This document shows positions 1 through 64,000 of a stretch of 64,000 nt of DNA, in pieces; the first letter of the stretch is position 1; each line of letters begins with the position of its first letter. Origin of the DNA: Paraburkholderia sp. BL23I1N1 (GTDB lineage: Bacteria > Pseudomonadota > Gammaproteobacteria > Burkholderiales > Burkholderiaceae). Made by a program: the position numbers and the translations under genes. The notes under the pieces were generated by a model. It was given only the letters and a program-made list of their open reading frames with translations, did not search any database and was not told where the DNA came from. The stretch is taken from the NCBI RefSeq assembly GCF_003610295.1, contig NZ_RAPV01000001.1, forward strand, positions 2,418,001 to 2,482,000. The letters are read 5' to 3'.

Positions 1-1104
1 GAGGACCTGATTGGCGACTTGACTGCGGTGCCGCAGCCGGTCCAGATCAAGATCTATTCCGACGATCAGACCACGCTCGACACGACCGCACGCAAGGTCG
101 CGGCGCAGATCGGCAAGATTCAGGGCGTGGTGGATGTCAACGACGGCATCAACCCGGCGGGCGACGCACTCGAATTGCACATCCGGCCGGAGGCTGCGGC
201 GGCTGAGGGGATGGACCCGCAGTCGATTGCGCAGGCCGTGTCCGACATGGTGGAAGGCAACGTGGCGACGCAGTTCCAGACCGGCCCGAAGACGGTGGGC
301 GTGCGGGTGCGTGTGGCCGGCGCCTTGAAGCTGACCGATACGCAACTCGGGCAGTTGCAGATTCGCGCGCCGGACGGCCATCTGTTCGCGTTGAATCGTG
401 TTGCCGATCAGGTGAAGGTGACGGGCCAGCCGGAGATCAGCCGCGACAATCTCAAGCGGATGGTGGCGGTGACGGCGCGAATCGATGGCCGCGATCTGGG
501 TTCGACGATCGCCGATGTGCAGCGTGCGTTGAGCGACAAGAGCTTGTTGCCGAGCGGCGTGTATTACGAGTTGGGTGGCTTGTACCAGCAGCAGCAGATT
601 GCCTTCAAGGGCTTGTTGACTGTGTTCGGCGCCGCGATTGCGTTGGTGTTTGGGTTGTTGCTGTTTCTGTACGAACGCTTTCGGGTTGCGCTGGCGGTGA
701 TGGCGATGCCGTTGCTGGCATCGGGTGCGGTGTTTATTGGCTTGTGGATTACCGGTATCGAGTTGAACATCTCCGCGATGATGGGGATGACGATGATTAT
801 CGGTATCGTGACCGAGGTGGCGATTTTTTATGTCTCGGAGTTGCAGGGGTTGATTCGGGATGAAGGTGTGGAGTTTGAGGAGGCTTTGATGGAGGCTGGG
901 CGGAATCGGTTGCGGCCGATCGCCATGACGACGATTGCAGCGATTTTGGCATTACTGCCGTTGGCGTTTGCCCTTGGGCAGGGGTCGGCTATGCAGCAGC
1001 CTTTGGCGGTTGCCATTATTTCCGGGTTGATTGTGCAGTTGCCGTTGGTGTTGTTGTTGTTGCCGGTGGTTTTGAAGTTGTTGATGAAGAAGCAGGCTAT
1101 TTGA
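1..1104 (+). CDS. RND efflux transporter permease, C-terminal part (cut by window start)
   Basis: The reading frame is open from the first base, so the 5' part lies outside the window; a TTG at 19 is only internal. The 367 visible residues match the second half of an inner-membrane RND pump of the CusA/HAE1 type. There is a periplasmic docking and porter segment over roughly the first 200 residues, then about five hydrophobic helices, including a run with the motif GMTMIIGIV and a conserved EAGRNRLRPI loop before the last helices. Such proteins are about 1000-1050 aa and use proton exchange to export metals or organic solutes. Substrate cannot be told from this fragment. It ends convergently with hpnK across a repeat element. 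Leu codons near the end are almost all TTG, unlike the GC-rich neighbours. Confidence 0.88.
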   Translation, partial: EDLIGDLTAVPQPVQIKIYSDDQTTLDTTARKVAAQIGKIQGVVDVNDGINPAGDALELHIRPEAAAAEGMDPQSIAQAVSDMVEGNVATQFQTGPKTVGVRVRVAGALKLTDTQLGQLQIRAPDGHLFALNRVADQVKVTGQPEISRDNLKRMVAVTARIDGRDLGSTIADVQRALSDKSLLPSGVYYELGGLYQQQQIAFKGLLTVFGAAIALVFGLLLFLYERFRVALAVMAMPLLASGAVFIGLWITGIELNISAMMGMTMIIGIVTEVAIFYVSELQGLIRDEGVEFEEALMEAGRNRLRPIAMTTIAAILALLPLAFALGQGSAMQQPLAVAIISGLIVQLPLVLLLLPVVLKLLMKKQAI

Positions 1105-1155
1105 TATTTTCGGTTTTTTGCCTGAGCGGCGCTTTTTTTGTATGCCTGGGGCGGT

Positions 1156-1408
1156 GGCCTTTCCTTGCTTTGTTAGTGGTCTATTCGCGTTGCCCCTGTG
1201 CGGGGCGGCACTCACTTCTCTTTGCCGGCCGTGCGAGAACACAGATTCCAGATGCACCACTAACGTGGCTGCGCGGGGGACCCGCTTATAAGCTAGCGGT
1301 TTGAGCCGCTTTCTTTTGCCTACTTTTCTTTGCGGCAGGCAAAGAAAAGTAGGTGCCGCCCCGCACAGGGGCAACGCGAATAGACCACTAACAAAGCAAG
1401 GAAAGGCC
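1156..1408. repeat. Interspersed inverted-repeat element with 56-bp perfect arms
   Basis: Bases 1156-1211 and 1353-1408 are exact reverse complements over 56 bp. The match continues inward with about four mismatches over the next 20 bases. A second, nested hairpin (about 1318-1353, arms CCTACTTTTCTTTGC / GCAAAGAAAAGTAGG) lies at the centre-right. A short direct repeat, AGATTCCAGAT, occurs at about 1243 and 1411. The element fills the 375-bp gap between two convergent genes and carries no credible protein. Motifs such as TGCCGCCCCGCACAGGGGCAACGC resemble a repeat I associate with Burkholderia-group genomes (from memory, not checked). It could act as a bidirectional terminator. Confidence 0.85.
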
Positions 1409-1479
1409 AAAGATTCCAGATCAAGGAAAGACCAACACCAGAGGCAAACAAACAAAGCGCCGCGCAGGCAAAAAAACCA

Positions 1480-2304
1480 TCACCCCTTCAATACATCCCC
1501 AAATCCCCCCACCCTCGCCCCCAACCCCCGAATCGCATCAGCCACCCTCGGCGACAAAAGCGCCTGCAACTCCTCAACATGCCGATAATCCCGCATCCCA
1601 TCACTCAAAATCCGATCACCGGCAAAAGCAGGATGACAATAAATCTCCCCCACCCCCTGAGGCAAATCGGCAAGCGCGGCAAGCCACACAGCCTCATCCA
1701 TCCGCCCACTATTAGCAATCCCAACAACATAATCGTTGTGCACGATCCCAGCCCGGTCCAACTTCGCCCGCACCCGTGAAATCCACGGCCGCAACCAGAA
1801 CGGCGCGCTAACCTCGAACGGCAAGCGCATCGCCCGCATCCCATACTCGCGGCCAATCTCCAGAATCAATCCCAGCACCGTCGGATGCAAATGGAAATGT
1901 TTGTGCGTGTTGACATGATCGAGCGTCAACCCTGTCCTCGCAAAAGCCTCGAACTGCGCGCGGATCTCGCGCGCCAGCTGTTTGCGAACATGCGGCAAAA
2001 AGAAAAACCGCACCCCGTCGCGCACCATGTTGTCGCCGAAACGGCCATGCTCGTTGACCAATGCGGAAATCCCGTCGCGCGGCGTGACCGCGTCGCCATC
2101 AGCCAGCACCAGATGCAGTCCGACTCGCAACGCCGGAAGCTCGCGAGCGCGCGCCACCGCATCGTCCGCGGCAGGCGCGCCGATCATCAAACTCGCAGCC
2201 GTCAACACGCCATGCCGGTGAGCCTGCTCGACCGCCAGATTCACCCGCGGATGCAAACCGAAATCGTCGGCCGTGACGATCAGCCCACGTGGCTTAACCG
2301 CCAT
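1480..2304 (-). CDS. hpnK: Hopanoid-associated deacetylase HpnK (YdjC/ChbG family)
   Basis: The 274-aa protein has the YdjC/ChbG polysaccharide-deacetylase-like fold signature. TADDFG (residues 11-16) supplies metal-binding Asp, GLHLV supplies His64, and a His cluster lies in DHVNTHKHFHLHP (residues 129-141). In characterised Burkholderia and other hopanoid producers, HpnK removes the acetyl group from N-acetylglucosaminyl-bacteriohopanetetrol made by HpnI. The ATG overlaps the end of the upstream glycosyltransferase by 11 bp and has a GGAGACG ribosome site, so the two are translationally coupled. The C-terminal codons run through an A/C-rich stretch. The name rests on family motifs plus the adjacent hpnI; a plain ChbG-like deacetylase is the alternative. 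Confidence 0.88.
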   Translation of the reverse strand: MAVKPRGLIVTADDFGLHPRVNLAVEQAHRHGVLTAASLMIGAPAADDAVARARELPALRVGLHLVLADGDAVTPRDGISALVNEHGRFGDNMVRDGVRFFFLPHVRKQLAREIRAQFEAFARTGLTLDHVNTHKHFHLHPTVLGLILEIGREYGMRAMRLPFEVSAPFWLRPWISRVRAKLDRAGIVHNDYVVGIANSGRMDEAVWLAALADLPQGVGEIYCHPAFAGDRILSDGMRDYRHVEELQALLSPRVADAIRGLGARVGGFGDVLKG

Positions 2305-3547
2305 CCGACGTCTCCATCACACGCAACGACGCACCGTGCGTGCTCGACGCAGAAGTCTCCACCGGCACGCGTGCGCCACGCCACACCACGTGCGAACCGA
2401 ACGCGCCCGTGAGCCATTGGAAGGCCAGCAAGGTGTCGCGCAATGGCACGAGCGGCAAGTCGCGCCAGAAAGTGCGTTCATGACGCGCGGAACGCAGATG
2501 CAGCAGCAAGCGCGCCGCTAAACCGGCCGCGGTGCCGACGCCGCTCGCCAGCGCCGCCCACAAGTGCAGACCGTCGAACGGACCATTCGCGAGGCGCGCG
2601 GTGAGCCACGCGCCGACCAGAAGCCACGGCGTCGGGAAGGTAATGAACAGAAACGCAAAGCCAAGCGGGTTCACCGAGCGGATCGTGCGCAGCCAACGCG
2701 TCTCGCGCTGCCACAAGGCCGAAAAAGTCGGCTCGATCACGTCGGTGGCCACCATCACGCGCGAAAGTACCGTGCGGAGCCCCAGGGCGCGCACGTGTTC
2801 GGCAAGCCAGTAATCATCCGCGAGACAGTTTTTCAAGGCTTCGAAACCGCCGATGCGCTCGAGCGTCGCGCGGCGCAATGCGAGCGTCGCGCCGAAACCG
2901 AAGCGGCGCGACCCGGCCGCATGCGCGACACGCACCGACGGAGCGAACCACTCGTTGATAAACAGCGCACCGAACCGCGGCCAGAAACCGCCCACGCCTT
3001 GCGCCACATAGAGGCAGGTCACCACCCCCACACGCGGATCGGCGAGCGGCGCCGCCACGGTGTCGAGATAGTCGGCCTCGACCGCGATATCGCTATCCGC
3101 AATCACGATCACGTCATGACGCGCCCGCCCCGCCATGTTGATCAGATTGCTGACCTTGAGATTGCTGCCATGCACGCGCGTGTCGATCGCGAGCTCGATG
3201 TCGTGCATCGGATAGGCGGCCTGCAGACGGCGCACCACGGCAATGGCGGGATCGTCCGGTGAAGATACGCCTAGCACCAGCTGGAAATGCCCGTGGCGCT
3301 GATCGCAGAAGGTTCTGAGGTTCTCATAGAGGCGCGGCTCGGCGCCGCACAGCGGCTTGAGCACGCTGACGCCGACTGCCGCAAAAGGCGGTAGAGGATG
3401 CGAAACCTGCGCGGCCGCACTCGCGCGCGCTCCGCGGCGCACCGCGAAGAACGGCATCGCCACTGCTGCCACCATCGCATAGAGCGACGCCGACATGCAG
3501 CCGGCTAGCAGGACCCATTGGTATGCTGTCAATACGTGCGCTGTCAT
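2294..3547 (-). CDS. hpnI: Hopanoid glycosyltransferase HpnI, copy A (GT2/GT21-like)
   Basis: The 417-aa membrane glycosyltransferase resembles ceramide glucosyltransferase. It has an N-terminal hydrophobic helix (about 8-35), a GT-A domain with VLKPLCG, a DSD metal-binding motif in IADSDIA, an acidic catalytic DDYW, and the RETRW member of the (Q/R)xxRW signature. Two or three C-terminal membrane helices follow. HpnI attaches N-acetylglucosamine to bacteriohopanetetrol. It sits in a tight unit with an upstream small membrane protein (12-bp gap) and downstream hpnK (11-bp overlap). A second HpnI-like gene occurs at 7573-8757; that one has HELRW instead of RETRW. Which copy acts on bacteriohopanetetrol is not decided by sequence alone. 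Confidence 0.82.
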   Translation of the reverse strand: MTAHVLTAYQWVLLAGCMSASLYAMVAAVAMPFFAVRRGARASAAAQVSHPLPPFAAVGVSVLKPLCGAEPRLYENLRTFCDQRHGHFQLVLGVSSPDDPAIAVVRRLQAAYPMHDIELAIDTRVHGSNLKVSNLINMAGRARHDVIVIADSDIAVEADYLDTVAAPLADPRVGVVTCLYVAQGVGGFWPRFGALFINEWFAPSVRVAHAAGSRRFGFGATLALRRATLERIGGFEALKNCLADDYWLAEHVRALGLRTVLSRVMVATDVIEPTFSALWQRETRWLRTIRSVNPLGFAFLFITFPTPWLLVGAWLTARLANGPFDGLHLWAALASGVGTAAGLAARLLLHLRSARHERTFWRDLPLVPLRDTLLAFQWLTGAFGSHVVWRGARVPVETSASSTHGASLRVMETSDGG

Positions 3548-3559
3548 CGCCTGCGTCCG

Positions 3560-3901
3560 TCAGTGCCCAGCCAGCACGAACGGTCTGCCCGTAAAGCGCA
3601 GATGAAGAACGACGAACCAGCGCCGTGGACAATCCGCTTCGATCAACACGGGTCGGCCGGCCGCCGTTGCGTGGCGGCCCTGAATGGCAAGGTCGAATGC
3701 GGTGTGCGCGAACTGGCGCATCACGAGGACACCACTCGCAATCAGCGCAAGCACGAGGAGCTGAAAGCTGGCGGAGCTGAAGACCCGCTGGGAAACCGGC
3801 ATGAACAGCAGTGCCAGCAACGCGAGCACTTCGGTACCCATGGCAGTGAGCGAAGCCGCCATCAGATGGGCTCGCAGCATGTCGATGGTGACTGGCTTCA
3901 T
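3560..3901 (-). CDS. Small membrane protein of unknown function
   Basis: The frame encodes about 113 aa from the ATG at 3901. It has two hydrophobic segments (roughly residues 15-35 and 40-58, the second containing LLVLALIASGVLVM) and a basic/aromatic C-terminus. The frame stays open upstream to 4168, and ATGs at 4000 and 4069 are alternatives. The 4069 ATG has GGGTGG upstream, but the added residues are low-complexity Ala/Gly and look less like protein. It precedes hpnI copy A by 12 bp and is the first gene of that unit. The shared regulator box at 4120-4136 lies upstream. I do not recognise the family; a role in hopanoid assembly or transport is only suggested by position. Confidence 0.55.
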   Translation of the reverse strand: MKPVTIDMLRAHLMAASLTAMGTEVLALLALLFMPVSQRVFSSASFQLLVLALIASGVLVMRQFAHTAFDLAIQGRHATAAGRPVLIEADCPRRWFVVLHLRFTGRPFVLAGH

Positions 3902-4119
3902 GGCGTGATCTCGTGGCCTGAAGAAACGCACGCCGGCAAACGCGCCGGTGAAAACGCCAGCAGAAGCGCTGGCGAAAGCGCCGACAGAAGCTCCGGCCAT
4001 ACGTTCGATCGATGTGCTTACGATTAAGTTGCGATTACCTAACAACTCGACGTAGTGTCGCGCGGCCATATCAAGCCACCCGACAGTAATCAATTCACGG
4101 GCGATGGTAGCGATTTTAA

Positions 4120-4153
4120 CTGAAGGAAACCTTAAGGAAGAAAGAGGTATAAA
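4120..4153 (+). promoter_or_regulatory. PmrA/QseB-like box with -10 hexamer (divergent promoter)
   Basis: CTGAAGGAAACCTTAAG occupies 4120-4136: two hexamers, CTGAAG and CTTAAG, with a 5-bp spacer, the layout of PmrA-type operators. TATAAA follows at 4148-4153, 11 bp downstream, pointing at the response regulator gene 100 bp away. Read on the minus strand the box is CTTAAG-N5-CTTCAG, with TACCAT 10 bp further on, pointing at the hpnI-hpnK unit. The same 17-mer occurs at 10295-10311 before hpnJ. Autoregulation by the adjacent regulator is inferred. Confidence 0.65.
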
Positions 4154-4253
4154 GCGTGTCATGAGCATGATCGTTACACTTCGGATATGCGGTTCGGCGC
4201 TTACTTAAAAACGACCGCCGCTATGCAATAAACATCGAACGGAATCTCTCGCC

Positions 4254-4913
4254 ATGCGCGTACTCCTCGTAGAAGACGACGACCTGATCGGCTGCGGCAT
4301 CGAAGCGGGACTGCGTCAAGCCGGTTTCACGGTCGATTGGGCACGCGACGGCCATAAGGCCAGTCTTGCACTCGATACTACAGCCTATGCGCTAGTGTTG
4401 CTCGATCTCGGCCTACCCCGGGTATCCGGCATGGAACTGCTGAAACGGCTGCGCGACGCCGGCAAGGACGTGCCGGTGCTGGTGCTGACCGCAAGAGGCA
4501 CGGTGGTGGACCGCGTCGGCGGCCTCGAAGCCGGCGCCGACGACTACCTCGGCAAGCCCTTCGACCTGACCGAACTGGTTGCCCGTTGCCGGGCACTGCT
4601 GCGCCGCGCGCAAGGGCGCAGCGTCGAGGTGATCCGCTATCAGGATCTGACGGTCAATCCCGCCGCGCAAACCGTCGAGGTGGGCAATACGCGCGTGCCG
4701 CTCACCTCGCGTGAATGGGCGATCCTGATGCAATTGCTGACCAATCAGGGCATTCCCCAATCGCGCTCGCGACTTGAAGAAAGTTTGTATGGATGGCAGG
4801 AAGAAATCGAGAGCAATGCCATCGAGGTCCACGTGTCCAACCTGCGCAAAAAGCTCGGCGCCAAGCTGATCAGAACCGTGCGCAATATCGGCTACGTGGT
4901 GGAGAAGGCTTAA
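4254..4913 (+). CDS. OmpR-family response regulator (QseB/PmrA type)
   Basis: A 219-aa regulator. The receiver domain (about 1-115) has acidic EDD at 7-9, phosphoacceptor Asp51 in LLDLGLP, and Lys101 in GKPF. The winged-helix DNA-binding domain (about 125-219) contains the stretch LTSREWAILMQLL and the recognition helix region SNAIEVHVSNLRKKLG. The latter is typical of the QseB/PmrA/TctD branch. The start ATG is well placed. Its stop codon overlaps the kinase start (TAATG), so the pair is translationally coupled. It is flanked on both sides by hopanoid genes that carry a PmrA-like box also found in its own promoter. The signal and regulon are not known from sequence. Confidence 0.92.
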   Translation: MRVLLVEDDDLIGCGIEAGLRQAGFTVDWARDGHKASLALDTTAYALVLLDLGLPRVSGMELLKRLRDAGKDVPVLVLTARGTVVDRVGGLEAGADDYLGKPFDLTELVARCRALLRRAQGRSVEVIRYQDLTVNPAAQTVEVGNTRVPLTSREWAILMQLLTNQGIPQSRSRLEESLYGWQEEIESNAIEVHVSNLRKKLGAKLIRTVRNIGYVVEKA

Positions 4914-6328
4914 TGCCGGCATCGATTCGCCGGGCGTCGATACGCCGCCGCCTGATGCTGCTGATCCTGACCAGCATCGCGTTGATCTGGGGCATCGCGC
5001 TGATCTCGAGTTATCGTCAGGCCACCCGTGAAGTCAGCGAATGGGAGCAGGCGCGCCTGGCTGAGCTCGCGCAAATACTCGCGCTGCTTGACGAGCGCAA
5101 TCTGACCACGCTGGCCAATGCGCGCATCGACGTGCGCGAAGAAGAAAAAGGCGGCGAACCCGGCGCGAACGACAGCGACGACGACGATTCCTTGCCGCGC
5201 GACGCCCTATTCCAGGTACGCGGCGCGAACGGTGACGTGCTGGCGGGCAGTCCGCAATTGCGCACGCTGCACGCGTGGGACCTGCCCGTGCCGACCGCCA
5301 GCGGCGCGCAAACCATGACGCTCGGCGGCCAGGTGTGGCACACGTTCACCTTGCGCGATACCACGCTCGGCCACACGGTGCGCGTGTTCGAACCGGCCAA
5401 CACGCGCAGCGATCTGGTGAGCGGCGTCGCGAGCCGGATCGCCCGCCCCACGCTCCTCGCGCTGCCGGTGCTGGCACTGCTGGTGTGGTTCAGCATCGGT
5501 TGGAGCCTCGTGCCGCTGAAGGTGCTCTCGGGCGCTATTCGCGCGCGCGACATCAACCGGCTGGAACCTGTCGACATCGGGCGGGCGCCGACCGAGGTGC
5601 GGCCGCTCGTCGACGCGATCAATCTGGTGCTGTCGCGCTTGCGGAACTCCATCGAGCGCGAACGCGCGTTCACCGCCGACGCCGCCCATGAACTGAAGAC
5701 GCCGCTTGCCGCCATCAAGGTGCAGGCGCAAGTCGCACTGGCCGAACCGAACACGGCGTTGCAGCGTGTCGCCATGGAGCGCGTGGTGCAAGGCGTCGAT
5801 CGCAGCGCGCGGCTCGCGGAGCAGTTGCTGCTGCTCGCGCGTCTGGATGTGCACGAGAAACTCTCCACCGCGCCGCTCAGACCCGCGGCGGTGGCGAAAG
5901 ACGCGCTGCTTGCCAACGAACGTAACGCGCAGCAGAAGAACATTCACGTCACACTGACCGGCGACATGCGCGCCGAGATCAACGCGGAGCCCGTGCTGAT
6001 CGGCATCCTGCTCGACAATCTGCTCGATAACGCAATCAAGTACGGACACGCCGGCGGCAATGTCGAAGTGGCCGTGCAGTATGAAGTCGGCCGGGTGCAG
6101 CTCACCGTGCGCGACGACGGCCCCGGCGTCGCGCCGAGCGATCTCACACGCCTCACCCACCGGTTTTTCCGCGCAACCGGCAATCAGGCGACCGGCAGCG
6201 GACTGGGTCTCTCGATCGTCGCGCGAATCGCCGAGCATTTCGGCGCGAGCCTGCATCTGGGCGCGGGTATCGGCGAGCACGGCCTGGCGGTGAAAGTGTC
6301 GTTTCCCGCATATGCGGGAGCGGACTAA
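4913..6328 (+). CDS. Sensor histidine kinase (QseC/PmrB type)
   Basis: A 471-aa inner-membrane kinase starting at the ATG that overlaps the regulator stop codon. Transmembrane helix 1 spans about 13-33 and helix 2 about 178-198, enclosing a periplasmic sensor of roughly 145 residues. HAMP-like linker, then the H-box AAHELKTPLAAIK with His259, N-box NLLDNAIKYG, G1 box DDGPGV and G2 box GSGLGLSIV. The periplasmic part carries an acidic patch (about residues 76-93, including DSDDDD). That patch could bind cations, as ExxE motifs do in PmrB, but this is speculative. It pairs with the response regulator just upstream. Confidence 0.92.
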   Translation: MPASIRRASIRRRLMLLILTSIALIWGIALISSYRQATREVSEWEQARLAELAQILALLDERNLTTLANARIDVREEEKGGEPGANDSDDDDSLPRDALFQVRGANGDVLAGSPQLRTLHAWDLPVPTASGAQTMTLGGQVWHTFTLRDTTLGHTVRVFEPANTRSDLVSGVASRIARPTLLALPVLALLVWFSIGWSLVPLKVLSGAIRARDINRLEPVDIGRAPTEVRPLVDAINLVLSRLRNSIERERAFTADAAHELKTPLAAIKVQAQVALAEPNTALQRVAMERVVQGVDRSARLAEQLLLLARLDVHEKLSTAPLRPAAVAKDALLANERNAQQKNIHVTLTGDMRAEINAEPVLIGILLDNLLDNAIKYGHAGGNVEVAVQYEVGRVQLTVRDDGPGVAPSDLTRLTHRFFRATGNQATGSGLGLSIVARIAEHFGASLHLGAGIGEHGLAVKVSFPAYAGAD

Positions 6329-6412
6329 GGATGATGCCGGGGGTGGGTTGCTGATGGATGGTATCGGCCAAGCTGCCGCGGAGGGCATCGTCGGGTCTGA
6401 CGGCGAAGGGAC

Positions 6413-7447
6413 CTAGCGCTGGCTGGCTTCGCTCACGGCCGTCCGCTCTGCCATGTTCGCCATGTCCGCCCGCCTCGGCTCGCGATTCGACGACTCGGCA
6501 AACTGCCACGCAATGAGTCCGGGCACGAACATCAGCAGATCACGAATGCGCCGCGCGCCGGCAAGCGCGAGGCAGATGGAAGGATCGAGGCCCAACGCGC
6601 CGCCGATCAGAATGAATCCGCCTTCCTGCACACCCAGACCGCCCGGCACGAAGAACGCCGCGCTGCTGATCGCCTGGATCAGCGATTCGATCACCACCGC
6701 TTCGACCAGCGTGACGTGAACGCCGAGAAAGTACAGCGCGAGCCAGATTTCGAGCGAGGTCAGGAAGCACTGCAGCGGCTGCCAGAAGAACAGGTAGCGC
6801 AGCACCACGCCGCGGCGGCGCCAGATCAGCTTGATGGCCTGGTCGATCTGCGCCGATTGTCCGACGAGCGTCGCGAGCTTGCCGCTCGTCATGCGATTGA
6901 GCACGCGCGTGATGCGCTCGAACGGGTTCGCATGCTGCACGAGTGCGAACAGCACCAGCAGCGGCGTCAGCACCACCACGCCCCACGCCAGTTGCCCGGC
7001 GAGCCGCAGCGTGTCGGAGTGCGCATGCGCGAACAGAAAACCGATGCCAACCATTGTGAACAGCAACTGGCTGATCACCGTGAGCTGCATATCGACAATG
7101 ATGCTGCCGACCGCCGTAGACGGCCGCACGCCCCAGCGCTTGAGCATCCGGAACGACACAACCTCGCCGCCGATACGCGCCACCGGCAACATGCTATTGA
7201 CGGATTCGCGCACCCAGACGAGATGCAGCATATTGGCCACGCTGGGCCGGTTCGCGCCGCGAATCAGCGAGCGCCAGTCGCAGGCATTGGCGATCATCGG
7301 CAGCACGTGCGCGAGCGCCGCCAGAACGAGGCCGGCGCCTGCCGCGCGCAGTGCGTCGAGCACGGCGCCGGGATTGTCCTGCCAGACGAGCCACAGCGAC
7401 ACCAGCAAGCCGGCAAGCGCGGCGATGCGGCCGAGATGCTTCATCAT
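6413..7447 (-). CDS. hpnL: Hopanoid-associated membrane protein HpnL (LPG synthase TM/flippase-like fold)
   Basis: About 344 aa with six to eight predicted membrane helices. It belongs to the UPF0104/lysylphosphatidylglycerol-synthase transmembrane superfamily, with motifs WVRESVNSMLPVARIGGE near residue 80 and FVPGGLGVQEGGF near 265. HpnL occurs in hopanoid clusters and is thought to help transport or process hopanoids; the exact role is unproven. I chose the start at 7447, where AAAGGTGG precedes a double ATG. The frame is open to 7525, but those extra codons are a 12-bp tandem repeat encoding repeated Glu-Val-Cys-Thr. It is the last gene after hpnJ and hpnI copy B. Confidence 0.85.
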   Translation of the reverse strand: MMKHLGRIAALAGLLVSLWLVWQDNPGAVLDALRAAGAGLVLAALAHVLPMIANACDWRSLIRGANRPSVANMLHLVWVRESVNSMLPVARIGGEVVSFRMLKRWGVRPSTAVGSIIVDMQLTVISQLLFTMVGIGFLFAHAHSDTLRLAGQLAWGVVVLTPLLVLFALVQHANPFERITRVLNRMTSGKLATLVGQSAQIDQAIKLIWRRRGVVLRYLFFWQPLQCFLTSLEIWLALYFLGVHVTLVEAVVIESLIQAISSAAFFVPGGLGVQEGGFILIGGALGLDPSICLALAGARRIRDLLMFVPGLIAWQFAESSNREPRRADMANMAERTAVSEASQR

Positions 7448-7470
7448 CCGGCCACCTTTGGCGCGCGCTT

Positions 7471-7518
7471 CAGTGCATGCCTCGGTGCATACCTCAGTGC
7501 ATACCTCAGTGCATACTT
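7471..7518. repeat. 12-bp tandem repeat, four copies, in the hpnI-hpnL gap
   Basis: Four near-identical units of CAGTGCATACCT (the first two differ at one base each) lie just upstream of the hpnL ribosome site. Because 12 is a multiple of three, changes in copy number would keep the optional upstream reading frame open. Confidence 0.85.
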
Positions 7519-7572
7519 CAGGCACACCACTTTGTCCTCGCCACCCTCATCCAGATACCCACGCGTCATTGC

Positions 7573-8757
7573 TTACCCAACCTGCTGTTCATCCGTCATT
7601 CCGTCCTGCACGGCCGACAACAGGCCGTCGCCATCCACCTTGAAACTGAAACCGCGCCAGATCACGCGCGAGGACCAGTAGCTCGCCACAAAAATCGCAA
7701 ACGATACGATATCCCATAACGGCAAAAGCCACAGGTCACGACGTGCCTGCTGCAACGCGCGATCGGACAGCAATTTCAGCACGAGCCGGGCGCAGACGGC
7801 AACCAGTGCGAGCGGCCACGACCACGGCGCGCCACCCGAGAAGGCAATCGCGAGCAGTGCGAAAGCCAGAGGATGAATCAGCGCCGAGCCGAGATGACCC
7901 AACGGATCGATGCTGCGAATTGTGCGGCTCCAGCGCAGTTCGTGCGCGATCAGTTGCGTCGCGCTCGATTCCACGCAGGCATGGGAGATCGTGAACGGCG
8001 GAATCACCACCTTCTCGCCGATCATGCGCACGGCTTCGCCGATCGCATGATCCTCGGCCAGATGCTTGACGAACGGTGTGAACCCGCCGATTTTTTCGAG
8101 GGTGTCGCGTCGCATCGCGATGCTCTGCCCAAAGCAAGGGCGCGCGAGACCGAGCGCGAGCCCCGTCACTACGCCCGGCAGGAATTGGTAGTTGGTGGCC
8201 TTGGCCGACATGCGCGGCCAGAAACCGGGATCGGGCGTGCCGCGATACACGCAGGTGACGAGACCGACACCGGGCTTCTGCAATTCGCCGATCACGTTGC
8301 GCAGATAATCCGGCCCGACGCTCACGTCGCTGTCGGCGAACACCAGCAGGTCGTGCTGGGCTCGCGGGAGCATATTGAGAATGTTGCTGATCTTGCGGTT
8401 AGGACCGTACAGGCGCGCGTCGGCGACCACGGTGATGTCCGCTTCCGGATGCAGCCGCCGCAGATCTTCGACGGTTTGCAAGGCGGGGTCGGCCGAATCG
8501 TGCACGCCAAACAGGAATTGCACGGGGCCCGGATAGTCTTGCTGACAGAAGCTCGACAAATTCGCGAGCAACGCCCACTCGTTGCCGTGTAACGGTTTGA
8601 CGATCGTGACTGGCGGAAAACTGGTCGGCTCGGACACCGCTCTCGCGAAGAACCGGCCGATCAGCGCGCCCGCCAGCACGGTGTAGGCGATGCCGAAAAT
8701 CGCACCCGCCGCACACGCATAGGCAAGCGTGACGGCGAGCAGATGCATGGCGCTCAC
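7573..8757 (-). CDS. hpnI: Hopanoid glycosyltransferase HpnI, copy B
   Basis: A 394-aa GT21-like glycosyltransferase with an N-terminal helix (about 5-35), IVKPLHGNE, the metal-binding DSD in FADSDVS, catalytic Asp in LAEDHAIGE, and HELRWSRTIR in place of the canonical (Q/R)xxRW. C-terminal membrane helices follow. It starts with GTG, overlapping the hpnJ stop by 4 bp (GTGA), so it is coupled to hpnJ. HpnI normally adds N-acetylglucosamine to bacteriohopanetetrol, the substrate later used by HpnK and HpnJ. A paralogue sits 3.9 kb away next to hpnK. The two share layout and the NxKxSN and ADSD motifs but are clearly diverged. Confidence 0.82.
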   Translation of the reverse strand: MSAMHLLAVTLAYACAAGAIFGIAYTVLAGALIGRFFARAVSEPTSFPPVTIVKPLHGNEWALLANLSSFCQQDYPGPVQFLFGVHDSADPALQTVEDLRRLHPEADITVVADARLYGPNRKISNILNMLPRAQHDLLVFADSDVSVGPDYLRNVIGELQKPGVGLVTCVYRGTPDPGFWPRMSAKATNYQFLPGVVTGLALGLARPCFGQSIAMRRDTLEKIGGFTPFVKHLAEDHAIGEAVRMIGEKVVIPPFTISHACVESSATQLIAHELRWSRTIRSIDPLGHLGSALIHPLAFALLAIAFSGGAPWSWPLALVAVCARLVLKLLSDRALQQARRDLWLLPLWDIVSFAIFVASYWSSRVIWRGFSFKVDGDGLLSAVQDGMTDEQQVG

Positions 8758-10175
8758 GCTTGGTGGGCGCGCAGGAAGCGGAAGAATTCGACGCCTTCAC
8801 GCAGGCGCCGTTTCATCATGTCCCAGCTCGTGAGCATCTCACGCAGAATTTCCCAGATCTTCGACGGACGGAAATAGAAGCGCTTATAGAAGTTCTCAAG
8901 CTGGTGGTAGATCTCGTCGCGCGACAGATGCGGATAGCCGATCGCCGCGAGCTGCACGCCTGACTTGCTGACGAGGTTGATGACCTTGTTCTCTTCCAGC
9001 CAACCGTTCTCGACCGCCTGGTTGTAGAGCGTCGTGCCGGGGTACGGCGCGGCGAGCGACACCTGGATCGTATGCGGATTGATTTCCTTCGCATACTCAA
9101 TGGTCTTCTGGATCGTGTCCTGCGTCTCGCCGGGTAGCCCAAGAATGAAGGTGCCGTGGATCTTGATGCCGAGCTTGCGGCAATCTTCGCTGAAACGCCG
9201 CGCGATATCCGTGCGCAGACCCTTCTTGATGTTCAGCAGAATCTGGTCGTCGCCCGACTCGTAGCCCACCAGCAGCAGGCGCAGGCCGTTTTCCTTCATG
9301 ATCTTGAGCGTGGCGTACGGCACGTTCGCCTTCGCGTTGCACGACCACGTCACGCCGAGCTCGCCGAGGCCGCGGGCGATTTCCTCGACGCGCGGCTTGA
9401 AGTCGGTGAAGGTGTCGTCGTCGAACATGATCTCCTTGACTTCAGGCATGTTGTCGCGAATCCACTTCACTTCTTCGAGCACGTTCTCGGTCGAACGCGT
9501 GCGGTAGCGATGCCCGCCCACCGTTTGCGGCCACAGGCAGAACGTGCATTTCGAGCGGCAGCCGCGGCCCGTGTAGATCGACACGTACGGGTGCTTCAGG
9601 TAGCCGATGAAGTAGTTGTCGATCGTCAGATCGCGCTTGTAGACGGGCGCGACGAACGGCAGCTCGTCCATGTTCTCCAGGATCGGGCGCGCTTCGTTGT
9701 GTTCGATCGAGCCGTCGGCGGCGCGGTAGCTCAGGCCTTTGATGCCGGCGAACGGCTTGCCTTCGGCAACTTCCTGGCAGGTGAAATCGAATTCTTCGCG
9801 GCAAACGAAATCGATCGCTTCACTCGCGGTTAGCGAATTGTGCGGATCGACCGCGACCTTCGCGCCGACCATGCCAACCAGCACCGAAGGCTTGCGCTTC
9901 TTCAGGTCTTCGGCGAACAGGGCGTCGGTGGGGAAGGACGGCGTGCTGGTGTGGATCACCACCAGGTCGTATTGCTGCGCTATATCGAGCGATGCTTCGA
10001 CGGACAGGCCGTCGGCGGGGGCGTCGAGTACACGGCTATCGGGGACGAGTGCGGCGGGCTGTGCAAGCCACGTCGGATACCAGAACGAGCGCACTTCACG
10101 CTTGGCCTGGTAGCGCGAGCCCGCGCCACCGTCGAAGCCGTCGTACGACGGCGCCTGCAAGAACAGGGTTTTCAT
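8754..10175 (-). CDS. hpnJ: Radical SAM enzyme HpnJ (bacteriohopanetetrol cyclitol ether formation)
   Basis: A 473-aa B12-binding/radical SAM protein. An N-terminal cobalamin-binding-like domain spans about 1-140. The radical SAM core contains the cluster motif GRGCRSKCTFC (Cys206, Cys210, Cys213), followed by VGGHRYRTRS, FDDDTF and GTFILGLPGET. In Burkholderia, HpnJ was shown to be needed to convert the glucosamine headgroup of hopanoids to the cyclitol. The ATG has GGAG upstream. It is the first gene of hpnJ-hpnI-hpnL and has a 17-bp box about 120 bp upstream that is identical to the one before the neighbouring two-component system. Confidence 0.92.
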   Translation of the reverse strand: MKTLFLQAPSYDGFDGGAGSRYQAKREVRSFWYPTWLAQPAALVPDSRVLDAPADGLSVEASLDIAQQYDLVVIHTSTPSFPTDALFAEDLKKRKPSVLVGMVGAKVAVDPHNSLTASEAIDFVCREEFDFTCQEVAEGKPFAGIKGLSYRAADGSIEHNEARPILENMDELPFVAPVYKRDLTIDNYFIGYLKHPYVSIYTGRGCRSKCTFCLWPQTVGGHRYRTRSTENVLEEVKWIRDNMPEVKEIMFDDDTFTDFKPRVEEIARGLGELGVTWSCNAKANVPYATLKIMKENGLRLLLVGYESGDDQILLNIKKGLRTDIARRFSEDCRKLGIKIHGTFILGLPGETQDTIQKTIEYAKEINPHTIQVSLAAPYPGTTLYNQAVENGWLEENKVINLVSKSGVQLAAIGYPHLSRDEIYHQLENFYKRFYFRPSKIWEILREMLTSWDMMKRRLREGVEFFRFLRAHQA

Positions 10176-10278
10176 GAATGCTCCAGCAAGCCTTTGATCG
10201 GCGCTTTCAGTTTTCTGTCAGAAAACTATCGGAACTATTGCCCACGCGGAATGCACGCGGGCACAGGGAATCGCGCAA

Positions 10279-10311
10279 ATACTACGGAGCAAAGCTGAAG
10301 GAAACCTTAAG
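10279..10311 (-). promoter_or_regulatory. PmrA/QseB-like box and -10 upstream of hpnJ
   Basis: The minus strand reads CTTAAG-GTTTC-CTTCAG (10311 to 10295), then 10 bp, then TAGTAT (10284 to 10279). The 17-mer is identical to that at 4120-4136 and the box-to-hexamer distance is almost the same. The predicted transcript start would leave a leader of about 95 nt before the hpnJ ATG. The rest of 10312-10510 shows nothing I can name. Confidence 0.65.
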
Positions 10312-10510
10312 AAAAATACGCTGGTCCGCGCTGTTCTAAATGGTTAATACCGGGATTCGCCCCGCTTGCGCTTCCGTAGTTTATACACGAAAACCGTGAC
10401 ATTTGACGCGCCGCTGCACATCGCCGCGCGGCACGTCCTGCCCGGCCGGGTCAGACTCGCGCTTCACGCACCGAAACTGGATGAAGCGTCGGCGCAGCGC
10501 GAAAGATTCT

Positions 10511-10550
10511 GCCGGTCCGCACACCTGCACATCTGCGCGTGCGGACCGGC
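10511..10550 (-). terminator. Hairpin terminator of the cold-shock gene
   Basis: A perfect 12-bp stem, GCCGGTCCGCAC / GTGCGGACCGGC, with a 16-nt loop lies 9-48 bp past the cold-shock stop. The following minus-strand bases are only moderately T-rich (AATCTTTC). Confidence 0.6.
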
Positions 10551-10558
10551 CACTGCTG

Positions 10559-10762
10559 TCACACTGGCTTGATATCCGCGGCCTGCTTGCCCTTCGGTCC
10601 CTGCTTGATTTCGAAGCTTACCTTCTGGTTTTCCTGCAGCGATTTGAAACCTTCGCTGCGAATTTCCGAGAAATGAGCAAACAGATCCTCGCCACCGTCG
10701 TCCGGTGTAATAAAGCCAAAGCCCTTTGCATCATTGAACCACTTCACTGTACCGGTCGGCAT
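10559..10762 (-). CDS. Cold-shock protein (CspA family)
   Basis: A 67-aa single OB-fold domain with both RNA-binding motifs, KGFGFI (RNP1) and DLFAHF (RNP2), and the usual start TGTVKWFN. Length matches the family exactly. Such proteins bind single-stranded RNA and act as RNA chaperones in the cytoplasm. The ATG has GAGGAA upstream. The gene has no close operon partner; the divergent aldehyde dehydrogenase starts 310 bp away. That gap could hold the long structured 5' leader usual for cold-inducible csp genes, but I see no clear structure to mark. Confidence 0.95.
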
Positions 10763-11072
10763 GTCGATTCCTCGTTTGCATCTTGGTTGATCGGGTTGCG
10801 TTCGCCGTCTTTTGACGGTTTCTGCGACTGCCGCTTGACTTTACGCCTGTTTGCGCGGCGCCGCTCAGGTACGGTGCCGATGCAGGCGCTTCCCGCAGCG
10901 GCAACCCGGGCAGCAAAGTCCGTGCCGCGCACCACTCGCGGGCACGCCTCCAATGCGATCGCGCGCAATCGGATAAGATAATTGCTATCGGCAGTCCATC
11001 CTTGGCCGCGCAGGTTCAGGCCAGCATTTCCAGCCGCGCGACCTATCGTTTTCCCACTTACAGGAACCCAGC
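10763..11072. other. 310-bp divergent intergenic region
   Basis: It separates the cold-shock gene (minus) from the aldehyde dehydrogenase (plus). It should hold both promoters. I find the two ribosome sites at its edges but no protein, RNA gene or strong palindrome. Confidence 0.5.
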
Positions 11073-12518
11073 ATGGCCACCTCGAGCTATACCGATACCC
11101 GACTTCTGATCAACGGCGAGTGGTGCGACGCCGCCAGCGGCAAAACCCTCGACGTCATCAATCCCGCCACCGGCCAGGCGATCGGCAAGGTAGCCCATGC
11201 CGGCATCCCGGATCTGGACCGGGCGCTGGCCGCCGCGCAGCGCGGCTTCGAAGCCTGGCGCAAGGTTCCGGCCAACGAACGCGCCACCACCATGCGCAAG
11301 GCCGCCGCGCTGGTGCGCGAGCGTGCGTCCGACATCGCCCGCCTGATGACCCAGGAACAGGGTAAGCCGTTCGCCGAGGCGCGCGTCGAAGTGCTGTCCG
11401 CGGCGGACATCATCGAATGGTTCGCCGACGAAGGCCGCCGCGTCTACGGCCGGATCGTGCCGTCGCGCAACCTCGCCGCACAGCAAACCGTACTCAAGGA
11501 ACCGATCGGCCCGGTGGCCGCGTTCACGCCGTGGAATTTCCCGGTCAACCAGGTCGTGCGCAAGCTGAGCGCCGCGCTCGCGTGCGGCTGCTCGTTCCTC
11601 GTGAAGGCGCCGGAAGAAACCCCGGCGTCGCCGGCGGCGCTGCTGCAGGCGTTCGTTGAAGCCGGCGTGCCGGCCGGTACGGTCGGCCTCGTGTTCGGCG
11701 ACCCGGCGGAGATTTCCAGCTACCTGATTCCGCATCCGGTGATCCGCAAGGTCACGTTTACCGGTTCGACGCCGGTCGGCAAGCAACTGGCCGCGTTGGC
11801 GGGCGCCCATATGAAGCGCGCAACGATGGAACTGGGCGGTCATGCGCCGGTCATCGTGGCCGAAGACGCCGACGTGGCGCTGGCCGTCAAAGCCGCCGGC
11901 GGCGCGAAGTTCCGCAATGCCGGCCAGGTCTGCATTTCGCCGACACGCTTTCTGGTACACAACAGCATCCGCGAGGAATTCGCGGCGGCGCTCGTCAAGC
12001 ACGCTGAAGGTCTCAAGCTCGGCGACGGTCTGGCCGAAGGCACAACGTTGGGGCCTCTCGCCAATGCGCGCCGTCTGAGCGCAATGAGCAAGGTGCTCGA
12101 CGACGCACGCAAGACCGGCGCCAAGGTCGAGACGGGCGGCGAACGCGTGGGCTCGGAAGGCAACTTCTTCGCGCCGACCGTGCTGACCAACGTGTCGCTC
12201 GAAGCGGACGTGTTCAACAACGAACCGTTCGGCCCGATCGCCGCGATCCGCGGTTTCGACACGCTCGAAGAAGCGATCGCCGAGGCGAATCGCCTGCCGT
12301 TTGGTCTCGCCGGTTATGCGTTCACGAAATCGTTCCGCAACGTGCATGTCCTGTCGCAACAGATGGAAGTCGGCATGCTGTGGATCAACCAGCCTGCTAC
12401 ACCTTCGCCGGAAATGCCGTTTGGCGGCGTGAAGGATTCGGGCTACGGTTCGGAAGGCGGACCGGAAGCCATGGAAGGCTATCTGGTCACTAAGGCGGTT
12501 TCGGTGATGGCGGTCTAA
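11073..12518 (+). CDS. NAD(P)-dependent aldehyde dehydrogenase, succinate-semialdehyde type
   Basis: A 481-aa ALDH with the full catalytic set: TPWNFP (152-157), nucleotide-binding FTGSTPVG (229-236), general base Glu253 in MELGG, and nucleophile Cys287 in NAGQVC. Length and the [25 protein letters not shown]-terminal region fit the GabD/succinate-semialdehyde dehydrogenase group, which oxidises succinate semialdehyde to succinate. Related enzymes oxidise 2-oxoglutarate semialdehyde, a product of sugar-acid breakdown. That is a fair alternative given the hexuronate genes 1-5 kb downstream. CAGGAA precedes the ATG. The gene stands alone and ends in a strong terminator. Confidence 0.9.
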
Positions 12519-12552
12519 GGTCTTTTTAGACGCTTTCTGCGATGTCGTAGCG

Positions 12553-12584
12553 GGTCCGCGAACGCTCGTTCGCGGACCTTTTTT
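12553..12584 (+). terminator. Intrinsic terminator after the aldehyde dehydrogenase
   Basis: An 11-bp perfect stem, GGTCCGCGAAC / GTTCGCGGACC, with a 4-nt loop is followed by six T, 35 bp past the stop codon. Confidence 0.92.
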
Positions 12585-12607
12585 CTTGCAACGAATGCCG
12601 CTTCATC

Positions 12608-13207
12608 ATGAACGACACCTCCTCCAGCCCCCTGCAACCCACGCTGACCGGACACACCGTTGAACTCCAGCCGCTTCAGCAGGAACACGCGCAGGGTCTG
12701 CTCGACGCCGCCGCGGACGGTCAGTTATGGAACATGAAGCTGACGGTAGTGCCGGGGCCGGAAACCATCGGCAGCTATATTGCAACCGCGCTCGACGGAC
12801 GCGCGGCCGGCACGGTGATGCCGTTCGTGATTGTGAGGCCCGATACCGGGGCGATTGTCGGCAGCACACGGTTCTGGAAGATCGACCGGGTGAACCGGAA
12901 GCTGGAAATTGGGCACACGTGGTTGAGCGAGTCGGTGCAACGCTCGGCGGTGAATACCGAGGCAAAGTACCTGCTGCTCAGTCATGCGTTCGAAGCGATG
13001 CAGTGCGTGCGCGTACAGTTCACGACGGACGAACTCAACGAGAAATCAAGAGCGGCGATTCTGCGGATCGGCGCGAAACAGGAAGGGATTGTCCGGCACG
13101 AACGGATCATGCCGGACGGGCGTAAGCGCAATTCGGTGCGCTTTAGCATCATTGATGAAGAGTGGGCGGAGGTGAAGGCGATGTTGGAGAGGAAGCTGGG
13201 GCGGTAA
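12608..13207 (+). CDS. GNAT family N-acetyltransferase (RimJ/RimL-like)
   Basis: A 199-aa protein of the RimJ/RimL branch. It has VELQPLQQEHAQGLLDAA at the N-terminus, the beta-strand segment VIVRPDTGAIVGSTRFWKID, and a C-terminal half with VQFTTDELNEKSRAAILRIGAKQEG. The latter holds the conserved Asn and Arg/Gly of the acetyl-CoA pocket. Such enzymes acetylate N-terminal or free amino groups of proteins or small molecules; the substrate is unknown. It follows the terminator, so it is probably transcribed from its own promoter. No clear ribosome site precedes the ATG. Confidence 0.85.
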   Translation: MNDTSSSPLQPTLTGHTVELQPLQQEHAQGLLDAAADGQLWNMKLTVVPGPETIGSYIATALDGRAAGTVMPFVIVRPDTGAIVGSTRFWKIDRVNRKLEIGHTWLSESVQRSAVNTEAKYLLLSHAFEAMQCVRVQFTTDELNEKSRAAILRIGAKQEGIVRHERIMPDGRKRNSVRFSIIDEEWAEVKAMLERKLGR

Positions 13208-13271
13208 AGCCTGCCCCAAGCGATTCACTTCACTCCGCGTTCAGGCGAAAACCAGCCGCCCCATTGCCCCG

Positions 13272-14291
13272 TCAAACATGCACGTCCCGCTCACCCAGCG
13301 GCGGTGGCGTCGTCGCCGCCTCAAACTCCTCAAGCAACGCGTCCCGCGCCTGATGCCGGCGCACCCATAGCGCGGTGAGAATCGGCACAAGGACGGCGGT
13401 CACGAGACAAGCCGTCGCGACCATCGCCGTCGCCGCCGGCACCAGCGGCTTGAAGCGCGGAATCATTTCGCCGATGATCGCCGGGTTCGCCACCGCGGCC
13501 CCCGCCGTCGACGAAGCCGCCAACCCCGCGGCTCCATTGCCGCCCGCGATCCAGCGGTCCGCGAGAATCAGCGGAATACCCGTCACGACGATCACCCCGA
13601 GGCCCAGCACGATGCCCGGCAAGCCGCTCGTGACGATCACGTTCAGGTCGATACCGTTGCCGAGCGCGAAGCCGAAGAACGGAATCAGCGGATGCACGCA
13701 ACGGCCAAAGAACTCGCGCAACTCGCTATCCAGGTTACCCAGCGCAAAACCGATCAGGAACGGCAGCACCGCGCCGACGAAAAGCCGCGGCTCGAAGAAG
13801 GCCACGCCGGTCGCGCCGAGAATGATCATGCTGACGAGCGGCCCCGATTCGATCGACATCAGGACGAACGCGCCCGCCTCCTCCTTGCTGCCATATTGCT
13901 GCATCACCGCGGCATAGAGACCGCCATTGGTCATGTCCATCGACGTTGTGATCGCGAGCACGGAGAGGCCGGCAAACAGCCCTGCCTTGACGCCGTCGAT
14001 CGGAATAAAGTGCGAAGCGACGAGCGTCGCGACCCATGCCACCAGCATTTTGGTCACGAGCAACGTGCCCGACTTGCGCAACACGGTGCCCGTCGCCCGC
14101 AGGTCGATCGTCGCGCCCATGCAGAAGAACCACACCGCGAGAATCGGCACGGTGCCGGTGATCAATCCATTCGTGAACGAGCCGAGATATTTTCCTCCAC
14201 CCGGTGCAAACGTGTGAACGCAGGCGCCGATCAGCAACGGCACCAGCATCAGGCCGCCTGGAATGCGGTCGATGGCCTTCTTGAGCTTCAT
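13272..14291 (-). CDS. kdgT: 2-keto-3-deoxygluconate permease
   Basis: A 339-aa KdgT-type symporter with about ten hydrophobic helices. The N-terminal [23 protein letters not shown], central [21 protein letters not shown], and [15 protein letters not shown] segments are characteristic. It imports 2-keto-3-deoxygluconate across the inner membrane with protons. The start at 14291 is chosen because GGAGGAGG lies directly upstream; the frame is open to 14423, but those residues are basic and unlike the family. It is divergent from kduI, whose product pathway leads to the same compound. Two GGAnCGnCGTTCC palindromes in the shared 303-bp promoter region suggest control by the nearby IclR regulator. 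Confidence 0.93.
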
Positions 14292-14396
14292 GCCTCCTCC
14301 GTGGACTTTGCGTCCAGTTGTCGGGTGAATCACCCGGGGTGATGTCCCGTTCTTGCGCCGGGCGACTCCCTTTCGGCGCAATATAGCACCGAGATA

Positions 14397-14506
14397 GGAA
14401 CGACGTTCCGATTTTAATAGCATTCCGGCCTATCGTTTACCCGGGACTCACTTGCAATCTTTGCCACTCTTGATGTGGCAGCACAATAATTTCGGACCGG
14501 CGTTCC
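14397..14506. promoter_or_regulatory. kdgR: Two candidate IclR/KdgR operators between kdgT and kduI
   Basis: GGAACGACGTTCC (14397-14409) is a perfect palindrome around a 3-bp centre. GGACCGGCGTTCC (14494-14506) matches it at 11 of 13 positions and sits 97 bp away, nearer kduI. IclR-family operators often contain GGA/TCC half-sites. No other regulator binding pattern is evident in 14292-14594. Confidence 0.5.
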
Positions 14507-14594
14507 AAATCAAGAATTCTGCGCTACAGTCGAGACCAGACCGGCGCTGCCATACGGCACGGCAAGGCGCCCAATCCGATCGGAGAAACGAACA

Positions 14595-15431
14595 ATGGAA
14601 GTGAGACAGAGCATCAACAGCGAGTACGCAAAGACGCTGGATACCGCGGGATTGCGCAAGCAGTTTCTCGTCGAGCAGGTGTTCGAACGCGACGCGCTTC
14701 AATTCACCTACAGCCACATCGATCGCATCATGGTGGGCGGGGTGTGGCCGGCCACGCGCGCGGTCGAACTGCCCGCCTCGCTTGGCCGGGCAATCGGCGT
14801 CAACTATTTGCTGGAGCGCCGCGAGCTCGGCGCGATCAACATCGGCGGCGACGGCTGGGTCGACGTGAACGGCACGCGCCACACCGTGCGCAATGAGGAA
14901 GCCATCTACATCGGCAAGGGTGCGCAGGCCGTCGCGTTCGGCAGCGACGACGCTGCGCGCCCCGCGAAGTTCTACCTGAACTGCGCGCCCGCGCACGAGT
15001 CGCATCCCACCCGCACGATCTCGCTCGCGCAGGCATCGCCCGAAACACTCGGCGACCCCGCCACGAGCAACCGCCGCACCATCTACAAGTTCATCGTTCC
15101 CGAGGTGCTGCCCACCTGCCAGCTCTCGATGGGTATGACCAAGCTCGAACCGGGCAGTCTATGGAACACGATGCCGTGCCACACGCACGAGCGCCGCATG
15201 GAGGTGTATTTCTATTTCAACATCGCCGACGACGCGGCCGTCTTCCACATGCTGGGCGAGCCGAACGAAACGCGGCACATCCTCGTGCACAACGAACAGG
15301 CCGTCATCTCGCCGAGCTGGTCGATTCACTCGGGCGTCGGCACGCGCGCCTATACCTTCATCTGGGGCATGGTCGGCGAGAACCAGGTGTTCAGCGATAT
15401 GGATCACATTGCAGTGCGCGACCTGCGGTAA
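14595..15431 (+). CDS. kduI: 5-dehydro-4-deoxy-D-glucuronate isomerase
   Basis: A 278-aa protein of exactly family length. Its metal-binding residues fall where known for the E. coli enzyme: His196 and His198 in CHTHER, Glu203, and His245 in SIHSGVGT. It isomerises 4-deoxy-L-threo-5-hexosulose uronate to 3-deoxy-D-glycero-2,5-hexodiulosonate in pectin or alginate-type uronate breakdown. GGAGAAAC lies before the ATG. kduD follows 73 bp downstream and uses its product. It is divergently transcribed from kdgT. Confidence 0.96.
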
Positions 15432-15504
15432 CACGAAGCATGCTGAGCACTCCGAATATCACCGGCATGACAGGCATTGAACGCACCATAGGGACCTACG
15501 CACT

Positions 15505-16260
15505 GTGAACACCTTCGATCTGACCGGCAAGGTCGCCATCGTCACCGGCAGCAACACGGGTCTCGGTGCCGGCATGGCCATCGCGCTCGCCACGGCGGGC
15601 TGCGACATCGCCGGCGTGAGCCGCGCGGATGCCGGCGATACGCCCGCGCACGTCAAAGCGGCCGGCCGGCGTTTCGCGGATGTGCGCGCCGACCTCGCCT
15701 CGATCGCCCCGGTCGACGACATCGTGCGCGCCGCAATCGAAGCATTCGGCCGCGTCGACGTGCTCGTGAACAACGCGGGCATCATCCGGCGCGAGGACGC
15801 GTTCGACTTCAGCGAAGACGATTGGGACGCCGTCATGGACGTCAATCTGAAGAGCGTCTTCTTTCTTTCGCAGGCCGTGGCGCGGCAGTTCGTGAAGCAG
15901 CAAAGCCGCGGCAAAATCGTCAACGTCGCGTCGATGCTGTCGTTTCAAGGCGGCATACGCGTGGCGTCCTATACGGCGTCGAAAAGCGGCGTGCTAGGTC
16001 TCACGCGGTTGCTCGCGAACGAATGGGCCGGGCACGGCATCAACGTGAACGCGATCGCGCCGGGCTACATGGCGACGGCGAACACGGCAGCGCTGCGCGG
16101 CGACACGCAGCGCAACGATGAAATTCTCAGCCGCATTCCGGCAGGCCGCTGGGGTACGCCCGAGGACCTCGCGGGACCGGTCGTATTCCTCGCTTCGTCC
16201 GCGTCGGACTACGTGCATGGCCATACGCTTGCAGTAGACGGCGGCTGGCTGGCGCGCTAG
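15505..16260 (+). CDS. kduD: 2-dehydro-3-deoxy-D-gluconate 5-dehydrogenase
   Basis: A 251-aa classical short-chain dehydrogenase with the cofactor motif TGSNTGLG (14-21), NNAG (89-92), catalytic Ser143, Tyr156 and Lys160 in YTASK, and the C-terminal SDYVHGHTLAVDGGWLAR. It reduces the kduI product to 2-keto-3-deoxygluconate using NAD(P)H in the cytoplasm. The start is GTG with a weak GGGA upstream, which suggests co-translation after kduI. The assignment rests on the operon position next to kduI and the divergent kdgT; on sequence alone it is a typical 2-deoxy-D-gluconate 3-dehydrogenase-type SDR. Confidence 0.92.
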   Translation: MNTFDLTGKVAIVTGSNTGLGAGMAIALATAGCDIAGVSRADAGDTPAHVKAAGRRFADVRADLASIAPVDDIVRAAIEAFGRVDVLVNNAGIIRREDAFDFSEDDWDAVMDVNLKSVFFLSQAVARQFVKQQSRGKIVNVASMLSFQGGIRVASYTASKSGVLGLTRLLANEWAGHGINVNAIAPGYMATANTAALRGDTQRNDEILSRIPAGRWGTPEDLAGPVVFLASSASDYVHGHTLAVDGGWLAR

Positions 16261-16372
16261 CGTGACAGCATCAAAGGTCACACGGCTCGTGGAGCGCGGT
16301 ATGCTCTCGGCGCTGAGCGGCGGTTAGCATCGGGCTGAGATCGCGTTGTGATCGGTTTGGCATCAACAGGGA

Positions 16373-17257
16373 ATGACGGAAATGGCAGCAATGGGCAAGC
16401 AGCACAGGGGCGACGACACCGTACACGGGCAAGAAGTGGACAGCACGGGCGGCATGGCCAATGAGAAAGGCGAATCGGTGTCATCGATCGGCAGGGTCTT
16501 CGCGATTCTCGGCGCGATCGGCGACAGCGGAGAGATCGGCATCAGCGAACTGTCGCAGCGGCTCGGTCTGTCGAAGACCACCGTACACCGCGTGATCCAG
16601 ACGCTGAAAGCGCTCGGCTACGTCACGCAGGAAATCGAAACCGAGCGCTACCGGTTGACCATCCGCCTGTTCGAACTCGGTGCGAAAGCACTGGAAAGCG
16701 TCGATCTGGTGCGCGAAGCCGACGTCGAGATGCGCCGCATCGGCCAGGCCACGCGCGAAGCGGTCCACCTCGGCGCGTTCGACGAAGACGCCATCATCTA
16801 CATCCACAAGATCGACGCCGACTACGGGCTGCGCATGCAGTCGCGAATCGGCCGCCGCAATCCACTGCACAGCACGGCAATCGGCAAAGTGCTGCTCGCG
16901 TGGATGGACCCGGCCGAGGCGCGCGAAGTCCTCTCACACGTGGAATTTCGCAAGTCGACGCAAAAGACGCTCGCCTCCGCCGACGCGGTGCTCAGCATCC
17001 TGCCGCGCGTGCGCGAACAAGGCTACGGCGAGGACAACGAGGAACAGGAAGACGGCCTGCGGTGTCTCGCGGTGCCGGTGTTCGACCGCTTCGGTCGTGT
17101 GATCGCCGGCCTGTCCATTTCGTTTCCGACGATGCGCTGCGGCGCCGACACGAAATCGCACTACGTCGCGCTACTCAAGCAGTCGGGGCTCGCGATCTCG
17201 ACGCAGCTCGGCTATCGCGAAGCGACGGCGCCGGAGCAGACAGCGATCGAAGGGTGA
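16373..17257 (+). CDS. kdgR: IclR-family transcriptional regulator (KdgR-like)
   Basis: A 294-aa regulator. The N-terminal winged helix (about 33-95) contains SELSQRLGLSKTTVHRVIQTLKALGYV. The C-terminal effector domain (about 110-280) contains HLGAFDEDAIIYIHKID and GLRCLAVPVFDRFGRVIAGLSISFPT. IclR-type KdgR proteins repress hexuronate and pectin catabolic genes and release DNA on binding 2-keto-3-deoxygluconate. It follows kduD by 112 bp in the same direction. The first ATG is used; later in-frame ATGs at 16382 and 16391 are possible. Target sites are probably the palindromes at 14397-14506. Confidence 0.9.
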   Translation: MTEMAAMGKQHRGDDTVHGQEVDSTGGMANEKGESVSSIGRVFAILGAIGDSGEIGISELSQRLGLSKTTVHRVIQTLKALGYVTQEIETERYRLTIRLFELGAKALESVDLVREADVEMRRIGQATREAVHLGAFDEDAIIYIHKIDADYGLRMQSRIGRRNPLHSTAIGKVLLAWMDPAEAREVLSHVEFRKSTQKTLASADAVLSILPRVREQGYGEDNEEQEDGLRCLAVPVFDRFGRVIAGLSISFPTMRCGADTKSHYVALLKQSGLAISTQLGYREATAPEQTAIEG

Positions 17258-17276
17258 GCTGCAAACGCAGAACGGG

Positions 17277-17831
17277 TCATGGCAGCATCCGCTGCAAGGT
17301 CTGGTCCTTGAGCACAAAGCGATGAAACAACGCCGCCGCGATATGCAGTGCGATCAGCGCGAACAGCACCCAGGCCAGGTAACCATGAATGTCGCCCATT
17401 TCATGCCCTACCGGCGAACCGACCGCTGAGATGCTGGGATACGGCAGCACGCCGAGCAGCTTGACGGACCACCCGCGCGACGACGCATTGGCCCAGCCCA
17501 ACAAGGGCACCACCACCAGCGCGAGATAGAGGAGACCGTGCGTGATGTGCGAGACGACACGGAAGAACGGCGACAACGATGCAGGTGCCGGCGCGTGGGT
17601 GAGACGCCAGACGATTCTCACCACGACCGCTGCAATCAGCGTTGCCCCCACGCCGAGATGCCATGCGATCAGCCCGTCGGGCCGCGTGCCCTTATGAATA
17701 TCCGGCATGGTCCAACCAATCACGAATTGCGCCGCGATCAATAAGACCACAAGCCAGTGAAGAAATTTGGCTACGCCGTCATAGGCTGAAGCGGAGCGTA
17801 AAAAGTGGGCCTGGTCCGTTCGCATGGTCAT
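17277..17831 (-). CDS. Cytochrome b561-type membrane protein
   Basis: About 184 aa with four membrane helices and conserved haem-ligand histidines: KFLHWLVV near the start, AWHLGVGAT, SHITHGLLYLAL, and GDIHGYLAWVLFALIALHIAAALFHRFVLKD at the end. Bacterial b561 proteins exchange electrons between quinone and periplasmic acceptors; some oxidise superoxide. The start is uncertain: ATGs at 17831 and 17825 lack a clear ribosome site, and the frame opens at 17924. It converges on the IclR gene with a 19-bp gap. A degenerate copy of the hopanoid-locus regulator box lies about 105 bp upstream. Confidence 0.88.
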   Translation of the reverse strand: MTMRTDQAHFLRSASAYDGVAKFLHWLVVLLIAAQFVIGWTMPDIHKGTRPDGLIAWHLGVGATLIAAVVVRIVWRLTHAPAPASLSPFFRVVSHITHGLLYLALVVVPLLGWANASSRGWSVKLLGVLPYPSISAVGSPVGHEMGDIHGYLAWVLFALIALHIAAALFHRFVLKDQTLQRMLP

Positions 17832-17934
17832 GAGCGTGTTGTAGCCGCGGTGCAGCTGTTGGATGGAGATAGCGTATTTGCGCCGAGGACGCACACATTG
17901 AGCACACATTGAGAGCGCGATCACGCGGCATGCT

Positions 17935-17951
17935 ACGGATCAAACCTTAAG
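17935..17951 (-). promoter_or_regulatory. Degenerate copy of the PmrA-like box
   Basis: The ten bases AAACCTTAAG, followed by AAAA, match the boxes at 4120 and 10295 exactly, but the second hexamer (ATCCGT on the minus strand) is poor. Position relative to the b561 start is similar to the other two. A 7-bp hairpin, CACCTGA/TCAGGTG, follows at about 17966-17988. Confidence 0.3.
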
Positions 17952-18395
17952 AAAAGCTGATGCTACACCTGACAATTTTCTTCAGGTGCGAAAGCGGTAA
18001 CACATCGGCAATGCCCCGCGATCGCGTAGAAATTGCCGTCGGCGACGCATGACGACATGCGTGCATCCCAAGTCTGCAACTGAATGTATCCGTGCGGCAT
18101 GCGCACAGAGATTAGCCGCTTCACACGTATTCCCATTGTTCATACGCGCGCGCATCGATCTGCCGGAGCGCGCCGTATGCGGGAAAACACGACATTTTTC
18201 ATAGTGCGTTCAACGGGTTGCCCGCTGGCATGTTGCCTGCGCAACGGCTATTCGCAGCGCAGCTGCCCTATCGCCACACCGTGTCGCGAAGGTGGCCGAC
18301 ATGCAAAGAAATCGACACGTCCTGTTACACACGAACACACCGGTAATCCAGCCGCTCAGTAGAGTTCGATCAAACGTAAAAGGGAGTGCAACGCC
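17952..18395. other. About 440 bp without a recognisable gene
   Basis: No protein with plausible codon use, no RNA gene and no strong terminator was seen on either strand. The last 30 bases carry the ribosome site of the small lipoprotein. Confidence 0.5.
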
Positions 18396-18518
18396 ATGAA
18401 ACGAATCTTCGCGCTGGCTCTGCTGGCCCTCACCCTCGGGAGTGCGTTGGGCGGTTGCATCGTCGTTCCCGAAGGCGGCTATCACGAGCACTACTACCAC
18501 GATCACGACCATTACTAA
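18396..18518 (+). CDS. 40-residue lipoprotein with His/Tyr/Asp-rich tail
   Basis: A 41-codon ORF with AAGGGAG six to ten bases before the ATG. Residues 1-20 form a lipoprotein signal (basic MKR, hydrophobic FALALLALTLGSAL, lipobox LGGC). The mature part is only 20 residues, IVVPEGGYHEHYYHDHDHY, with five His. It may be an outer-membrane-anchored metal-binding or spacer peptide; no family is recognised. It lies 53 bp before a His/Pro-rich secreted protein in the same direction, so they may be co-transcribed. Confidence 0.75.
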   Translation: MKRIFALALLALTLGSALGGCIVVPEGGYHEHYYHDHDHY

Positions 18519-18571
18519 GCGCTGCGCACGCGGCGCACTCCACACTCAATCGTAAAACCCGAGAAGAAAAC

Positions 18572-18973
18572 ATGAACAATTCACGAAGCCGCTGGCTGTC
18601 CATGGCGATCGTTGCAGGTCTGGGGATCGGCGCATCGTCTGTTGCGTTGGCGCACGTCGACGTGGGCGTGAACATCGGTATTCCGGGCGTGGCCTACGCA
18701 CCCGAGCCGGTCTATGCCCCGCCTCCGCCTGTCTACGCGCCCGCGCCGCCGGTGGTGGTGGTGAGCCCTGGCTGGTACGGCGAACGTTACTACGACGGCC
18801 ATCGCTACTGGGAACGACGCGAGTGGGAGGAACGCCATCACGAGCGCGAATGGCATGACGCGCGCGGCTATCGCGAGGGTCCGCACGGCGACTGGCACGG
18901 TCACGGCGGCGATCACGGCGATCACGGCGATTGGCACGGCCATGGCGATGATCACGGCCGGGGCGATCACTAA
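18572..18973 (+). CDS. Secreted PXPV-type protein with His/Gly/Asp-rich tail
   Basis: A 133-aa exported protein. The signal peptide ends near ALAHVD (about 28). A Pro/Val repeat segment follows with YAPEPVYAPPPPVYAPAPPVVVV, then an aromatic/basic section (WYGERYYDGHRYWERREWEERHHE) and a C-terminal tail of HGD/HGH repeats (about 105-133). The repeats suit a periplasmic or surface metal-chelating or structural protein of the PXPV-repeat kind common in Burkholderia. GAGAAG precedes the ATG. It follows the small lipoprotein and precedes a short hypothetical gene. Confidence 0.85.
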   Translation: MNNSRSRWLSMAIVAGLGIGASSVALAHVDVGVNIGIPGVAYAPEPVYAPPPPVYAPAPPVVVVSPGWYGERYYDGHRYWERREWEERHHEREWHDARGYREGPHGDWHGHGGDHGDHGDWHGHGDDHGRGDH

Positions 18974-19051
18974 GGCATGGGCCGTGGCGGCGTCAGCGAC
19001 GCCGCCGGTCCGCGCCGGCATTCGCGCCACACCTTTTGAAGGAGCGACGAT

Positions 19052-19300
19052 TTGCTACGCAACGATCCACGGCGTGTAACGGCGCACATCGACGGCGTGG
19101 TCATTTCCGCCGAATACAGCGAACAGACCGGCCAATTGTGTTTGCGTCAGGACGGCACCGTGCTTCGCGAATGGTTTCCACCTCACTCGTGGATCGCGAT
19201 TGCATCGGTGGCCGGCGCGCGCCACTGGGGTACGCGGCCCACTGACGAGGATCTTCGGGCCTTGCTGCGCAACGAGATGACCCTGTTGCGCACGCCATAA
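19052..19300 (+). CDS. Hypothetical 82-aa protein
   Basis: The frame starts at TTG with GGAG seven bases upstream. The protein is soluble and compact, with HIDGVVISAEYSEQTGQLCLRQDGTVLREWFPPHSWIAIASV in the middle, suggesting a small beta-rich domain. It is third in line after two secreted proteins. I do not recognise the family. Codon use matches the neighbouring genes. Confidence 0.7.
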   Translation: MLRNDPRRVTAHIDGVVISAEYSEQTGQLCLRQDGTVLREWFPPHSWIAIASVAGARHWGTRPTDEDLRALLRNEMTLLRTP

Positions 19301-19322
19301 CCGCGTGACGGAAACAAAAAAA

Positions 19323-19353
19323 GCTGGCCACCGAATAGGGTCCGGTGACCAGC
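19323..19353 (-). terminator. Hairpin terminator between convergent small genes
   Basis: The arms GCTGGCCACCG / CGGTGACCAGC pair over 11 bp with one G-U, and an A7 run on the plus-strand left side gives a T tract for minus-strand transcripts. It probably ends the 19418-19666 gene. Confidence 0.8.
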
Positions 19354-19417
19354 CTCTCGCAGTCGACTCAATCTGAATCGAACAGCGCCGCGATGTTCCG
19401 CGTATTTCGCTTTGCGC

Positions 19418-19666
19418 TTAACGTGCGTTATAAATCGGCGGCGAATAGGAGCTTACCGTCGTGTCGCTGCCGCGACCGACTTGCCACGTACCGTGGCTGC
19501 CCGAGCCATAACCACTTGTATTGGCCTGACGAGCACTTTGCTGTTCGGAACTTTGCACCTGCGCGCCCTGCGCGTTTTGCGGGGCCGGCTGATTCGATTG
19601 CGCGAACGAAGCGATCGGGGCGCCAAGAACAACGGCAATAGCAACAGCTTTGATGAGCGATTTCAT
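19418..19666 (-). CDS. Small exported protein (DUF4148-like N-terminus)
   Basis: An 82-aa protein with strong GGAGGTGG before the ATG at 19666 and a signal peptide (MKSLIKAVAIAVVLGAPIASFAQ, about 23 residues). The mature part is Gln/Ser/Gly-rich (SNQPAPQNAQGAQVQSSEQQSARQANTSGYGSG). The signal region is like that of the many DUF4148 proteins in Burkholderia, but the mature domain is short and differs. It is probably periplasmic, with unknown function. Confidence 0.8.
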   Translation of the reverse strand: MKSLIKAVAIAVVLGAPIASFAQSNQPAPQNAQGAQVQSSEQQSARQANTSGYGSGSHGTWQVGRGSDTTVSSYSPPIYNAR

Positions 19667-20016
19667 GAAACCACCTCCAGAAATTGACCTGTACGCGCTG
19701 CGAATGTCACGCGTGGTGCAGCTAGTGAGCACAGTCTAGAAGCGGTTCAGGCGCGGATAAATCCTCCATTCCTGAATTCACTGTTGCTTTTGACACGACA
19801 ATTGCAGAAGCCCGCCCATCAACGGTTTGCCGGCATGCGTGTGGCCCGGCGGGGTTCGTGTGGCTGGAGAATTTCCGGCGCGCATTCTATAAACGCAGGT
19901 TATGGACCTACGCGGACCTACGCGCCGGAGAAAACCGCAAGCGGGTGTTGCAACGCGGTAATCGCTGCGTTCATCGCGGCACGATTGCGGCGCCACCGTT
20001 TCGCGCTCGCTCGCCC
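19667..20016. other. 350-bp gap between two minus-strand genes
   Basis: Only a short direct repeat, GGACCTACGC, twice near 19904-19925 was noticed. No gene is supported. Confidence 0.5.
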
Positions 20017-21279
<1,263 letters not shown>

Positions 21280-21537
21280 CTAGTTTTGAGATAATAGTCG
21301 CGCCTGTTTTCGCGGTGCCACAGCGCACCAATGCTTCGCATCCTTACCCAGACGGCGATTGCGCTTATGCGCTTGAGTGCTGAGCGTCCGCATCGGTTTG
21401 CAGGCACTCGAGGTAAACCCTGACCGAGTTGCGGACCTCGGCAAGCGGCTTCTTGCGACGTGCCGCTGTCGATGTAGCGTCTTGAGCGGCAGCGTCGCTT
21501 GTCGCGATGCGCGCCGCTGCCTGGTTAATGCCTTGGT

Positions 21538-23109
21538 TTATGCAAGGAACAATCGATAAACCGGGTTCTGCGACTCTTCCCAGTACGGATACCCAAGCGT
21601 CGCGAGAAAACGTTCGAACCCGCTGTTCTCGCTCTCCGGCACCTGAATGCCGACCAGAATCGAACTGTAGTCCGCGCCCTGGTTGCGATAGTGGAACAGG
21701 CTGATATTCCAGTTCGGCGCCATTGACGACAGAAACTTCATCAGCGCGCCCGGCCGTTCCGGAAACTCGAAACGGAACAGACGTTCGTCATGCGCCAGAG
21801 GCGAGCGCCCGCCGACCATGTAGCGGATGTGCTGCTTGGACAGTTCGTCGAAGGTCAGATCGACGGTGGCGAAGCCGTGTGCCTCAAATGCCCCCGCGAT
21901 CTGCGCGGATTCGCTGCGATTGCGGATCTGCACGCCGACAAAGATATGGGCGGATTGCGCGTCCGCAATGCGGTAGTTGAATTCGGTGACGCTGCGCGTG
22001 CCCACCAGTTCGCAGAAGCGGCGGAAGCTGCCGCGCTCTTCGGGAATCGTCACGGCGAACACTGCTTCGCGCGCTTCGCCGACTTCGGCGCGCTCAGCCA
22101 CGAAACGCATGCGGTCGAAATTCATGTTCGCGCCAGACGTGATCGCGATCAGCGTCTGGTTCTCGAGGCCTTCGCGCTCGGCATACTGCTTGGCGCCGGC
22201 CACGGCCAGCGCGCCAGCCGGCTCCAGCACGCTGCGCGTGTCCTGGAACACGTCCTTGATCGCGGCGCACAGCGCATCGGTATTCACCAGCAGCACGTCG
22301 TCGAGATATTCGCTGCACAGGCGGAAGGTTTCTTCGCCGACGAGCTTTACTGCAGTGCCGTCCGAGAACAGCCCGACTTCGTTTAGCGTGACGCGTTCGC
22401 CGGCCTTTAAAGAAGCGGCCATCGCACACGAATCATCGGTCTGCACGCCGATCACCTTGATCTCCGGGCGTACCGATTTCACGTACGCGGCCACGCCGGC
22501 CGCCAGGCCACCGCCGCCGATCGGCACGAAGATCGCGTGAATCGGGCCCTGGTGCTGGCTGAGAATCTCCATCGCGACCGTGCCCTGGCCGGCGATCACG
22601 TACGGATCGTCGAACGGGTGAACGAAGGTCAGGCCGCGCTCTTCCTGCAGCTTCACCGCATGCCCGTACGCATCGCTATAGGACTCGCCGAACTGCACGA
22701 CTTCGACCGTTGCGCCGCCATGGGCGCGTACGGCGTCGACCTTCACCTGCGGGGTTGTCACCGGCACCACGATGATCGCCTTCACGCCCATGCGGGCCGC
22801 CGACAGCGCCACGCCCTGCGCATGATTGCCCGCCGACGCGGTAATCACACCCCGCTCCAGCGCGTCCGCCGGAATATGCGCCATCTTGTTGTACGCGCCG
22901 CGCACCTTGAATGAGAACACCGGCTGGTTGTCCTCGCGCTTCAGATAGACCGGATTGCGCAAGCGTGCCGACAGATTTGGCGCGCGTTCGAGTTCGGTCT
23001 CGCGGGCCACGTCGTAGACGCGCGCGGTCAGGGTTTTCTTCAGGTAGTCGTGACGCAAGGCCACGCTGTCAGCGGCAACGGCCGCCTGTTTGAGTTCATG
23101 TAACGACAC
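21538..23109 (-). CDS. ilvA: Threonine ammonia-lyase, biosynthetic
   Basis: A 523-aa PLP enzyme. Lys68 in FSFKVRGAYNKM binds PLP, SAGNHAQGVA is the substrate loop, and PIGGGGLAAG the phosphate-binding loop. Two ACT-like regulatory domains follow (about 330-523), as in the long, isoleucine-inhibited E. coli type. It deaminates threonine to 2-oxobutyrate, the first step of isoleucine synthesis. Just upstream is a complete attenuator with an Ile-rich leader peptide, so expression is probably tuned by charged tRNA-Ile. Confidence 0.97.
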   Translation of the reverse strand: MSLHELKQAAVAADSVALRHDYLKKTLTARVYDVARETELERAPNLSARLRNPVYLKREDNQPVFSFKVRGAYNKMAHIPADALERGVITASAGNHAQGVALSAARMGVKAIIVVPVTTPQVKVDAVRAHGGATVEVVQFGESYSDAYGHAVKLQEERGLTFVHPFDDPYVIAGQGTVAMEILSQHQGPIHAIFVPIGGGGLAAGVAAYVKSVRPEIKVIGVQTDDSCAMAASLKAGERVTLNEVGLFSDGTAVKLVGEETFRLCSEYLDDVLLVNTDALCAAIKDVFQDTRSVLEPAGALAVAGAKQYAEREGLENQTLIAITSGANMNFDRMRFVAERAEVGEAREAVFAVTIPEERGSFRRFCELVGTRSVTEFNYRIADAQSAHIFVGVQIRNRSESAQIAGAFEAHGFATVDLTFDELSKQHIRYMVGGRSPLAHDERLFRFEFPERPGALMKFLSSMAPNWNISLFHYRNQGADYSSILVGIQVPESENSGFERFLATLGYPYWEESQNPVYRLFLA

Positions 23110-23178
23110 GGCAAGCTCCTGGGCAACAAGGGCAAATCAACAGAGAGATCACCAGGAGGCAGGCAGCATGCGGACATG

Positions 23179-23253
23179 AAAAAACCCGCCTCGTGGGGCG
23201 GGTTGATGTCGCTGCTATCAGACGCGCGCTAACCCACCATTCGATAAATGGTG
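23179..23253 (-). promoter_or_regulatory. ilvA attenuator: pause, antiterminator and terminator hairpins
   Basis: On the minus strand, CACCATT pairs with AATGGTG inside the leader ORF (1:2). GGTGGGTT can instead pair with AACCCGCC (2:3, one G-U). AACCCGCC pairs with GGCGGGTT (23204-23197 with 23190-23183) and is followed by six T (3:4 terminator). The terminator ends 70 nt before ilvA. This is the classic layout for ribosome-mediated attenuation. Confidence 0.85.
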
Positions 23254-23291
23254 CTAATAATCAGCGCAATACGGATGTCGAGGCAGTTCAT
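23229..23291 (-). CDS. ilvA leader peptide (Ile-rich, 20 aa)
   Basis: The ORF reads MNCLDIRIALIISTIYRMVG: five Ile codons (6, 8, 11, 12, 15), two Leu, one Val and one Thr in 20 residues. It overlaps arm 1 of the attenuator, so stalling at Ile codons would free arm 2. The Shine-Dalgarno is weak (GAAGATC). A TTGACA at 23327-23322 lies upstream; with a 17-bp spacer the -10 would be a poor GAAGAT almost at the ATG, so the real start of transcription is uncertain. Confidence 0.82.
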   Translation of the reverse strand: MNCLDIRIALIISTIYRMVG

Positions 23292-23406
23292 GCGGTTGAT
23301 CTTCGTTGACTTGACGGGCTTTGTCAATCCCTGTTCATCACATCGGGCAGCGTCGTCTGAGAGACTACGCGCCGCTGCTAGCAACGCGCGTAGTCATACG
23401 GATGGA

Positions 23407-24672
23407 CTATTGACGCACGCCGCTTTGCTTCCTGAACGCGTCGAGAATGTGCCGCTCCAGCGCGTTATAGTCGCGGCCAAAGTGATGATCGCCCGAGGTA
23501 CGAATCACCTCGACGCCGGTTTTGGCCAGCGCGGGACATAAGGTGTCCTTCTCTTCTTCACCGTAGAAGCACTGCACGATCGCGGGAGGCACACGCGTCA
23601 ATTCAGGCTGCACTTTCAAGGCCTTATCGCTTGCCGGCATGCCGAGCCAGCCGCCGACACGAATCTGGAAATCGGCGTCGGGCGCGAACCCTAGCAGCGC
23701 GATCAACGACACCTTTGCACGCAGCGCGTCAGGCAAACGGTTATAGGCGAACGGCATCACGTCGGCGCCGAACGAATAGCCGACAAGCGCAATATGCTCC
23801 GCGTGCCAGCGCGCGCCATAGGTCTGCATCACGCGCGCGAGATCGCGGCTCGTTTGCGCCGGCGTCCTTTCGCTCCAGAAATATCGCAGGCTGTCGATGC
23901 CGACCACCGACACGCCGTCTTTCTGCAACGCGAGCGAGATGGTCTTGTCGAGATCGCGCCAGCCGCCGTCGCCGGAAATCACAATCGCCATCAAGCCGTT
24001 CGGATGCGCGGCCGGCAATTCAATCAACGGCAGATCGGAGACGTCGTCGTCGCTCGTCGAGAGCGTCTGCAAATGCGGCGTCACCATCGCCACGAGCCGC
24101 GTGCGATCGCCGTTGCCTGGCGTCGCCTTTTCGACGAAGCCCGGCACCTTGTCGCGGATGATCGTCGGGTCCGGCGGGCAAGGCTGAAAGCGCGGATCCA
24201 GATTGCGCTCAGCGTCCACCGAGACCGCGCCGGCAACCGTATTCGATGGCGCCTGTTCGAGCACATGCATCGCCAGCGTCGCGCCCTGCCCCGTACCGGC
24301 GACGATCGGCGCGAAATAGCGGCTCGATTGCGATTGCCGTTCGAGTTGATGACTCAGGGCTTCAGCGTCGCCCACGAGTTGATGGCAGGCTTCTTTTTTC
24401 GCACTCAGATTGGCCGCATAGCGCGCCGCATCCACGCCGACGGTCAACGCACCGGCTTTGGCGAGTGCATCGGCGGTTTGCTGGTCGGCGGCACTCCAGC
24501 CGGAGGCCGGCGAGTAAAGCACCACGAAGCCGCGCAAGGGGCCCACCGGTTGCGTCACCGTCACGTCGCCGTAGCGGCCGCCGGACACGGTGGTGGTTGC
24601 GGCACAGGCGGCCGCGCTGCCAACAACGAGGCTCGCCACCACGGCGAGCCTGAAAAACGGATGCAATGTCAT
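23407..24672 (-). CDS. acvB: AcvB/VirJ-family lysyl-phosphatidylglycerol hydrolase
   Basis: A 421-aa exported alpha/beta hydrolase. The signal peptide lies at about 1-25. The N-terminal domain (about 30-210) has an Ala-rich VLYSPASGWSAADQQ core. The C-terminal VirJ domain has GDGGWRDLDK, nucleophile elbow GYSFGAD, and a catalytic His region in TSGDHHFGRDY. AcvB proteins in Agrobacterium and rhizobia cleave lysyl-phosphatidylglycerol in the periplasm. The ATG overlaps the mprF stop (ATGA), so the synthase and hydrolase are coupled. The long open frame upstream to 24762 lies within mprF and is not used. Confidence 0.9.
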   Translation of the reverse strand: MTLHPFFRLAVVASLVVGSAAACAATTTVSGGRYGDVTVTQPVGPLRGFVVLYSPASGWSAADQQTADALAKAGALTVGVDAARYAANLSAKKEACHQLVGDAEALSHQLERQSQSSRYFAPIVAGTGQGATLAMHVLEQAPSNTVAGAVSVDAERNLDPRFQPCPPDPTIIRDKVPGFVEKATPGNGDRTRLVAMVTPHLQTLSTSDDDVSDLPLIELPAAHPNGLMAIVISGDGGWRDLDKTISLALQKDGVSVVGIDSLRYFWSERTPAQTSRDLARVMQTYGARWHAEHIALVGYSFGADVMPFAYNRLPDALRAKVSLIALLGFAPDADFQIRVGGWLGMPASDKALKVQPELTRVPPAIVQCFYGEEEKDTLCPALAKTGVEVIRTSGDHHFGRDYNALERHILDAFRKQSGVRQ

Positions 24673-27263
24673 GAACGCCGGCCTCCCGCCAGCAATGACA
24701 GGTCCGCGAGCGTGAAGAACACGCCCACCGAACCCGACGCCGCAAGATAGCGCGGCTCCCAATGCGGCTGGAACTTGCTCTTGAAAGCACGCAGTCCGCG
24801 GAAGTTATAGAAGCGGCCGCCGAAGCGCCACACGATGCCCGCCAGCCGATGCCAGCGCGACGCGAGCGGCGTCGGCTGCATACCGGAGAGCGGCGCGATG
24901 CCGAGACTGAGCGAGCGGAAGCCCGCCTGCTTCAGATGCAGCGCCAGTTGGGTGAACAGATATTCCATCGAATACGGCGACGCGCTTTCCACGTGACGCA
25001 TCACGCCGACCGTCGCTTCGGTATTCAGATCGGTCGTCATGAAGGTCACAAAAGCGGCCGGCTCGCCGTTCTGGCGCACCAGTATCACGGATTGCGCGGC
25101 AAGGTACTCGTCGGTAAACGCGGCCACCGAGAAGCTCTTTTCGCGCGCGTCGCGGCTATCGAGCCAGCCGTCGGAAATCTCGCGCAGCGTTTCGAGCGAC
25201 GCCGGCACGTCGGCCTGATCGATCACTTCGATCGTAAAGCCGTCACGCTCGCCGCGTTTGAGCGCATAGCGAAGATGCGCGCGATGCGAGCCCTTCAGGT
25301 CGAAATCGTCGAGCACCACGTGGGCCTCTTCGCCCAGCTTCATCAGCGTGAGGCCGGCGTCGAGATAAAGCGGCAACGCGTTGGCGCGCACCTGATAGAA
25401 CGCCGCGCGGCCGCCATGCGCGTGCGCGAGCGCGACAAACTTGCTGATCAGACCGGCCCACTCCTCGCGCGGACCGACCGGATCGTGAAGCGCGGCCCAC
25501 GTGCGGCCATTTTTTGCGTACATGAGAAAGGCTTCGCGCGATTCGGAAAAGAGGAAGCTCTTGTCGCCCATCAGCGCGAGACCGGCATCGCTGCGCTCCT
25601 GCGCGCGCACAATGCGCGCCGCGTCGTGCAGATCTTGCGCCGCGGGCATGACGAAACGGCCCGCCGCGGGGCGCAGCAACTGCCAGAACGCGAACGTCGC
25701 GGCGAACAGGCTGGCGGCCAGCGTCGCGCGCAACGCCCGCGGTGCGCGTTCGTCGAAAGCAAATTGCCACCACAGATCGCGCGTGTACGGCACGTCGCGG
25801 AACGCAAACAGCATCACCCACACGGCGAGCGCGAGCACCATCGCCACCGACACCAGCCAGCCCGCCGTAAAGCGCTCGGCAAACAGCGACGAATGACGGT
25901 TGAAACGGCGGCGCGTGGACAGCAGCAGCGCGATCAGCATACCGAGCACGCCCGCCTCCACGAATGCAAGACCTTTGGTCAGCGACAGCGCGAGGCTCAG
26001 CACCGCCAGCAGCAAGGTCATCCACCACGCGGCATCCAGACGCCGCAGCAAACCTCGCGCGACGAACAACAGCAGCACGCCGAGTACGCTGCACAGCATC
26101 TGCGAGCTTTCGAGCACCCACAGCGGCAGCACGTCGCGCAGGATCAGGATGCGCTGCCAGAACGCGGGCGTCGCGCTGGAAATCACCAGCATGCCGCCGA
26201 CCACGAACGTCACGAGGCTCAGAAACAGCGGCGCGAGTTTCGACGCGCCCGCCGCATGATGCAGCGGCAAACGGCTTTTCAGCGCCCGGCCTTCGAAACC
26301 GGCAAGCAGCGCCGCCGAGACGATCAATGGGACACCGAAGTAAATCGCACGATACGCGAGCAGCGCCGCGACCATCTGATGCGTTTGCACGTTGCCGCTC
26401 AGCGTGAACACCATCGCGGCTTCGAACACGCCGACGCCGCCAGGCGTGTGGCCGATCATGCCGAGCAGCATCGCGGCGGCATAGACGGTGATGAACGTCA
26501 CGAAGCTCACGTCCGCATGCGGCAGCAGCGCCCACAACGCGAGGCCCGCGGCCACCACGTCGAGTACGGCGAGCGCCACTTGCGCGAGCAGGTCGCGACG
26601 TGCCGGAATATCGAACGACAGCCACTGCCAGCGCGTACGGATCGGGCGCGTTTCGCGACGGCAGGCGGCAGCCGCAAGTCCGAGCACGGCGAGCAGCGCC
26701 GCGCCACTCCAGCGCAGCGTGAGCGGCGGAAGATGCAGCATCGCCGCGAGCGGATCGGCGAGGCACACCATGCCGAGCGCCGTCATGAGCACCAGGGCAA
26801 GTGCAAGCGAAACGCTCGTGAACACGGTCATGCGCCCGATCTGCGCGGGCGTGACATCCGACACCCCGTAGACGCGCGCACGCACGGCGCCGCCCGTCAA
26901 CGCGCCGAAGCCCGTCGCATTGCCGAGCGCGGAGCCCGCGGTCGCGCCGATCCACAGCGCCGCGCGCGGCACCGTGGCGCCGAGGTAGCGCAAGCCGACG
27001 GCGTCGCGGCCGGCCAGCGCGATGTAGCTGAGCGCAGTCGCGCCGAGCGCAGCGGCCCACTCGCCCGCTGTCAGCCGACACAGCTGATGCATGACCGAGC
27101 GATAGTCGACCGCTTGCGAGAGATGTTGCAAGACGACCAGAAGCAGCCCGCAAATGACGAGTGCGAGCACGGGCGAGAGGATGCTCCGTTTGCCAAGCGT
27201 CTTCGATACACGGTCGAACATCGCGCCTAGCTGGTCGAACTTATTGTTATATCGGTGGAACAT
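24669..27263 (-). CDS. mprF: Bifunctional lysylphosphatidylglycerol flippase/synthetase MprF (LpiA)
   Basis: About 864 aa. The N-terminal half (about 1-540) has some 13-14 membrane helices forming the flippase, with GFGALTGGAVRARVYGVS and HTPGGVGVFEAAM typical of the family. The C-terminal half (about 560-860) is the cytoplasmic synthase domain, with DKSFLFSESREAFLMYAKNGRTWAALHDPVGPREEW and SPYSMEYLFTQLALHLK. It transfers lysine from Lys-tRNA to phosphatidylglycerol and flips the product, lowering surface negative charge and raising resistance to cationic peptides and acid. ATG at 27263; a TTG two codons earlier is possible. acvB follows in the same unit. Confidence 0.94.
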   Translation of the reverse strand: MFHRYNNKFDQLGAMFDRVSKTLGKRSILSPVLALVICGLLLVVLQHLSQAVDYRSVMHQLCRLTAGEWAAALGATALSYIALAGRDAVGLRYLGATVPRAALWIGATAGSALGNATGFGALTGGAVRARVYGVSDVTPAQIGRMTVFTSVSLALALVLMTALGMVCLADPLAAMLHLPPLTLRWSGAALLAVLGLAAAACRRETRPIRTRWQWLSFDIPARRDLLAQVALAVLDVVAAGLALWALLPHADVSFVTFITVYAAAMLLGMIGHTPGGVGVFEAAMVFTLSGNVQTHQMVAALLAYRAIYFGVPLIVSAALLAGFEGRALKSRLPLHHAAGASKLAPLFLSLVTFVVGGMLVISSATPAFWQRILILRDVLPLWVLESSQMLCSVLGVLLLFVARGLLRRLDAAWWMTLLLAVLSLALSLTKGLAFVEAGVLGMLIALLLSTRRRFNRHSSLFAERFTAGWLVSVAMVLALAVWVMLFAFRDVPYTRDLWWQFAFDERAPRALRATLAASLFAATFAFWQLLRPAAGRFVMPAAQDLHDAARIVRAQERSDAGLALMGDKSFLFSESREAFLMYAKNGRTWAALHDPVGPREEWAGLISKFVALAHAHGGRAAFYQVRANALPLYLDAGLTLMKLGEEAHVVLDDFDLKGSHRAHLRYALKRGERDGFTIEVIDQADVPASLETLREISDGWLDSRDAREKSFSVAAFTDEYLAAQSVILVRQNGEPAAFVTFMTTDLNTEATVGVMRHVESASPYSMEYLFTQLALHLKQAGFRSLSLGIAPLSGMQPTPLASRWHRLAGIVWRFGGRFYNFRGLRAFKSKFQPHWEPRYLAASGSVGVFFTLADLSLLAGGRRS

Positions 27264-27716
27264 GGTCAATGCGGGCCTTGCGTGGAGCTGTCGCGGCGAC
27301 GGGTCGTCTGCTGCGGCGTCGCCTGACTTCGGCGATTACAAATGGATAACGGCAAAGTGTTGAAAAGGTTGACAGCGTCAGGCAACACGCCGGTATTTAA
27401 TCTGGGCCGTCGTTGAAGCTGAATGCGCTTCGAGGCGTGGCGGCGAAATAAACGCCGATAAAACGGTCGATATTGCCGATTGGGCTGTCGGGCTGGTGTG
27501 AGCCGCTGCACTCGACAGGGGCCCGAAGTTTAAACGCTTATCGAGGCCCGCGAGGCGAAGATTCGACATCGCGCCAATACCGCGCGATCGCGCGCCGATT
27601 TAAAGGCTGATTCGCCCCATCAAGATTTCCGTTTCGCGTGCCGTAATCGAGAGTAATAGCACGGCGCGATGCCGGGCTTTCGTAGCAGGAATGACGGTAA
27701 TTGAAGGGGAATGACG
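27264..27716. other. 453-bp divergent intergenic region
   Basis: It should hold the mprF promoter and that of the small plus-strand ORF. No protein, RNA gene or clear palindrome was identified on either strand. Confidence 0.45.
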
Positions 27717-27848
27717 ATGGCAGAGCAAGATTGGGTAATGGCCGGTGTGTATCTGGTCGGGTTGGTGTCGATTGCACTTCTGATGAGCGCGTGGTCCGCG
27801 CGAGCGACCAAAGAACGGAGCCCGATCGTGTCGCGTACCAGGGAGTAA
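27717..27848 (+). CDS. 43-residue single-helix membrane protein
   Basis: The ATG has AAGGGGA eight bases upstream. The peptide has one hydrophobic helix (about VMAGVYLVGLVSIALLMSAW, residues 7-26) and a basic, soluble tail ending SPIVSRTRE. It is conserved-looking in codon use but too short to classify. It lies alone between mprF (divergent) and a thioesterase gene. An ATG two codons earlier is possible. Confidence 0.6.
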   Translation: MAEQDWVMAGVYLVGLVSIALLMSAWSARATKERSPIVSRTRE

Positions 27849-28004
27849 TGCGCGGGCAATCCGTGCCTCACTGTGAGCGGCAGGCGCGCAGCGCGTGCCA
27901 GCGATCCAGAGGCGGCCCTCCAGCGCCCTGAAGCGGTTTGGTGCTTTAATCGGTGACGATGCATCGATTCCGAAGCACGCTTCCCTCAGGACAGGAGACA
28001 CGGA

Positions 28005-28547
28005 TTGACGAACGAAAATCAACTCGAGCGCTGGCTCGCGCGCGAGCAGGAAGTATTGGCGACGATTAACGCCGGACCGGGCCCCGGCGTCGCACGCCCC
28101 GAACAGGTGGCGGGCAAAACCGGCCTGGAATTCATGCAGGCGATGATGAGCGGGGAACTGCCCTACGCCGCGATCGCGCGCACGCTCGACTTTACAATCG
28201 TCGAAGTCGGTGCGGGGTACGCCGTGTTTCAGGGTACGCCGCTCGCGCAACATCTGAATCCGCTCGGCACCGTGCACGGCGGCTGGATCGCCACTTTGCT
28301 CGATTCGGCGCTAGGCTGCTCGGTGCATACGATGATGCCACCGGGCCGTGGCTACACCACCGCCGAGCTGAGCGTGAACTACGTGAAAGCCGTGGCGCCG
28401 CGCGTGCAACGTGTGCGTGCCGAAGGCAAGGTGATTCATTGCGGGCGGCAACTGGCGACGGCGGAAGCGCGCCTGGTCGGCCCCGACGGCACGCTCTACG
28501 CGCATGCCACGACAACCTGCCTGGTGTTCGAGATTCCGGGCCGGTAA
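28005..28547 (+). CDS. PaaI-family thioesterase (hot-dog fold)
   Basis: A 180-aa protein with TTG start and AGGAGA upstream. The hot-dog domain (about 60-175) has GTVHGGWIATLLDSALGCSVHTMMPPGRGYTTAELSVNYVKAV, with the HGG and Asp of the PaaI active site. Such enzymes hydrolyse acyl-CoA thioesters, often phenylacetyl- or hydroxyphenylacetyl-CoA. The first 55 residues are an extension before the domain (ERWLAREQEVLATINAGPGPGVARPEQ). The substrate is unknown; no catabolic genes are adjacent. Confidence 0.88.
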   Translation: MTNENQLERWLAREQEVLATINAGPGPGVARPEQVAGKTGLEFMQAMMSGELPYAAIARTLDFTIVEVGAGYAVFQGTPLAQHLNPLGTVHGGWIATLLDSALGCSVHTMMPPGRGYTTAELSVNYVKAVAPRVQRVRAEGKVIHCGRQLATAEARLVGPDGTLYAHATTTCLVFEIPGR

Positions 28548-28590
28548 AAAGTTAGCGGCCGATACCCTCGGTTGCCCGAGCGTGTTGCGC

Positions 28591-28746
28591 TTACTGCGGG
28601 CGGCGATGCGCTTCAGCAAGCACGGCGCAGTTTTGCAGGTGCAGGTTGAGCGCATGCAGCGCCAGTGCGCGGAGCTTGCTCAGCCACGTGGTGTTAGCGG
28701 TAGTAGTAGCGGTGCGGACGGTAGCGGCGTTGGAAGCAGTGTTCAT
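28591..28746 (-). CDS. 51-residue hypothetical peptide with its own promoter
   Basis: The ORF runs from ATG at 28746: a Thr/Ala-rich start (NTASNAATVRTATTTANTT), then an amphipathic Leu-rich helix (WLSKLRALALHALNLHLQN) and a basic end. The ribosome site is weak (AAGAG). A good sigma-70 promoter lies 42 bp upstream pointing at it, which supports expression. No family is recognised; a small RNA instead of a protein is possible. Confidence 0.45.
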   Translation of the reverse strand: MNTASNAATVRTATTTANTTWLSKLRALALHALNLHLQNCAVLAEAHRRPQ

Positions 28747-28787
28747 GGCGGACTCTTGTATAGGGTTTATACCTAGGCAATAACCCG

Positions 28788-28815
28788 ATTATAGCCCTCT
28801 CACACCGCACTGCAA
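28788..28815 (-). promoter_or_regulatory. Sigma-70 promoter
   Basis: The minus strand reads TTGCAG (28815-28810), 16 bp, TATAAT (28793-28788). A perfect -10 in otherwise GC-rich DNA stands out. A TATAGGGTTTATA-type inverted repeat lies in the predicted leader. Confidence 0.65.
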
Positions 28816-28983
28816 CAAATATCAAAAAGGTCGCGGCGTGTTGTGCCACGCTCACATCCCCAATCCGCATAATCTTCAAAAGGGGCGGCATCCGGCGCAG
28901 CGCTATTAACCATCCGCACCGTACAGGTGCAATAATGCCCGCTTTGCCTGCGACCATCCGCCGCAGATCGCCGCCCGTTCCCC

Positions 28984-30382
28984 ATGACCGTCGCCCAGAA
29001 AGCCATGATCGCGCCCCTTATCGTCGCATGCGCGATGTTCATGGAAAGCGTCGATGCGAACGTGATCGTCACCGCCTTGCCGGCCATGGCGCGCGACTTC
29101 GGCCGCGATCCGGTCACGCTGAAAATCGCGGTCACGAGCTACGTACTGGGTCTCGGCGTCTTTATCCCGGTATGCGGCTGGCTCGCCGACCGCTTCGGCG
29201 CGCGCACCATTTTCCGCACCGCGATCGGCATCTTCGTCACCGGGTCGCTCCTGTGCGCCGCGTCGAACTCGCTGCCCACCTTCACCCTCGCCCGATTCGT
29301 GCAAGGTGTCGGCGGCGCGATGATGGTGCCGGTGGGGGCGGATCATCATCTTCCGCGTGGTGCACAAGTCCGACTTCATCCGTGCGATGAACTATCTGAG
29401 CGTCCCCGCCCTGCTCGGACCGGCCGCCGGGCCGCTGCTCGGCGGTTTCATCACCACCTATCTGCACTGGCGTCTGATCTTCTTCATCAACGTGCCGATC
29501 GGCATTCTCGGTATCTATCTGACCAACCGGCATATCGCCAACACGCGCGAACCCGATCCCGGGCCGCTCGACTGGATCGGTTTTTTTCTGTCGGCGGCCG
29601 GCGCGGTGCTGCTTCTGCTCGGACTGTCGCTGGTGGGCGGCGAACTCATGTCGAATCGGGACGCGTTCGGCATGTGCGCGAGCGGCGCTGTTCTGCTCGT
29701 GGGCTACGTCGCGTACTCGCAGCGCGTCAAACTGCCGTTGCTCGATCTGCGCTTCTTCAAGGTGCCGACGTTCCAGGCGAGCGTGCTCGGCGGGTCGCTG
29801 TTTCGAATCGGCCTCGGTGCGCTGCCCTTTTTGCTGCCACTGATGCTGCAGGAAGGACACGGCATGAGCGCGTTCCAGTCCGGCCTGATCACCTGCGCGT
29901 CCGCGTTCGGCGGCATGTTCATGCGTACGTTCGCCTCCCGCGTGCTGCATCGCTTCGGATTCCGTTCGGTGCTGGTGGTGAACGCGGCGCTCTCCGGTAT
30001 ATCGATTGCGGCGTGCGGACTGTTTTTCCCCGGCACACCGACGTGGATCATCTGGTTCGTCGTGTTGCTCGGTGGCTTCTTCCCGGCGCTGCAATTCACG
30101 AGTCTCAACTCCCTCACTTACGCGGAAATCGCCAGCCGCGACGTGGGGCGCGCGACGAGTCTCGGCAGCGTCGTGCAGCAGATGTCGCTCGGCCTGGGCG
30201 TGACGGTGGGCGGTATCGTGCTGCAGATTTCGCGCGTGCTGCACGGGCATCCGAGCATCGCCTGGTCGGATTTCTGGCCCGCGTTTCTGGTGGTGGGCTT
30301 GTGCTCGTTCGCGTCGATTCCGGTCACGCTGCGCATGCCGCATCGTGCGGGTGAAGACATCTCGCGCGGCGGTCGCGGGTAA
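28984..30382 (+). pseudogene. MFS transporter (DHA2/EmrB-like), broken by +1 frameshift
   Basis: Bases 28984-29338 encode the N-terminal third of an MFS exporter (MTVAQKAMIAPLIVACAMFMESVDANVI..., GWLADRFGARTIFRTA, RFVQGVGGAMMVPVG). The rest continues in another frame from about 29336 (RIIIFRVVHKSDFIRAMNYLSVPALLGPAAGPLLGG...) to 30382. The switch falls in a run of five G at 29334-29338; removing one G restores a continuous 465-aa protein with about 14 helices. The total length of 1399 nt fits a single inserted base. It may be a real inactivation or a base-calling error. The substrate would have been a drug or small metabolite. Confidence 0.88.
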
Positions 30383-30411
30383 CGTCTCGCCGGCGCCGCT
30401 CGCGTTGACCG

Positions 30412-32382
30412 CTAGCCGGGTCCGCGCTGCCGCCGCGCTTCCGCCTGTTCCAGCAACGCTTCGAATAGCGCGAGTTCCACCGGCTTGACGAGATGGGCGT
30501 CGAAACCGGCCGCCCGCGTACGCTCGCGATCGGTTGCGTGACCGTAGCCGGTCATGGCGGCAAATAGCGTGCCGGCCAGCGTGGGCATCTTGCGCAATAC
30601 GGCCACCGTCGCGCAACCGTCCATTTTTGGCATCGCGATGTCGATCAAGGCAAGGTGGGGTGCGAGGCGCGGCGCAACATCGAGCGCCTGCTGGCCGTCG
30701 TAGGCAATGCGCACTTCGTGGCCTTTGAGTTCGAGCAGCATGGCGAGGCTGTCGGCGGAGTCGCGATTGTCGTCCACCAGCAGAATTCGCAACGGCGACA
30801 CCGCCACTCCGGCAACGCCATGCTGATCGGCTTGCGCCTCGGAAAGCGCTGCGGCAAGCGGCAAACTGAGCGTGAACGAACTGCCGCGCCCCTCACCCTC
30901 GCTGCTCGCGATGATGCTGCCGCCATGCATTTCGACCAGCGATTTGCACAGCGTGAGTCCGATGCCGAGGCCACCTTCACCTGAATTCTGCCCATTTTTT
31001 TCCTGCACGAACAACTCGAAGATCGCATCGAGCGCACGGACGGGAATGCCGCGGCCATGGTCGCGCACTTCCAGCACGGCCATCTGATGGCCGATACGCC
31101 CGAAGATCTCGATGAGGCCGCTCGCCGGCGAAAACTTCGACGCGTTATGCAACAGGTTTTGCAGCACCTGCACGAGCCGCGTCGTGTCGCCGCTGACGAT
31201 AAGCGGTTCGGTCGGCATATGCGTCGCCACACTCTGTGCGCGCGCATCGGTAAAAGGCCGCGCGGCTTCGATCGCACGCGCCACCACTTCGGCCAGATCG
31301 ACGCGCGCAAGGCGCAGCTCGACCTTGTCCGACATGATGCGGCCGACGTCGAGAAGATCGTCGACCAGGCGCGTGAGGTGGGTGACCTGGCGGTCGATCA
31401 GATCGCGTGAGCGCGCCACCGTCGGGCTCACGCCCGACTCGAGTTGCATCACGCCGACCGCGTTGCGCACCGGCGCAAGCGGATTGCGCAACTCGTGGGC
31501 AAGCGTCGCGAGAAACTTGCGCATGCGCTCGCCGGAGCGCTCCAGTTCTTCGCGCTCACGGCGCTCGGTCAGATCGCGCGTGACCTTCGCGAAGCCGCGC
31601 AGGCAGTTCGATTCGTCATACACAGCGGTAATGTTGACGTTGGCCCAGAAGGTTGTGCCATCTTTGCGCACGCGCCAGCCTTCGTCTTCGACACGGCCGA
31701 CCTGCCTCGCGATCGCCAGTTCGCGCGCGGGCTTGCCGGCCGCCGCTTCTTCGCGCGGGTAAAACGTCGAGAAATGCCGGCCGACGATTTCGTCGCGCGT
31801 ATAGCCCTTGATGCGCGCGGCGCCTGCGTTCCAGCTCACCACATAACCGTCCGGATCGAGCATGAAGATCGCGTAGTCCTTCACGTTGTCGACCAGCAGA
31901 CGGAAGCGCTCCTCGCTCTGCCGCAACGCCTCCAGGTACTCACGCTGCGCCGTCAGATCGCGGGTGATCTTGGCGAATCCCGTCAGCACACCCGCCTCGT
32001 TGCGCACTGCCGTGATGACCACGTTCGACCAGAAAGTCGTGCCGTCTTTGCGAACCCGCCAGCCTTCGTCCTCGAAACGGCCGGTCAGTGTTGCCTGCTG
32101 CAACTCGTAAGTCGGCCAGCCGCGCGCCACGGCTTCGGCCGTGTAGAAACGCGAGAAGTGCTCGCCGATGATCTCGTGCGCTGCATAGCCCTTCAGCTTC
32201 TGCGCGCCGGCATTCCAGCTGACGATATGCCCGGTTGGATCGAGCAGGAAGATCGCGTAGTCTTCAATCGATTGAACCAGCGCCCCGTAATCGACCTCGT
32301 CGGGTGGACTCACTCGGGGGGCGGGCGATACGTTGGCGGTCGCGTCGTTATCACCTGCGGCGTGGGCGTCAGGCTCTTTCAT
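30412..32382 (-). CDS. PAS-PAS hybrid sensor histidine kinase with receiver domain
   Basis: A 656-aa cytoplasmic kinase with no membrane helix. PAS 1 spans about 35-150 and PAS 2 about 160-275; they share the stretch EDEGWRVRKDGTTFW, indicating a tandem duplication. HisKA has His296 in LATLAHELRNPL. The HATPase has NLLHNASKFSP, DHGRGIP and GLGIGLTLCK. The C-terminal receiver (about 531-650) has DDN at 537-539, phospho-Asp581 and Lys in LVKPVELALF. The soluble PAS pair suggests an internal redox, oxygen or ligand signal. It lies alone between convergent and tandem genes; no output partner is adjacent. Confidence 0.92.
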   Translation of the reverse strand: MKEPDAHAAGDNDATANVSPAPRVSPPDEVDYGALVQSIEDYAIFLLDPTGHIVSWNAGAQKLKGYAAHEIIGEHFSRFYTAEAVARGWPTYELQQATLTGRFEDEGWRVRKDGTTFWSNVVITAVRNEAGVLTGFAKITRDLTAQREYLEALRQSEERFRLLVDNVKDYAIFMLDPDGYVVSWNAGAARIKGYTRDEIVGRHFSTFYPREEAAAGKPARELAIARQVGRVEDEGWRVRKDGTTFWANVNITAVYDESNCLRGFAKVTRDLTERREREELERSGERMRKFLATLAHELRNPLAPVRNAVGVMQLESGVSPTVARSRDLIDRQVTHLTRLVDDLLDVGRIMSDKVELRLARVDLAEVVARAIEAARPFTDARAQSVATHMPTEPLIVSGDTTRLVQVLQNLLHNASKFSPASGLIEIFGRIGHQMAVLEVRDHGRGIPVRALDAIFELFVQEKNGQNSGEGGLGIGLTLCKSLVEMHGGSIIASSEGEGRGSSFTLSLPLAAALSEAQADQHGVAGVAVSPLRILLVDDNRDSADSLAMLLELKGHEVRIAYDGQQALDVAPRLAPHLALIDIAMPKMDGCATVAVLRKMPTLAGTLFAAMTGYGHATDRERTRAAGFDAHLVKPVELALFEALLEQAEARRQRGPG

Positions 32383-32484
32383 AGTAAGAAGCGTCCGTGG
32401 GTCTGCCCAAAAGCATACACTGGCCCGCGGTCAGGTTTAACCTGATGTCCAACTTTAGGTACGCTCCTGCACGTTGCCTGCACA

Positions 32485-33534
32485 TTACCCCGCCGCGCTG
32501 ACCTTTTCCGCGAGCTTCGCGTCGTAACTGGAATGGACGTGCACCCGCTTCTTCTCCGGATAGGCGTAGGCATACGCCTTGCGCAGCGCTAGCGACGCCT
32601 CATGAAAGCCGGACAGAATCAGCTTCTGCTTGTTCGGATAGTTGGCAATGTCGCCGACCGCGAAAATGCCGGGCCGCGAGCTTTCATAGTTGGACGTATC
32701 CACGTCGACGCGACCACCGTGGATCGACAGATTCCACTGCGCGATCGGCCCAAGATCGGCGACCAAACCGTACAGCACGACGAGTTGCTCGGTGTCGAGC
32801 TGCGTTTCACCTTCGATCTGCCGCAGCGCGATCGACTTCAGCGCATCGCCCTCGACGTTGAGCCCCGAAATCGAGCCGACGACAAAGTCCATCTCCCCGG
32901 CCTCGACCGCGCGCCGCATCGACTCGACGCTCGAATTCGCCGCACTGAAGCCGTTGCGACGGTGCACCAGCGTCACCCGCCGTGCGACCTCGCGCAATGC
33001 CAGCGCCCAGTCGAGCGCGGAGTCGCCGCCACCGGCCACCACCACCGTCTTGCCGGCGAAATCAGCGAGGCGTGGCACGCTGTAGTGCACGTGACGCGAC
33101 TCCAGCGGCACGGCTTCGGCAAGCTGCAATTTTTGCGGGACGAACGCACCATTGCCGGCGGCCAGCAGAATCGCCGCCACGTCGAAGACGAGGCCACTGT
33201 CGGTACGCACGGTCCAGCGCCCATCGTCGCGCTGCTCCACCGACTCAACCCGTTGCTCGAGATGGATCGGCACGTCGAACGGTTTGCATTGCACCAGCAA
33301 ACGTTCGACCAGTTCGCGCGCGGTACATGACGGAATGGCGGGAATGTCGTAGATCGGCTTGTCGGGATAGAGCTCCGTACATTGACCGCCGATCTTGTCG
33401 AGCGCATCGACGATCTGGCATGACAGGCCGATCACCCCCGCTTCGAAAGCGGCAAAGAGGCCCACGGGGCCGGCGCCAACGATCAGGACATCGGAGCGAA
33501 TCGGTTGCGGGAAAGAATCTGCGGCGGGCGTCAT
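32485..33534 (-). CDS. Ferredoxin/flavodoxin-NADP+ reductase, thioredoxin-reductase type
   Basis: A 349-aa flavoprotein. FAD-binding GAGPVGLFAAFEAG lies at about 20-33, the NADPH-binding GGGDSALDWALAL mid-protein, and GIFAVGDIANYPNKQKLI near the C-terminus. It lacks the CxxC redox pair of thioredoxin reductase, which marks the type-2 FNR family known from Bacillus and other bacteria. It likely moves electrons between NADPH and ferredoxin or flavodoxin in the cytoplasm. It lies 103 bp upstream of the hybrid kinase on the same strand; the link is unclear. Confidence 0.9.
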   Translation of the reverse strand: MTPAADSFPQPIRSDVLIVGAGPVGLFAAFEAGVIGLSCQIVDALDKIGGQCTELYPDKPIYDIPAIPSCTARELVERLLVQCKPFDVPIHLEQRVESVEQRDDGRWTVRTDSGLVFDVAAILLAAGNGAFVPQKLQLAEAVPLESRHVHYSVPRLADFAGKTVVVAGGGDSALDWALALREVARRVTLVHRRNGFSAANSSVESMRRAVEAGEMDFVVGSISGLNVEGDALKSIALRQIEGETQLDTEQLVVLYGLVADLGPIAQWNLSIHGGRVDVDTSNYESSRPGIFAVGDIANYPNKQKLILSGFHEASLALRKAYAYAYPEKKRVHVHSSYDAKLAEKVSAAG

Positions 33535-33773
33535 TCGGGATCTCGTCGAGTAGGTCGATGATCCACCATACAGAATCGCCCGAAGCCCGGCAACGATGCC
33601 ATTACAAGCGGTAAGGACGCTTGGATGGCGGACGGTCTCTTGAATCGAGATGTCGCATGGGCAATGTGCCTGGTGATCCTAATGTTTCCTTTACGACAGT
33701 TGCCGAGCGTTGCGCGAGACTTGCACGATCAACGTGAGCCGCTCATCCCCTCTCTCACGCCACTCGCCCAGCA

Positions 33774-34634
33774 TCATTCACCAATCCACGAACCACGCAA
33801 ATCGCTTTCGTGCAGTAATTGCAGCAACGTGCCCGCCGGACGGCTCAGCCGTTTGGCGGCCAGCGCGATGAATTCCACCGAGGGCAGCGTCGGCAGACCT
33901 GCCGCGTTGAGCGGCGGCGTCAGGCCCCGCGCGGCCAGATACTGCGGACGAACCGTGATGCCGAGCCCGCCGCGCGCGGCCGCAATGCAGCCCGCGTGAC
34001 TGCTGCTGGTGCAGACCACCTGCCAGCTAAAACCGGCTTCGGCGAGCGCATCGAGCACCACGGCGCGCGTCACGCTTGGCTCGGCCACCAGAATCAGCGG
34101 CAGCGGCTGGCTGAGCTCGACCAGCGTGCCGGTGCGCGCCAGCCACTCCAGCCGCCCCGTGAAAAGCGGCACGCCACGGCGGTCGCCCAGACGCCGCTTG
34201 CCGACCAGAAGATCGATCGAACCGGCGTCCAGCAACTCGTACAGTTTGCCGGTCATACCGATCGTGATTTCCAGCTCGACGTCGGGATGCGCGTTGCGAA
34301 ACGCCGCCAGCACCGTGGGCAACGGCCCCAGCGCGACGTCGTCGGATGAGCCGAGCCGCACGCGCCCTTTCAGTCGCGGCGCGCGAAACTGCGACTCGGC
34401 CCGCGCGAGCGCTTGCAGGATCACGCTGGCGTGCGCGAGCATGGCCTCGCCGTCCGGGGTCATCGCGAGCGAATGGGTGTCGCGCACGAACAGGCGCCGT
34501 CCGACATTCTGTTCGAGGCGGCGGATATGTTCGCTGACGCTCGACTGCGTGAGATCGAGTTGGCGCCCCGCCTCGGTGAAGCTATGGCAGGCGGCGACTG
34601 TCGCGAAGGTCTTGAGCCAGATGGGATTGAGCAT
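33774..34634 (-). CDS. LysR-family transcriptional regulator
   Basis: A 286-aa LTTR. The N-terminal helix-turn-helix (about 18-60) contains SFTEAGRQLDLTQSSVSEHIRRLEQNVGRRLF. The effector-binding domain (about 88-280) contains GRVRLGSSDDVALGPLPTVLAAF and a Ser-rich TSSSHAGCIAAARGGLG pocket loop. It is divergent from an MFS exporter, with an LTTR-style dyad GTTATCG-N7-CGATAAC in the 82-bp gap. This strongly suggests that it controls that exporter and itself. The inducer is unknown. Confidence 0.92.
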   Translation of the reverse strand: MLNPIWLKTFATVAACHSFTEAGRQLDLTQSSVSEHIRRLEQNVGRRLFVRDTHSLAMTPDGEAMLAHASVILQALARAESQFRAPRLKGRVRLGSSDDVALGPLPTVLAAFRNAHPDVELEITIGMTGKLYELLDAGSIDLLVGKRRLGDRRGVPLFTGRLEWLARTGTLVELSQPLPLILVAEPSVTRAVVLDALAEAGFSWQVVCTSSSHAGCIAAARGGLGITVRPQYLAARGLTPPLNAAGLPTLPSVEFIALAAKRLSRPAGTLLQLLHESDLRGSWIGE

Positions 34635-34651
34635 GCGTTATTGTGGTCCTG

Positions 34652-34672
34652 GTTATCGGCAAAGTCGATAAC
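34652..34672. promoter_or_regulatory. LysR-type operator between regulator and MFS gene
   Basis: GTTATCGGCAAAGTCGATAAC is a dyad with 7-bp perfect arms and contains a T-N11-A core, 18 bp from the regulator start. Confidence 0.65.
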
Positions 34673-34716
34673 AGTCAGCGCCTCCAGTGGGGTTCCCGAT
34701 TAACCGTGATGTCAAT

Positions 34717-36183
34717 ATGATGACGGAATCCCCCCAACGATCGCTCCGAGCACGACCCACCGCCCCCGTAGCTCAACTGCACATGAACAAGGAATCCGCC
34801 CAGACCGCGCTGCTCTGGATCGTCGCCGCCGGTCTCTTCATGCAGTCGCTCGACACGACGATCGTCAACACCGCGTTGCCGTCGATTGCGAACAGCCTGC
34901 ACGTCGCGCCTCTCGCCACGCAGCCGATCGTGGTCGCCTACGCGCTGACCATGGCGATGCTCACGCCCGCTTCGGGCTGGCTCGCCAACCGCTTCGGCAC
35001 GCGGCGCGTCTATTTCGTGGCGATTCTCGTCTTCGTGCTCGGGTCGATCTGTTGCGCGAGCGCGCATACGCTGGGCCAACTGGTGATGGCTCGGGTCCTG
35101 CAGGGGCTGGGCGGCTCGATGCTGCTGCCGATCGGACGGCTCGCCGTCTTGCGCAGCGTCTCGAGCGAACAATACGTGTCGGCGCTCGCATTCATTTCGA
35201 TTGCCGGTCAACTGGGGCCGATCGTTGGCCCGACGCTCGGCGGCTGGTTCGTTCAGGCCATCACGTGGCACTGGATTTTTCTGATCAATGTGCCGATCGG
35301 CGCGATCGGTCTCTACGCGGTGCGGCGGTATTTGCCGGCGCATGATGAAACCCGCGCGCCGCCGTTCGACTTCGTTGGCTGTGGGCTGCTGTCGCTATGC
35401 ATGATCGCGTTTTCGCTGGCCGTCGACGCACCGGTCGACTCGCACCGCGTGGCATGGTCGGCGAGTCTCTTTGCACTCGCCGTGGTCAGCGCGCTCGCCT
35501 ACATTCCGCACGCAAAACGCCGCAACAATCCGCTCTTCAAACTCTCGCTCTTCAGCGAACCGAATTTCAGCGTCGGCCTGATCGGCAACCTGGTATGCCG
35601 CGTCGGCTCGAGCGCCGTCCCATTCCTGGTGCCCTTGCTGCTGCAATTGCAGCTCGGCTACACGCCGCTGCAGTCCGGCCTGATGATGCTGCCCGCCGCG
35701 CTTGCCGGCACCATCGCCAAACGCTGGATCGCGCCGCTCGTGCGCCGCTATGGCTATGACGCGTTCCTGCTCGTCAACACGGTGATCGTGGGGTCGGCGA
35801 TCGTTGCGTTCGCATTGATTACGCGCGGCACGCCGCTCATCGTCGGGATCGTGATTCTGGCGGTGTTCGGCGCGGCCAACTCCATGCAATTCGCGGCGAT
35901 GAACAGCGTCACGCTCAAAGGCCTCTCGCACGAAGATGCCGGCAGCGGCAACAGTCTCTTTTCCATGGTGCAGATGCTGGCGATCGGGCTGGGTGTTTCG
36001 ATCGGCGGCGGCCTGGTGAATCTGTTCTCGGCGCAATGGGGGTCGGCCGCGCTCGGGTTCCGCCTGAGCTTCGTGTGCGTGGGCGTCATTACGCTGGTGT
36101 CGGCATGGATATTTCGCCATCTCGACGAAGCGCCCGTTACGCGCGACGTCCGTAGCCAGGCGACGCAGAGCGCGGGACGCTGA
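34717..36183 (+). CDS. MFS transporter, DHA2 family (MdtD/EmrB-like exporter)
   Basis: About 488 aa with roughly 14 membrane helices. Motifs are FMQSLDTTIVNTALPSIA (helix 1), GWLANRFGTRRVYF (motif A), RVLQGLGGSMLLPIGRL, and GPIVGPTLGGWFVQAITWHWIFLINVPIGAIG (motif C region), all typical of DHA2 proton-driven exporters. The start is unsure: ATGs at 34717, 34720 and 34783 are in frame and none has a strong ribosome site. I use 34717. It is divergent from a LysR regulator that probably controls it. Confidence 0.9.
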   Translation: MMTESPQRSLRARPTAPVAQLHMNKESAQTALLWIVAAGLFMQSLDTTIVNTALPSIANSLHVAPLATQPIVVAYALTMAMLTPASGWLANRFGTRRVYFVAILVFVLGSICCASAHTLGQLVMARVLQGLGGSMLLPIGRLAVLRSVSSEQYVSALAFISIAGQLGPIVGPTLGGWFVQAITWHWIFLINVPIGAIGLYAVRRYLPAHDETRAPPFDFVGCGLLSLCMIAFSLAVDAPVDSHRVAWSASLFALAVVSALAYIPHAKRRNNPLFKLSLFSEPNFSVGLIGNLVCRVGSSAVPFLVPLLLQLQLGYTPLQSGLMMLPAALAGTIAKRWIAPLVRRYGYDAFLLVNTVIVGSAIVAFALITRGTPLIVGIVILAVFGAANSMQFAAMNSVTLKGLSHEDAGSGNSLFSMVQMLAIGLGVSIGGGLVNLFSAQWGSAALGFRLSFVCVGVITLVSAWIFRHLDEAPVTRDVRSQATQSAGR

Positions 36184-36470
36184 ATAGAGTCGTTCAATTT
36201 GGCGCTGCTCAATTCATCACGGCGTTCTCCGTCAATCGGCACAAATATGCCTGACGCATGATGAGAACCGCATTCCATCGTGCATCAGGCGATGCTCATT
36301 CGGATTAGCGCAAATCGGCGGCCTGACGCATTGGCGTGGCTCACATTCCACTCATGATGCAGCGTCATCGATACGGTCCGACAGGTCCCGTTTTCCGATA
36401 TCGACGTATGAAATCAAACGATATTTCGCGTTAGCATGTCACGCATTAATGCATAACAAAGGAATATCAC

Positions 36471-37415
36471 ATGCCATTTGACGAGCGCATGCTGAACGGC
36501 ATGGGCGTGCTGACCGCGATCGTCGACTGCGGCAGTTTTGCGGCGGCAGGCGTTGCACTCGACATGTCGCAATCCGGGGTCAGCCGTTCGGTTGCACGGC
36601 TTGAAGCACGCCTTGGCATTCGGCTATTCGATCGCACTACCCGCTCGGTCACGCTGACTGACGAAGGCCGGCGCTTTTACGAACAGATCGTGCCGCTGCT
36701 CGGCGGACTCGAAGAAGCGGCTGCTTCCGCGGCTGAGGGCGCCACTGCGGTTCGCGGACGTTTGCGCGTGAACATGGACCCGTTCTTTTCGCGTCTCGTA
36801 CTGGGGCCGAGGCTCGGCGGCTTCATCGATAAGCATCCCGATCTGCAGCTCGAGTTGGTCACGCGCGATCAGTTGGGCGATATGGTCGCCGACGGTTTCG
36901 ACCTTGCGATCCGTTTCGGCGATCCGCCGGTGTCGACGTTGATTGCACGCAAGCTGCTCGACACGCGCATTCTGACGGTGGCCGCGCCCTCGTATCTGAA
37001 GAAGCATGGGCATCCGGCGAGCCCGGCCGAACTCGAAGACGGCAAGCATATGTGTATCAAGTTCCGCGATCCGCTAACGGGTTATCCATTCAGCTGGGCG
37101 TTTCATCGCGGGCGCAAGAAAATCGTTACGACCCCGCAGGGGCGGCTTACCGTGAATGATGTCGGTACGTTGCACACCGTGTGTACTGCCGGGCAAGGGA
37201 TCGCGCAAATTCTTGCGCTGGGGGCCGAGTCCCTGCTTGCCAATGGCAAGTTGGTGGAGTTGTTTCCCGACTGGGGCGACGAGGTTTATCCGCTGTATGC
37301 GCTCTATCCTTCGCGGCATCATCCGCCCGCCAAGGTTCGGGCGTTTTTCGATTTCATCATGTCGCTGACCGGCGGCGCCGGGCGGGCGCCGGGCGGAAAC
37401 CCGCAGCTTGAATGA
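36471..37415 (+). CDS. LysR-family transcriptional regulator
   Basis: A 314-aa LTTR of the CrgA/DsdC-like group. The HTH contains SFAAAGVALDMSQSGVSRSVARLEARLGIRLFDRTTRSVTLTDEG (about 22-66). The effector domain has GRLRVNMDPFFSRLVLGP and VADGFDLAIRFGDPP. AAAGGAATATCAC lies before the ATG. The 287-bp gap upstream has several GCCTGACGCAT/ATGCGTCAGGC-like stretches (about 36251, 36284, 36330) that may be its sites. No obvious target is divergent; the next gene is a glycosyltransferase. Confidence 0.9.
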   Translation: MPFDERMLNGMGVLTAIVDCGSFAAAGVALDMSQSGVSRSVARLEARLGIRLFDRTTRSVTLTDEGRRFYEQIVPLLGGLEEAAASAAEGATAVRGRLRVNMDPFFSRLVLGPRLGGFIDKHPDLQLELVTRDQLGDMVADGFDLAIRFGDPPVSTLIARKLLDTRILTVAAPSYLKKHGHPASPAELEDGKHMCIKFRDPLTGYPFSWAFHRGRKKIVTTPQGRLTVNDVGTLHTVCTAGQGIAQILALGAESLLANGKLVELFPDWGDEVYPLYALYPSRHHPPAKVRAFFDFIMSLTGGAGRAPGGNPQLE

Positions 37416-37617
37416 AGATTTCCCCAAGCAACTTTGCTGCATTTCTGCACCAAAATCGCTCAATTTTTCCCCTTCAGACCGCTTTCAGAGAGGAGGCATT
37501 TTTTCCGAATTATTACCGATTATTTTTTTCTTGCGATGGACTATTTTCCTGCATGCAGCAACGTGTGCGCGAAGCGAACCGGCTGCCGCCCCTGAACAGA
37601 TAAGAAAGGCGAAGCCC

Positions 37618-38715
37618 ATGTCCATCTCACAGCCCCCCTCGGCCTCCTCCGCGCCTGTGCCGCGGGTCTCCATCTGCCTGCCCACCTGCAATCGCCCTGA
37701 TCTGCTCGTTGAGTGCATCGACTCCTGCCTCGCGCAAAGCTACGGCAATCTGGAAATCGTGATCGGCGACGATTCAAAGGACACCCGCACGCAGGAGTTG
37801 ATGGCGACGCGCTATGCGAACGAACCGCGCATCCGCTATGAGAAGAACCAGCCGCCGCTCGGCCAGGCGGATAATGTCGCGAGCCTGTTCGCGCGCGCAC
37901 GCGGCGACAAGATTCTACTGATTCACGACGACGACCTGCTCACCACCGACGGCGTCGAGAAGCTCATCTCGCTATGGGCGCTGCATCCGCAACTCGAGGT
38001 CGCGTTCGCCGATCAGTACGAGGCCGATCACAACGGCGCAATCGATTTCGACGCGAGCATGCGCCTGAACACCGCGTTTCGCCGCACGAAGGACGCCGAA
38101 GGCTTGCAGCCTTTGCCGGGCAGAACCGGGCTGATCCAGATGTTCCCGAATAACGGCTGGATGGCCAACGCGGACCTGGTCAAGCGGATCAGCTACAAGG
38201 ATCAGTACGGCATGTGCTGCGATTTCGTGTTCGGCACCCAACTCTGTCTCGCGGCGCGCCACGTGTTCTATCTGCACGGATACGTGTCGGTGTATCGGAA
38301 GACGGCAACCTCGATCTCGCATAGCACGCGCGGCACGGCGGTTGCCGCGACCGTCAGTGCGTACGCGTTCGTCAAGGCGCTGACACTGCCGCCGCAACTG
38401 GAGCCGTCACGCAAGCTGGCGTTGCGCCGGCTCGCGCCGGTCGTCGTCTCGGTTCATGCGAGGAATCAGCGGGCGGCGCTCGGGCTGAAGATCGCGCTCA
38501 CGCATCTGTTCGCCTACAACTATGGCTTCAGCATGCGGCTCTATTACCACCTGCTCATGCTCTCGCGTGCAGCCGTGCACGTGCGGCAGCACGCAGTGGT
38601 GACGGGTGTGGCCGCGGCCGCGCCTGCAGTTTCTGCCGAACCGCTGGCCGCCGTGACGGACCTTGTGACGGAAAGTGTTAAGGATCTTGTGACCGATCGA
38701 TCCGAACTGATCTGA
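37618..38715 (+). CDS. Glycosyltransferase family 2
   Basis: A 365-aa GT-A protein. VSICLPTCNRPDLLVECIDSCLAQSYGNLEIVIGDDSKD starts the domain, then QADNVASLFARARGDKILLIHDDDLL gives the metal-binding DDD. The acceptor half ends with an Arg-rich stretch. AAGAAAGGCG precedes the ATG at 37618; the frame is open upstream to 37408 but with atypical residues. The C-terminus has a near repeat, VTDLVTES / VKDLVTDR. It makes or extends a surface glycan; no partner genes are near. A T-rich 200-bp leader separates it from the LysR gene. Confidence 0.85.
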   Translation: MSISQPPSASSAPVPRVSICLPTCNRPDLLVECIDSCLAQSYGNLEIVIGDDSKDTRTQELMATRYANEPRIRYEKNQPPLGQADNVASLFARARGDKILLIHDDDLLTTDGVEKLISLWALHPQLEVAFADQYEADHNGAIDFDASMRLNTAFRRTKDAEGLQPLPGRTGLIQMFPNNGWMANADLVKRISYKDQYGMCCDFVFGTQLCLAARHVFYLHGYVSVYRKTATSISHSTRGTAVAATVSAYAFVKALTLPPQLEPSRKLALRRLAPVVVSVHARNQRAALGLKIALTHLFAYNYGFSMRLYYHLLMLSRAAVHVRQHAVVTGVAAAAPAVSAEPLAAVTDLVTESVKDLVTDRSELI

Positions 38716-38919
38716 CGCAAGCGCCGCGTGCAATCGATAGCCACGCGTGGGCGTCGCCTCAGCAGCGGCGCAGCACGGACAGAACCAGGAATGCGCCTGC
38801 AATAAGCGTGTTTTCAGCTAAGCATCCGCTCATTAGCAAACGCGTATTTGTCGCTTGGTCTTGCACGTGCGGCTGATTAGGATGGACCTCGAACCGTCAC
38901 CAGCCCGAGGTGATCCGCC

Positions 38920-39141
38920 ATGTCCGACAGTGCCTGTTTCAAGCCGCGTGTGATCGAGCCGGTCGTCGTCAATCAGCCGGAAGGATTGGGGCTTGCGGTG
39001 GAGTTGTGGCTTGCGCATCCCGTCGACGGAATCGCGGGCCGAGCCGTGCAGATCCATTTACGAAGCGATGCGAAGATGGCGCAAGCCGAGGCGCTGCGCG
39101 ATCTGCTGCATGTACTGGGCACGGAGATCGTGGTGGTTTGA
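38920..39141 (+). CDS. Hypothetical 73-aa protein
   Basis: GAGGTGATC precedes the ATG. The protein is compact and soluble, with IEPVVVNQPEGLGLAVELWLAHPVDGIAGRAVQIHLRSD followed by a helix, AQAEALRDLLHVLG. No family is recognised. A terminator follows 31 bp after the stop, so it is a complete monocistronic gene. Confidence 0.75.
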   Translation: MSDSACFKPRVIEPVVVNQPEGLGLAVELWLAHPVDGIAGRAVQIHLRSDAKMAQAEALRDLLHVLGTEIVVV

Positions 39142-39172
39142 GCGGGTGCCGTGCTTGTCGACGTTATAGAAA

Positions 39173-39203
39173 AACGGCGGCCGGGTTCCCCCTGACCGCC
39201 GTT
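39173..39203. terminator. Bidirectional terminator
   Basis: The arms AACGGCGG / CCGCCGTT enclose a 15-nt loop with flanking A and T runs. It separates the convergent 73-aa gene and the 2-oxoglutarate permease gene. Confidence 0.75.
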
Positions 39204-39254
39204 CTCAATTAACGCTCATGCGTCATGCGCGCTGTTCGAGCGTATCGCTCACGC

Positions 39255-40568
39255 TCAAGGTTCGTGACGCAGATACCCTTCTTTCGAAGGATCGCGCATA
39301 CGCAGCGATACGAGGCCGGCGATCGCGCACAGCGCGGTCACATACCAGTAGAACGTCGACTCGTTGCCCACCGACTTCAGCCACAGCGCGACGTATTCCG
39401 CCGAACCGCCGAAGATCGCGTTGGCCACCGCATACGAGAGACCCACGCCGAGCGCGCGCACTTCCGGCGGGAACATTTCGGCCTTGATCAGGCCGCTGAT
39501 CGACGTATAGAAGCTGACGATTGCCAGCGCCACGACCACGAGGCCGAAGGCCGCATACGGGCTCGTCACGTCTTTCAGGGCGTGCAGCAGCGGCACGGTG
39601 CCGATGGTCGCGAAGAAGCCGAAGAACAGCATCGAACGGCGGCGGCCGATACGGTCCGACAAGGCGCCGAACGCCGGCTGCATCACCATGTAGACGAACA
39701 GCGCCGCGGTCATCACGTTGCTCGCCGTCTTGGCATGCATACCGGCTGTGTTGACCAGGTACTTCTGCATGTACGTGGTGAACGTGTAGAAAATCAGCGA
39801 GCCGCCGGCCGTAAAACCGAGCACCGTCGCAAATGCGCCCTTGTGCAACCACAAGCCGCGCAGCGTGCCGGCTTCCTTGCGCTGACGCGTTTCGGCCGTG
39901 GTCGTTTCGTCGAGCGATTTACGCAGATACAGCGCGACCAGCGCCGCCAACGCACCGATCACGAATGGCACGCGCCAACCCCACGCTTTCAGTTCCTCGG
40001 TGGAGAGGGTTTGTTGCAGGACCACCAGCACCAGCAGCGCGCACAACTGCCCGCCGATCAGCGTGACGTACTGGAACGACGCGAAGAAACCGCGGCGGCC
40101 CTTGAGCGCGACTTCACTCATGTAGGTGGCGCTGGTGCCGTACTCGCCGCCCACCGACAGGCCCTGGAACAACCGCGCGACCAGCAGCAGCGCCGGCGCC
40201 AGGGCGCCGATCTGCGCATAGGTGGGGAGCACCGCGATCACGAGCGAGCCGCCGCACATCATGAACACCGACACCATCATCGCGGTCTTGCGGCCGCGCT
40301 TGTCGGCGAGCCGGCCGAAGAACCAGCCGCCGATCGGGCGCATCAGGAAGCCCGCGGCGAAGACGCCGGCGGTGTTGAGCAACTGTGTGGTGGTGTTGCC
40401 GCTCGGGAAGAAGGCCGGCGCGAAATACAGGGCGCAGAACGAGTACACGTAGAAGTCGAACCACTCGACTAGGTTGCCCGATGAAGCGCCTACGATCGCG
40501 AAGATGCGGCGCCGGGTGTCGTGTGCGTCGTGCACCGTGGCCACGGTTTGGTCGGTCAGGTCGGTCAT
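39255..40568 (-). CDS. kgtP: 2-oxoglutarate permease (MFS, metabolite:H+ symporter family)
   Basis: A 437-aa MFS protein with 12 helices. It carries the MHS signature [52 protein letters not shown] (motif A) and [21 protein letters not shown]. These stretches match KgtP closely among MHS members. It imports 2-oxoglutarate with protons across the inner membrane. It is monocistronic; its terminator is at 39173-39203. Other dicarboxylate or shikimate carriers of the same family are the alternative. Confidence 0.88.
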
Positions 40569-40712
40569 TCTGTTGTCTTTCCTTGTCTTTAAACGGAGGT
40601 GGCGGTCGTGGCGCCGCCTTCACAACACGCGCATCGAGGTGCCGCGGTGGCACCCTGGCGGTGTGCGCGAATTTTACAGAAATGCAAGGAGGAGATGGGT
40701 GTTTGTTAGGGA

Positions 40713-40847
40713 CTACCCCGAGAGGCTCGTTGCAAGCTCCTCGAGCCCGGCTTCGTGAGCGTCACGCATCAGTGCTTCGACTTCCGGCAAGGTGCGGCGC
40801 ACGTCCTTTTGCAATTTGATCAGCGTGCGGGTTCGCAGGCGCGACAC
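40713..40847 (-). other. Possible small ORF or gene remnant (44 codons)
   Basis: The minus strand reads from a GTG at 40847 to a stop at 40713: a basic then acidic amphipathic segment (RLRTRTLIKLQKDVRRTLPEV...EEL). Composition looks protein-like. It has no ribosome site, and an in-frame stop lies just upstream of about 40870. It may be the 3' relic of a lost gene. Confidence 0.3.
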
Positions 40848-40868
40848 GAGGAGTTTGAAGGTGCGTTT

Positions 40869-40899
40869 TTTTCAGTACTTTTTCACAAATTACTGAAAA
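40869..40899. repeat. AT-rich inverted repeat
   Basis: The arms TTTTCAGTA / TACTGAAAA pair perfectly over 9 bp around a 13-nt AT-rich spacer, in a GC-rich setting. It is not followed by a T tract, so an operator or relic of an element is more likely than a terminator. Confidence 0.6.
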
Positions 40900-40938
40900 G
40901 TGGACGGCGAGCGTCCTGCCAGACTCCGAATGACAAAA

Positions 40939-40967
40939 GCCCCTGTTCGTCGCTGACAAACAGGGGC
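40939..40967 (-). terminator. Terminator of the prkA-yeaH-spoVR unit
   Basis: The arms GCCCCTGTT / AACAGGGGC (9 bp, 11-nt loop), with A4 on the left giving T4 for minus-strand transcripts, lie 24 bp past the spoVR stop. Confidence 0.85.
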
Positions 40968-40990
40968 CCTGCACCACTCAGGAACCAGCC

Positions 40991-42514
40991 TCAGACTCTT
41001 ATCGCCGGCGGCACATACTTGCACTCGTACCGCTTCCTCACGGTCCCGTTCTCATCAACGCTTTCCAAGTAAACATCGAACTGCCACAAGCGCGCCATGT
41101 GCTTGAGCACCTCGTCGCTATCGCCGGACAAATGCCGGTTGTCGCTCATGAAATGCCGCAGCGTCAGACTCCGGTCACCACGCGTGTTCACCGCCCACAC
41201 CTGAATATTCGGTTCGCGATGATGCATGTCGTACTGCCGCGACAACGCCTGGCGCACATACTGATAGCCACTATCGTCATGAATTGCCGAGACTTCGAGC
41301 GCATCGCGCATGTCGTCATCGAGCACCGAGAAAAGACGCATCTCGCGGATCAGATGCGGCGACAAATACTGCGCGACGAAACTCTCGTCCTTGAAGTTGC
41401 GCATCGCGTAGTGCATCGCCTGCAGCCAGGGACTACCCGCCAGCTCGGGGAACCACTTGCGGTCCTCCTCCGTCGGCGCTTCGCAGATCCGGCGGATATC
41501 GCTCATCATCGAAAAACCGAGCGCGTACGGGTTGATGCCGCTGTAGTAAGGCTTCGTGACCGGCGGCTGGTAGACCACATTGCTGTGCGAATGGAGAAAC
41601 TCCATCATGAAGCCGTCTTCCAGCTTGCCCTGGGCGTACATCGTGTTGAGCAAGGTGTAGTGCCAGAACGTGGCCCAGCCTTCGTTCATGACCTGGGTTT
41701 GCCGTTGCGGATAAAAATACTGCCCGACCTTGCGCACGATGCGGATCACTTCCCGCTCCCACGGCTCGAGCAACGGCGCGTTCTTCTCCGCGAAATACAG
41801 CAGGTTTTCCTGCGGCTCCGGCGGATAACGCTCCTCGATTTCCTCCGGCAACGGCGTATGCCGGGTCGGCAAGGTGCGCCACAGTTCGTTGACCTGCGAC
41901 TGCAGATAAGCCTCACGTTCGCGGCGCGCCGCAAACTCCTTTTCCAGCGACAGTTTCTGCGGACGTTTGTAACGGTCCACGCCGTAGTTCATCAACGCGT
42001 GGCACGAGTCGAGCAGTTCCTCCACCCGGTCGAGCCCGAAGCGCTCCTCGCACTCCGCGATGTAATTCTTCGCGTAGACAAGGTAATCGATGATCGCGTG
42101 CGCATCCGTCCATAGCTTGAACAGATAGTTGCCCTTGAAGAACGAGTTGTGGCCATAGGCCGCGTGCGCGATGACGAGGGCCTGCATCGTCATCGTGTTC
42201 TCTTCCATCAGGTACGCGATGCAAGGGTTCGAATTGATGACGATCTCATACGCCAGCCCCATCTGCCCGCGACGGTAGCTCTTTTCGGTGGAGAGAAAGT
42301 GTTTGCCGAACGACCAGTGACGGTAGTTCACCGGCATGCCGACGGATGCGTAAGCGTCCATCATCTGTTCGGCGCTGATCAGTTCGAGCTGGATCGGATA
42401 CACGTCGAGTTCATATTGCTCTGCAACACGGGCAATATGCGAGTCGTACTCTTCGATCAATTCGAAGGTCCAGTCGGACGGGCACGGCAAAGGCCGTCTA
42501 TCGGCTACGTTCAT
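40991..42514 (-). CDS. spoVR: SpoVR family protein (YcgB)
   Basis: A 507-aa protein of the SpoVR/YcgB family, with WTFELIEEYDSHIARVAEQYELDVYPIQLELISAEQMMDAYASVGMPVNYRHWSFGKHF near the start and NEGWATFWHYTLLNTMY in the middle. I place the start at 42514, where AAAGGGAAG precedes an ATG and the length equals the E. coli protein. The frame is open to an ATG at 42706 that overlaps the yeaH stop (ATGA), which would add 64 Gln/Ala-rich residues. It is third in the prkA-yeaH-spoVR unit linked to stationary phase and nitrogen stress; its biochemical role is unknown. Confidence 0.92.
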   Translation of the reverse strand: MNVADRRPLPCPSDWTFELIEEYDSHIARVAEQYELDVYPIQLELISAEQMMDAYASVGMPVNYRHWSFGKHFLSTEKSYRRGQMGLAYEIVINSNPCIAYLMEENTMTMQALVIAHAAYGHNSFFKGNYLFKLWTDAHAIIDYLVYAKNYIAECEERFGLDRVEELLDSCHALMNYGVDRYKRPQKLSLEKEFAARREREAYLQSQVNELWRTLPTRHTPLPEEIEERYPPEPQENLLYFAEKNAPLLEPWEREVIRIVRKVGQYFYPQRQTQVMNEGWATFWHYTLLNTMYAQGKLEDGFMMEFLHSHSNVVYQPPVTKPYYSGINPYALGFSMMSDIRRICEAPTEEDRKWFPELAGSPWLQAMHYAMRNFKDESFVAQYLSPHLIREMRLFSVLDDDMRDALEVSAIHDDSGYQYVRQALSRQYDMHHREPNIQVWAVNTRGDRSLTLRHFMSDNRHLSGDSDEVLKHMARLWQFDVYLESVDENGTVRKRYECKYVPPAIRV

Positions 42515-42702
42515 ACGGACTTCCCTTTGCCCCTCAGTGGGCGTTCCGGTGTGTCCCCGTGCTGCAGCGGCGTCGACTGCTCCGGCTGCGGCGGTTCCCG
42601 TATCGTCCGCCTTCGCCTCGGCATGCCCCGACTGTTGCTGCTGCGGCACGCCTTTTCCACGCTCCGGCTGATAGCCGCGCGCTTCGTTGTGCAAGTGCTT
42701 TG

Positions 42703-43974
42703 TCATGAAGACGCCACCTGCTTCTCAAACAGTTCCCGGAATACCGGATAGATGTCAGCCGCGGTTTCGACCTTCTTCATCGCCATGTGCGGCTGGCTGA
42801 GCGCCAACTGGGCATATTCGAGCCACAGGTTCTGCTCTTCCGGCGTGACCTGGATATACGCAAAATAGCGCACCTTCTCCAGGATGTCATCCGAAAGTAT
42901 CTTGCGGCACTTGGGTGAATCGTCGGTCCAATTGTCGCCGTCGGAAGCCTGAGCGCCGTAAATATTCCATTCAGTCGGCGAATAGCGCTCGTCCATCACC
43001 TTCTGCATCAGCTCCAGCGCGCTCGACACCACCGTGCCGCCGCTTTCCGTCGAATGAAAGAACGTGTCTTCGTCGACTTCCTCGGCGCGCGTATGGTGGC
43101 GGATGAACACCACCTCGATCTTCTCGTAGTTACGTTTGAGGAACAGATACAGCAGGATGAAGAAACGCTTGGCGAGATCCTTGCGCTGCTCGTCCATGGA
43201 ACCGGACACATCCATCAGACAGAACATGACCGCCTGGCTCGACGGCGTGGGCTGCTTCACACGATTCACGTAGCGCAGATCGAACGGATCGATAAACGGA
43301 ATGCGCCAGATGCGCCCGCGCAAATGGTGGATTTCCTCTTCGAGCAGTTTGATCTCTTCGCGACGGTCGTCCGGATCGGCCTTCATCACTTCGAGTTGCC
43401 GTTCCATCTCGTGCAGCTGATTGACGAGCGGCGCACCGAGCGCAATCCGGCGGCCGAGCGCGCTGCGCAGCGAGCGGACCACGTCGATATTGTTCGGCGT
43501 GCCTTCGGCCGCCCAGCCGGCGCGGATACTTTTCCACGTGGGCACGGCCATCAGGTGAGTTTTGACGAGACGCGGGAGTTCGAGGTCGTCGAAGAAATAT
43601 TGCATGAATTCTTCGCGGCTCAGCTCGAACACGAAGTCGTCCTGACCCTCGCCTTCGTTGCTGGCCTGACTGCCCCCGCCTCCGCCGCCACCGCCTTGCG
43701 GGCGCTGAATCTTGTCGCCGCGAATGTAGTCGGAGTTGCCCGGATGCACCATTTCCCGCTTGCCGCCGGGACCATGCCGGAACGACGGCTCCGCGATGTC
43801 CTTGCGGGGGATGGTGATGCTCTGGGTGTTCTGGATATCTTTGATGCTGCGGTCGCGCACGGCTTCCGAAACGGCGCGACGAATGTAGTTCTTAACGCGT
43901 CGCAAAAAGCGCTCGCGATTTGCAATGCTCTTGTTTTTACCCGCTAACCTGCGGTCGATGATTTGATGAAGCAC
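42703..43974 (-). CDS. yeaH: YeaH/YhbH family protein (DUF444, VWA domain)
   Basis: A 423-aa protein. The N-terminal part has RRVKNYIRRAVSEAV and DIAEPSFRHGPGGKREMVHPGN. A Gly-rich linker follows (eight Gly near residue 95), then a von Willebrand A domain with MIDAS motif DVSGSMDE (about 252-260) and TESGGTVVSSALEL. It starts with GTG preceded by GGAG. It lies 188 bp after prkA, with a strong hairpin between, and overlaps the possible first spoVR start. In Gram-negatives YeaH works with the kinase YeaG/PrkA under stress; its molecular activity is not established. Confidence 0.94.
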   Translation of the reverse strand: MLHQIIDRRLAGKNKSIANRERFLRRVKNYIRRAVSEAVRDRSIKDIQNTQSITIPRKDIAEPSFRHGPGGKREMVHPGNSDYIRGDKIQRPQGGGGGGGGSQASNEGEGQDDFVFELSREEFMQYFFDDLELPRLVKTHLMAVPTWKSIRAGWAAEGTPNNIDVVRSLRSALGRRIALGAPLVNQLHEMERQLEVMKADPDDRREEIKLLEEEIHHLRGRIWRIPFIDPFDLRYVNRVKQPTPSSQAVMFCLMDVSGSMDEQRKDLAKRFFILLYLFLKRNYEKIEVVFIRHHTRAEEVDEDTFFHSTESGGTVVSSALELMQKVMDERYSPTEWNIYGAQASDGDNWTDDSPKCRKILSDDILEKVRYFAYIQVTPEEQNLWLEYAQLALSQPHMAMKKVETAADIYPVFRELFEKQVASS

Positions 43975-43992
43975 GCCCGGTCTCCAGTGTCG

Positions 43993-44024
43993 ATCGGAGT
44001 TAGTGCTTCAGCACTGACTCCGAT
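43993..44024 (-). other. Strong intercistronic hairpin between prkA and yeaH
   Basis: ATCGGAGTTAGTGC / GCACTGACTCCGAT pair over 14 bp (one mismatch, G-U on one strand) with a 4-nt loop. There is no T tract, so it looks like a processing or stabilising element of the polycistronic mRNA and not a terminator. Confidence 0.75.
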
Positions 44025-44162
44025 CCCATGCAGCTGCACTATTTCGGCTGCGCGAGACGCACGTTACCTAGGCATATCTACAAACGCAACGCTATGTCCA
44101 GGCAACTTGCGCCTCGCAAGGTGCCCGCGCAGCCGGACCGCGCGGGCGGCACGCAGTGCGTA

Positions 44163-46085
44163 TCATGACGACTTGCGCACGCGCAGATACCAATCACACA
44201 GCAAGCGCACCTGCTTCGGCGTATAGCCCTTCGTCACCATCCGGTTGACGAAGTCTTCGTGCTTGCGTTGCTCTTCCGCCGAACCCTTGGCGTTGAACGA
44301 GATCACCGGCAACAGTTCTTCCGTGTTCGAGAACATCTTCTTTTCGATCACGACGCGCAGCTTCTCGTAGCTGATCCACGCGGGATTCTTCCCCGCATTC
44401 GCAGCACGCGCACGCAGCACGAAGTTCACGATCTCGTTGCGGAAGTCCTTCGGGTTGCTGATACCCGCGGGTTTCTCGATCTTCTCCAGTTCGGCATTCA
44501 GCGCCGCACGGTCGAAACTCTCGCCGGTGTCGTGATCGCGGAACTCCTGGTCCTGAATCCAGAAGTCCGCATACGTCACGTAGCGGTCGAAAATATTCTG
44601 ACCGTACTCGGAATACGACTCCAGATACGCGGTCTGAATCTCCTTGCCGATGAACTCGGCATAGCGCGAGGCGAGCACGTCCTTGATGAACGACAGGTAC
44701 TTCTGTTCGGTTTCCGGTGGGAACTGCTCGCGTTCGATCTGCTGTTCGAGCACATACATCAGATGCACCGGGTTCGCCGCGACTTCCGTCGAATCGAAGT
44801 TGAATACGCGCGACAGGATCTTGAACGCGAAGCGGGTCGACACGCCGGTCATCCCTTCATCCACGCCCGCGAAATCTCGGTACTCCTGATACGACTTGGC
44901 CTTCGGATCGGTGTCCTTGAGATTCTCGCCGTCGTACACCTGCATCTTCGAGAACAGGCTGGAATTCTCCGGCTCCTGCAAGCGCGTGAGCACCGACATC
45001 TGCGCCATCATCTTCAACGTACCCGGCGCGCATATCGCACTAGCCAGTGACGAATTACGCAGCAGCTTCTCGTAGATCTTGACCTCTTCACCGTAGCGCA
45101 GGCAGTACGGAACCTTCACGACGAAGATCCGGTCGAGCAGTGCTTCGTTGTTGCGGTTGTTGCGGAACGCCTTCCATTCGGACTCGTTCGAGTGGGCCAG
45201 GATCACGCCGTCGAACGGGATCGCGCCGAAGCCTTCCGTGCCTTTGAAGTTGCCTTCCTGAGTGGCGGTGAGCAGCGGGTGCAAGACCTTGATCGGCGCC
45301 TTGAACATTTCGACGAACTCGAGCAAGCCCTGATTCGCGAGGCACAGGCCACCGGAGTAGCTGTATGCGTCCGCATCGTCTTGTGCGTACTGTTCGAGCT
45401 TGCGGATGTCGACCTTGCCGACCAGCGACGAAATGTCCTGATTGTTTTCGTCACCCGGTTCGGTCTTGGCGATACCGATCTGACGAAGGATCGACGGGTA
45501 GCGGCGCACCACGCGGAACTTGCGGATGTCACCGTTGTATTCGTGCAGGCGCTTCACCGCCCACGGGCTCAGAATGTTTTTCAGGTAGCGGCGTGGAATA
45601 CCGTATTGCTCTTCGAGGATCGGACCGTCCTCGTCGTAATCGAACAGACCGAGTGGCGACTCGTTGACGGGCGAGCCCTTGATCGAGTAGAACGGCACGC
45701 GTTCCATGAGTTGCTTCAGACGTTCCGCGATCGACGATTTACCGCCGCCGACCGGTCCCAGCAGATACAGAATCTGTTTCTTTTCTTCGAGCCCCTGGGC
45801 CGAATGCCGGAAGTAGGCGACCACCTGCTCGATCACCTCTTCCATTCCGTAGAACTCACGGAATGCGGGGTATACCTTGATGACCTTGTTCGCGAAGATA
45901 CGCGACATCCGCGGATCGTTGCGAGTGTCGATCTGTTCTGGTTCACCGATTGCCGTCAACATGCGTTCGCCAGCCGTAGCGTACGCGGCGGGATTGTCTT
46001 TGCAGAGCGCGAGATACTCCTCGAGCGAGAGTTCATCCTCTCGTGTTTTCTCGAAGCGGGTCGCGAAACTGCTGTAGATATCCAT
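44163..46085 (-). CDS. prkA: PrkA serine protein kinase (YeaG)
   Basis: A 640-aa protein of exactly family length. An AAA+ domain has Walker A GPVGGGKSS (110-118), followed by the C-terminal PrkA kinase-like domain (about 400-640). GGAGGTAGC precedes the ATG. PrkA/YeaG proteins are AAA-type serine kinases or ATP-dependent regulators expressed in stationary phase and nitrogen starvation. It is first in the unit with yeaH and spoVR. The 5' leader contains a 9-bp inverted repeat, CGATGTCGT/ACGACATCG (46111-46148). Confidence 0.95.
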   Translation of the reverse strand: MDIYSSFATRFEKTREDELSLEEYLALCKDNPAAYATAGERMLTAIGEPEQIDTRNDPRMSRIFANKVIKVYPAFREFYGMEEVIEQVVAYFRHSAQGLEEKKQILYLLGPVGGGKSSIAERLKQLMERVPFYSIKGSPVNESPLGLFDYDEDGPILEEQYGIPRRYLKNILSPWAVKRLHEYNGDIRKFRVVRRYPSILRQIGIAKTEPGDENNQDISSLVGKVDIRKLEQYAQDDADAYSYSGGLCLANQGLLEFVEMFKAPIKVLHPLLTATQEGNFKGTEGFGAIPFDGVILAHSNESEWKAFRNNRNNEALLDRIFVVKVPYCLRYGEEVKIYEKLLRNSSLASAICAPGTLKMMAQMSVLTRLQEPENSSLFSKMQVYDGENLKDTDPKAKSYQEYRDFAGVDEGMTGVSTRFAFKILSRVFNFDSTEVAANPVHLMYVLEQQIEREQFPPETEQKYLSFIKDVLASRYAEFIGKEIQTAYLESYSEYGQNIFDRYVTYADFWIQDQEFRDHDTGESFDRAALNAELEKIEKPAGISNPKDFRNEIVNFVLRARAANAGKNPAWISYEKLRVVIEKKMFSNTEELLPVISFNAKGSAEEQRKHEDFVNRMVTKGYTPKQVRLLCDWYLRVRKSS

Positions 46086-46110
46086 GCTACCTCCTCGCCG
46101 AAGTCTAGAC

Positions 46111-46148
46111 CGATGTCGTGCGCGGCGCGCTATTCGGAAACGACATCG
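46111..46148. repeat. Inverted repeat in the prkA upstream region
   Basis: CGATGTCGT (46111-46119) and ACGACATCG (46140-46148) are perfect complements 20 bp apart, 26-63 bp before the prkA ATG. It could be an operator or leader hairpin. Confidence 0.5.
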
Positions 46149-46802
46149 CTCGAATTCATCCTAAACCCTTTTAAATTTTTTTTCACGGACTACGTGATGA
46201 AAATCGTGCCGAGTTGCCCTCCCTACAATCCTCACTTGGAAACGCAGATACGGTCACTTACAATCTTGCGCTCACATGAGAGTGATTGCCGGCCCACGTT
46301 GCCTGCCCCTCCAACGCCCTCTGCATACCATGCTGCTCAGCATGGTTCGCCGTGCTCTGTTACACGAATCGCCTTGTTCATCGAACGATCTCACTGCTGC
46401 ACCGGACAACCTGTCTGCACGCGCACACTTTGTCGCATCGAACGCGGACGTCATGCAATTTCTAGTGCCCTGAATCTTTTTTCATCAACGCATGGCATCG
46501 CCATTCGGTCTACAGCACCAGGCACTGTGTTACATGTTTATTCGCCATGCCGACCCGAAGCGCTGTTCAGCGGTGCATCGTCCAGCAGTTCGTCAGCACA
46601 CGGGCGGTTTTGTTCCACGCCATGTGTCATCGAGCGCATGGGTATCGGCGTGCGCTTGCCGCTCATGCGGGGCCCGCGTATTAACCGCACCGGCAACATG
46701 GTTAGCCGAACGTATAACTGGATCACGGCCGCTCAATGAGTCGCTTCATAGGTGTATACCGCAAAGCACCGCAAAGCCTCCCGTGCAGATGCGCCAAATG
46801 TA
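46149..46802. other. 650-bp stretch with no recognisable gene
   Basis: The stretch is lower in GC than its surroundings and has an A/T-rich block at 46168-46190 that may be part of the prkA promoter. Short ORFs on both strands have poor codon use and no ribosome sites. It may be a gene relic or a regulatory region. Confidence 0.4.
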
Positions 46803-46828
46803 AAACGGCTGCCCGTGGGCAGCCGTTT
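46803..46828 (-). terminator. Intrinsic terminator after the hydratase gene
   Basis: AAACGGCTGCCC / GGGCAGCCGTTT is a perfect 12-bp stem with a 2-base spacer in the loop and T-rich flank on the minus strand, 84 bp past the stop. Confidence 0.9.
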
Positions 46829-46911
46829 GCTCGATGCTTCGTCACGAGCGGTTACACGCCAACCGCCGCAAGCGGACCGTTACATGTCAACCGAGGTATA
46901 CCGCGCCACGC

Positions 46912-47673
46912 TCAGGTCAGTTCAATTTCCACTTCCCCGAGACCGTCGATGTGGCCGCGCACAATGCCCGGTTTGTCCACATTGTGCGCACCGACGTACG
47001 AACCGGTGGTGAGCGTCCATTCGGGCTCGATGGTGATGCCCATGGCGGCGCAATGGTTGACGAACCACACCAGCAGTTCGCGTGGATCGCCGGCCGGATT
47101 ACCGGTGGCGTCCGGCACTAGCGAGTCGCCATCGAAGCTCAGTTCCAGTTCGGGCGAGACGAAATCGAAGCCGCGGGCGAGGCCCGCATAGGCAACCGGA
47201 TGACCGGTGATCAACGCGCCGTTGTTCTGTGCGTCGGCCAGTTGCGCGAGCGGTGCGACATTGGGCCACTCGGCAAAGCGGCTATCGACGATCTCGATGG
47301 TCGGCAGCACGACGCCGACCTTCGAGAGCACCTCGTCGCGCGCATAAGCCCGGCCGCGCGGCTCGATTGCCTCGGCGAAACGAAAGGCAATCTCCAACTC
47401 CACCAGCACCCGGAAGAAGCCGGCATGGGCCACCCGGGCGGGCGACGGCAACACCAGCGAAGCCGGAATCGGCGCGCCCGCGGCGGCGCCGCCCGGCGCT
47501 CTGGCGCCGATCTTCCACGCCCCTGTCGCGTCGCCGAGACCTGCGATGACTGCCTGCTGGATCGCGTACGCGGTTGCCGCGTCGGGCGGCAGGCTATCGG
47601 GTGGGGGCGCATCGATCGGGCGATGCTGCCGGCGCGCTTCGACGAGGCGGTGCGCGAGGTCGTATTGCGTCAT
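46912..47673 (-). CDS. 2-keto-4-pentenoate hydratase family enzyme
   Basis: A 253-aa protein of the MhpD/fumarylacetoacetase-like fold. Features: AYAIQQAVIAGLG, GAWKIGA, VELEIAFRFAEAI (metal-binding Glu pair), PTIEIVDSRF, and ELLVWFVNHCAAMGITIEPEWTLTTGSYVGAHNV near the end. Members hydrate 2-hydroxypenta-2,4-dienoate to 4-hydroxy-2-oxovalerate, or decarboxylate 4-oxalocrotonate, in meta-cleavage of aromatics. No other meta-pathway gene is nearby, so the substrate is open. AAAGGACCG precedes the ATG at 47673. Confidence 0.88.
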   Translation of the reverse strand: MTQYDLAHRLVEARRQHRPIDAPPPDSLPPDAATAYAIQQAVIAGLGDATGAWKIGARAPGGAAAGAPIPASLVLPSPARVAHAGFFRVLVELEIAFRFAEAIEPRGRAYARDEVLSKVGVVLPTIEIVDSRFAEWPNVAPLAQLADAQNNGALITGHPVAYAGLARGFDFVSPELELSFDGDSLVPDATGNPAGDPRELLVWFVNHCAAMGITIEPEWTLTTGSYVGAHNVDKPGIVRGHIDGLGEVEIELT

Positions 47674-47686
47674 GTCGGTCCTTTGT

Positions 47687-47726
47687 GGCTGGCGCGTTGA
47701 GCGGTGGGCTGGCGCGTTGAACGGTG
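47687..47726. repeat. Two tandem copies of a 20-bp unit
   Basis: GGCTGGCGCGTTGAGCGGTG is followed directly by a copy differing at one base, just upstream of the hydratase start. Confidence 0.85.
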
Positions 47727-47904
47727 GTCTGCCGCGCTGGGTTGCGGCAGTTGGAAAAGCGGGCTCACGGTCCGCGCACGGACTGCCTGCGGCGGCGAGG
47801 TTGCCGATGCAAGCCATAGTCGCGCCCGTCAATGTACCGGATCACGACGCTCGCCAGGGTGCCGACAACGCTCGCAAACGTTACTTAGTCCGCAGACCAT
47901 GAAA

Positions 47905-47938
47905 AAAGACCGCGGTTGCATGCGCAATCGCGGTCTTT
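47905..47938 (-). terminator. Terminator after the chemoreceptor gene
   Basis: AAAGACCGCGGTTGC / GCAATCGCGGTCTTT pair over 15 bp with one G-U and a 4-nt loop. The A6 run on the left gives a T tract for minus-strand transcripts; it is 80 bp past the stop. Confidence 0.88.
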
Positions 47939-48017
47939 ATCGTCATGCGGCCAATCCGCATCAGCGTGGTTTCGTCTAATGCTTCATCGGGAACGAATGT
48001 TGCAACACGCTAGCCGA

Positions 48018-49778
48018 TCAGAAGGTTTCCCAATCATGATCGCTGCCGGCGCTCGCCACTGCCTTGGCCGGCGCCCTGGTCGGCGCGGCGGCTGCCGGTG
48101 CTGCGGCCGGTGCGGCTGCTGCCTTGGCGGCTGTGGCCGGGTGCGACACCGGGTGTGACACTTTACGGGCCGCCGTCGAGCGAACCGGCGCGGCCGCGCG
48201 CTTCGGCGCCGCGTTCACCGGCGCCTTGTATCCGCCTTCTTCGAGCTGGAACACGGCAACCGCGGCACGCAGCTTGCCAGCCTGATCTTCGAGCGAAGAC
48301 GCCGCAGCCGCGGCTTCTTCAACCAGCGCGGCGTTCTGCTGCGTCACCTCGTCCATCTGGGTCACCGCGCGCGCCACCTGGTCGATGCCGCTGCTTTGCT
48401 CTTCCGAGGCCGCCGCGATCTCGCCCATGATGTCGGTCACGCGCTGCACCGCACCGATAATCTCGGTCATGGTGCGGCCCGCTTCGTCGACCAGCGCCGA
48501 GCCGGACTGCACGCGCTCCACCGAGGTGTCGATCAGCTCCTTGATTTCCTTGGCCGCCGCCGACGAACGCTGCGCGAGGCTGCGCACTTCGCCTGCCACC
48601 ACCGCGAATCCGCGCCCTTCTTCGCCGGCCCGCGCCGCTTCCACGGCCGCATTCAGGGCCAGGATGTTGGTCTGGAACGCAATTCCTTCAATGATCGAAA
48701 TGATGTCGGCAATCTTCGCCGAGCTCTGATTGATGTCGCCCATCGTGCCGACCACCTGGCCGACCACCGCACTGCCCTTGTTGGCAATCTCGGACGCATT
48801 GGCCGCCAGCGAGCTCGCCTGGCGAGCGTTGTCGGCGTTCTGCTTGACCGTGCCGGTCAGCTCTTCCATGCTCGACGCGGTTTCCTGCAGCGCCGAGGCC
48901 TGTTCTTCCGTACGCGAGGACAGATCGATATTGCCGGCCGCGATCTGGCGCGTGGCCGTCGCGATCGACTCACTGCCGCTGCGCACCGTACGCACCGTTT
49001 CGGTGAGACTGCGCTGCATTTTGGCGATGCCTTCAAGCAACTGCCCCATTTCGTCGCGCGAGGTGACTACGACCGGGCGGCGCAGATCGCCTGCGGAAAT
49101 CGCGTCGAAATGACCAAGGGCTGCGTCGAGCGGGCGGCCGATCGCGCGGCTGAGCGTCAGGTAGGACAGCACAGCGGCGAGCACGCCGACCAGCAGGGCG
49201 ACGGCGCTCACCGTGCGGAACACTTCGAAGCCGCTTTGCGCGGAGTCGTAACCTTGCCTGGCGGAGACGAACTGGAACTTGCGCAGCGCGTCGTCCGAGC
49301 TGGCGAGCTCGTTGTAGGTCGCCTGCAGGCGCTTGGCGCCTTCGACGACCTTGCTCTGGTCGTTCGCTGTGATGAGCGCCGCAAACGCGTCCAGTTGCTG
49401 ATGCAGCGCGTCGCGTTTGGCGACGACGTCCTGCGCGAGACGGTCTTCCTCAGCGTCGCGCGGCAGGTCCATATACTTTTTCCACCACGTGTCGGACGTC
49501 GCACGCATGCCATGCGCACGCTCGACCGCGGTCGCCGCGTCCGGCGTGCCGATCATGAACGCCGCCCGGTCGAGCGCCAGCCGTTCGCGCGCCGCATACA
49601 GCTCGGCGTTGCCGATATCGACAGCGCTCGGCATTGCGTTAGTGAAAGTGTCCTGGTAAGCGTCGTTCGAACGGCTCATGCCGAACAGACCGAAAACGCC
49701 GATGGCCACCAGCAACGCGGCAAGAAAAGCCATCGTTAGGCCAATCCGGGCCTTGATCGTGATGCCTTTGTTCAACAT
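48018..49778 (-). CDS. Methyl-accepting chemotaxis protein with CheR-docking tail
   Basis: A 586-aa receptor. Membrane helix 1 spans about 10-32. The periplasmic four-helix-bundle sensor lies at about 35-185 and helix 2 at about 186-208. HAMP follows, then the long signalling coiled coil with hairpin tip [42 protein letters not shown]. The tail is Ala/Pro-rich and ends in DWETF, a close match to the NWETF pentapeptide that tethers CheR and CheB. The ATG at 49778 has CAGGAAC upstream. A sigma-28-like promoter lies about 105 bp before the start. The ligand is unknown; the neighbouring gene set is sugar related. Confidence 0.94.
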
Positions 49779-49883
49779 GCTTGTTCCTGTACCTGGCAAA
49801 AGAGAGGCTGCGTGCGCAGCGCGGAATCGCGTGTGGCGTCTGCCTGCATGGCGCTCATTTGAAATGGCGCTCTAATACCCAGG

Positions 49884-49910
49884 TTTACGGCATTCCCTTT
49901 GCATACTTGA
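49884..49910 (-). promoter_or_regulatory. Sigma-28 (FliA)-like promoter for the chemoreceptor
   Basis: The minus strand reads TCAAGTAT, 11 bp, GCCGTAAA, against TAAAGTTT-N11-GCCGATAA: 12 of 16 positions match with exact spacing. The rest of the gap to 50250 has no gene I can support. Confidence 0.6.
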
Positions 49911-50250
49911 AGGCTTTATATGGTATGAAGAAAGCCGTTGTAAGCAATTGGAAGAAATTACAAACAAATAACAGATTTGAGCCGTGTGGTAGTTCGGCAG
50001 CGTTTCCGCCAGTCACGGAAGTGTTTTCAGACGGCACGGAAGACCGGAATCGTGCGGGTGGAGGTGCGAGGCGGGAGTGAACGGAGCGCCCGGCTTGCGG
50101 GACGCAATGGCGCGTTTAGGAATGGGCGCAAAGCGCTTACGCCCTGCCGCGTGGCCGACTTTCTCGCACGATCAGCAGAGCGCAAAAACAGCACGAAAGA
50201 CCGGGTGCGAAGCCTTTCGGCTCGCGCCCGGCAATACGACAGTACCGCTA

Positions 50251-51294
50251 TCAGGCCGCCAGATCGCGGCGGCCCACACCGGCCCATGTCGCGGTCGATT
50301 CGCGCACGATCAGGCGCGGCGACACCACACGCCGGCGACCCGGCGCGCGCGGAGGACTGCCCGTCGAGGTCCCGGCAATGCGTTCGATCAGCGTCTGCGC
50401 GGCCATATCGCCGAGCGCGCGGACCGACTGCCCCACGGTCGAGAGCGCCGGATAGGTGAATCGTCCCAGTTCGATATCGTCGAAACCGATGATCGAGCAA
50501 TCGCGCGGCACGCTGATATTGCGCTCCGCCGCAGCGCGCAGCGCGCCGATGCCCATCATGTCGTTGCCAGCAAAAATCGCCGACGGGTTCACGGTATCGA
50601 ACAGCTGTCCCGCCGCGCGATGGCCGCCCGTTCCCGAAAAATCGCTTTCGACAATCGCTCCGGCCGGAATCTCGATGCCGCGCTCCGTCATGGCGCGGAT
50701 GAATCCATGCACCCGCATGGCGCTCACCGCCGTCTTGACCGGCCCGGTGATGCAGCCGATCCGCACGTGTCCCAGTTCGAGCAGATGGCGTGTTGCAAGA
50801 TAGCCGCCCTTCTCGTGGTCGATCTGCACCAGATCCGCGTTCAGGCCTTCGATATTGCGGTCCACGACGACCAGCGGCTCGTGGGAGTCGGCGAGCGTCT
50901 GCGCCAGCACCGCATCGTCGCCCGCCGAGGCGACGATCAGTCCGTCGATCCGCTTTTCCTGCAGCACGCGCAGATAGTTACGCTGCTTGGCCGGATCGTC
51001 GTCGGAATTGCAGAAGAACAGGCAGTAGCCGTTGCGCGAGCAACCATCCTCGATACCGCGCGCCATCTCGGCGAAATACGGGTTCGTGCTGTTCGGCACC
51101 ACCAGACCGATCGTCGCCGTCGCCCGCGCCTTGAGCGAGCGCGCCACCGCCGACGGCACATAGTGAAGCTGACGGATCGCGTGCTCGACCTTCGCGCGCA
51201 CGTCGGCCGACACCGGCCGTGAGTTGTTCACCACGTGCGATACCGTCGTGAACGACACGCCTGCCACGGCCGCTACATCCTTGATCGTCGCCAT
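50251..51294 (-). CDS. LacI-family regulator of the ribose-type ABC genes
   Basis: A 347-aa regulator. The N-terminal HTH contains ATIKDVAAVAGVSFTTVSHVVNNSRPVSADVRAKV. The periplasmic-binding-protein-like domain contains IGLVVPNSTNPYFAEMARGIED and GFDDIELGRFTYPALSTVGQ. RbsR/PurR-like. The ATG at 51294 is chosen for the family start; the frame is open to 51438. It lies next to a ribose-type ABC cluster and probably binds the palindrome TCGCAAACGTTTGCGA before the binding-protein gene. Confidence 0.92.
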   Translation of the reverse strand: MATIKDVAAVAGVSFTTVSHVVNNSRPVSADVRAKVEHAIRQLHYVPSAVARSLKARATATIGLVVPNSTNPYFAEMARGIEDGCSRNGYCLFFCNSDDDPAKQRNYLRVLQEKRIDGLIVASAGDDAVLAQTLADSHEPLVVVDRNIEGLNADLVQIDHEKGGYLATRHLLELGHVRIGCITGPVKTAVSAMRVHGFIRAMTERGIEIPAGAIVESDFSGTGGHRAAGQLFDTVNPSAIFAGNDMMGIGALRAAAERNISVPRDCSIIGFDDIELGRFTYPALSTVGQSVRALGDMAAQTLIERIAGTSTGSPPRAPGRRRVVSPRLIVRESTATWAGVGRRDLAA

Positions 51295-51493
51295 AACCTG
51301 TTGCTCTCCTGCCTGTTGTTCCCGCCGGCCCCGCCACCTGGCGACCCACCGGACATCTTCATCGAAGACAGACCAAACCCATGAATACTGACGCTTTACC
51401 GCTATTACCGCACTCGCCACACTTTCCACTGTTGCCACACTTGCCGCTTCGACTGCTCCCGGTCCGCCAGCGTGCCGGCCACCGGCGCCACCC

Positions 51494-52524
51494 TCATGGG
51501 CGCTTGCGGCGGCTGCGATAGGTATCCAGCACCACCGCCACCACGATCACCGCGCCGGTGATCATCCGCTTGGTCGGCTCGTTCGCGCCGATCTGCGCGA
51601 GGCCCGCCGCCAGCACCGAAATGATCAACACGCCAAAAAAGTGCTGATCACCGAGCCGCGACCGCCCATCAGGCTCGTGCCGCCGATCACCACCGCCGCG
51701 ATCACCTGCAGCTCCACGCCGACGCCGGCGTTCGGGTCGGCCGCTTCCAGACGCGAAATCTGGAACAACGCCGCCAGCCCGGCCAGCGCGCCCATCAACG
51801 CAAACACAATGATCTTGTAAGGCCGCGGATCGACGCCCGCGAGCCGCACCGCTTCCTCGTTGGTGCCGATGCCAACCAGATAGCGGCCGAACACCGTGCG
51901 CGTGAGCACCAGTTGCGCAATCACCATCACCGCCACCGCGATCAGGAACGCGGGCGAGATGCCCAGCGCGATCGGATTCGACAGAAAATCGAACGCGTCG
52001 CCAATATAGGCGGTGCGCGAATTCGTCATCTGATACGCCATGCCGCGCGCCGCTTCGAGTACACCGAGCGACACGATGAACGAGGGGATCCGCCAGCCCA
52101 CGGTCACCGCGCCGGTAAGGGTGCCGGTCAGCGCCGCGGCGGCAACCCCGAGCAGTGCCGACGGCAACGGCCCCCAGCCCCACTTCAGCGCCGCCACGCT
52201 CACCACCGAGGCGCCCAGCGCCAGCACGGACCCGACCGACAGATCGATCCCGGCGATGATCAGCACGAAGGTCATGCCCACCGACATCACCACCAGATCG
52301 GGGATCTGATTGGCGATCGTGCTGAATGTGTCGTACGTCACAAAGTGCGAACTCAGCAACGAGAACAGCACGATCATCGCCAGCAATGCACCGGCGAGGC
52401 CCAGGTAGTTCGAAAAGCCGAGCCGCGTGCCGGCCGGCTTGCCGCTTGCAACCGGCGCCAACGGCGCGGACGGGTCGGCCGGCGGCGTGCCACTCGATCC
52501 TTCACGCACCGATTGATCGGTCAT
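51494..52524 (-). pseudogene. rbsC: Ribose-type ABC permease RbsC, one-base frameshift near the 3' end
   Basis: From the ATG at 52524 (overlapping the rbsA stop) the frame encodes about 298 residues of a typical RbsC permease: many helices, GMTFVLIIAGIDLSVGSVLALG, LEAADPNAGVGVELQVIAAVVIGGTSLMGGRGSVI. It then stops at 51625. The expected last helix (FFGVLIISVLAAGLAQIG...TYRSRRKRP) continues in another frame to 51494. The break is a run of six A at 51635-51640; one more A would restore a 343-aa protein. Total length (1031 nt) fits one lost base. It is either a true lesion or a homopolymer error. Confidence 0.88.
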
Positions 52525-52820
52525 GACAGGCTCCCTGCTTCATGGGTGCCGGTGGCATGCAGCAGCGTTTCGGTTCCGGTGCGGCTCGCCGGCGCGTAGG
52601 CCGTCCCGCCGAGGCGCATCGTGCCGGTAGTCGGCCCGACAAGCCCCCCGATAATTTTGGACAGCGTACTCTTGCCAGCACCGTTCTCGCCCGTTAGCGC
52701 CAATACCTCACCGGCGCGCAGCGACTGCGACACGTCGGCGAGCACCGGTTCGGCATAGGTCTTACCGATGCCGCTTACAGACAGCACGGCAGACAAGGCA
52801 TCGTGGTCGGTTGAATCCAT
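52521..52820 (-). pseudogene. rbsA: Ribose-type ABC ATPase RbsA with large in-frame internal deletion
   Basis: The ORF encodes 99 aa where family members have about 500. Residues 1-80 are a normal start: VLSVSGIGKTYAEPVLADVSQSLRAGEVLALTGENGAGKSTLSKIIGGL, with Walker A GENGAGKST. After YAPASRT it jumps to GTETLLHATGTHEAGSLS, which looks like the true C-terminal end. The stop overlaps rbsC by ATGA. The Q-loop, signature, Walker B and the whole second ATPase domain are missing, so no ATP hydrolysis is possible. Start at 52820 with CAGGATT upstream. The region 52821-53156 holds no gene. Confidence 0.85.
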
Positions 52821-53156
52821 CGCAATCCTGGTTCCGGGGCCCCGCTGCGGCTTCATGCGAATCACTCGCATGAGACCGCCGACGAGAGCCACGTGTCATG
52901 CCGGCCCAACGCGCGGAATGCGCAGGCGCTGTCGACCACGCACCCTCCCGCCGCGCAGCCACCGTCATGACGCTTACCTCTGGATTTAACGGCGGCGCAG
53001 CAGGTTTCTTGAGCGTTTATTGAATTGGCGCGGATTCGCAAGCTTTTTCATGCATCCAGCATGCAGCGACATGAGCGCGAACCCGCGTGCATGGGCTTGT
53101 TACGGTGCCTCCTGCCGTGCGTATTGCAGTGCGTTGCGATACCGACGGCCTGGCGC

Positions 53157-54119
53157 TTACTTCGTCACCAGGTCGCACGGCGTTTCCACCACGCCGGACA
53201 ACTGCGATTGTTTCTTGTGCTCACTGATCGCCTTCAGCGCGGTGTCGATGCCGAAGACAGCCTGCTTGGCGGCGTACTGGTCGGCGGTGGCGAGAACGCG
53301 GCCGTCCTTGAGCATCGGCTTGATCGCGTTGATGTTGTCGTAGCCGACCACCAGCACCTTGCCCCGCTTACCTGCCGCGCGTACCGCCGAGACCGCGCCG
53401 ATCGCCATATTGTCGTTGCCGGCGAGAAGCGCCTTCAGGTTCGGATACTCATTGAGCATGGCCGAAGCCACCGCGTTGCCCTTGTCGATTTCCCATTCGC
53501 CCGATTGCACCGACACGACCTTGGCGCCGACGGTCTGCATGGCGTCCTTGAAGCCCGCGGTGCGTTGTTGCGCGTTGGTGGTGGTCGACACGCCTTCGAT
53601 AATGCCGACCTCATCGCCCGCCTTCAGCTTTTTGGCCAGATAATCGCCGACCTTCTGCGCGCCCTTGCGGTTATCCGGGCCGACGAACGGCACGTTCAGG
53701 TCTTTCGACTTGAGCACGTCCGGGTCGAGCCGGTTGTCGATATTCACGACGATGATGCCCGCGTCGATGGCCTTCTTGACGACCGGTACCAGCGCCTTCG
53801 AGTCAGCCGGGGCCAGCACGATCGCATCGACCTTCGAGACGATCATCTGTTCGACGATCCGGATCTGGCTCGCGGTATCGGTCTCGTCCTTGATGCCGTT
53901 GGTGATCAGGTCGAACTGCGAGGCATTGTGCTTCTGGTAGTCCTTCGCACCGGTTTCCATGGTCAGGAAGAACTCGTTCGCGAGCGACTTCATCACCAGC
54001 GCAACCTTCGGCTTATGAGCGGGCGCCGCTTGTGCGTAAGCGGAGGAAAACGGCAAAGCAGCGGTGACGGTGACGAGAACGGCGGCCGCCAGCAAGCGGC
54101 GGCGAATGCGATGGCTCAT
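53157..54119 (-). CDS. rbsB: Sugar ABC transporter substrate-binding protein (RbsB-like)
   Basis: A 320-aa periplasmic binding protein with signal peptide (about 1-30, cut after AYA). It has family motifs ALVMKSLANEFFLTMETGAKDYQ, DAIVLAPADSKALVPVVKKAIDAGI, VNIDNRLDP, FVGPDNRKGAQ and GYDNINAIKPMLKDGR. It likely binds ribose or a similar pentose or hexose. GGAGAG precedes the ATG. A perfect LacI-type operator lies 70 bp upstream. It looks intact although the ATPase and permease genes downstream are damaged. Confidence 0.92.
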   Translation of the reverse strand: MSHRIRRRLLAAAVLVTVTAALPFSSAYAQAAPAHKPKVALVMKSLANEFFLTMETGAKDYQKHNASQFDLITNGIKDETDTASQIRIVEQMIVSKVDAIVLAPADSKALVPVVKKAIDAGIIVVNIDNRLDPDVLKSKDLNVPFVGPDNRKGAQKVGDYLAKKLKAGDEVGIIEGVSTTTNAQQRTAGFKDAMQTVGAKVVSVQSGEWEIDKGNAVASAMLNEYPNLKALLAGNDNMAIGAVSAVRAAGKRGKVLVVGYDNINAIKPMLKDGRVLATADQYAAKQAVFGIDTALKAISEHKKQSQLSGVVETPCDLVTK

Positions 54120-54188
54120 GCATCTCTCCAGGATTTATCGGGCTCGCAAGCAGGCAAGCCGTATTTTTTGTTCTTCGCGAACCGATTT

Positions 54189-54204
54189 TCGCAAACGTTT
54201 GCGA
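54189..54204. promoter_or_regulatory. LacI/RbsR-type operator
   Basis: TCGCAAACGTTTGCGA is a perfect 16-bp palindrome with the central CG of LacI-family operators, 70-85 bp before the binding-protein gene. Confidence 0.8.
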
Positions 54205-54347
54205 GGCCTATTCTCAGCGCGCCCGGTTCGGACTGTCAACGACTCACGGTGTTGCGGTGCACCGGTACGCGCAAAGTGTGTCGATGCTGGACTTTTATTG
54301 CGTACGGTGCACGCGGGAACAGCGCTGCGCGATGGGCTACCGGTGTC

Positions 54348-55325
54348 TCAAAGCCAGCCGGACTTACGGAAGCGCCAGAACAGGACCAGATCGACGGCCA
54401 GCATCACGGCGATACAGACCGGGTAACCATACTTGTAATGCAACTCGGGAATGCTCTGGAAGTTCATCCCGTAGATGCCGGCGATCATGGTCGGCACCGC
54501 GAACAATGCGGCGAACGAGCCGAGCCGCTTGGTCACTTCGTTTTCGGCCAGCGAGATCATCCCCAGATTGACCTGCACCGCGGTCACCACCATTTCGCGC
54601 CGGCCGTCGATGATTCTGACGATCCGCTCGAGATGGTCGTAGACGTCGCGGAAATAGGCTTGCATGCCTTCGCAGATGCTCGGAATGCGGCCGCCCGTCA
54701 ATTTGCCGATCGCTTCCTGCAGCGGAGCAATGTGGTGCTGCAAGATCACGAGACGACGTTTCAACGAGTACAGATCCTCGATGATCACCCGCGATGCCGC
54801 CGAATTGTTGCGCTCGAAGATGCGGTCTTCGAGTGCTTCGATCTCGGCGTTCATCGCCTCGACGATCGGGAAATAGCGATCGACAATGTCGTCGGCCAGC
54901 GCGTACAGCACGAACGCCGAGCCTTCCTTGAGCACTTGCGGCTCGCGCTCGCAACGGGCGCGAACGTTCTGGAAGCCGGCGCGCGTGCCGCGGCGCACCG
55001 ACAGCACGTAGTTGTGCCCCACGAACACGTCGACCTCGCCGATCAGCAGTTCGCCGTCTTCGTCCATTTCCACGGTATGCATGACGGCGAAGAGCGACTC
55101 GCCGTACTCCTCGATTTTCGGACGCTGATGGCCATTTTGCGCATCTTCGATCGCGAGTTCGTGCAGGCCGAACTCGTGTTGCATCACGGCCAGTTCGTCC
55201 GGCTCCGGGTCTTTCAGCGCGACCCAGACGAAGCATTCGGGCCGCGCCACGTAGTCGCTGATGCTGTCGATATCGATGTCAGCCAGCTTCCGGCCGTCCT
55301 GGTAGGCGGCACAATTGATCAGCAT
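54348..55325 (-). CDS. corA: CorA-family magnesium/cobalt transporter
   Basis: A 325-aa CorA. A soluble N-terminal domain (about 1-245) has the family helix EDLYSLKRRLVILQHHIAPLQEAIGKL. Two C-terminal helices follow, with the pore motif YGMNF before the second, and the basic C-terminus FWRFRKSGWL. It conducts Mg2+ and possibly Co2+ or Ni2+ as a pentamer in the inner membrane. AAGGAAATT precedes the ATG at 55325; the frame is open to 55454 but lacks support. Confidence 0.95.
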   Translation of the reverse strand: MLINCAAYQDGRKLADIDIDSISDYVARPECFVWVALKDPEPDELAVMQHEFGLHELAIEDAQNGHQRPKIEEYGESLFAVMHTVEMDEDGELLIGEVDVFVGHNYVLSVRRGTRAGFQNVRARCEREPQVLKEGSAFVLYALADDIVDRYFPIVEAMNAEIEALEDRIFERNNSAASRVIIEDLYSLKRRLVILQHHIAPLQEAIGKLTGGRIPSICEGMQAYFRDVYDHLERIVRIIDGRREMVVTAVQVNLGMISLAENEVTKRLGSFAALFAVPTMIAGIYGMNFQSIPELHYKYGYPVCIAVMLAVDLVLFWRFRKSGWL

Positions 55326-55519
55326 GTTGAATTTCCTTGAAAACGGAACAGACCGGCCGGCTTCGCGTCGTGGGCAGCCCCGGCGGCCGATCTGCATGGT
55401 CGAATACGCGACAGCCGCCATGTTAAGGGCAGTGCGTGAACGTAATGTATCCATTTGTTAAAGCTTGGGTGCGGCGGTGGTGGCGGGCGCGGTTCGTCAC
55501 CGCCTGTCGCGGTCCTGCG

Positions 55520-55975
55520 CTATTGGGCAACCCTGCGCAATGCGATGCGGTGCGCTTCGTCGAAGGTGACCGACGCGCGGTTCGTATAGCGCGTGTCGGC
55601 CGTGACCGTAAAGCGCATCTCCACGACCGGATCGAATTGCGTGGAGACACCGATACGATGCACGGCCGGACTCAGATAGAAGACCACATGTTCGCCGTTC
55701 ATCAGATCGGTGACCTGCTCGCCGTCGATATACACCAATGCATCGCGGAACCGGACCATAACGTCGTGAGAGCGTTCGCGCCGCACGTCCACGGCAACCA
55801 GTCCGGTGCCGGGCTCGGTATAACCGGGCTGGACAATGCGCGCTTGCGGCACCGCCTTGAACGGAACGGGTTCGGCAGGGGTCGAGGCGCAACCGGCGAG
55901 CGACGCGATGGTGAGCGAGCCGATAACCCACGCAAGCAGCGCGGCTATGCAGTAAAAGTGCTGGCGCATCGGCAT
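55520..55975 (-). CDS. Lipoprotein of unknown function
   Basis: A 151-aa protein with GGGAGA before the ATG and a lipoprotein signal (hydrophobic WVIGSLTIASLAGC, Cys about 29). The mature part is predicted beta-rich, with VAVDVRRERSHDVMVRFRDALVYIDGEQVTDLMNGEHVVFYLSPAVHRIGVS; it is similar in style to small PEGA-like or DUF2846-type envelope lipoproteins. Probably attached to the outer membrane. It lies upstream of corA on the same strand with a 194-bp gap. Confidence 0.82.
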   Translation of the reverse strand: MPMRQHFYCIAALLAWVIGSLTIASLAGCASTPAEPVPFKAVPQARIVQPGYTEPGTGLVAVDVRRERSHDVMVRFRDALVYIDGEQVTDLMNGEHVVFYLSPAVHRIGVSTQFDPVVEMRFTVTADTRYTNRASVTFDEAHRIALRRVAQ

Positions 55976-56267
55976 GCTGGGTCTCCCGTGTGGTTGCTGG
56001 TGTTGCTCTTGTTGCCATTGTTATAGGCGTATTGCGCCTTCCTGGCCGGACGGCCAGTTATCTATGCGCCCCCGCGCCCTCTTGCACAGGAAAGCGTTCT
56101 TCTTCATGATCGCTGCAAAGTGCCGCGCTGTGGGCGCCGTGTGCTGCGGATTTACCCTCAGACCCGCCGCGCGCTACTTTGGTTTGCCGGCAAGTTTGCT
56201 TCTCTGTACCGGCCATGCGCAACGCTTCATCGCCTGCCTCGCCGGACATACGACCAAGGAGACTGCA

Positions 56268-56417
56268 ATGTGGTATTTCACCTGGATTCTCGGCATCGGC
56301 GTGGCATTGGGCTTCGGCATCATCAATGTGATGTGGCTGGAGGCCGGCGGCAAATTCGCCCGCGACCCGCAGGCCGCGGGCACCCCACCCGCCACACCCG
56401 AGGACACGTCTTCGTGA
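56268..56417 (+). CDS. cydX: CydX-like small subunit of cytochrome bd oxidase (orphan)
   Basis: A 49-aa protein starting MWYFTWILGIGVALGFGIINVMWLE, the single-helix CydX/YbgT signature (MWYFxWILG), then a Pro/Ala-rich tail. CAAGGAGAC precedes the ATG. CydX normally follows cydAB and is needed for bd oxidase stability. Here no cydAB is adjacent; instead its stop codon overlaps a P-loop kinase gene (GTGA). It may serve a bd oxidase encoded elsewhere, or have a new partner. Confidence 0.82.
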   Translation: MWYFTWILGIGVALGFGIINVMWLEAGGKFARDPQAAGTPPATPEDTSS

Positions 56418-57031
56418 CCCACCTGGTGTTCTTTTGTGGCCACGCCGGTACCGGCAAGACCACCCTGGCGAAGAAGCTGATCGGCCCGCTCATGCAGGCG
56501 AGCGCCTCGCCCTTCTGCCTGCTCGACAAAGATACGCTGTTCGGCGGCTACAGCGCGGCCGCCATGGGCATGCTGACCGGCGATCCGAACGACCGCGACA
56601 GCCCGCTTTTCCTGCAGCACCTGCGCGACCCCGAGTATCGCGGCCTGCTCGACACCGCCCGCGACAATCTCGAACTCGGCATCAGTGCGCTGGTGGTCGG
56701 ACCGCTGTCGCGCGAGGTGCGCGATCGGCGCCTGTTCGATCGCGCGTGGCTGGGCATCGGCGCGGACGTGACGCTGCGGGTGGTGTGGATCCACACGTCG
56801 GAAGAGACAGCGCGTCAGCGTATCGTCGACCGTGGTAATCCGAACGATGCCTACAAACTCGCGCATTGGGACGAGTACCGGCAGCGCCGCTTCTTGCCGA
56901 GCAGCGAGATTTGCAAAGATCTGGTGATGTTCGACAACACCGCGCCAGGCCGCGCGGACTACGAAGCGTTGCTCGCACAACTCGTAGGCGAGCCGCATGG
57001 GTCGTCGACGATGCCGCCGCTGCCTGTGTAG
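56414..57031 (+). CDS. P-loop AAA-type kinase (zeta/ATP-binding protein)
   Basis: A 205-aa nucleotide kinase-like protein starting at GTG that overlaps the cydX stop by 4 bp. Walker A is GHAGTGKTTLAKKL near the start; DKDTLFGGY suggests a substrate loop; RQRIVDRGNPNDAYKLAHWDEYRQRR holds the lid arginines. It fits small kinases related to adenylylsulfate, gluconate and zeta-type kinases. The substrate is unknown. Its coupling to a cydX-like gene is unusual. A terminator follows. Confidence 0.82.
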   Translation: MTHLVFFCGHAGTGKTTLAKKLIGPLMQASASPFCLLDKDTLFGGYSAAAMGMLTGDPNDRDSPLFLQHLRDPEYRGLLDTARDNLELGISALVVGPLSREVRDRRLFDRAWLGIGADVTLRVVWIHTSEETARQRIVDRGNPNDAYKLAHWDEYRQRRFLPSSEICKDLVMFDNTAPGRADYEALLAQLVGEPHGSSTMPPLPV

Positions 57032-57061
57032 CCGCGGCGTTTCAAACGCTTTCAAACGCAA

Positions 57062-57084
57062 AACGCCCCGCATGGCGGGGCGTT
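57062..57084. terminator. Terminator between convergent genes
   Basis: AACGCCCCGC / GCGGGGCGTT is a perfect 10-bp stem with a 3-nt loop. A and T flanks allow use from both sides. Confidence 0.85.
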
Positions 57085-57185
57085 CATCAAACGGCCTTCT
57101 ACGAGGCTTTTTTCATTGCACACGGCAGTCATTGCAGCGTGGTCGCACGGCCCTCGGATTTGAGCCTCAACGCGACAGTCGCGGC

Positions 57186-58283
57186 TTACACCGTTGCCAT
57201 TGCATCCAACGACTGCCCTTCGTACAACTGGCCAAACCGGTTCGCGAGGAAGTCGCGCAGCGACACCTGCTCCTGGCGCACGAAGCCGCTTTGCGGCAGC
57301 TTCTGCTCACGGAACAGATCGAGCACCGCGCACATCGCGCCGGCAGTGGTGATCTGGATCGCGCTCATCGGCACGCCGCACACCGTCTTCGCGAAGATCT
57401 TGCGGGTGAACACTTCCTGCACCAGTTGACCGTCACGCATGCCGGACACGGTGATGAACACCAGCACGACGTCTTGCGCGGTCGCGGGCACCGAGCGGCG
57501 CATGATGGTCTTGAGCGTATCGCGGTCGCTCGAAAGACGCAGGTCCTCCAGCAGGAACTGCATCAGGTTGCGATGGCCCGGATAGCGCACCGACTTGTAG
57601 TCGAGCGATTCGACCCGGCCCGCCAGCGTTTCGCATAGCGTACCCAGGCCGCCGGATGTATTGAAGGCTTCGTATTCGGTACCGTCGAGCGAGAAGTGTT
57701 CGAGGCCCTCGAGCGGCTGCACCCACTGCGTACGGCTGTCGCGAATCGCTTCGCACGGCTGGCAGTATTCGTTGATCAGGCCGTCGACGCTCCACGTCAG
57801 ATTGTACTTCAGCGCGTTGGTCGGGAACTCCGGCAGCGCGCCGACGCGCATCTTGACGTCGCGGATTTCGGTGAAACGGTTCGCCAGTTCATGCGCGGCA
57901 ATACCGATGAAGCCCGGCGCCAGACCGCACTGCGGCATGAAGGCGTGATCGGCGTCGTCCGCGATTGCACGAATCGCGCTGGTGGCGCGCACGTCTTCGG
58001 TCAGGTCGAAATAATGAACGCCAGCGCCCTTGGCGGCCGTGGCCACGCTCACCGCCAGGTAGTACGGCAGCGCGTTGATGAGCGCGTCGAAGCCTTGAAT
58101 GGCGGCACGCAGCGCGGCGGCGTCGGCGGAATCGACGCGGCGCGTCGGGATGCCCTGGGCGGCGAGCTTATCGAGCGCATGCTGATCGCGGTCGAACGCG
58201 ACGACGTCGTAGTCGCCGGTTTCGCGCAACATATGGGCGATGGTGTGACCGATCAAACCTGCGCCAACAATGGCTACTTTCAT
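57186..58283 (-). CDS. Saccharopine-dehydrogenase-like oxidoreductase
   Basis: A 365-aa protein with a Rossmann NAD(P)-binding start (MKVAIVGAGLIGHTIAHML), NALPYYLAVSVATAAKGAGVHYFDLTED (typical of saccharopine dehydrogenase/lysine 6-dehydrogenase relatives), and MPQCGLAPGFIGIAAHEL. GGAGAAGCG precedes the ATG at 58283. The family oxidises or forms saccharopine, or oxidises lysine at C6. Together with the upstream Lrp-type regulator this suggests lysine or other amino-acid catabolism, but the substrate is not shown. Confidence 0.87.
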   Translation of the reverse strand: MKVAIVGAGLIGHTIAHMLRETGDYDVVAFDRDQHALDKLAAQGIPTRRVDSADAAALRAAIQGFDALINALPYYLAVSVATAAKGAGVHYFDLTEDVRATSAIRAIADDADHAFMPQCGLAPGFIGIAAHELANRFTEIRDVKMRVGALPEFPTNALKYNLTWSVDGLINEYCQPCEAIRDSRTQWVQPLEGLEHFSLDGTEYEAFNTSGGLGTLCETLAGRVESLDYKSVRYPGHRNLMQFLLEDLRLSSDRDTLKTIMRRSVPATAQDVVLVFITVSGMRDGQLVQEVFTRKIFAKTVCGVPMSAIQITTAGAMCAVLDLFREQKLPQSGFVRQEQVSLRDFLANRFGQLYEGQSLDAMATV

Positions 58284-58507
58284 ACGCTTCTCCATTTTTT
58301 CTGTGTGCTGTCTCCAGCTTGGGAAGTGCGCGGCGCCTAGGCGCCGCGCCCGGCGGGCTGAACCCTTGAGACACAGTTTAGGGAGAAGCAAAAACAGTTC
58401 ATACGCGCAAAATGCTGCGCTATGACCATGAATTTCGACGTTATGACGATTAAATCAGTCGATATGTCGAAAACATGTTAAAACGGCGTAAAAATTGGGC
58501 TGCGGAA

Positions 58508-58966
58508 TCACACCGTGCCGCGGTCGATCTTGCGCGCGAGGATGATCGACGTCGTGGTTCGCTCCACGCCTTCCAGACCGCCGATCTCGTCGAGCAGATC
58601 GTTCAGGCGGTCGGGCGAATCGGCGCGCAGCCACGCGACATAGTCGAACTCGCCGCTCACCGCGCATAGCAATTGCACCTCGGGCATCTTGCCGAGACGT
58701 TTCTGCACGGCCGGCCCGTACTTCGGCGCGATGATGATGCCGACGTACGCCTGGATGCTCGAGTCGAGCACGTCCTGGCCGAGCCGCACGCTATAGCCGC
58801 CGATCACGTTGCTGCGCTCGAGCCGCGCGATGCGGGCAATGACGGTGGTGCGCGCCACATCCAGTTGACGCGCGAGATTGGCGACGCTCTCACGGGCGTT
58901 GGCTTGCAGCAGCGCAACCAGGTTGCGGTCGAGGTCGTCGAGTTGGTCGAGGCGCGGAGGTCTCAT
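58508..58966 (-). CDS. Lrp/AsnC-family transcriptional regulator
   Basis: A 152-aa regulator. The winged helix at the N-terminus contains LDDLDRNLVALLQANARESVANLARQLDVARTTVIARIARLE. The RAM ligand-binding domain contains SIQAYVGIIIAPKYGPAVQKRLGKMPEVQLLCAVSGEFDYVAWLRA. It lies 224 bp upstream of the saccharopine-dehydrogenase-like gene, same strand; the A/T-rich gap (about 58390-58490) may contain its sites. Confidence 0.93.
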   Translation of the reverse strand: MRPPRLDQLDDLDRNLVALLQANARESVANLARQLDVARTTVIARIARLERSNVIGGYSVRLGQDVLDSSIQAYVGIIIAPKYGPAVQKRLGKMPEVQLLCAVSGEFDYVAWLRADSPDRLNDLLDEIGGLEGVERTTTSIILARKIDRGTV

Positions 58967-59047
58967 CGGGAGCAGGAAGTTGGTCAGCAGTGGAGCGGAT
59001 TATCGCGTGTCTTGGGCATCGGGCGGCAGGCAGAGGAACCCGAAGGA

Positions 59048-59932
59048 TCACACCCCGAACCGTTCGATCACGAAATCGATGAAGCTGGTGAGCTTCGGCG
59101 TGGCGCGGCGATCGCGTGGATAGACCAGATGAACGGGTGCGCCTTCGGGCAAATAGTCTTCCAGCACCGAGACCAGTTCGCCGCTGGCGATCTCTCGTGC
59201 CAGCAGCGCTTCGGGCTGCAGCACCAGTCCGAAGCCGCGCAATGCGGCCACCTTTAGCGCCTGGCCGTTGTTCGCCCGGAACCGTCCGGCGCGGAGCTGG
59301 TTTTCGTCCGCGGTCTCGCCGCCTAGTCGCCACAAACCCTCGCGGCCCCAGTGCAGAAAGCCCAGGCATTCGTGCTGCATGAGATCGGCCGGCGTGCGCG
59401 GCGTGCCGGCCCGCTCCAGATAGGCGGGCGACGCGCATGCGCGCATGCGGTAAGGCTTCAACGGTCGCGCGACGAAACTGGAATCCGGCAAATGGCCAAT
59501 ACGCACCGAGGCATCGAAGCCCTCTTCCACCAGGTCGATCACGCGATTCGACAGATCCAGTTCGAGGCTTACATCCGGCCACGCGGTCAGGTAGTCGGTC
59601 ATCGCCGGGGCGAAGACTTCGACGCCGTATGTCAGCGGCACCGTCACCTTCAGCACGCCGCGCGGTGCGGCCGCCATGGCCTCGGCGAGAGACTCCGCCG
59701 CTTTCACATCCGCGAGAATGCGCCTGCACTGCTCGTAATAGTGCCGGCCGATTTCAGTCAGGCTCTGACGGCGCGTGGTGCGCGTCAGCAGCCGCGTCGC
59801 GAGCCGGGTTTCGAGCGAACGGATGTGTTTGCCCACCATCGCGGACGAAATGTCAAATCGCTCGGCCGCCGCGGTGAGGCTGCCCGCCTCGACCACCGCG
59901 ACGAAGATTTCCATGCTGACGAATTTGTCCAC
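59048..59932 (-). CDS. LysR-family transcriptional regulator
   Basis: A 294-aa LTTR of the CrgA-like subgroup, HTH SLTAAAERFDISSAMVGKHIRSLETRLATRLLTRTTRRQSLTEIG, effector domain with GVLKVTVPLTYGVEVFAPAMTDYL and EGFDASVRIGHLPDSS. It starts at GTG with AGGAAATAG upstream; an ATG six codons later is possible. It is divergent from a Spy/CpxP-like gene 187 bp away, a candidate target. Confidence 0.92.
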   Translation of the reverse strand: MDKFVSMEIFVAVVEAGSLTAAAERFDISSAMVGKHIRSLETRLATRLLTRTTRRQSLTEIGRHYYEQCRRILADVKAAESLAEAMAAAPRGVLKVTVPLTYGVEVFAPAMTDYLTAWPDVSLELDLSNRVIDLVEEGFDASVRIGHLPDSSFVARPLKPYRMRACASPAYLERAGTPRTPADLMQHECLGFLHWGREGLWRLGGETADENQLRAGRFRANNGQALKVAALRGFGLVLQPEALLAREIASGELVSVLEDYLPEGAPVHLVYPRDRRATPKLTSFIDFVIERFGV

Positions 59933-60119
59933 CCGCTATTTCCTGTTCGTTTCGGTTGTAAGCGTTTGTCGCACAAGAGCCGCATTGTAGGGATATCGTG
60001 ATACTAATAGCGGCGACGGCGAAGTGGGCAGCCGGCTACCTTGCGTCGCTATGCTGGCGCACGTTGGGCCGCTCGCCATGCTCGCCTTGTCCTAATTCGA
60101 ACAGACATCAGGAGTTTCG

Positions 60120-60629
60120 ATGAAAAAAGCACTCGTATTGCTGGCCACCGCAGTCGCCATGAGCGGCGCATTCGCACAAACTTCCGCTCCGGCGTCGGCG
60201 CCGATGGCCGCCTCGGCTTCAGCACCCGCCGCAAAAGCTGGCCACGAGCGCAATGTCGAAGACCGTATCACCTACCTGCACACGCAGTTGAAGATCACGC
60301 CGGCGCAGGAGTCGCAATGGAACGCTTTCGCCGACGTCATGCGCAACAACGGCCAGACGATGGGCCAGTTGTTCCAGCAGCGCAAGGCTGACACGAACCT
60401 GTCGGCGCTCGACGACATGAAGCAGTACGCGACGATCGCGCAAGCGCATGCGGACGGCATGAAGAAACTGGTCGATGCATTCGATCCGCTGTACACCAGC
60501 TTCTCGCCGGAACAGAAGAAGCTGGCCGACGTGACGTTCCACCAGGGCGGCCCTGAAGGCGGCCATCGTCACCATGGCAAGGGCGGCAGCAAGAAGGCGC
60601 CGGAGAGCGATGCGACTGTGAAGCCGTAA
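60120..60629 (+). CDS. Spy/CpxP-like periplasmic protein (LTxxQ motif)
   Basis: A 169-aa secreted protein. Signal peptide about 1-19 (GAFAQ), an Ala/Pro/Ser-rich linker (20-40), then a helical domain with LKITPAQESQWNAF and FSPEQKKLADVTF, two LTxxQ-type motifs. A His/Gly/Lys-rich tail follows. Spy-type proteins act as ATP-independent periplasmic chaperones and metal-stress factors. Ribosome site CAGGAGTTTCG. Terminator 36 bp after the stop. Confidence 0.88.
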   Translation: MKKALVLLATAVAMSGAFAQTSAPASAPMAASASAPAAKAGHERNVEDRITYLHTQLKITPAQESQWNAFADVMRNNGQTMGQLFQQRKADTNLSALDDMKQYATIAQAHADGMKKLVDAFDPLYTSFSPEQKKLADVTFHQGGPEGGHRHHGKGGSKKAPESDATVKP

Positions 60630-60664
60630 GCACCTGACTGCAGGTTTTTGCTGCACGGTTGATA

Positions 60665-60705
60665 GCGCGCGGCGCGGGTTTTCGCGCTGCGCGCCCGGTT
60701 TTTTT
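60665..60705 (+). terminator. Intrinsic terminator after the Spy-like gene
   Basis: GCGCGCGGCGCG / CGCGCTGCGCGC pair over 12 bp with one mismatch, then CCGG and seven T. The rest of 60706-60981 shows no gene. Confidence 0.82.
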
Positions 60706-60981
60706 GCCGTCGGGCGGCGGGATATCCGAGGGCCTACGGCGCCGGTTTCAGGCTAATCAGCCGCACCACATGGCGCTTTATGTCTGGGTATGCGCTTCGC
60801 ATCCGGACACCGCAAGCCGCTCGGATCGGCGAACGTGGGATCAAGCCTGATCTGTTCGCCGCCTTCCCCGCCAAAATCAAAACGAGCCGATCTTCAAATG
60901 CATCTGGCATGATTGCGGGTACGTGGCGTCAAGACTCAAAGTTTCGGCGCGGCGGTCAATCTCTCCACACCGACTCGCTTC

Positions 60982-61419
60982 ATGACCGAACTCAAAAATC
61001 TCGATCTGAGTAAAGATGCCGACGCCCAACGCGTCGTCAAAAACGAAACCGTGAGCGTTGAATTCGCTGCCGCCGAAGGCGAACTGATGAGCCTGGAAGG
61101 CCCGAACCGCTATGCCCGCGGCGACGCGCTGATCACGGGTTCAACGGGCGACCGCTGGGTCGTCTCGCGCGAACGCTTCGATGCAAAATACCTGCCGGAA
61201 GACAGCGGTCTCGCTCATGGCGAACCGGGCCCATACCGTAACCGGCCGGCCGTCGTGCTGGCCAAGCAGATGAACGAAGCGTTTTCGCTGGCCCGCTCAG
61301 CGAGCGGCGGCGACGTGCTGCACGGCGCCGCCGGCGACTGGATCATGCAGTACGCCCCCGGCGATTACGGCGTGGTGCAGGCCGCACGCTTCGCGAAGGT
61401 TTATCGGCTCGCCGATTGA
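60982..61419 (+). CDS. PGDYG-domain protein
   Basis: A 145-aa soluble protein starting MTELKNLDLSKDADAQRVVKNETVSVEFAAAEGELMSLEG. The middle has GDALITGSTGDRWVVSRERFDAKYLP; the end has GDWIMQYAPGDYGVVQAARFAKVY, the PGDYG motif that names a small family of unknown function found in proteobacteria. I chose the ATG at 60982; the frame is open upstream to 60913. Function unknown. Confidence 0.82.
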   Translation: MTELKNLDLSKDADAQRVVKNETVSVEFAAAEGELMSLEGPNRYARGDALITGSTGDRWVVSRERFDAKYLPEDSGLAHGEPGPYRNRPAVVLAKQMNEAFSLARSASGGDVLHGAAGDWIMQYAPGDYGVVQAARFAKVYRLAD

Positions 61420-61544
61420 GTCGTAGTTGTGACCCGCAGCAGTGACCCGCAGCCGGTGAATCGTGGCCAGCTGACCGTAACAATCCCAGCCGCACTCAGG
61501 GCCGCCTTTTTAGCCAATCGGCCGAGGGTCCTGAGCCAATCGCT

Positions 61545-61910
61545 TCAAGCGAACTCGTCGCCGAGATCCACCGTCACATCGCGCGGCACCGCCTCGCGGT
61601 TCGCGTACTGCTCTTCGAGCGAACCGATGCTCGCTTCGACATACGCCCGCAGCACCGCGAAACTCCGGCCACGCAGCCGTACCGGCAACGCCCGATAACG
61701 CGCCAACGCCGTCGGCGCAATCACCACGGTCATCACGATACGGCGTGCAGCCGCACCGAAACGCATGGCAACCCAGTGAATCGCCAACGTCGGCGTACCG
61801 TCTTCGCCCGCCCGCTGGATGAACTGTGTCTGCTCGGGAAACAGATCGCTGATGACGCGCGCCAATTCCTCGAACTCGGGATTCGCGCAGTCGTATTGGT
61901 AAGCTTCCAT
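61545..61910 (-). CDS. Hypothetical protein (possibly DUF3022)
   Basis: A 121-aa soluble protein: EAYQYDCANPEFEELARVISDLFPEQTQFIQRAGEDGTPTLAIHWVAMRFG, then RRIVMTVVIAPTALARYRALPVRLRGRSFAVLRAYVEASIGSLEEQYANRE. It resembles a Burkholderia-restricted family that I recall as DUF3022; I cannot confirm this. Monocistronic, function unknown. Confidence 0.72.
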   Translation of the reverse strand: MEAYQYDCANPEFEELARVISDLFPEQTQFIQRAGEDGTPTLAIHWVAMRFGAAARRIVMTVVIAPTALARYRALPVRLRGRSFAVLRAYVEASIGSLEEQYANREAVPRDVTVDLGDEFA

Positions 61911-62054
61911 GAAGTGTGCCGAAAAGATGAGCCTGATCGATGTACCGAAAGGGTACGCCGAAAGTTAGAGAATCACGGGTGGTCTGTGTAGCAAGCAGAT
62001 CGTGAGCGACTCATAAGGGGCTCACAACGGACTCACAAGCGGCCCACAACACGC

Positions 62055-62864
62055 TCACGCGGCAACCGCCGGGCGACGGCACACTTTGAACAGCAAGCCC
62101 GCAACAATCACCGCCCCCAGCGCATACACACCGTCCACCGCGGCGAGCGGCACGAGTTGCGCCTGAAACATCGCGGCCGGCACGTCGACCAGCGCATGCA
62201 GCGCAATCGCGAGCGGCAGGACGCCACGCCAGCCCGCCCGCACGCCGCGCCACATCAGCACCGACAAGCCGATCTGGAACACCAGCGCCGCCACCCGTTC
62301 GAGCGCGAAAATGCCGGCCATCTGCGGCGACAGGCTGGCGAGGATCAGGTGGATGCGCATCAGCGAGCTCGTCGGCAGATTGCTCAGGTAGCTGTCCAGC
62401 TCGCCGCGGTTTTCGAAGACGGCAAACACGATCCATTGAAGCTGCACCAGCACACCGACCAGCCAGGCTTCAGCGCCGCCGTGGCCGAGGCCGTAGGCCA
62501 GCGCCGAGCCGTCACTCGTGTTCGCAGTGGCCGCGGACTTCGCTGCCGCGCGCTTGAGTACCAGGCGCATCCCGATGAAACGCCCCACTTCCTCGCAAAT
62601 CCCCGCAGCCAGCGCGCCATACACCACAAAGGCGAGCGGATGGGACAGGAAGGTGGCGGTCGCTTCGTTCCGATGCAGCACGTAGTCGTTCAGCGCGCGC
62701 TCGATCACCATGGCGAACAGCGCGAACACGGCGATGCCGGCGATGGCGTCGCGGTGGTTCAGCGCGAACGGCTGGCGCAGACGGCGGTAGATCAGGAACG
62801 GTAAGACTGCGACCAGCAGGGTCGCGAGGGCTAGGCTCGTGAGGGTAATCGGTGCAACAACCAT
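62055..62864 (-). CDS. YhfC-family intramembrane metalloprotease-like protein
   Basis: A 269-aa membrane protein with about seven helices. Motifs GICEEVGRFIGMR (about 93-105), YGLGHGGAEAW and IALHALVDVPA place conserved Glu, His and Asp in the membrane, as in the YhfC/CPBP protease group. AAGGAAACTC lies before the ATG. The role is unknown. The next minus-strand gene upstream (62936) is a LacI regulator whose stop is 71 bp before this start, so co-transcription is possible. Confidence 0.84.
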   Translation of the reverse strand: MVVAPITLTSLALATLLVAVLPFLIYRRLRQPFALNHRDAIAGIAVFALFAMVIERALNDYVLHRNEATATFLSHPLAFVVYGALAAGICEEVGRFIGMRLVLKRAAAKSAATANTSDGSALAYGLGHGGAEAWLVGVLVQLQWIVFAVFENRGELDSYLSNLPTSSLMRIHLILASLSPQMAGIFALERVAALVFQIGLSVLMWRGVRAGWRGVLPLAIALHALVDVPAAMFQAQLVPLAAVDGVYALGAVIVAGLLFKVCRRPAVAA

Positions 62865-62935
62865 GAGTTTCCTTGCGATGACCGGCGCGCACCCGCTGCG
62901 CGCCGCAGCCCGAATGATCGCAGATCAGCGCGAAG

Positions 62936-64000
62936 TCAGCGCAAAGTTGAGGCGCGGACGATCAACTCGCCTGGCAGGAGGCAGTCGCGCGCAACGGTTT
63001 GAACCCCTTCGATGCGCTCATGCAGGAACTCGACCGCGCGGTAGCCGATCTCGTAGGTCGGCTGGCGGATGGTGGTGATGCCGGTCAATTCGGCCCATTC
63101 GGGATCGTCGATCGACAGCAGCGCGACGCGCGCCTGCCAATCCGCGCCATAGCGCGCTTTCAGATGAAGGGCGAGGCACAGCGCGACCGGTGCGTTGGCC
63201 GCGAACAAGGCGATGCGCCGGGCTTTGCCGGTAGCGCTATGAGTGGCACTAGCCAGGGTGTTGCCTGCCGCGTGATCTGTGGCGTTGCGTGCGCTGTGTT
63301 CTGTTGCGCTGCTCACGGCCGCGCCAGGAGCGCCGGCCGCATCGATTGCGCGGTCCAGTTCGGCGAGGGCACGCTCCACGGCGGCCGGTTCCGCAAGGTT
63401 CAGCACCAGCGTGTGCCCACGCGCACCGCTCTTGCTACCTTTGCCCATTCCGCCAGTTCCGCTCTCGCCGCTCATCACCTCGCGAAACGCCGCCTCGCGC
63501 AGTTGCCGCGAACTGACTTGCTCAAGGGGCTGCACGACGAACCAGATGTCGTCGAACCCATTGTCGAGCAGATGCCGCGTGCCGAGTTCAGCCGCCGCCC
63601 GGTTGTCCAGCCCGACCATGTCGGCCACAAGCCCTTCCACCGAACGGTCAACCAGCACCGCCGGGATTCCGCCACCGCCCACCGGCCGCAGAGTTTCTTC
63701 ACGCACGCCGAGCGCGTTGACGATCACGCCTTCCACGCGATACGTGGTCAGCAGTTGCAGATAACGCCGCTCCATTTCGACTTCGTTGGCTGCGTGGCAA
63801 ATCAGCGGCATCAAGCCGAGCGCGTGGCAAGCAGCCTCCACGCCTTGCAGCACTTCAACGGTGTACGGATTGGTCAGGTCGGCGAGCAGCATGCCGATCA
63901 GGCGATTACGGCCACGTTTGAGGCCGCGCGCCATTTGATTCGGCTGATAGTCGAGACGCTCGATGGCCGCCTCGATGCGCGCGCGCAATTCCGGCGACAG
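62936..64000 (-). CDS. LacI-family transcriptional regulator (cut by window end)
   Basis: The frame remains open to the last base, so the DNA-binding N-terminus lies outside. What is visible: end of the hinge (RARIEAAIERLDYQPNQMARGLKRGRNRLIGMLLADLTNPYTVEVLQGVE) and the effector domain to IRQPTYEIGYRAVEFLHERIEGVQTVARDCLLPGELIVRASTLR. Two insertions are unusual: a Gly/Ser/Lys loop (SGESGTGGMGKGSKSGARG) and an Ala/Ser/Thr/His-rich stretch of about 35 residues before KARRIALFAANAPVA. The effector is unknown. Confidence 0.9.
   Translation of the reverse strand: MSPELRARIEAAIERLDYQPNQMARGLKRGRNRLIGMLLADLTNPYTVEVLQGVEAACHALGLMPLICHAANEVEMERRYLQLLTTYRVEGVIVNALGVREETLRPVGGGGIPAVLVDRSVEGLVADMVGLDNRAAAELGTRHLLDNGFDDIWFVVQPLEQVSSRQLREAAFREVMSGESGTGGMGKGSKSGARGHTLVLNLAEPAAVERALAELDRAIDAAGAPGAAVSSATEHSARNATDHAAGNTLASATHSATGKARRIALFAANAPVALCLALHLKARYGADWQARVALLSIDDPEWAELTGITTIRQPTYEIGYRAVEFLHERIEGVQTVARDCLLPGELIVRASTLR

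Follow-up and report, generated by a model that had tools for sequence, protein, structure and literature searches.

A conserved 17-bp box and a candidate two-component regulator of hopanoid head-group genes in Paraburkholderia

Hopanoids are bacterial sterol-like lipids, and to our knowledge the way in which bacteria choose the head group that decorates them is largely open. In geochemistry, bacteriohopanetetrol (BHT) cyclitol ether and similar lipids are read as biomarkers. A stretch of 64,000 nucleotides from Paraburkholderia sp. BL23I1N1 (contig NZ_RAPV01000001.1, positions 2,418,001 to 2,482,000; hereafter the window) contains a sensor-regulator pair lying between hopanoid genes, which raises the question of whether the pair governs that choice. 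The initial annotation had proposed that envelope stress sensed by the kinase adjusts HpnI, HpnK and HpnJ directly through a shared operator. This proposal holds in part: conservation, rearranged genomes and an unbiased promoter scan across the genus support a shared operator of PmrA/QseB type, with the proposed direction, and its association with hpnI-hpnK and hpnJ. Genome comparison strongly suggests that, in Paraburkholderia-group soil bacteria, hopanoid decoration is raised or lowered by the pair beside the box.

Genes of the locus

The genes of the locus (Table 1) were called and checked against NCBIfam profiles, and both HpnI copies, HpnJ and HpnK reach the curated cutoffs of their families. 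HpnI and HpnK presumably make the glucosamine head group, and HpnJ, which we take to perform the BHT cyclitol ether step, the cyclitol ether, as their family names also indicate. Two corrections to the initial annotation concern operon composition. The hpnI-hpnK unit does face the box at 4120, but its first gene is a small membrane ORF; and the hpnJ unit additionally holds a second hpnI and hpnL. The small ORF keeps its sequence and position in relatives, where it is found repeatedly downstream of the same promoter, and it has no Pfam match at E≤1 and only NCBIfam matches below cutoff. A longer version of this frame (to 4168) is unlikely because it would read through operator copy 1.

Table 1. 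Features of the hopanoid locus, in window coordinates
Feature	Position	Strand	Basis or remark
hpnK, hopanoid-associated deacetylase type, YdjC family	1480..2304	-	NCBIfam TIGR03473, 408 bits (cutoff 232.6); Pfam PF04794
hpnI, first copy, BHT glycosyltransferase	2294..3547	-	NCBIfam TIGR03472, 465 bits (cutoff 310)
Small membrane ORF, 113 aa, hydrophobic stretches 13-66	3560..3901	-	opens the hpnI-hpnK unit
-10 TACCAT toward hpnI/hpnK	4104..4109	-	10 bp from box
Putative operator copy 1, common to regulator (+) and hpnI-hpnK unit (-)	4120..4136	.	exact 17-mer
-10 TATAAA toward regulator	4148..4153	+	11 bp from box
Response regulator, OmpR/PhoB family, PmrA/QseB branch	4254..4913	+	best NCBIfam PmrA, QseB
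Sensor histidine kinase, QseC-like, 471 aa	4913..6328	+	NCBIfam QseC
hpnL, flippase-like membrane protein, third gene of hpnJ unit	6413..7525	-	NCBIfam TIGR03476, 346 bits (cutoff 195.65)
hpnI, second copy, overlaps hpnJ end	7573..8757	-	NCBIfam TIGR03472, 504 bits (cutoff 310)
hpnJ, radical SAM	8754..10175	-	NCBIfam TIGR03471, 840 bits (cutoff 577.6)
-10 TAGTAT toward hpnJ	10279..10284	-	10 bp from box
Putative operator copy 2, 119 bp 5' of hpnJ	10295..10311	.	exact 17-mer

The response regulator combines a receiver domain (PF00072), in which Asp51 and Lys101 are present, with a winged-helix domain (PF00486), and aligns without gaps to PmrA/BasR (4s04) over residues 1-216. Its assignment to the QseB/PmrA branch by the initial annotation is supported by the two top NCBIfam profiles, PmrA (229.2 bits, cutoff 330) and QseB (223.9 bits, cutoff 345), though both scores are below cutoff. 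The base-contacting residues N188, N196 and R210 of PmrA are all kept, while T187 and H195 are replaced by Ser. The recognition signature SNVSN-K-R recurs in all 63 examined regulator copies of at least 76% identity (hereafter the clade regulator), and N196 is missing from this genome's four closest paralogues. The kinase contains HisKA (PF00512) and HATPase_c (PF02518) domains, with QseC as its best NCBIfam profile (253.3 bits, cutoff 475) ahead of PmrB (166 bits) and PhoQ (84 bits); its orthologues, which include records for Paraburkholderia phytofirmans and P. xenovorans, are called QseC in several public records and conserve an acidic periplasmic cluster (DDDD).

The box and its promoters across the genus

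The sequence CTGAAGGAAACCTTAAG occurs identically on the plus strand at 4120-4136 and 10295-10311, as the initial annotation had stated, and no further match with up to 3 mismatches is found in the window (chance expectation 0.03). It has the form CTGAAG-GAAAC-CTTAAG, which on the other strand reads CTTAAG-GTTTC-CTTCAG; the hexamer-N5-hexamer arrangement noted at the outset is thus correct, and both copies, like the boxes of relatives, are tandem repeats of CTTAAG type. The box is not scattered over the genome, where a scan of all 9,119,610 bp finds two exact copies, both in the hopanoid locus, and one site with 2 mismatches. The degenerate promoter CTTMAK-N5-CTTMAG-N9-12-TANNAT likewise has exactly two genome matches, both at this locus, with none in the control.

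The -10-like hexamers already proposed for the regulator and hpnJ lie at the expected 10-11 bp and in the right orientation. A third, TACCAT toward hpnI/hpnK, was absent from the initial annotation. On this hpnI side, all 63 scored sites have TAnnAT at a distance of 10-12 bp behind the box, 55 of them at exactly 10 bp, and the hexamer falls within the best-conserved stretch outside the box among 55 aligned intergenic regions; on the hpnJ side, TAnnAT stands exactly 10 bp from the box in 51/52 scored sites. The regulator-side hexamer, which reads TATAA in 35/59 scored sites, was dropped as the main -10 at 4120 in favor of the better conserved hpnI-side one. In the sequence as read, no good -35 hexamer is visible at either site.

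Conservation in the genus centers on the box itself. Across the 55 aligned intergenic regions the best-conserved 17-base window is exactly the box (98.7% conserved, against a mean of 57.6% for the remainder), and 122 of 123 aligned sites carry the half next to the -10, CTTCAG, unchanged. The commonest variant makes the direct repeat perfect and spoils the palindrome, as would be expected for the head-to-tail binding described for PmrA in the available parts of PMC3973317 and PMC4660055.

The box is also conserved where relatives carry the regulator or hpnJ. At least 61 genomes encode a regulator of about 76% identity or more (that of G008 has a stop within the match), and the box, with at most 1 mismatch, lies upstream of 58/62 such copies; since many surveyed genomes are close relatives, these and the following counts are not independent events. 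For hpnJ, copies were termed linked when a regulator of at least 60% identity lies on the same sequence stretch, copies within operons (11 linked, 24 unlinked) were counted separately from promoter-proximal ones, and the counts cover part of the hpnJ copies among the matches listed. Gene copies with less than 100-300 bp of upstream sequence or with an alignment starting away from residue 1 were skipped. A box with at most 2 mismatches precedes 56/58 linked, promoter-proximal hpnJ copies and stands directly upstream of 0/36 unlinked ones (12 promoter-proximal and 24 within operons); one of these 36, in G031, belongs to an operon with the box before its first gene. The unlinked count excludes G079, whose regulator is encoded elsewhere, and L271, which duplicates the L200 locus and was also left out of the hpnJ -10 count (52/53 if it is included).

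In four genomes the hopanoid genes lie away from the regulator, and the box accompanies the hopanoid genes: of 30 unlinked hpnI copies, 4 have a box with at most 2 mismatches, and all four genomes concerned (G079, G031, G076 and G003) encode the regulator elsewhere. An unbiased scan of 117 genomes for the promoter returned 145 matches in 84 genomes, with 1 in the reversed control; of these matches, 60 fall at regulator and 51 at hpnJ sites, 111 together, and a further 13 belong to other genes for the hopanoid head group. The outlying matches viewed in context comprised 20 and that of G007, with those of G114 and G081 and one of G069 left out.

The association weakens with distance from the clade. 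Among 19 genus copies of the regulator with 60-76% identity, the upstream box has at most 2 mismatches in 4, 3-4 in 11 and 6-8 in 4, and among 20 regulator loci of the wider family (19 outside the genus) the box with at most 2 mismatches is present in 5 and hpn genes lie alongside in 5. G149 encodes a regulator of 83% identity (L288) whose upstream region lacks the box (7 mismatches), and the 15.7 kb examined there contain no hpn genes.

A putative activator site and its competing readings

The regulatory link between the box, the hopanoid head-group genes and the neighboring regulator is well supported by these genomic comparisons. The 17-mer is best read as a class II activator operator of the regulator at 4254-4913 that drives the head-group operons, with a probability of about 0.8. 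According to this reading, activity of the QseC-like kinase would lead to phosphorylation of the regulator, a dimer of which would bind CTTAAG-N5-CTTCAG head to tail, occupy the would-be -35 place 10 bp from the -10 element and recruit RNA polymerase. Two promoters would thereby be activated, that of the small ORF-hpnI-hpnK unit and that of hpnJ-hpnI-hpnL, and operator copy 1, which also faces the regulator's own gene, probably mediates autoregulation. The system would then amount to a small regulon devoted to determining the hopanoid head group, glucosamine (HpnI/HpnK) or cyclitol ether (HpnJ). As a signal, an envelope that is disturbed or exposed to polycations is the likeliest candidate, judged only by the acidic periplasmic patch and the family.

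QseB-type regulators are able both to repress and to activate. Instead of a class II activator operator, the box might accordingly be a site of repression, or one at which the regulator alternates between the two roles, a reading that is unlikely yet deserves consideration: the box overlaps the would-be -35 element, so that polymerase could also be obstructed by a protein bound there. The near-fixed 10 bp between box and -10 (51/52 hpnJ and 55/63 small-ORF sites) is instead what would be expected of a protein that substitutes for -35 recognition, and the lack of a good -35 hexamer at either site points the same way. For PmrA, the available part of PMC4660055 places the pbgP -35 element at half-site 1; its authors' model is based on PhoB, with polymerase contact proposed without direct evidence.

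It is quite improbable that the box is read chiefly by another QseB/PmrA-like regulator, such as the paralogue at C1:2412585-2413235, about 4.8 kb left of the window, with the neighboring pair merely representing another target. The paralogue's own promoter has several TTAAG half-sites, paralogous regulators show related TTAAG-type sites, and cross-talk of QseBC with PmrAB is mentioned in titles and abstracts of published papers. In addition, six genomes without a full-length clade regulator among the matches listed (G060, 86% complete; G089, in which a 38-residue regulator match adjoins the box; G028, G104, G075 and G013) still have hopanoid genes with a matching promoter. Either such boxes can probably serve a further regulator of the family, or loss of the regulator is recent; these genomes count against a strict one-to-one link of regulator and box. 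Against a paralogue as the chief reader, however, stand the recognition helices of the paralogues, whose sequence is SNVHS(RR) or close to it, without N196, and their promoters: among 19 paralogue copies examined, all 8 promoters having a site with at most 4 mismatches carry T for G at position 3, and 5/8 carry G for C at position 12. Moreover, the hpnJ box tracks the clade regulator, though 117/117 genomes have at least one regulator match (E≤1e-60), necessarily a paralogue where the clade regulator is absent.

Two further explanations have very little to recommend them. A short RNA stem-loop or a repeat element, suggested by the near-palindrome AAGG-AAA-CCTT, was rejected, since the commonest variant keeps the direct repeat at the expense of the palindrome and the genome holds no additional exact copies; the box also lies at a fixed distance 5' of the -10 and would therefore not be part of transcripts from the hpn promoters. 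That the identical boxes are functionless remnants of duplication within the locus is very improbable: the two hpnI genes indicate that duplication has happened, but the flanks have diverged while the box has not, 4 genomes have the box on hopanoid genes that are separated from the regulator, and unlinked hpnJ paralogues up to 99% identical lack it.

Relation to known systems and possible significance

The system in the window shares with PmrAB/BasRS of Salmonella, Klebsiella and E. coli the regulator branch, the residues N188, N196 and R210, membrane-lipid decoration genes as presumptive targets, and a tandem hexamer-N5-hexamer of the CTTAAG kind near -35, the form given for the PmrA box in the available part of PMC3973317. 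It differs in that the regulator falls below the PmrA model cutoff (229/330 bits), the kinase scores higher with QseC than with PmrB (253 versus 166 bits), the -10-proximal half-site is CTTCAG, and the putative targets are hopanoid rather than lipid A genes. QseBC (PreAB) is typically found with motility or quorum genes. It resembles the pair described here in its kinase, QseC being the top profile and the public name of the orthologues, and differs in that both proteins here are below the curated cutoffs and lie in a hopanoid gene context. The DDDD run of the kinase recalls the conserved acidic periplasmic run of PhoQ, given as 148-EDDDDAE-154 in the available part of PMC3554529; by profile the kinase is not PhoQ (84 bits, against 253 for QseC), and the likeness may serve as a lead.

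The initial annotation knew of no described regulon of this kind, a statement that needs qualifying. Within the accessible portions of the open-licence literature, one system comes close to two-component control of hopanoid genes: BesRS of B. thailandensis, which reacts to agents that disturb the envelope, polymyxin B among them, and is reported to induce an operon annotated as hopanoid biosynthesis (PMC9426598). The published description, as far as available, sets it apart as a different system: BesR is likened to RstA (45%), OmpR, CpxR and BaeR, not to PmrA/QseB, and BesRS to RstAB; besRS lies on chromosome 2 and has a broad regulon including beta-lactamase, efflux and catabolism; and the BesR box is of the TGCG..CGCA/TGCA kind (PMC9426598). 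The 17-mer itself contains neither TGCG nor CGCA.

With a candidate regulator named for a precise and conserved switch at two promoters, the choice of hopanoid head group can be tested in safe laboratory strains. Stress-dependent control of hpnJ would also affect how BHT cyclitol ether is read as a biomarker. In the Burkholderia cepacia complex hpnJ has been linked to polymyxin resistance, according to the available part of a review (PMC4244539), and a regulator from the branch that governs polymyxin resistance elsewhere would join the two stories.

A bolder form of the proposal is tentative and, in our estimation, more doubtful than probable: a "PmrAB for hopanoids" operating through much of the genus, with a regulon nearly confined to the head-group operons, the small membrane protein and a 93-aa protein, and a kinase that would sense polycations or cation loss via its acidic patch. 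If so, antimicrobial peptides or cation stress would lead to re-decoration of a sterol-like lipid, beyond lipid A only. The 93-aa protein, of unknown function, is encoded by a gene that carries the box too, also in the regulator-less genomes G004 and G078. Elsewhere in the genus, palindromic CTTAAGGTTTCCTTAAG sites lie upstream of a phosphodiesterase gene and of a PAS kinase/SCO1 pair; they look like sites of another regulator and were not counted as members of the regulon.

The locus and its shared box

The window covers 64 kb of contig C1 in a 9.12-Mb genome. Its regulator and kinase have their nearest named relatives in Paraburkholderia species (93% and 92% identical, respectively). From left to right, three minus-strand genes come first: hpnK, hpnI and a small membrane ORF. 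The plus strand then encodes a response regulator and a kinase, after which hpnL, a second copy of hpnI and hpnJ follow, again in minus orientation. The initial annotation had observed an identical 17-mer, CTGAAGGAAACCTTAAG, before the two-component system and hpnJ. This was right: the genome holds two exact copies, both at these sites, and one site with 2 mismatches, so the box is not scattered. Within the 64-kb window, no third site was found at up to 3 mismatches (chance expectation 0.03). On the minus strand the box reads CTTAAG-GTTTC-CTTCAG and is followed at both sites by a -10 hexamer; on reading of the sequence, neither site shows a good -35 hexamer. The pattern CTTMAK-N5-CTTMAG-N9-12-TANNAT matches the two box sites alone in all 9.12 Mb (reversed control, 0). 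HpnJ and the second-copy HpnI are probably translationally coupled, since their genes overlap by 4 bp.

Features of the locus and related sites
Feature	Position	Strand	Remark
Small membrane ORF	3560-3901	-	113 aa; heads the hpnI-hpnK unit
Box, first copy	4120-4136		Between small ORF and regulator gene
TACCAT (-10)		-	10 bp from box; towards small ORF-hpnI-hpnK unit
TATAAA			11 bp from box at 4120; towards regulator
Response regulator	4254-4913	+	OmpR/PhoB family
Kinase	4913-6328	+	QseC-like
hpnJ/second hpnI overlap	8754-8757		4 bp
TAGTAT (-10)		-	10 bp from box; towards hpnJ-hpnI-hpnL
Box, second copy	10295-10311		119 bp 5' of hpnJ
Second QseB-like regulator (locus L308)	C1:2412585-2413235		About 4.8 kb left of window; 49% identical
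Third genome site	C1:6284937		2 mismatches
Frame-broken 93-aa gene copy	near C1:6285080		3' of third site
93-aa gene (locus L264)	L264:3616-3894	-	No assigned function

Conservation of the box across the genus

Among 117 genomes of the genus, a regulator match at E<=1e-60 is present in every one because of paralogues; counting from the match listing, at least 61 genomes together hold at least 62 copies with an identity of about 76% or higher. The best box match 5' of these 62 copies has 0, 1, 2, 3 or 4 mismatches in 49, 9, 2, 1 and 1 cases, respectively; for 19 copies of 60-76% identity, the box has up to 2 mismatches in 4, 3-4 in 11 and 6-8 in 4. The 58 promoter-proximal hpnJ copies in regulator loci carry it with 0, 1 or 2 mismatches in 33, 19 and 4 cases, and 2 are without it. 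Composition-shuffled versions of the same upstream stretches gave a best match of at least 5 mismatches in 533 of 535. Aligning 55 intergenic regions between small ORF and regulator gave a mean conservation of 98.7% in the box versus 57.6% elsewhere; the 17 consecutive bases with the highest conservation are precisely those of the box, and the second-best stretch contains the hpnI-facing -10. TAnnAT lies 10-12 bp past the box at all 63 scored small-ORF sites and exactly 10 bp past it at 51 of 52 scored hpnJ sites; the regulator-side TATAA occurs at 35 of 59. The main idea of the initial annotation, control of hopanoid head-group genes by the two-component system through this box, survives the sequence tests able to sink it: the box is not scattered, and it is conserved in relatives, with up to 2 mismatches, before 56 of 58 linked promoter-proximal hpnJ genes and 60 of 62 regulators ("linked" meaning a regulator at least 60% identical in the same fetched stretch).

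An unbiased promoter scan with CTTMAG-N5-CTTCAG-N9-11-TANNAT returned 145 exact matches in 84 of the 117 genomes (reversed control, 1). Regulator (60) and hpnJ (51) sites account for 111, other hopanoid head-group genes for 13, lone small-ORF relatives for 8 (4 uncertain) and a 93-aa gene family for 4; one is an hpnJ-type promoter in genome G029, where hpnJ was not found, and the other 8, including 3 at loci not fetched, were assigned to none of these classes.

Many genomes possess extra hpnJ and hpnI copies distant from the regulator. No box with up to 4 mismatches lies directly 5' of any of 36 fetched unlinked hpnJ copies, a count that leaves out the duplicate locus L271 and genome G079. One unlinked HpnJ (G047), 99% identical to the query and without a box directly upstream, is encoded within an operon, as are 23 other unlinked copies, so the hpnI test also matters. 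Within 700 bp upstream of 56 linked hpnI genes, the box has at most 1 mismatch in 50, 3-4 in 5 and is absent in 1; among 30 unlinked hpnI genes it has up to 2 mismatches in 4 (G079, G031, G076, G003), the other 26 being at background (5-7). All four genomes own the regulator elsewhere, about 1.3 Mb away in G031. In G079, the regulator and an hpnJ-hpnL-small ORF-hpnI-hpnK cluster lie on different contigs, with 0 mismatches 5' of hpnJ and 2 mismatches 5' of the small ORF. The box accordingly accompanies hopanoid head-group genes. These box-bearing genes distant from the regulator are taken, without a tree, to represent about three separate moves; G076 and G003 may share one. Sequence could hardly make the link of the box to head-group genes any firmer.

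The putative reader of the box and its signal

The neighbouring regulator very probably reads the box. PmrA is described as binding head-to-tail at two half-sites 5 bp apart, with N188, N196 and R210 reading bases (PMC3973317, PMC4660055). The regulator aligns with PmrA gap-free and keeps all three residues, with Ser replacing T187 and H195; this recognition signature does not vary among the 63 examined copies that are at least 76% identical, and at the N196 position the four nearest paralogues in the genome (43-54% identical) carry Ala, Ser, Arg and Arg. Among 123 aligned sites (57 hpnJ, 66 small ORF), the -10-proximal half-site CTTCAG is invariant in 122, and in the commonest variant the far half reads CTTCAG instead of CTTAAG, so that the direct repeat becomes perfect and the palindrome is broken. 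The system would work like PmrAB and is similarly built at the DNA level, but by curated score its regulator qualifies as neither PmrA nor QseB. In B. thailandensis, the envelope-stress system BesRS has already been linked to a hopanoid operon; it differs in regulator kind, box and scope (PMC9426598). In the open-licence literature, no paper was found that places hopanoid head-group genes under a PmrA/QseB-branch regulator.

The promoter of the second QseB-like regulator (L308) itself contains several TTAAG half-sites; in some relatives, a pair with such a regulator adjoins the hpn locus. Palindromic CTTAAGGTTTCCTTAAG sites 5' of a conserved phosphodiesterase and of a PAS histidine kinase/SCO1 pair (loci L274, L275, L277, L279; L272, L273, L276, L278) probably belong to another regulator.

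The QseC-like kinase scores under the QseC cutoff. Across 58 orthologues, its periplasmic and cytoplasmic parts are each 87% conserved, the former containing IDVREEE..GG....A...DDDD.LPRD; D89-D92 show little or no variation in another alignment, of 54 proteins. The acidic run 148-EDDDDAE-154 of PhoQ, proposed to contact divalent cations and antimicrobial peptides (PMC3554529), resembles this DDDD as a lead only, and the kinase signal is a guess.

Exceptions and further genes behind the promoter

Six genomes (G060, G089, G028, G104, G075, G013) have the matching promoter on hopanoid genes without a full-length clade regulator among the matches listed; G060 has a completeness of 86%, a 38-residue regulator match adjoins the box in G089, and G075 has a different two-component system beside its hopanoid cluster (regulator 37% identical). 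In the wider family, 42 of 249 genomes have a regulator match at E<=1e-78. Twenty of these loci were fetched, 19 of them from outside the genus: the box lies 5' of the regulator within 2 mismatches of consensus in 5, and hpn genes adjoin the regulator in 5. The regulator-box-hpn link grows thinner outside the genus; G149 has a regulator 83% identical, without the box or adjoining hpn genes. Because the box is kept without the regulator and the link is thin outside the genus, either several regulators of one family share the box code, or some genomes have lost or replaced the regulator.

Decayed systems include a truncated hpnJ with a box-like site (L199, in G035), the hpnJ-type promoter without hpnJ (L242, in G029) and the regulator fragment adjoining a box (L342, in G089). 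In most of loci L205-L217 (regulators about 70% identical), hpnI, hpnJ, hpnK and an hpnL relative form a single row next to the regulator, usually preceded by the small ORF and by a variant box (CTTAAT-N5-CTTCAG or close to it).

The small ORF, which has no Pfam match, is a candidate unrecognised hopanoid gene, since it heads the hpnI-hpnK unit and the same promoter stands before its relatives in other genomes, some of them lone genes. At E<=1e-8, the 93-aa family has members in 69 of the 117 genomes. Of 31 loci examined (30 from a longer match list plus this genome's own copy), 16 have an hpn-type box with up to 2 mismatches 47-121 bp upstream, including those of G004 and G078, both without the regulator among the matches listed. 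The third genome site, 5' of a frame-broken copy of this gene, fits a decaying third target.
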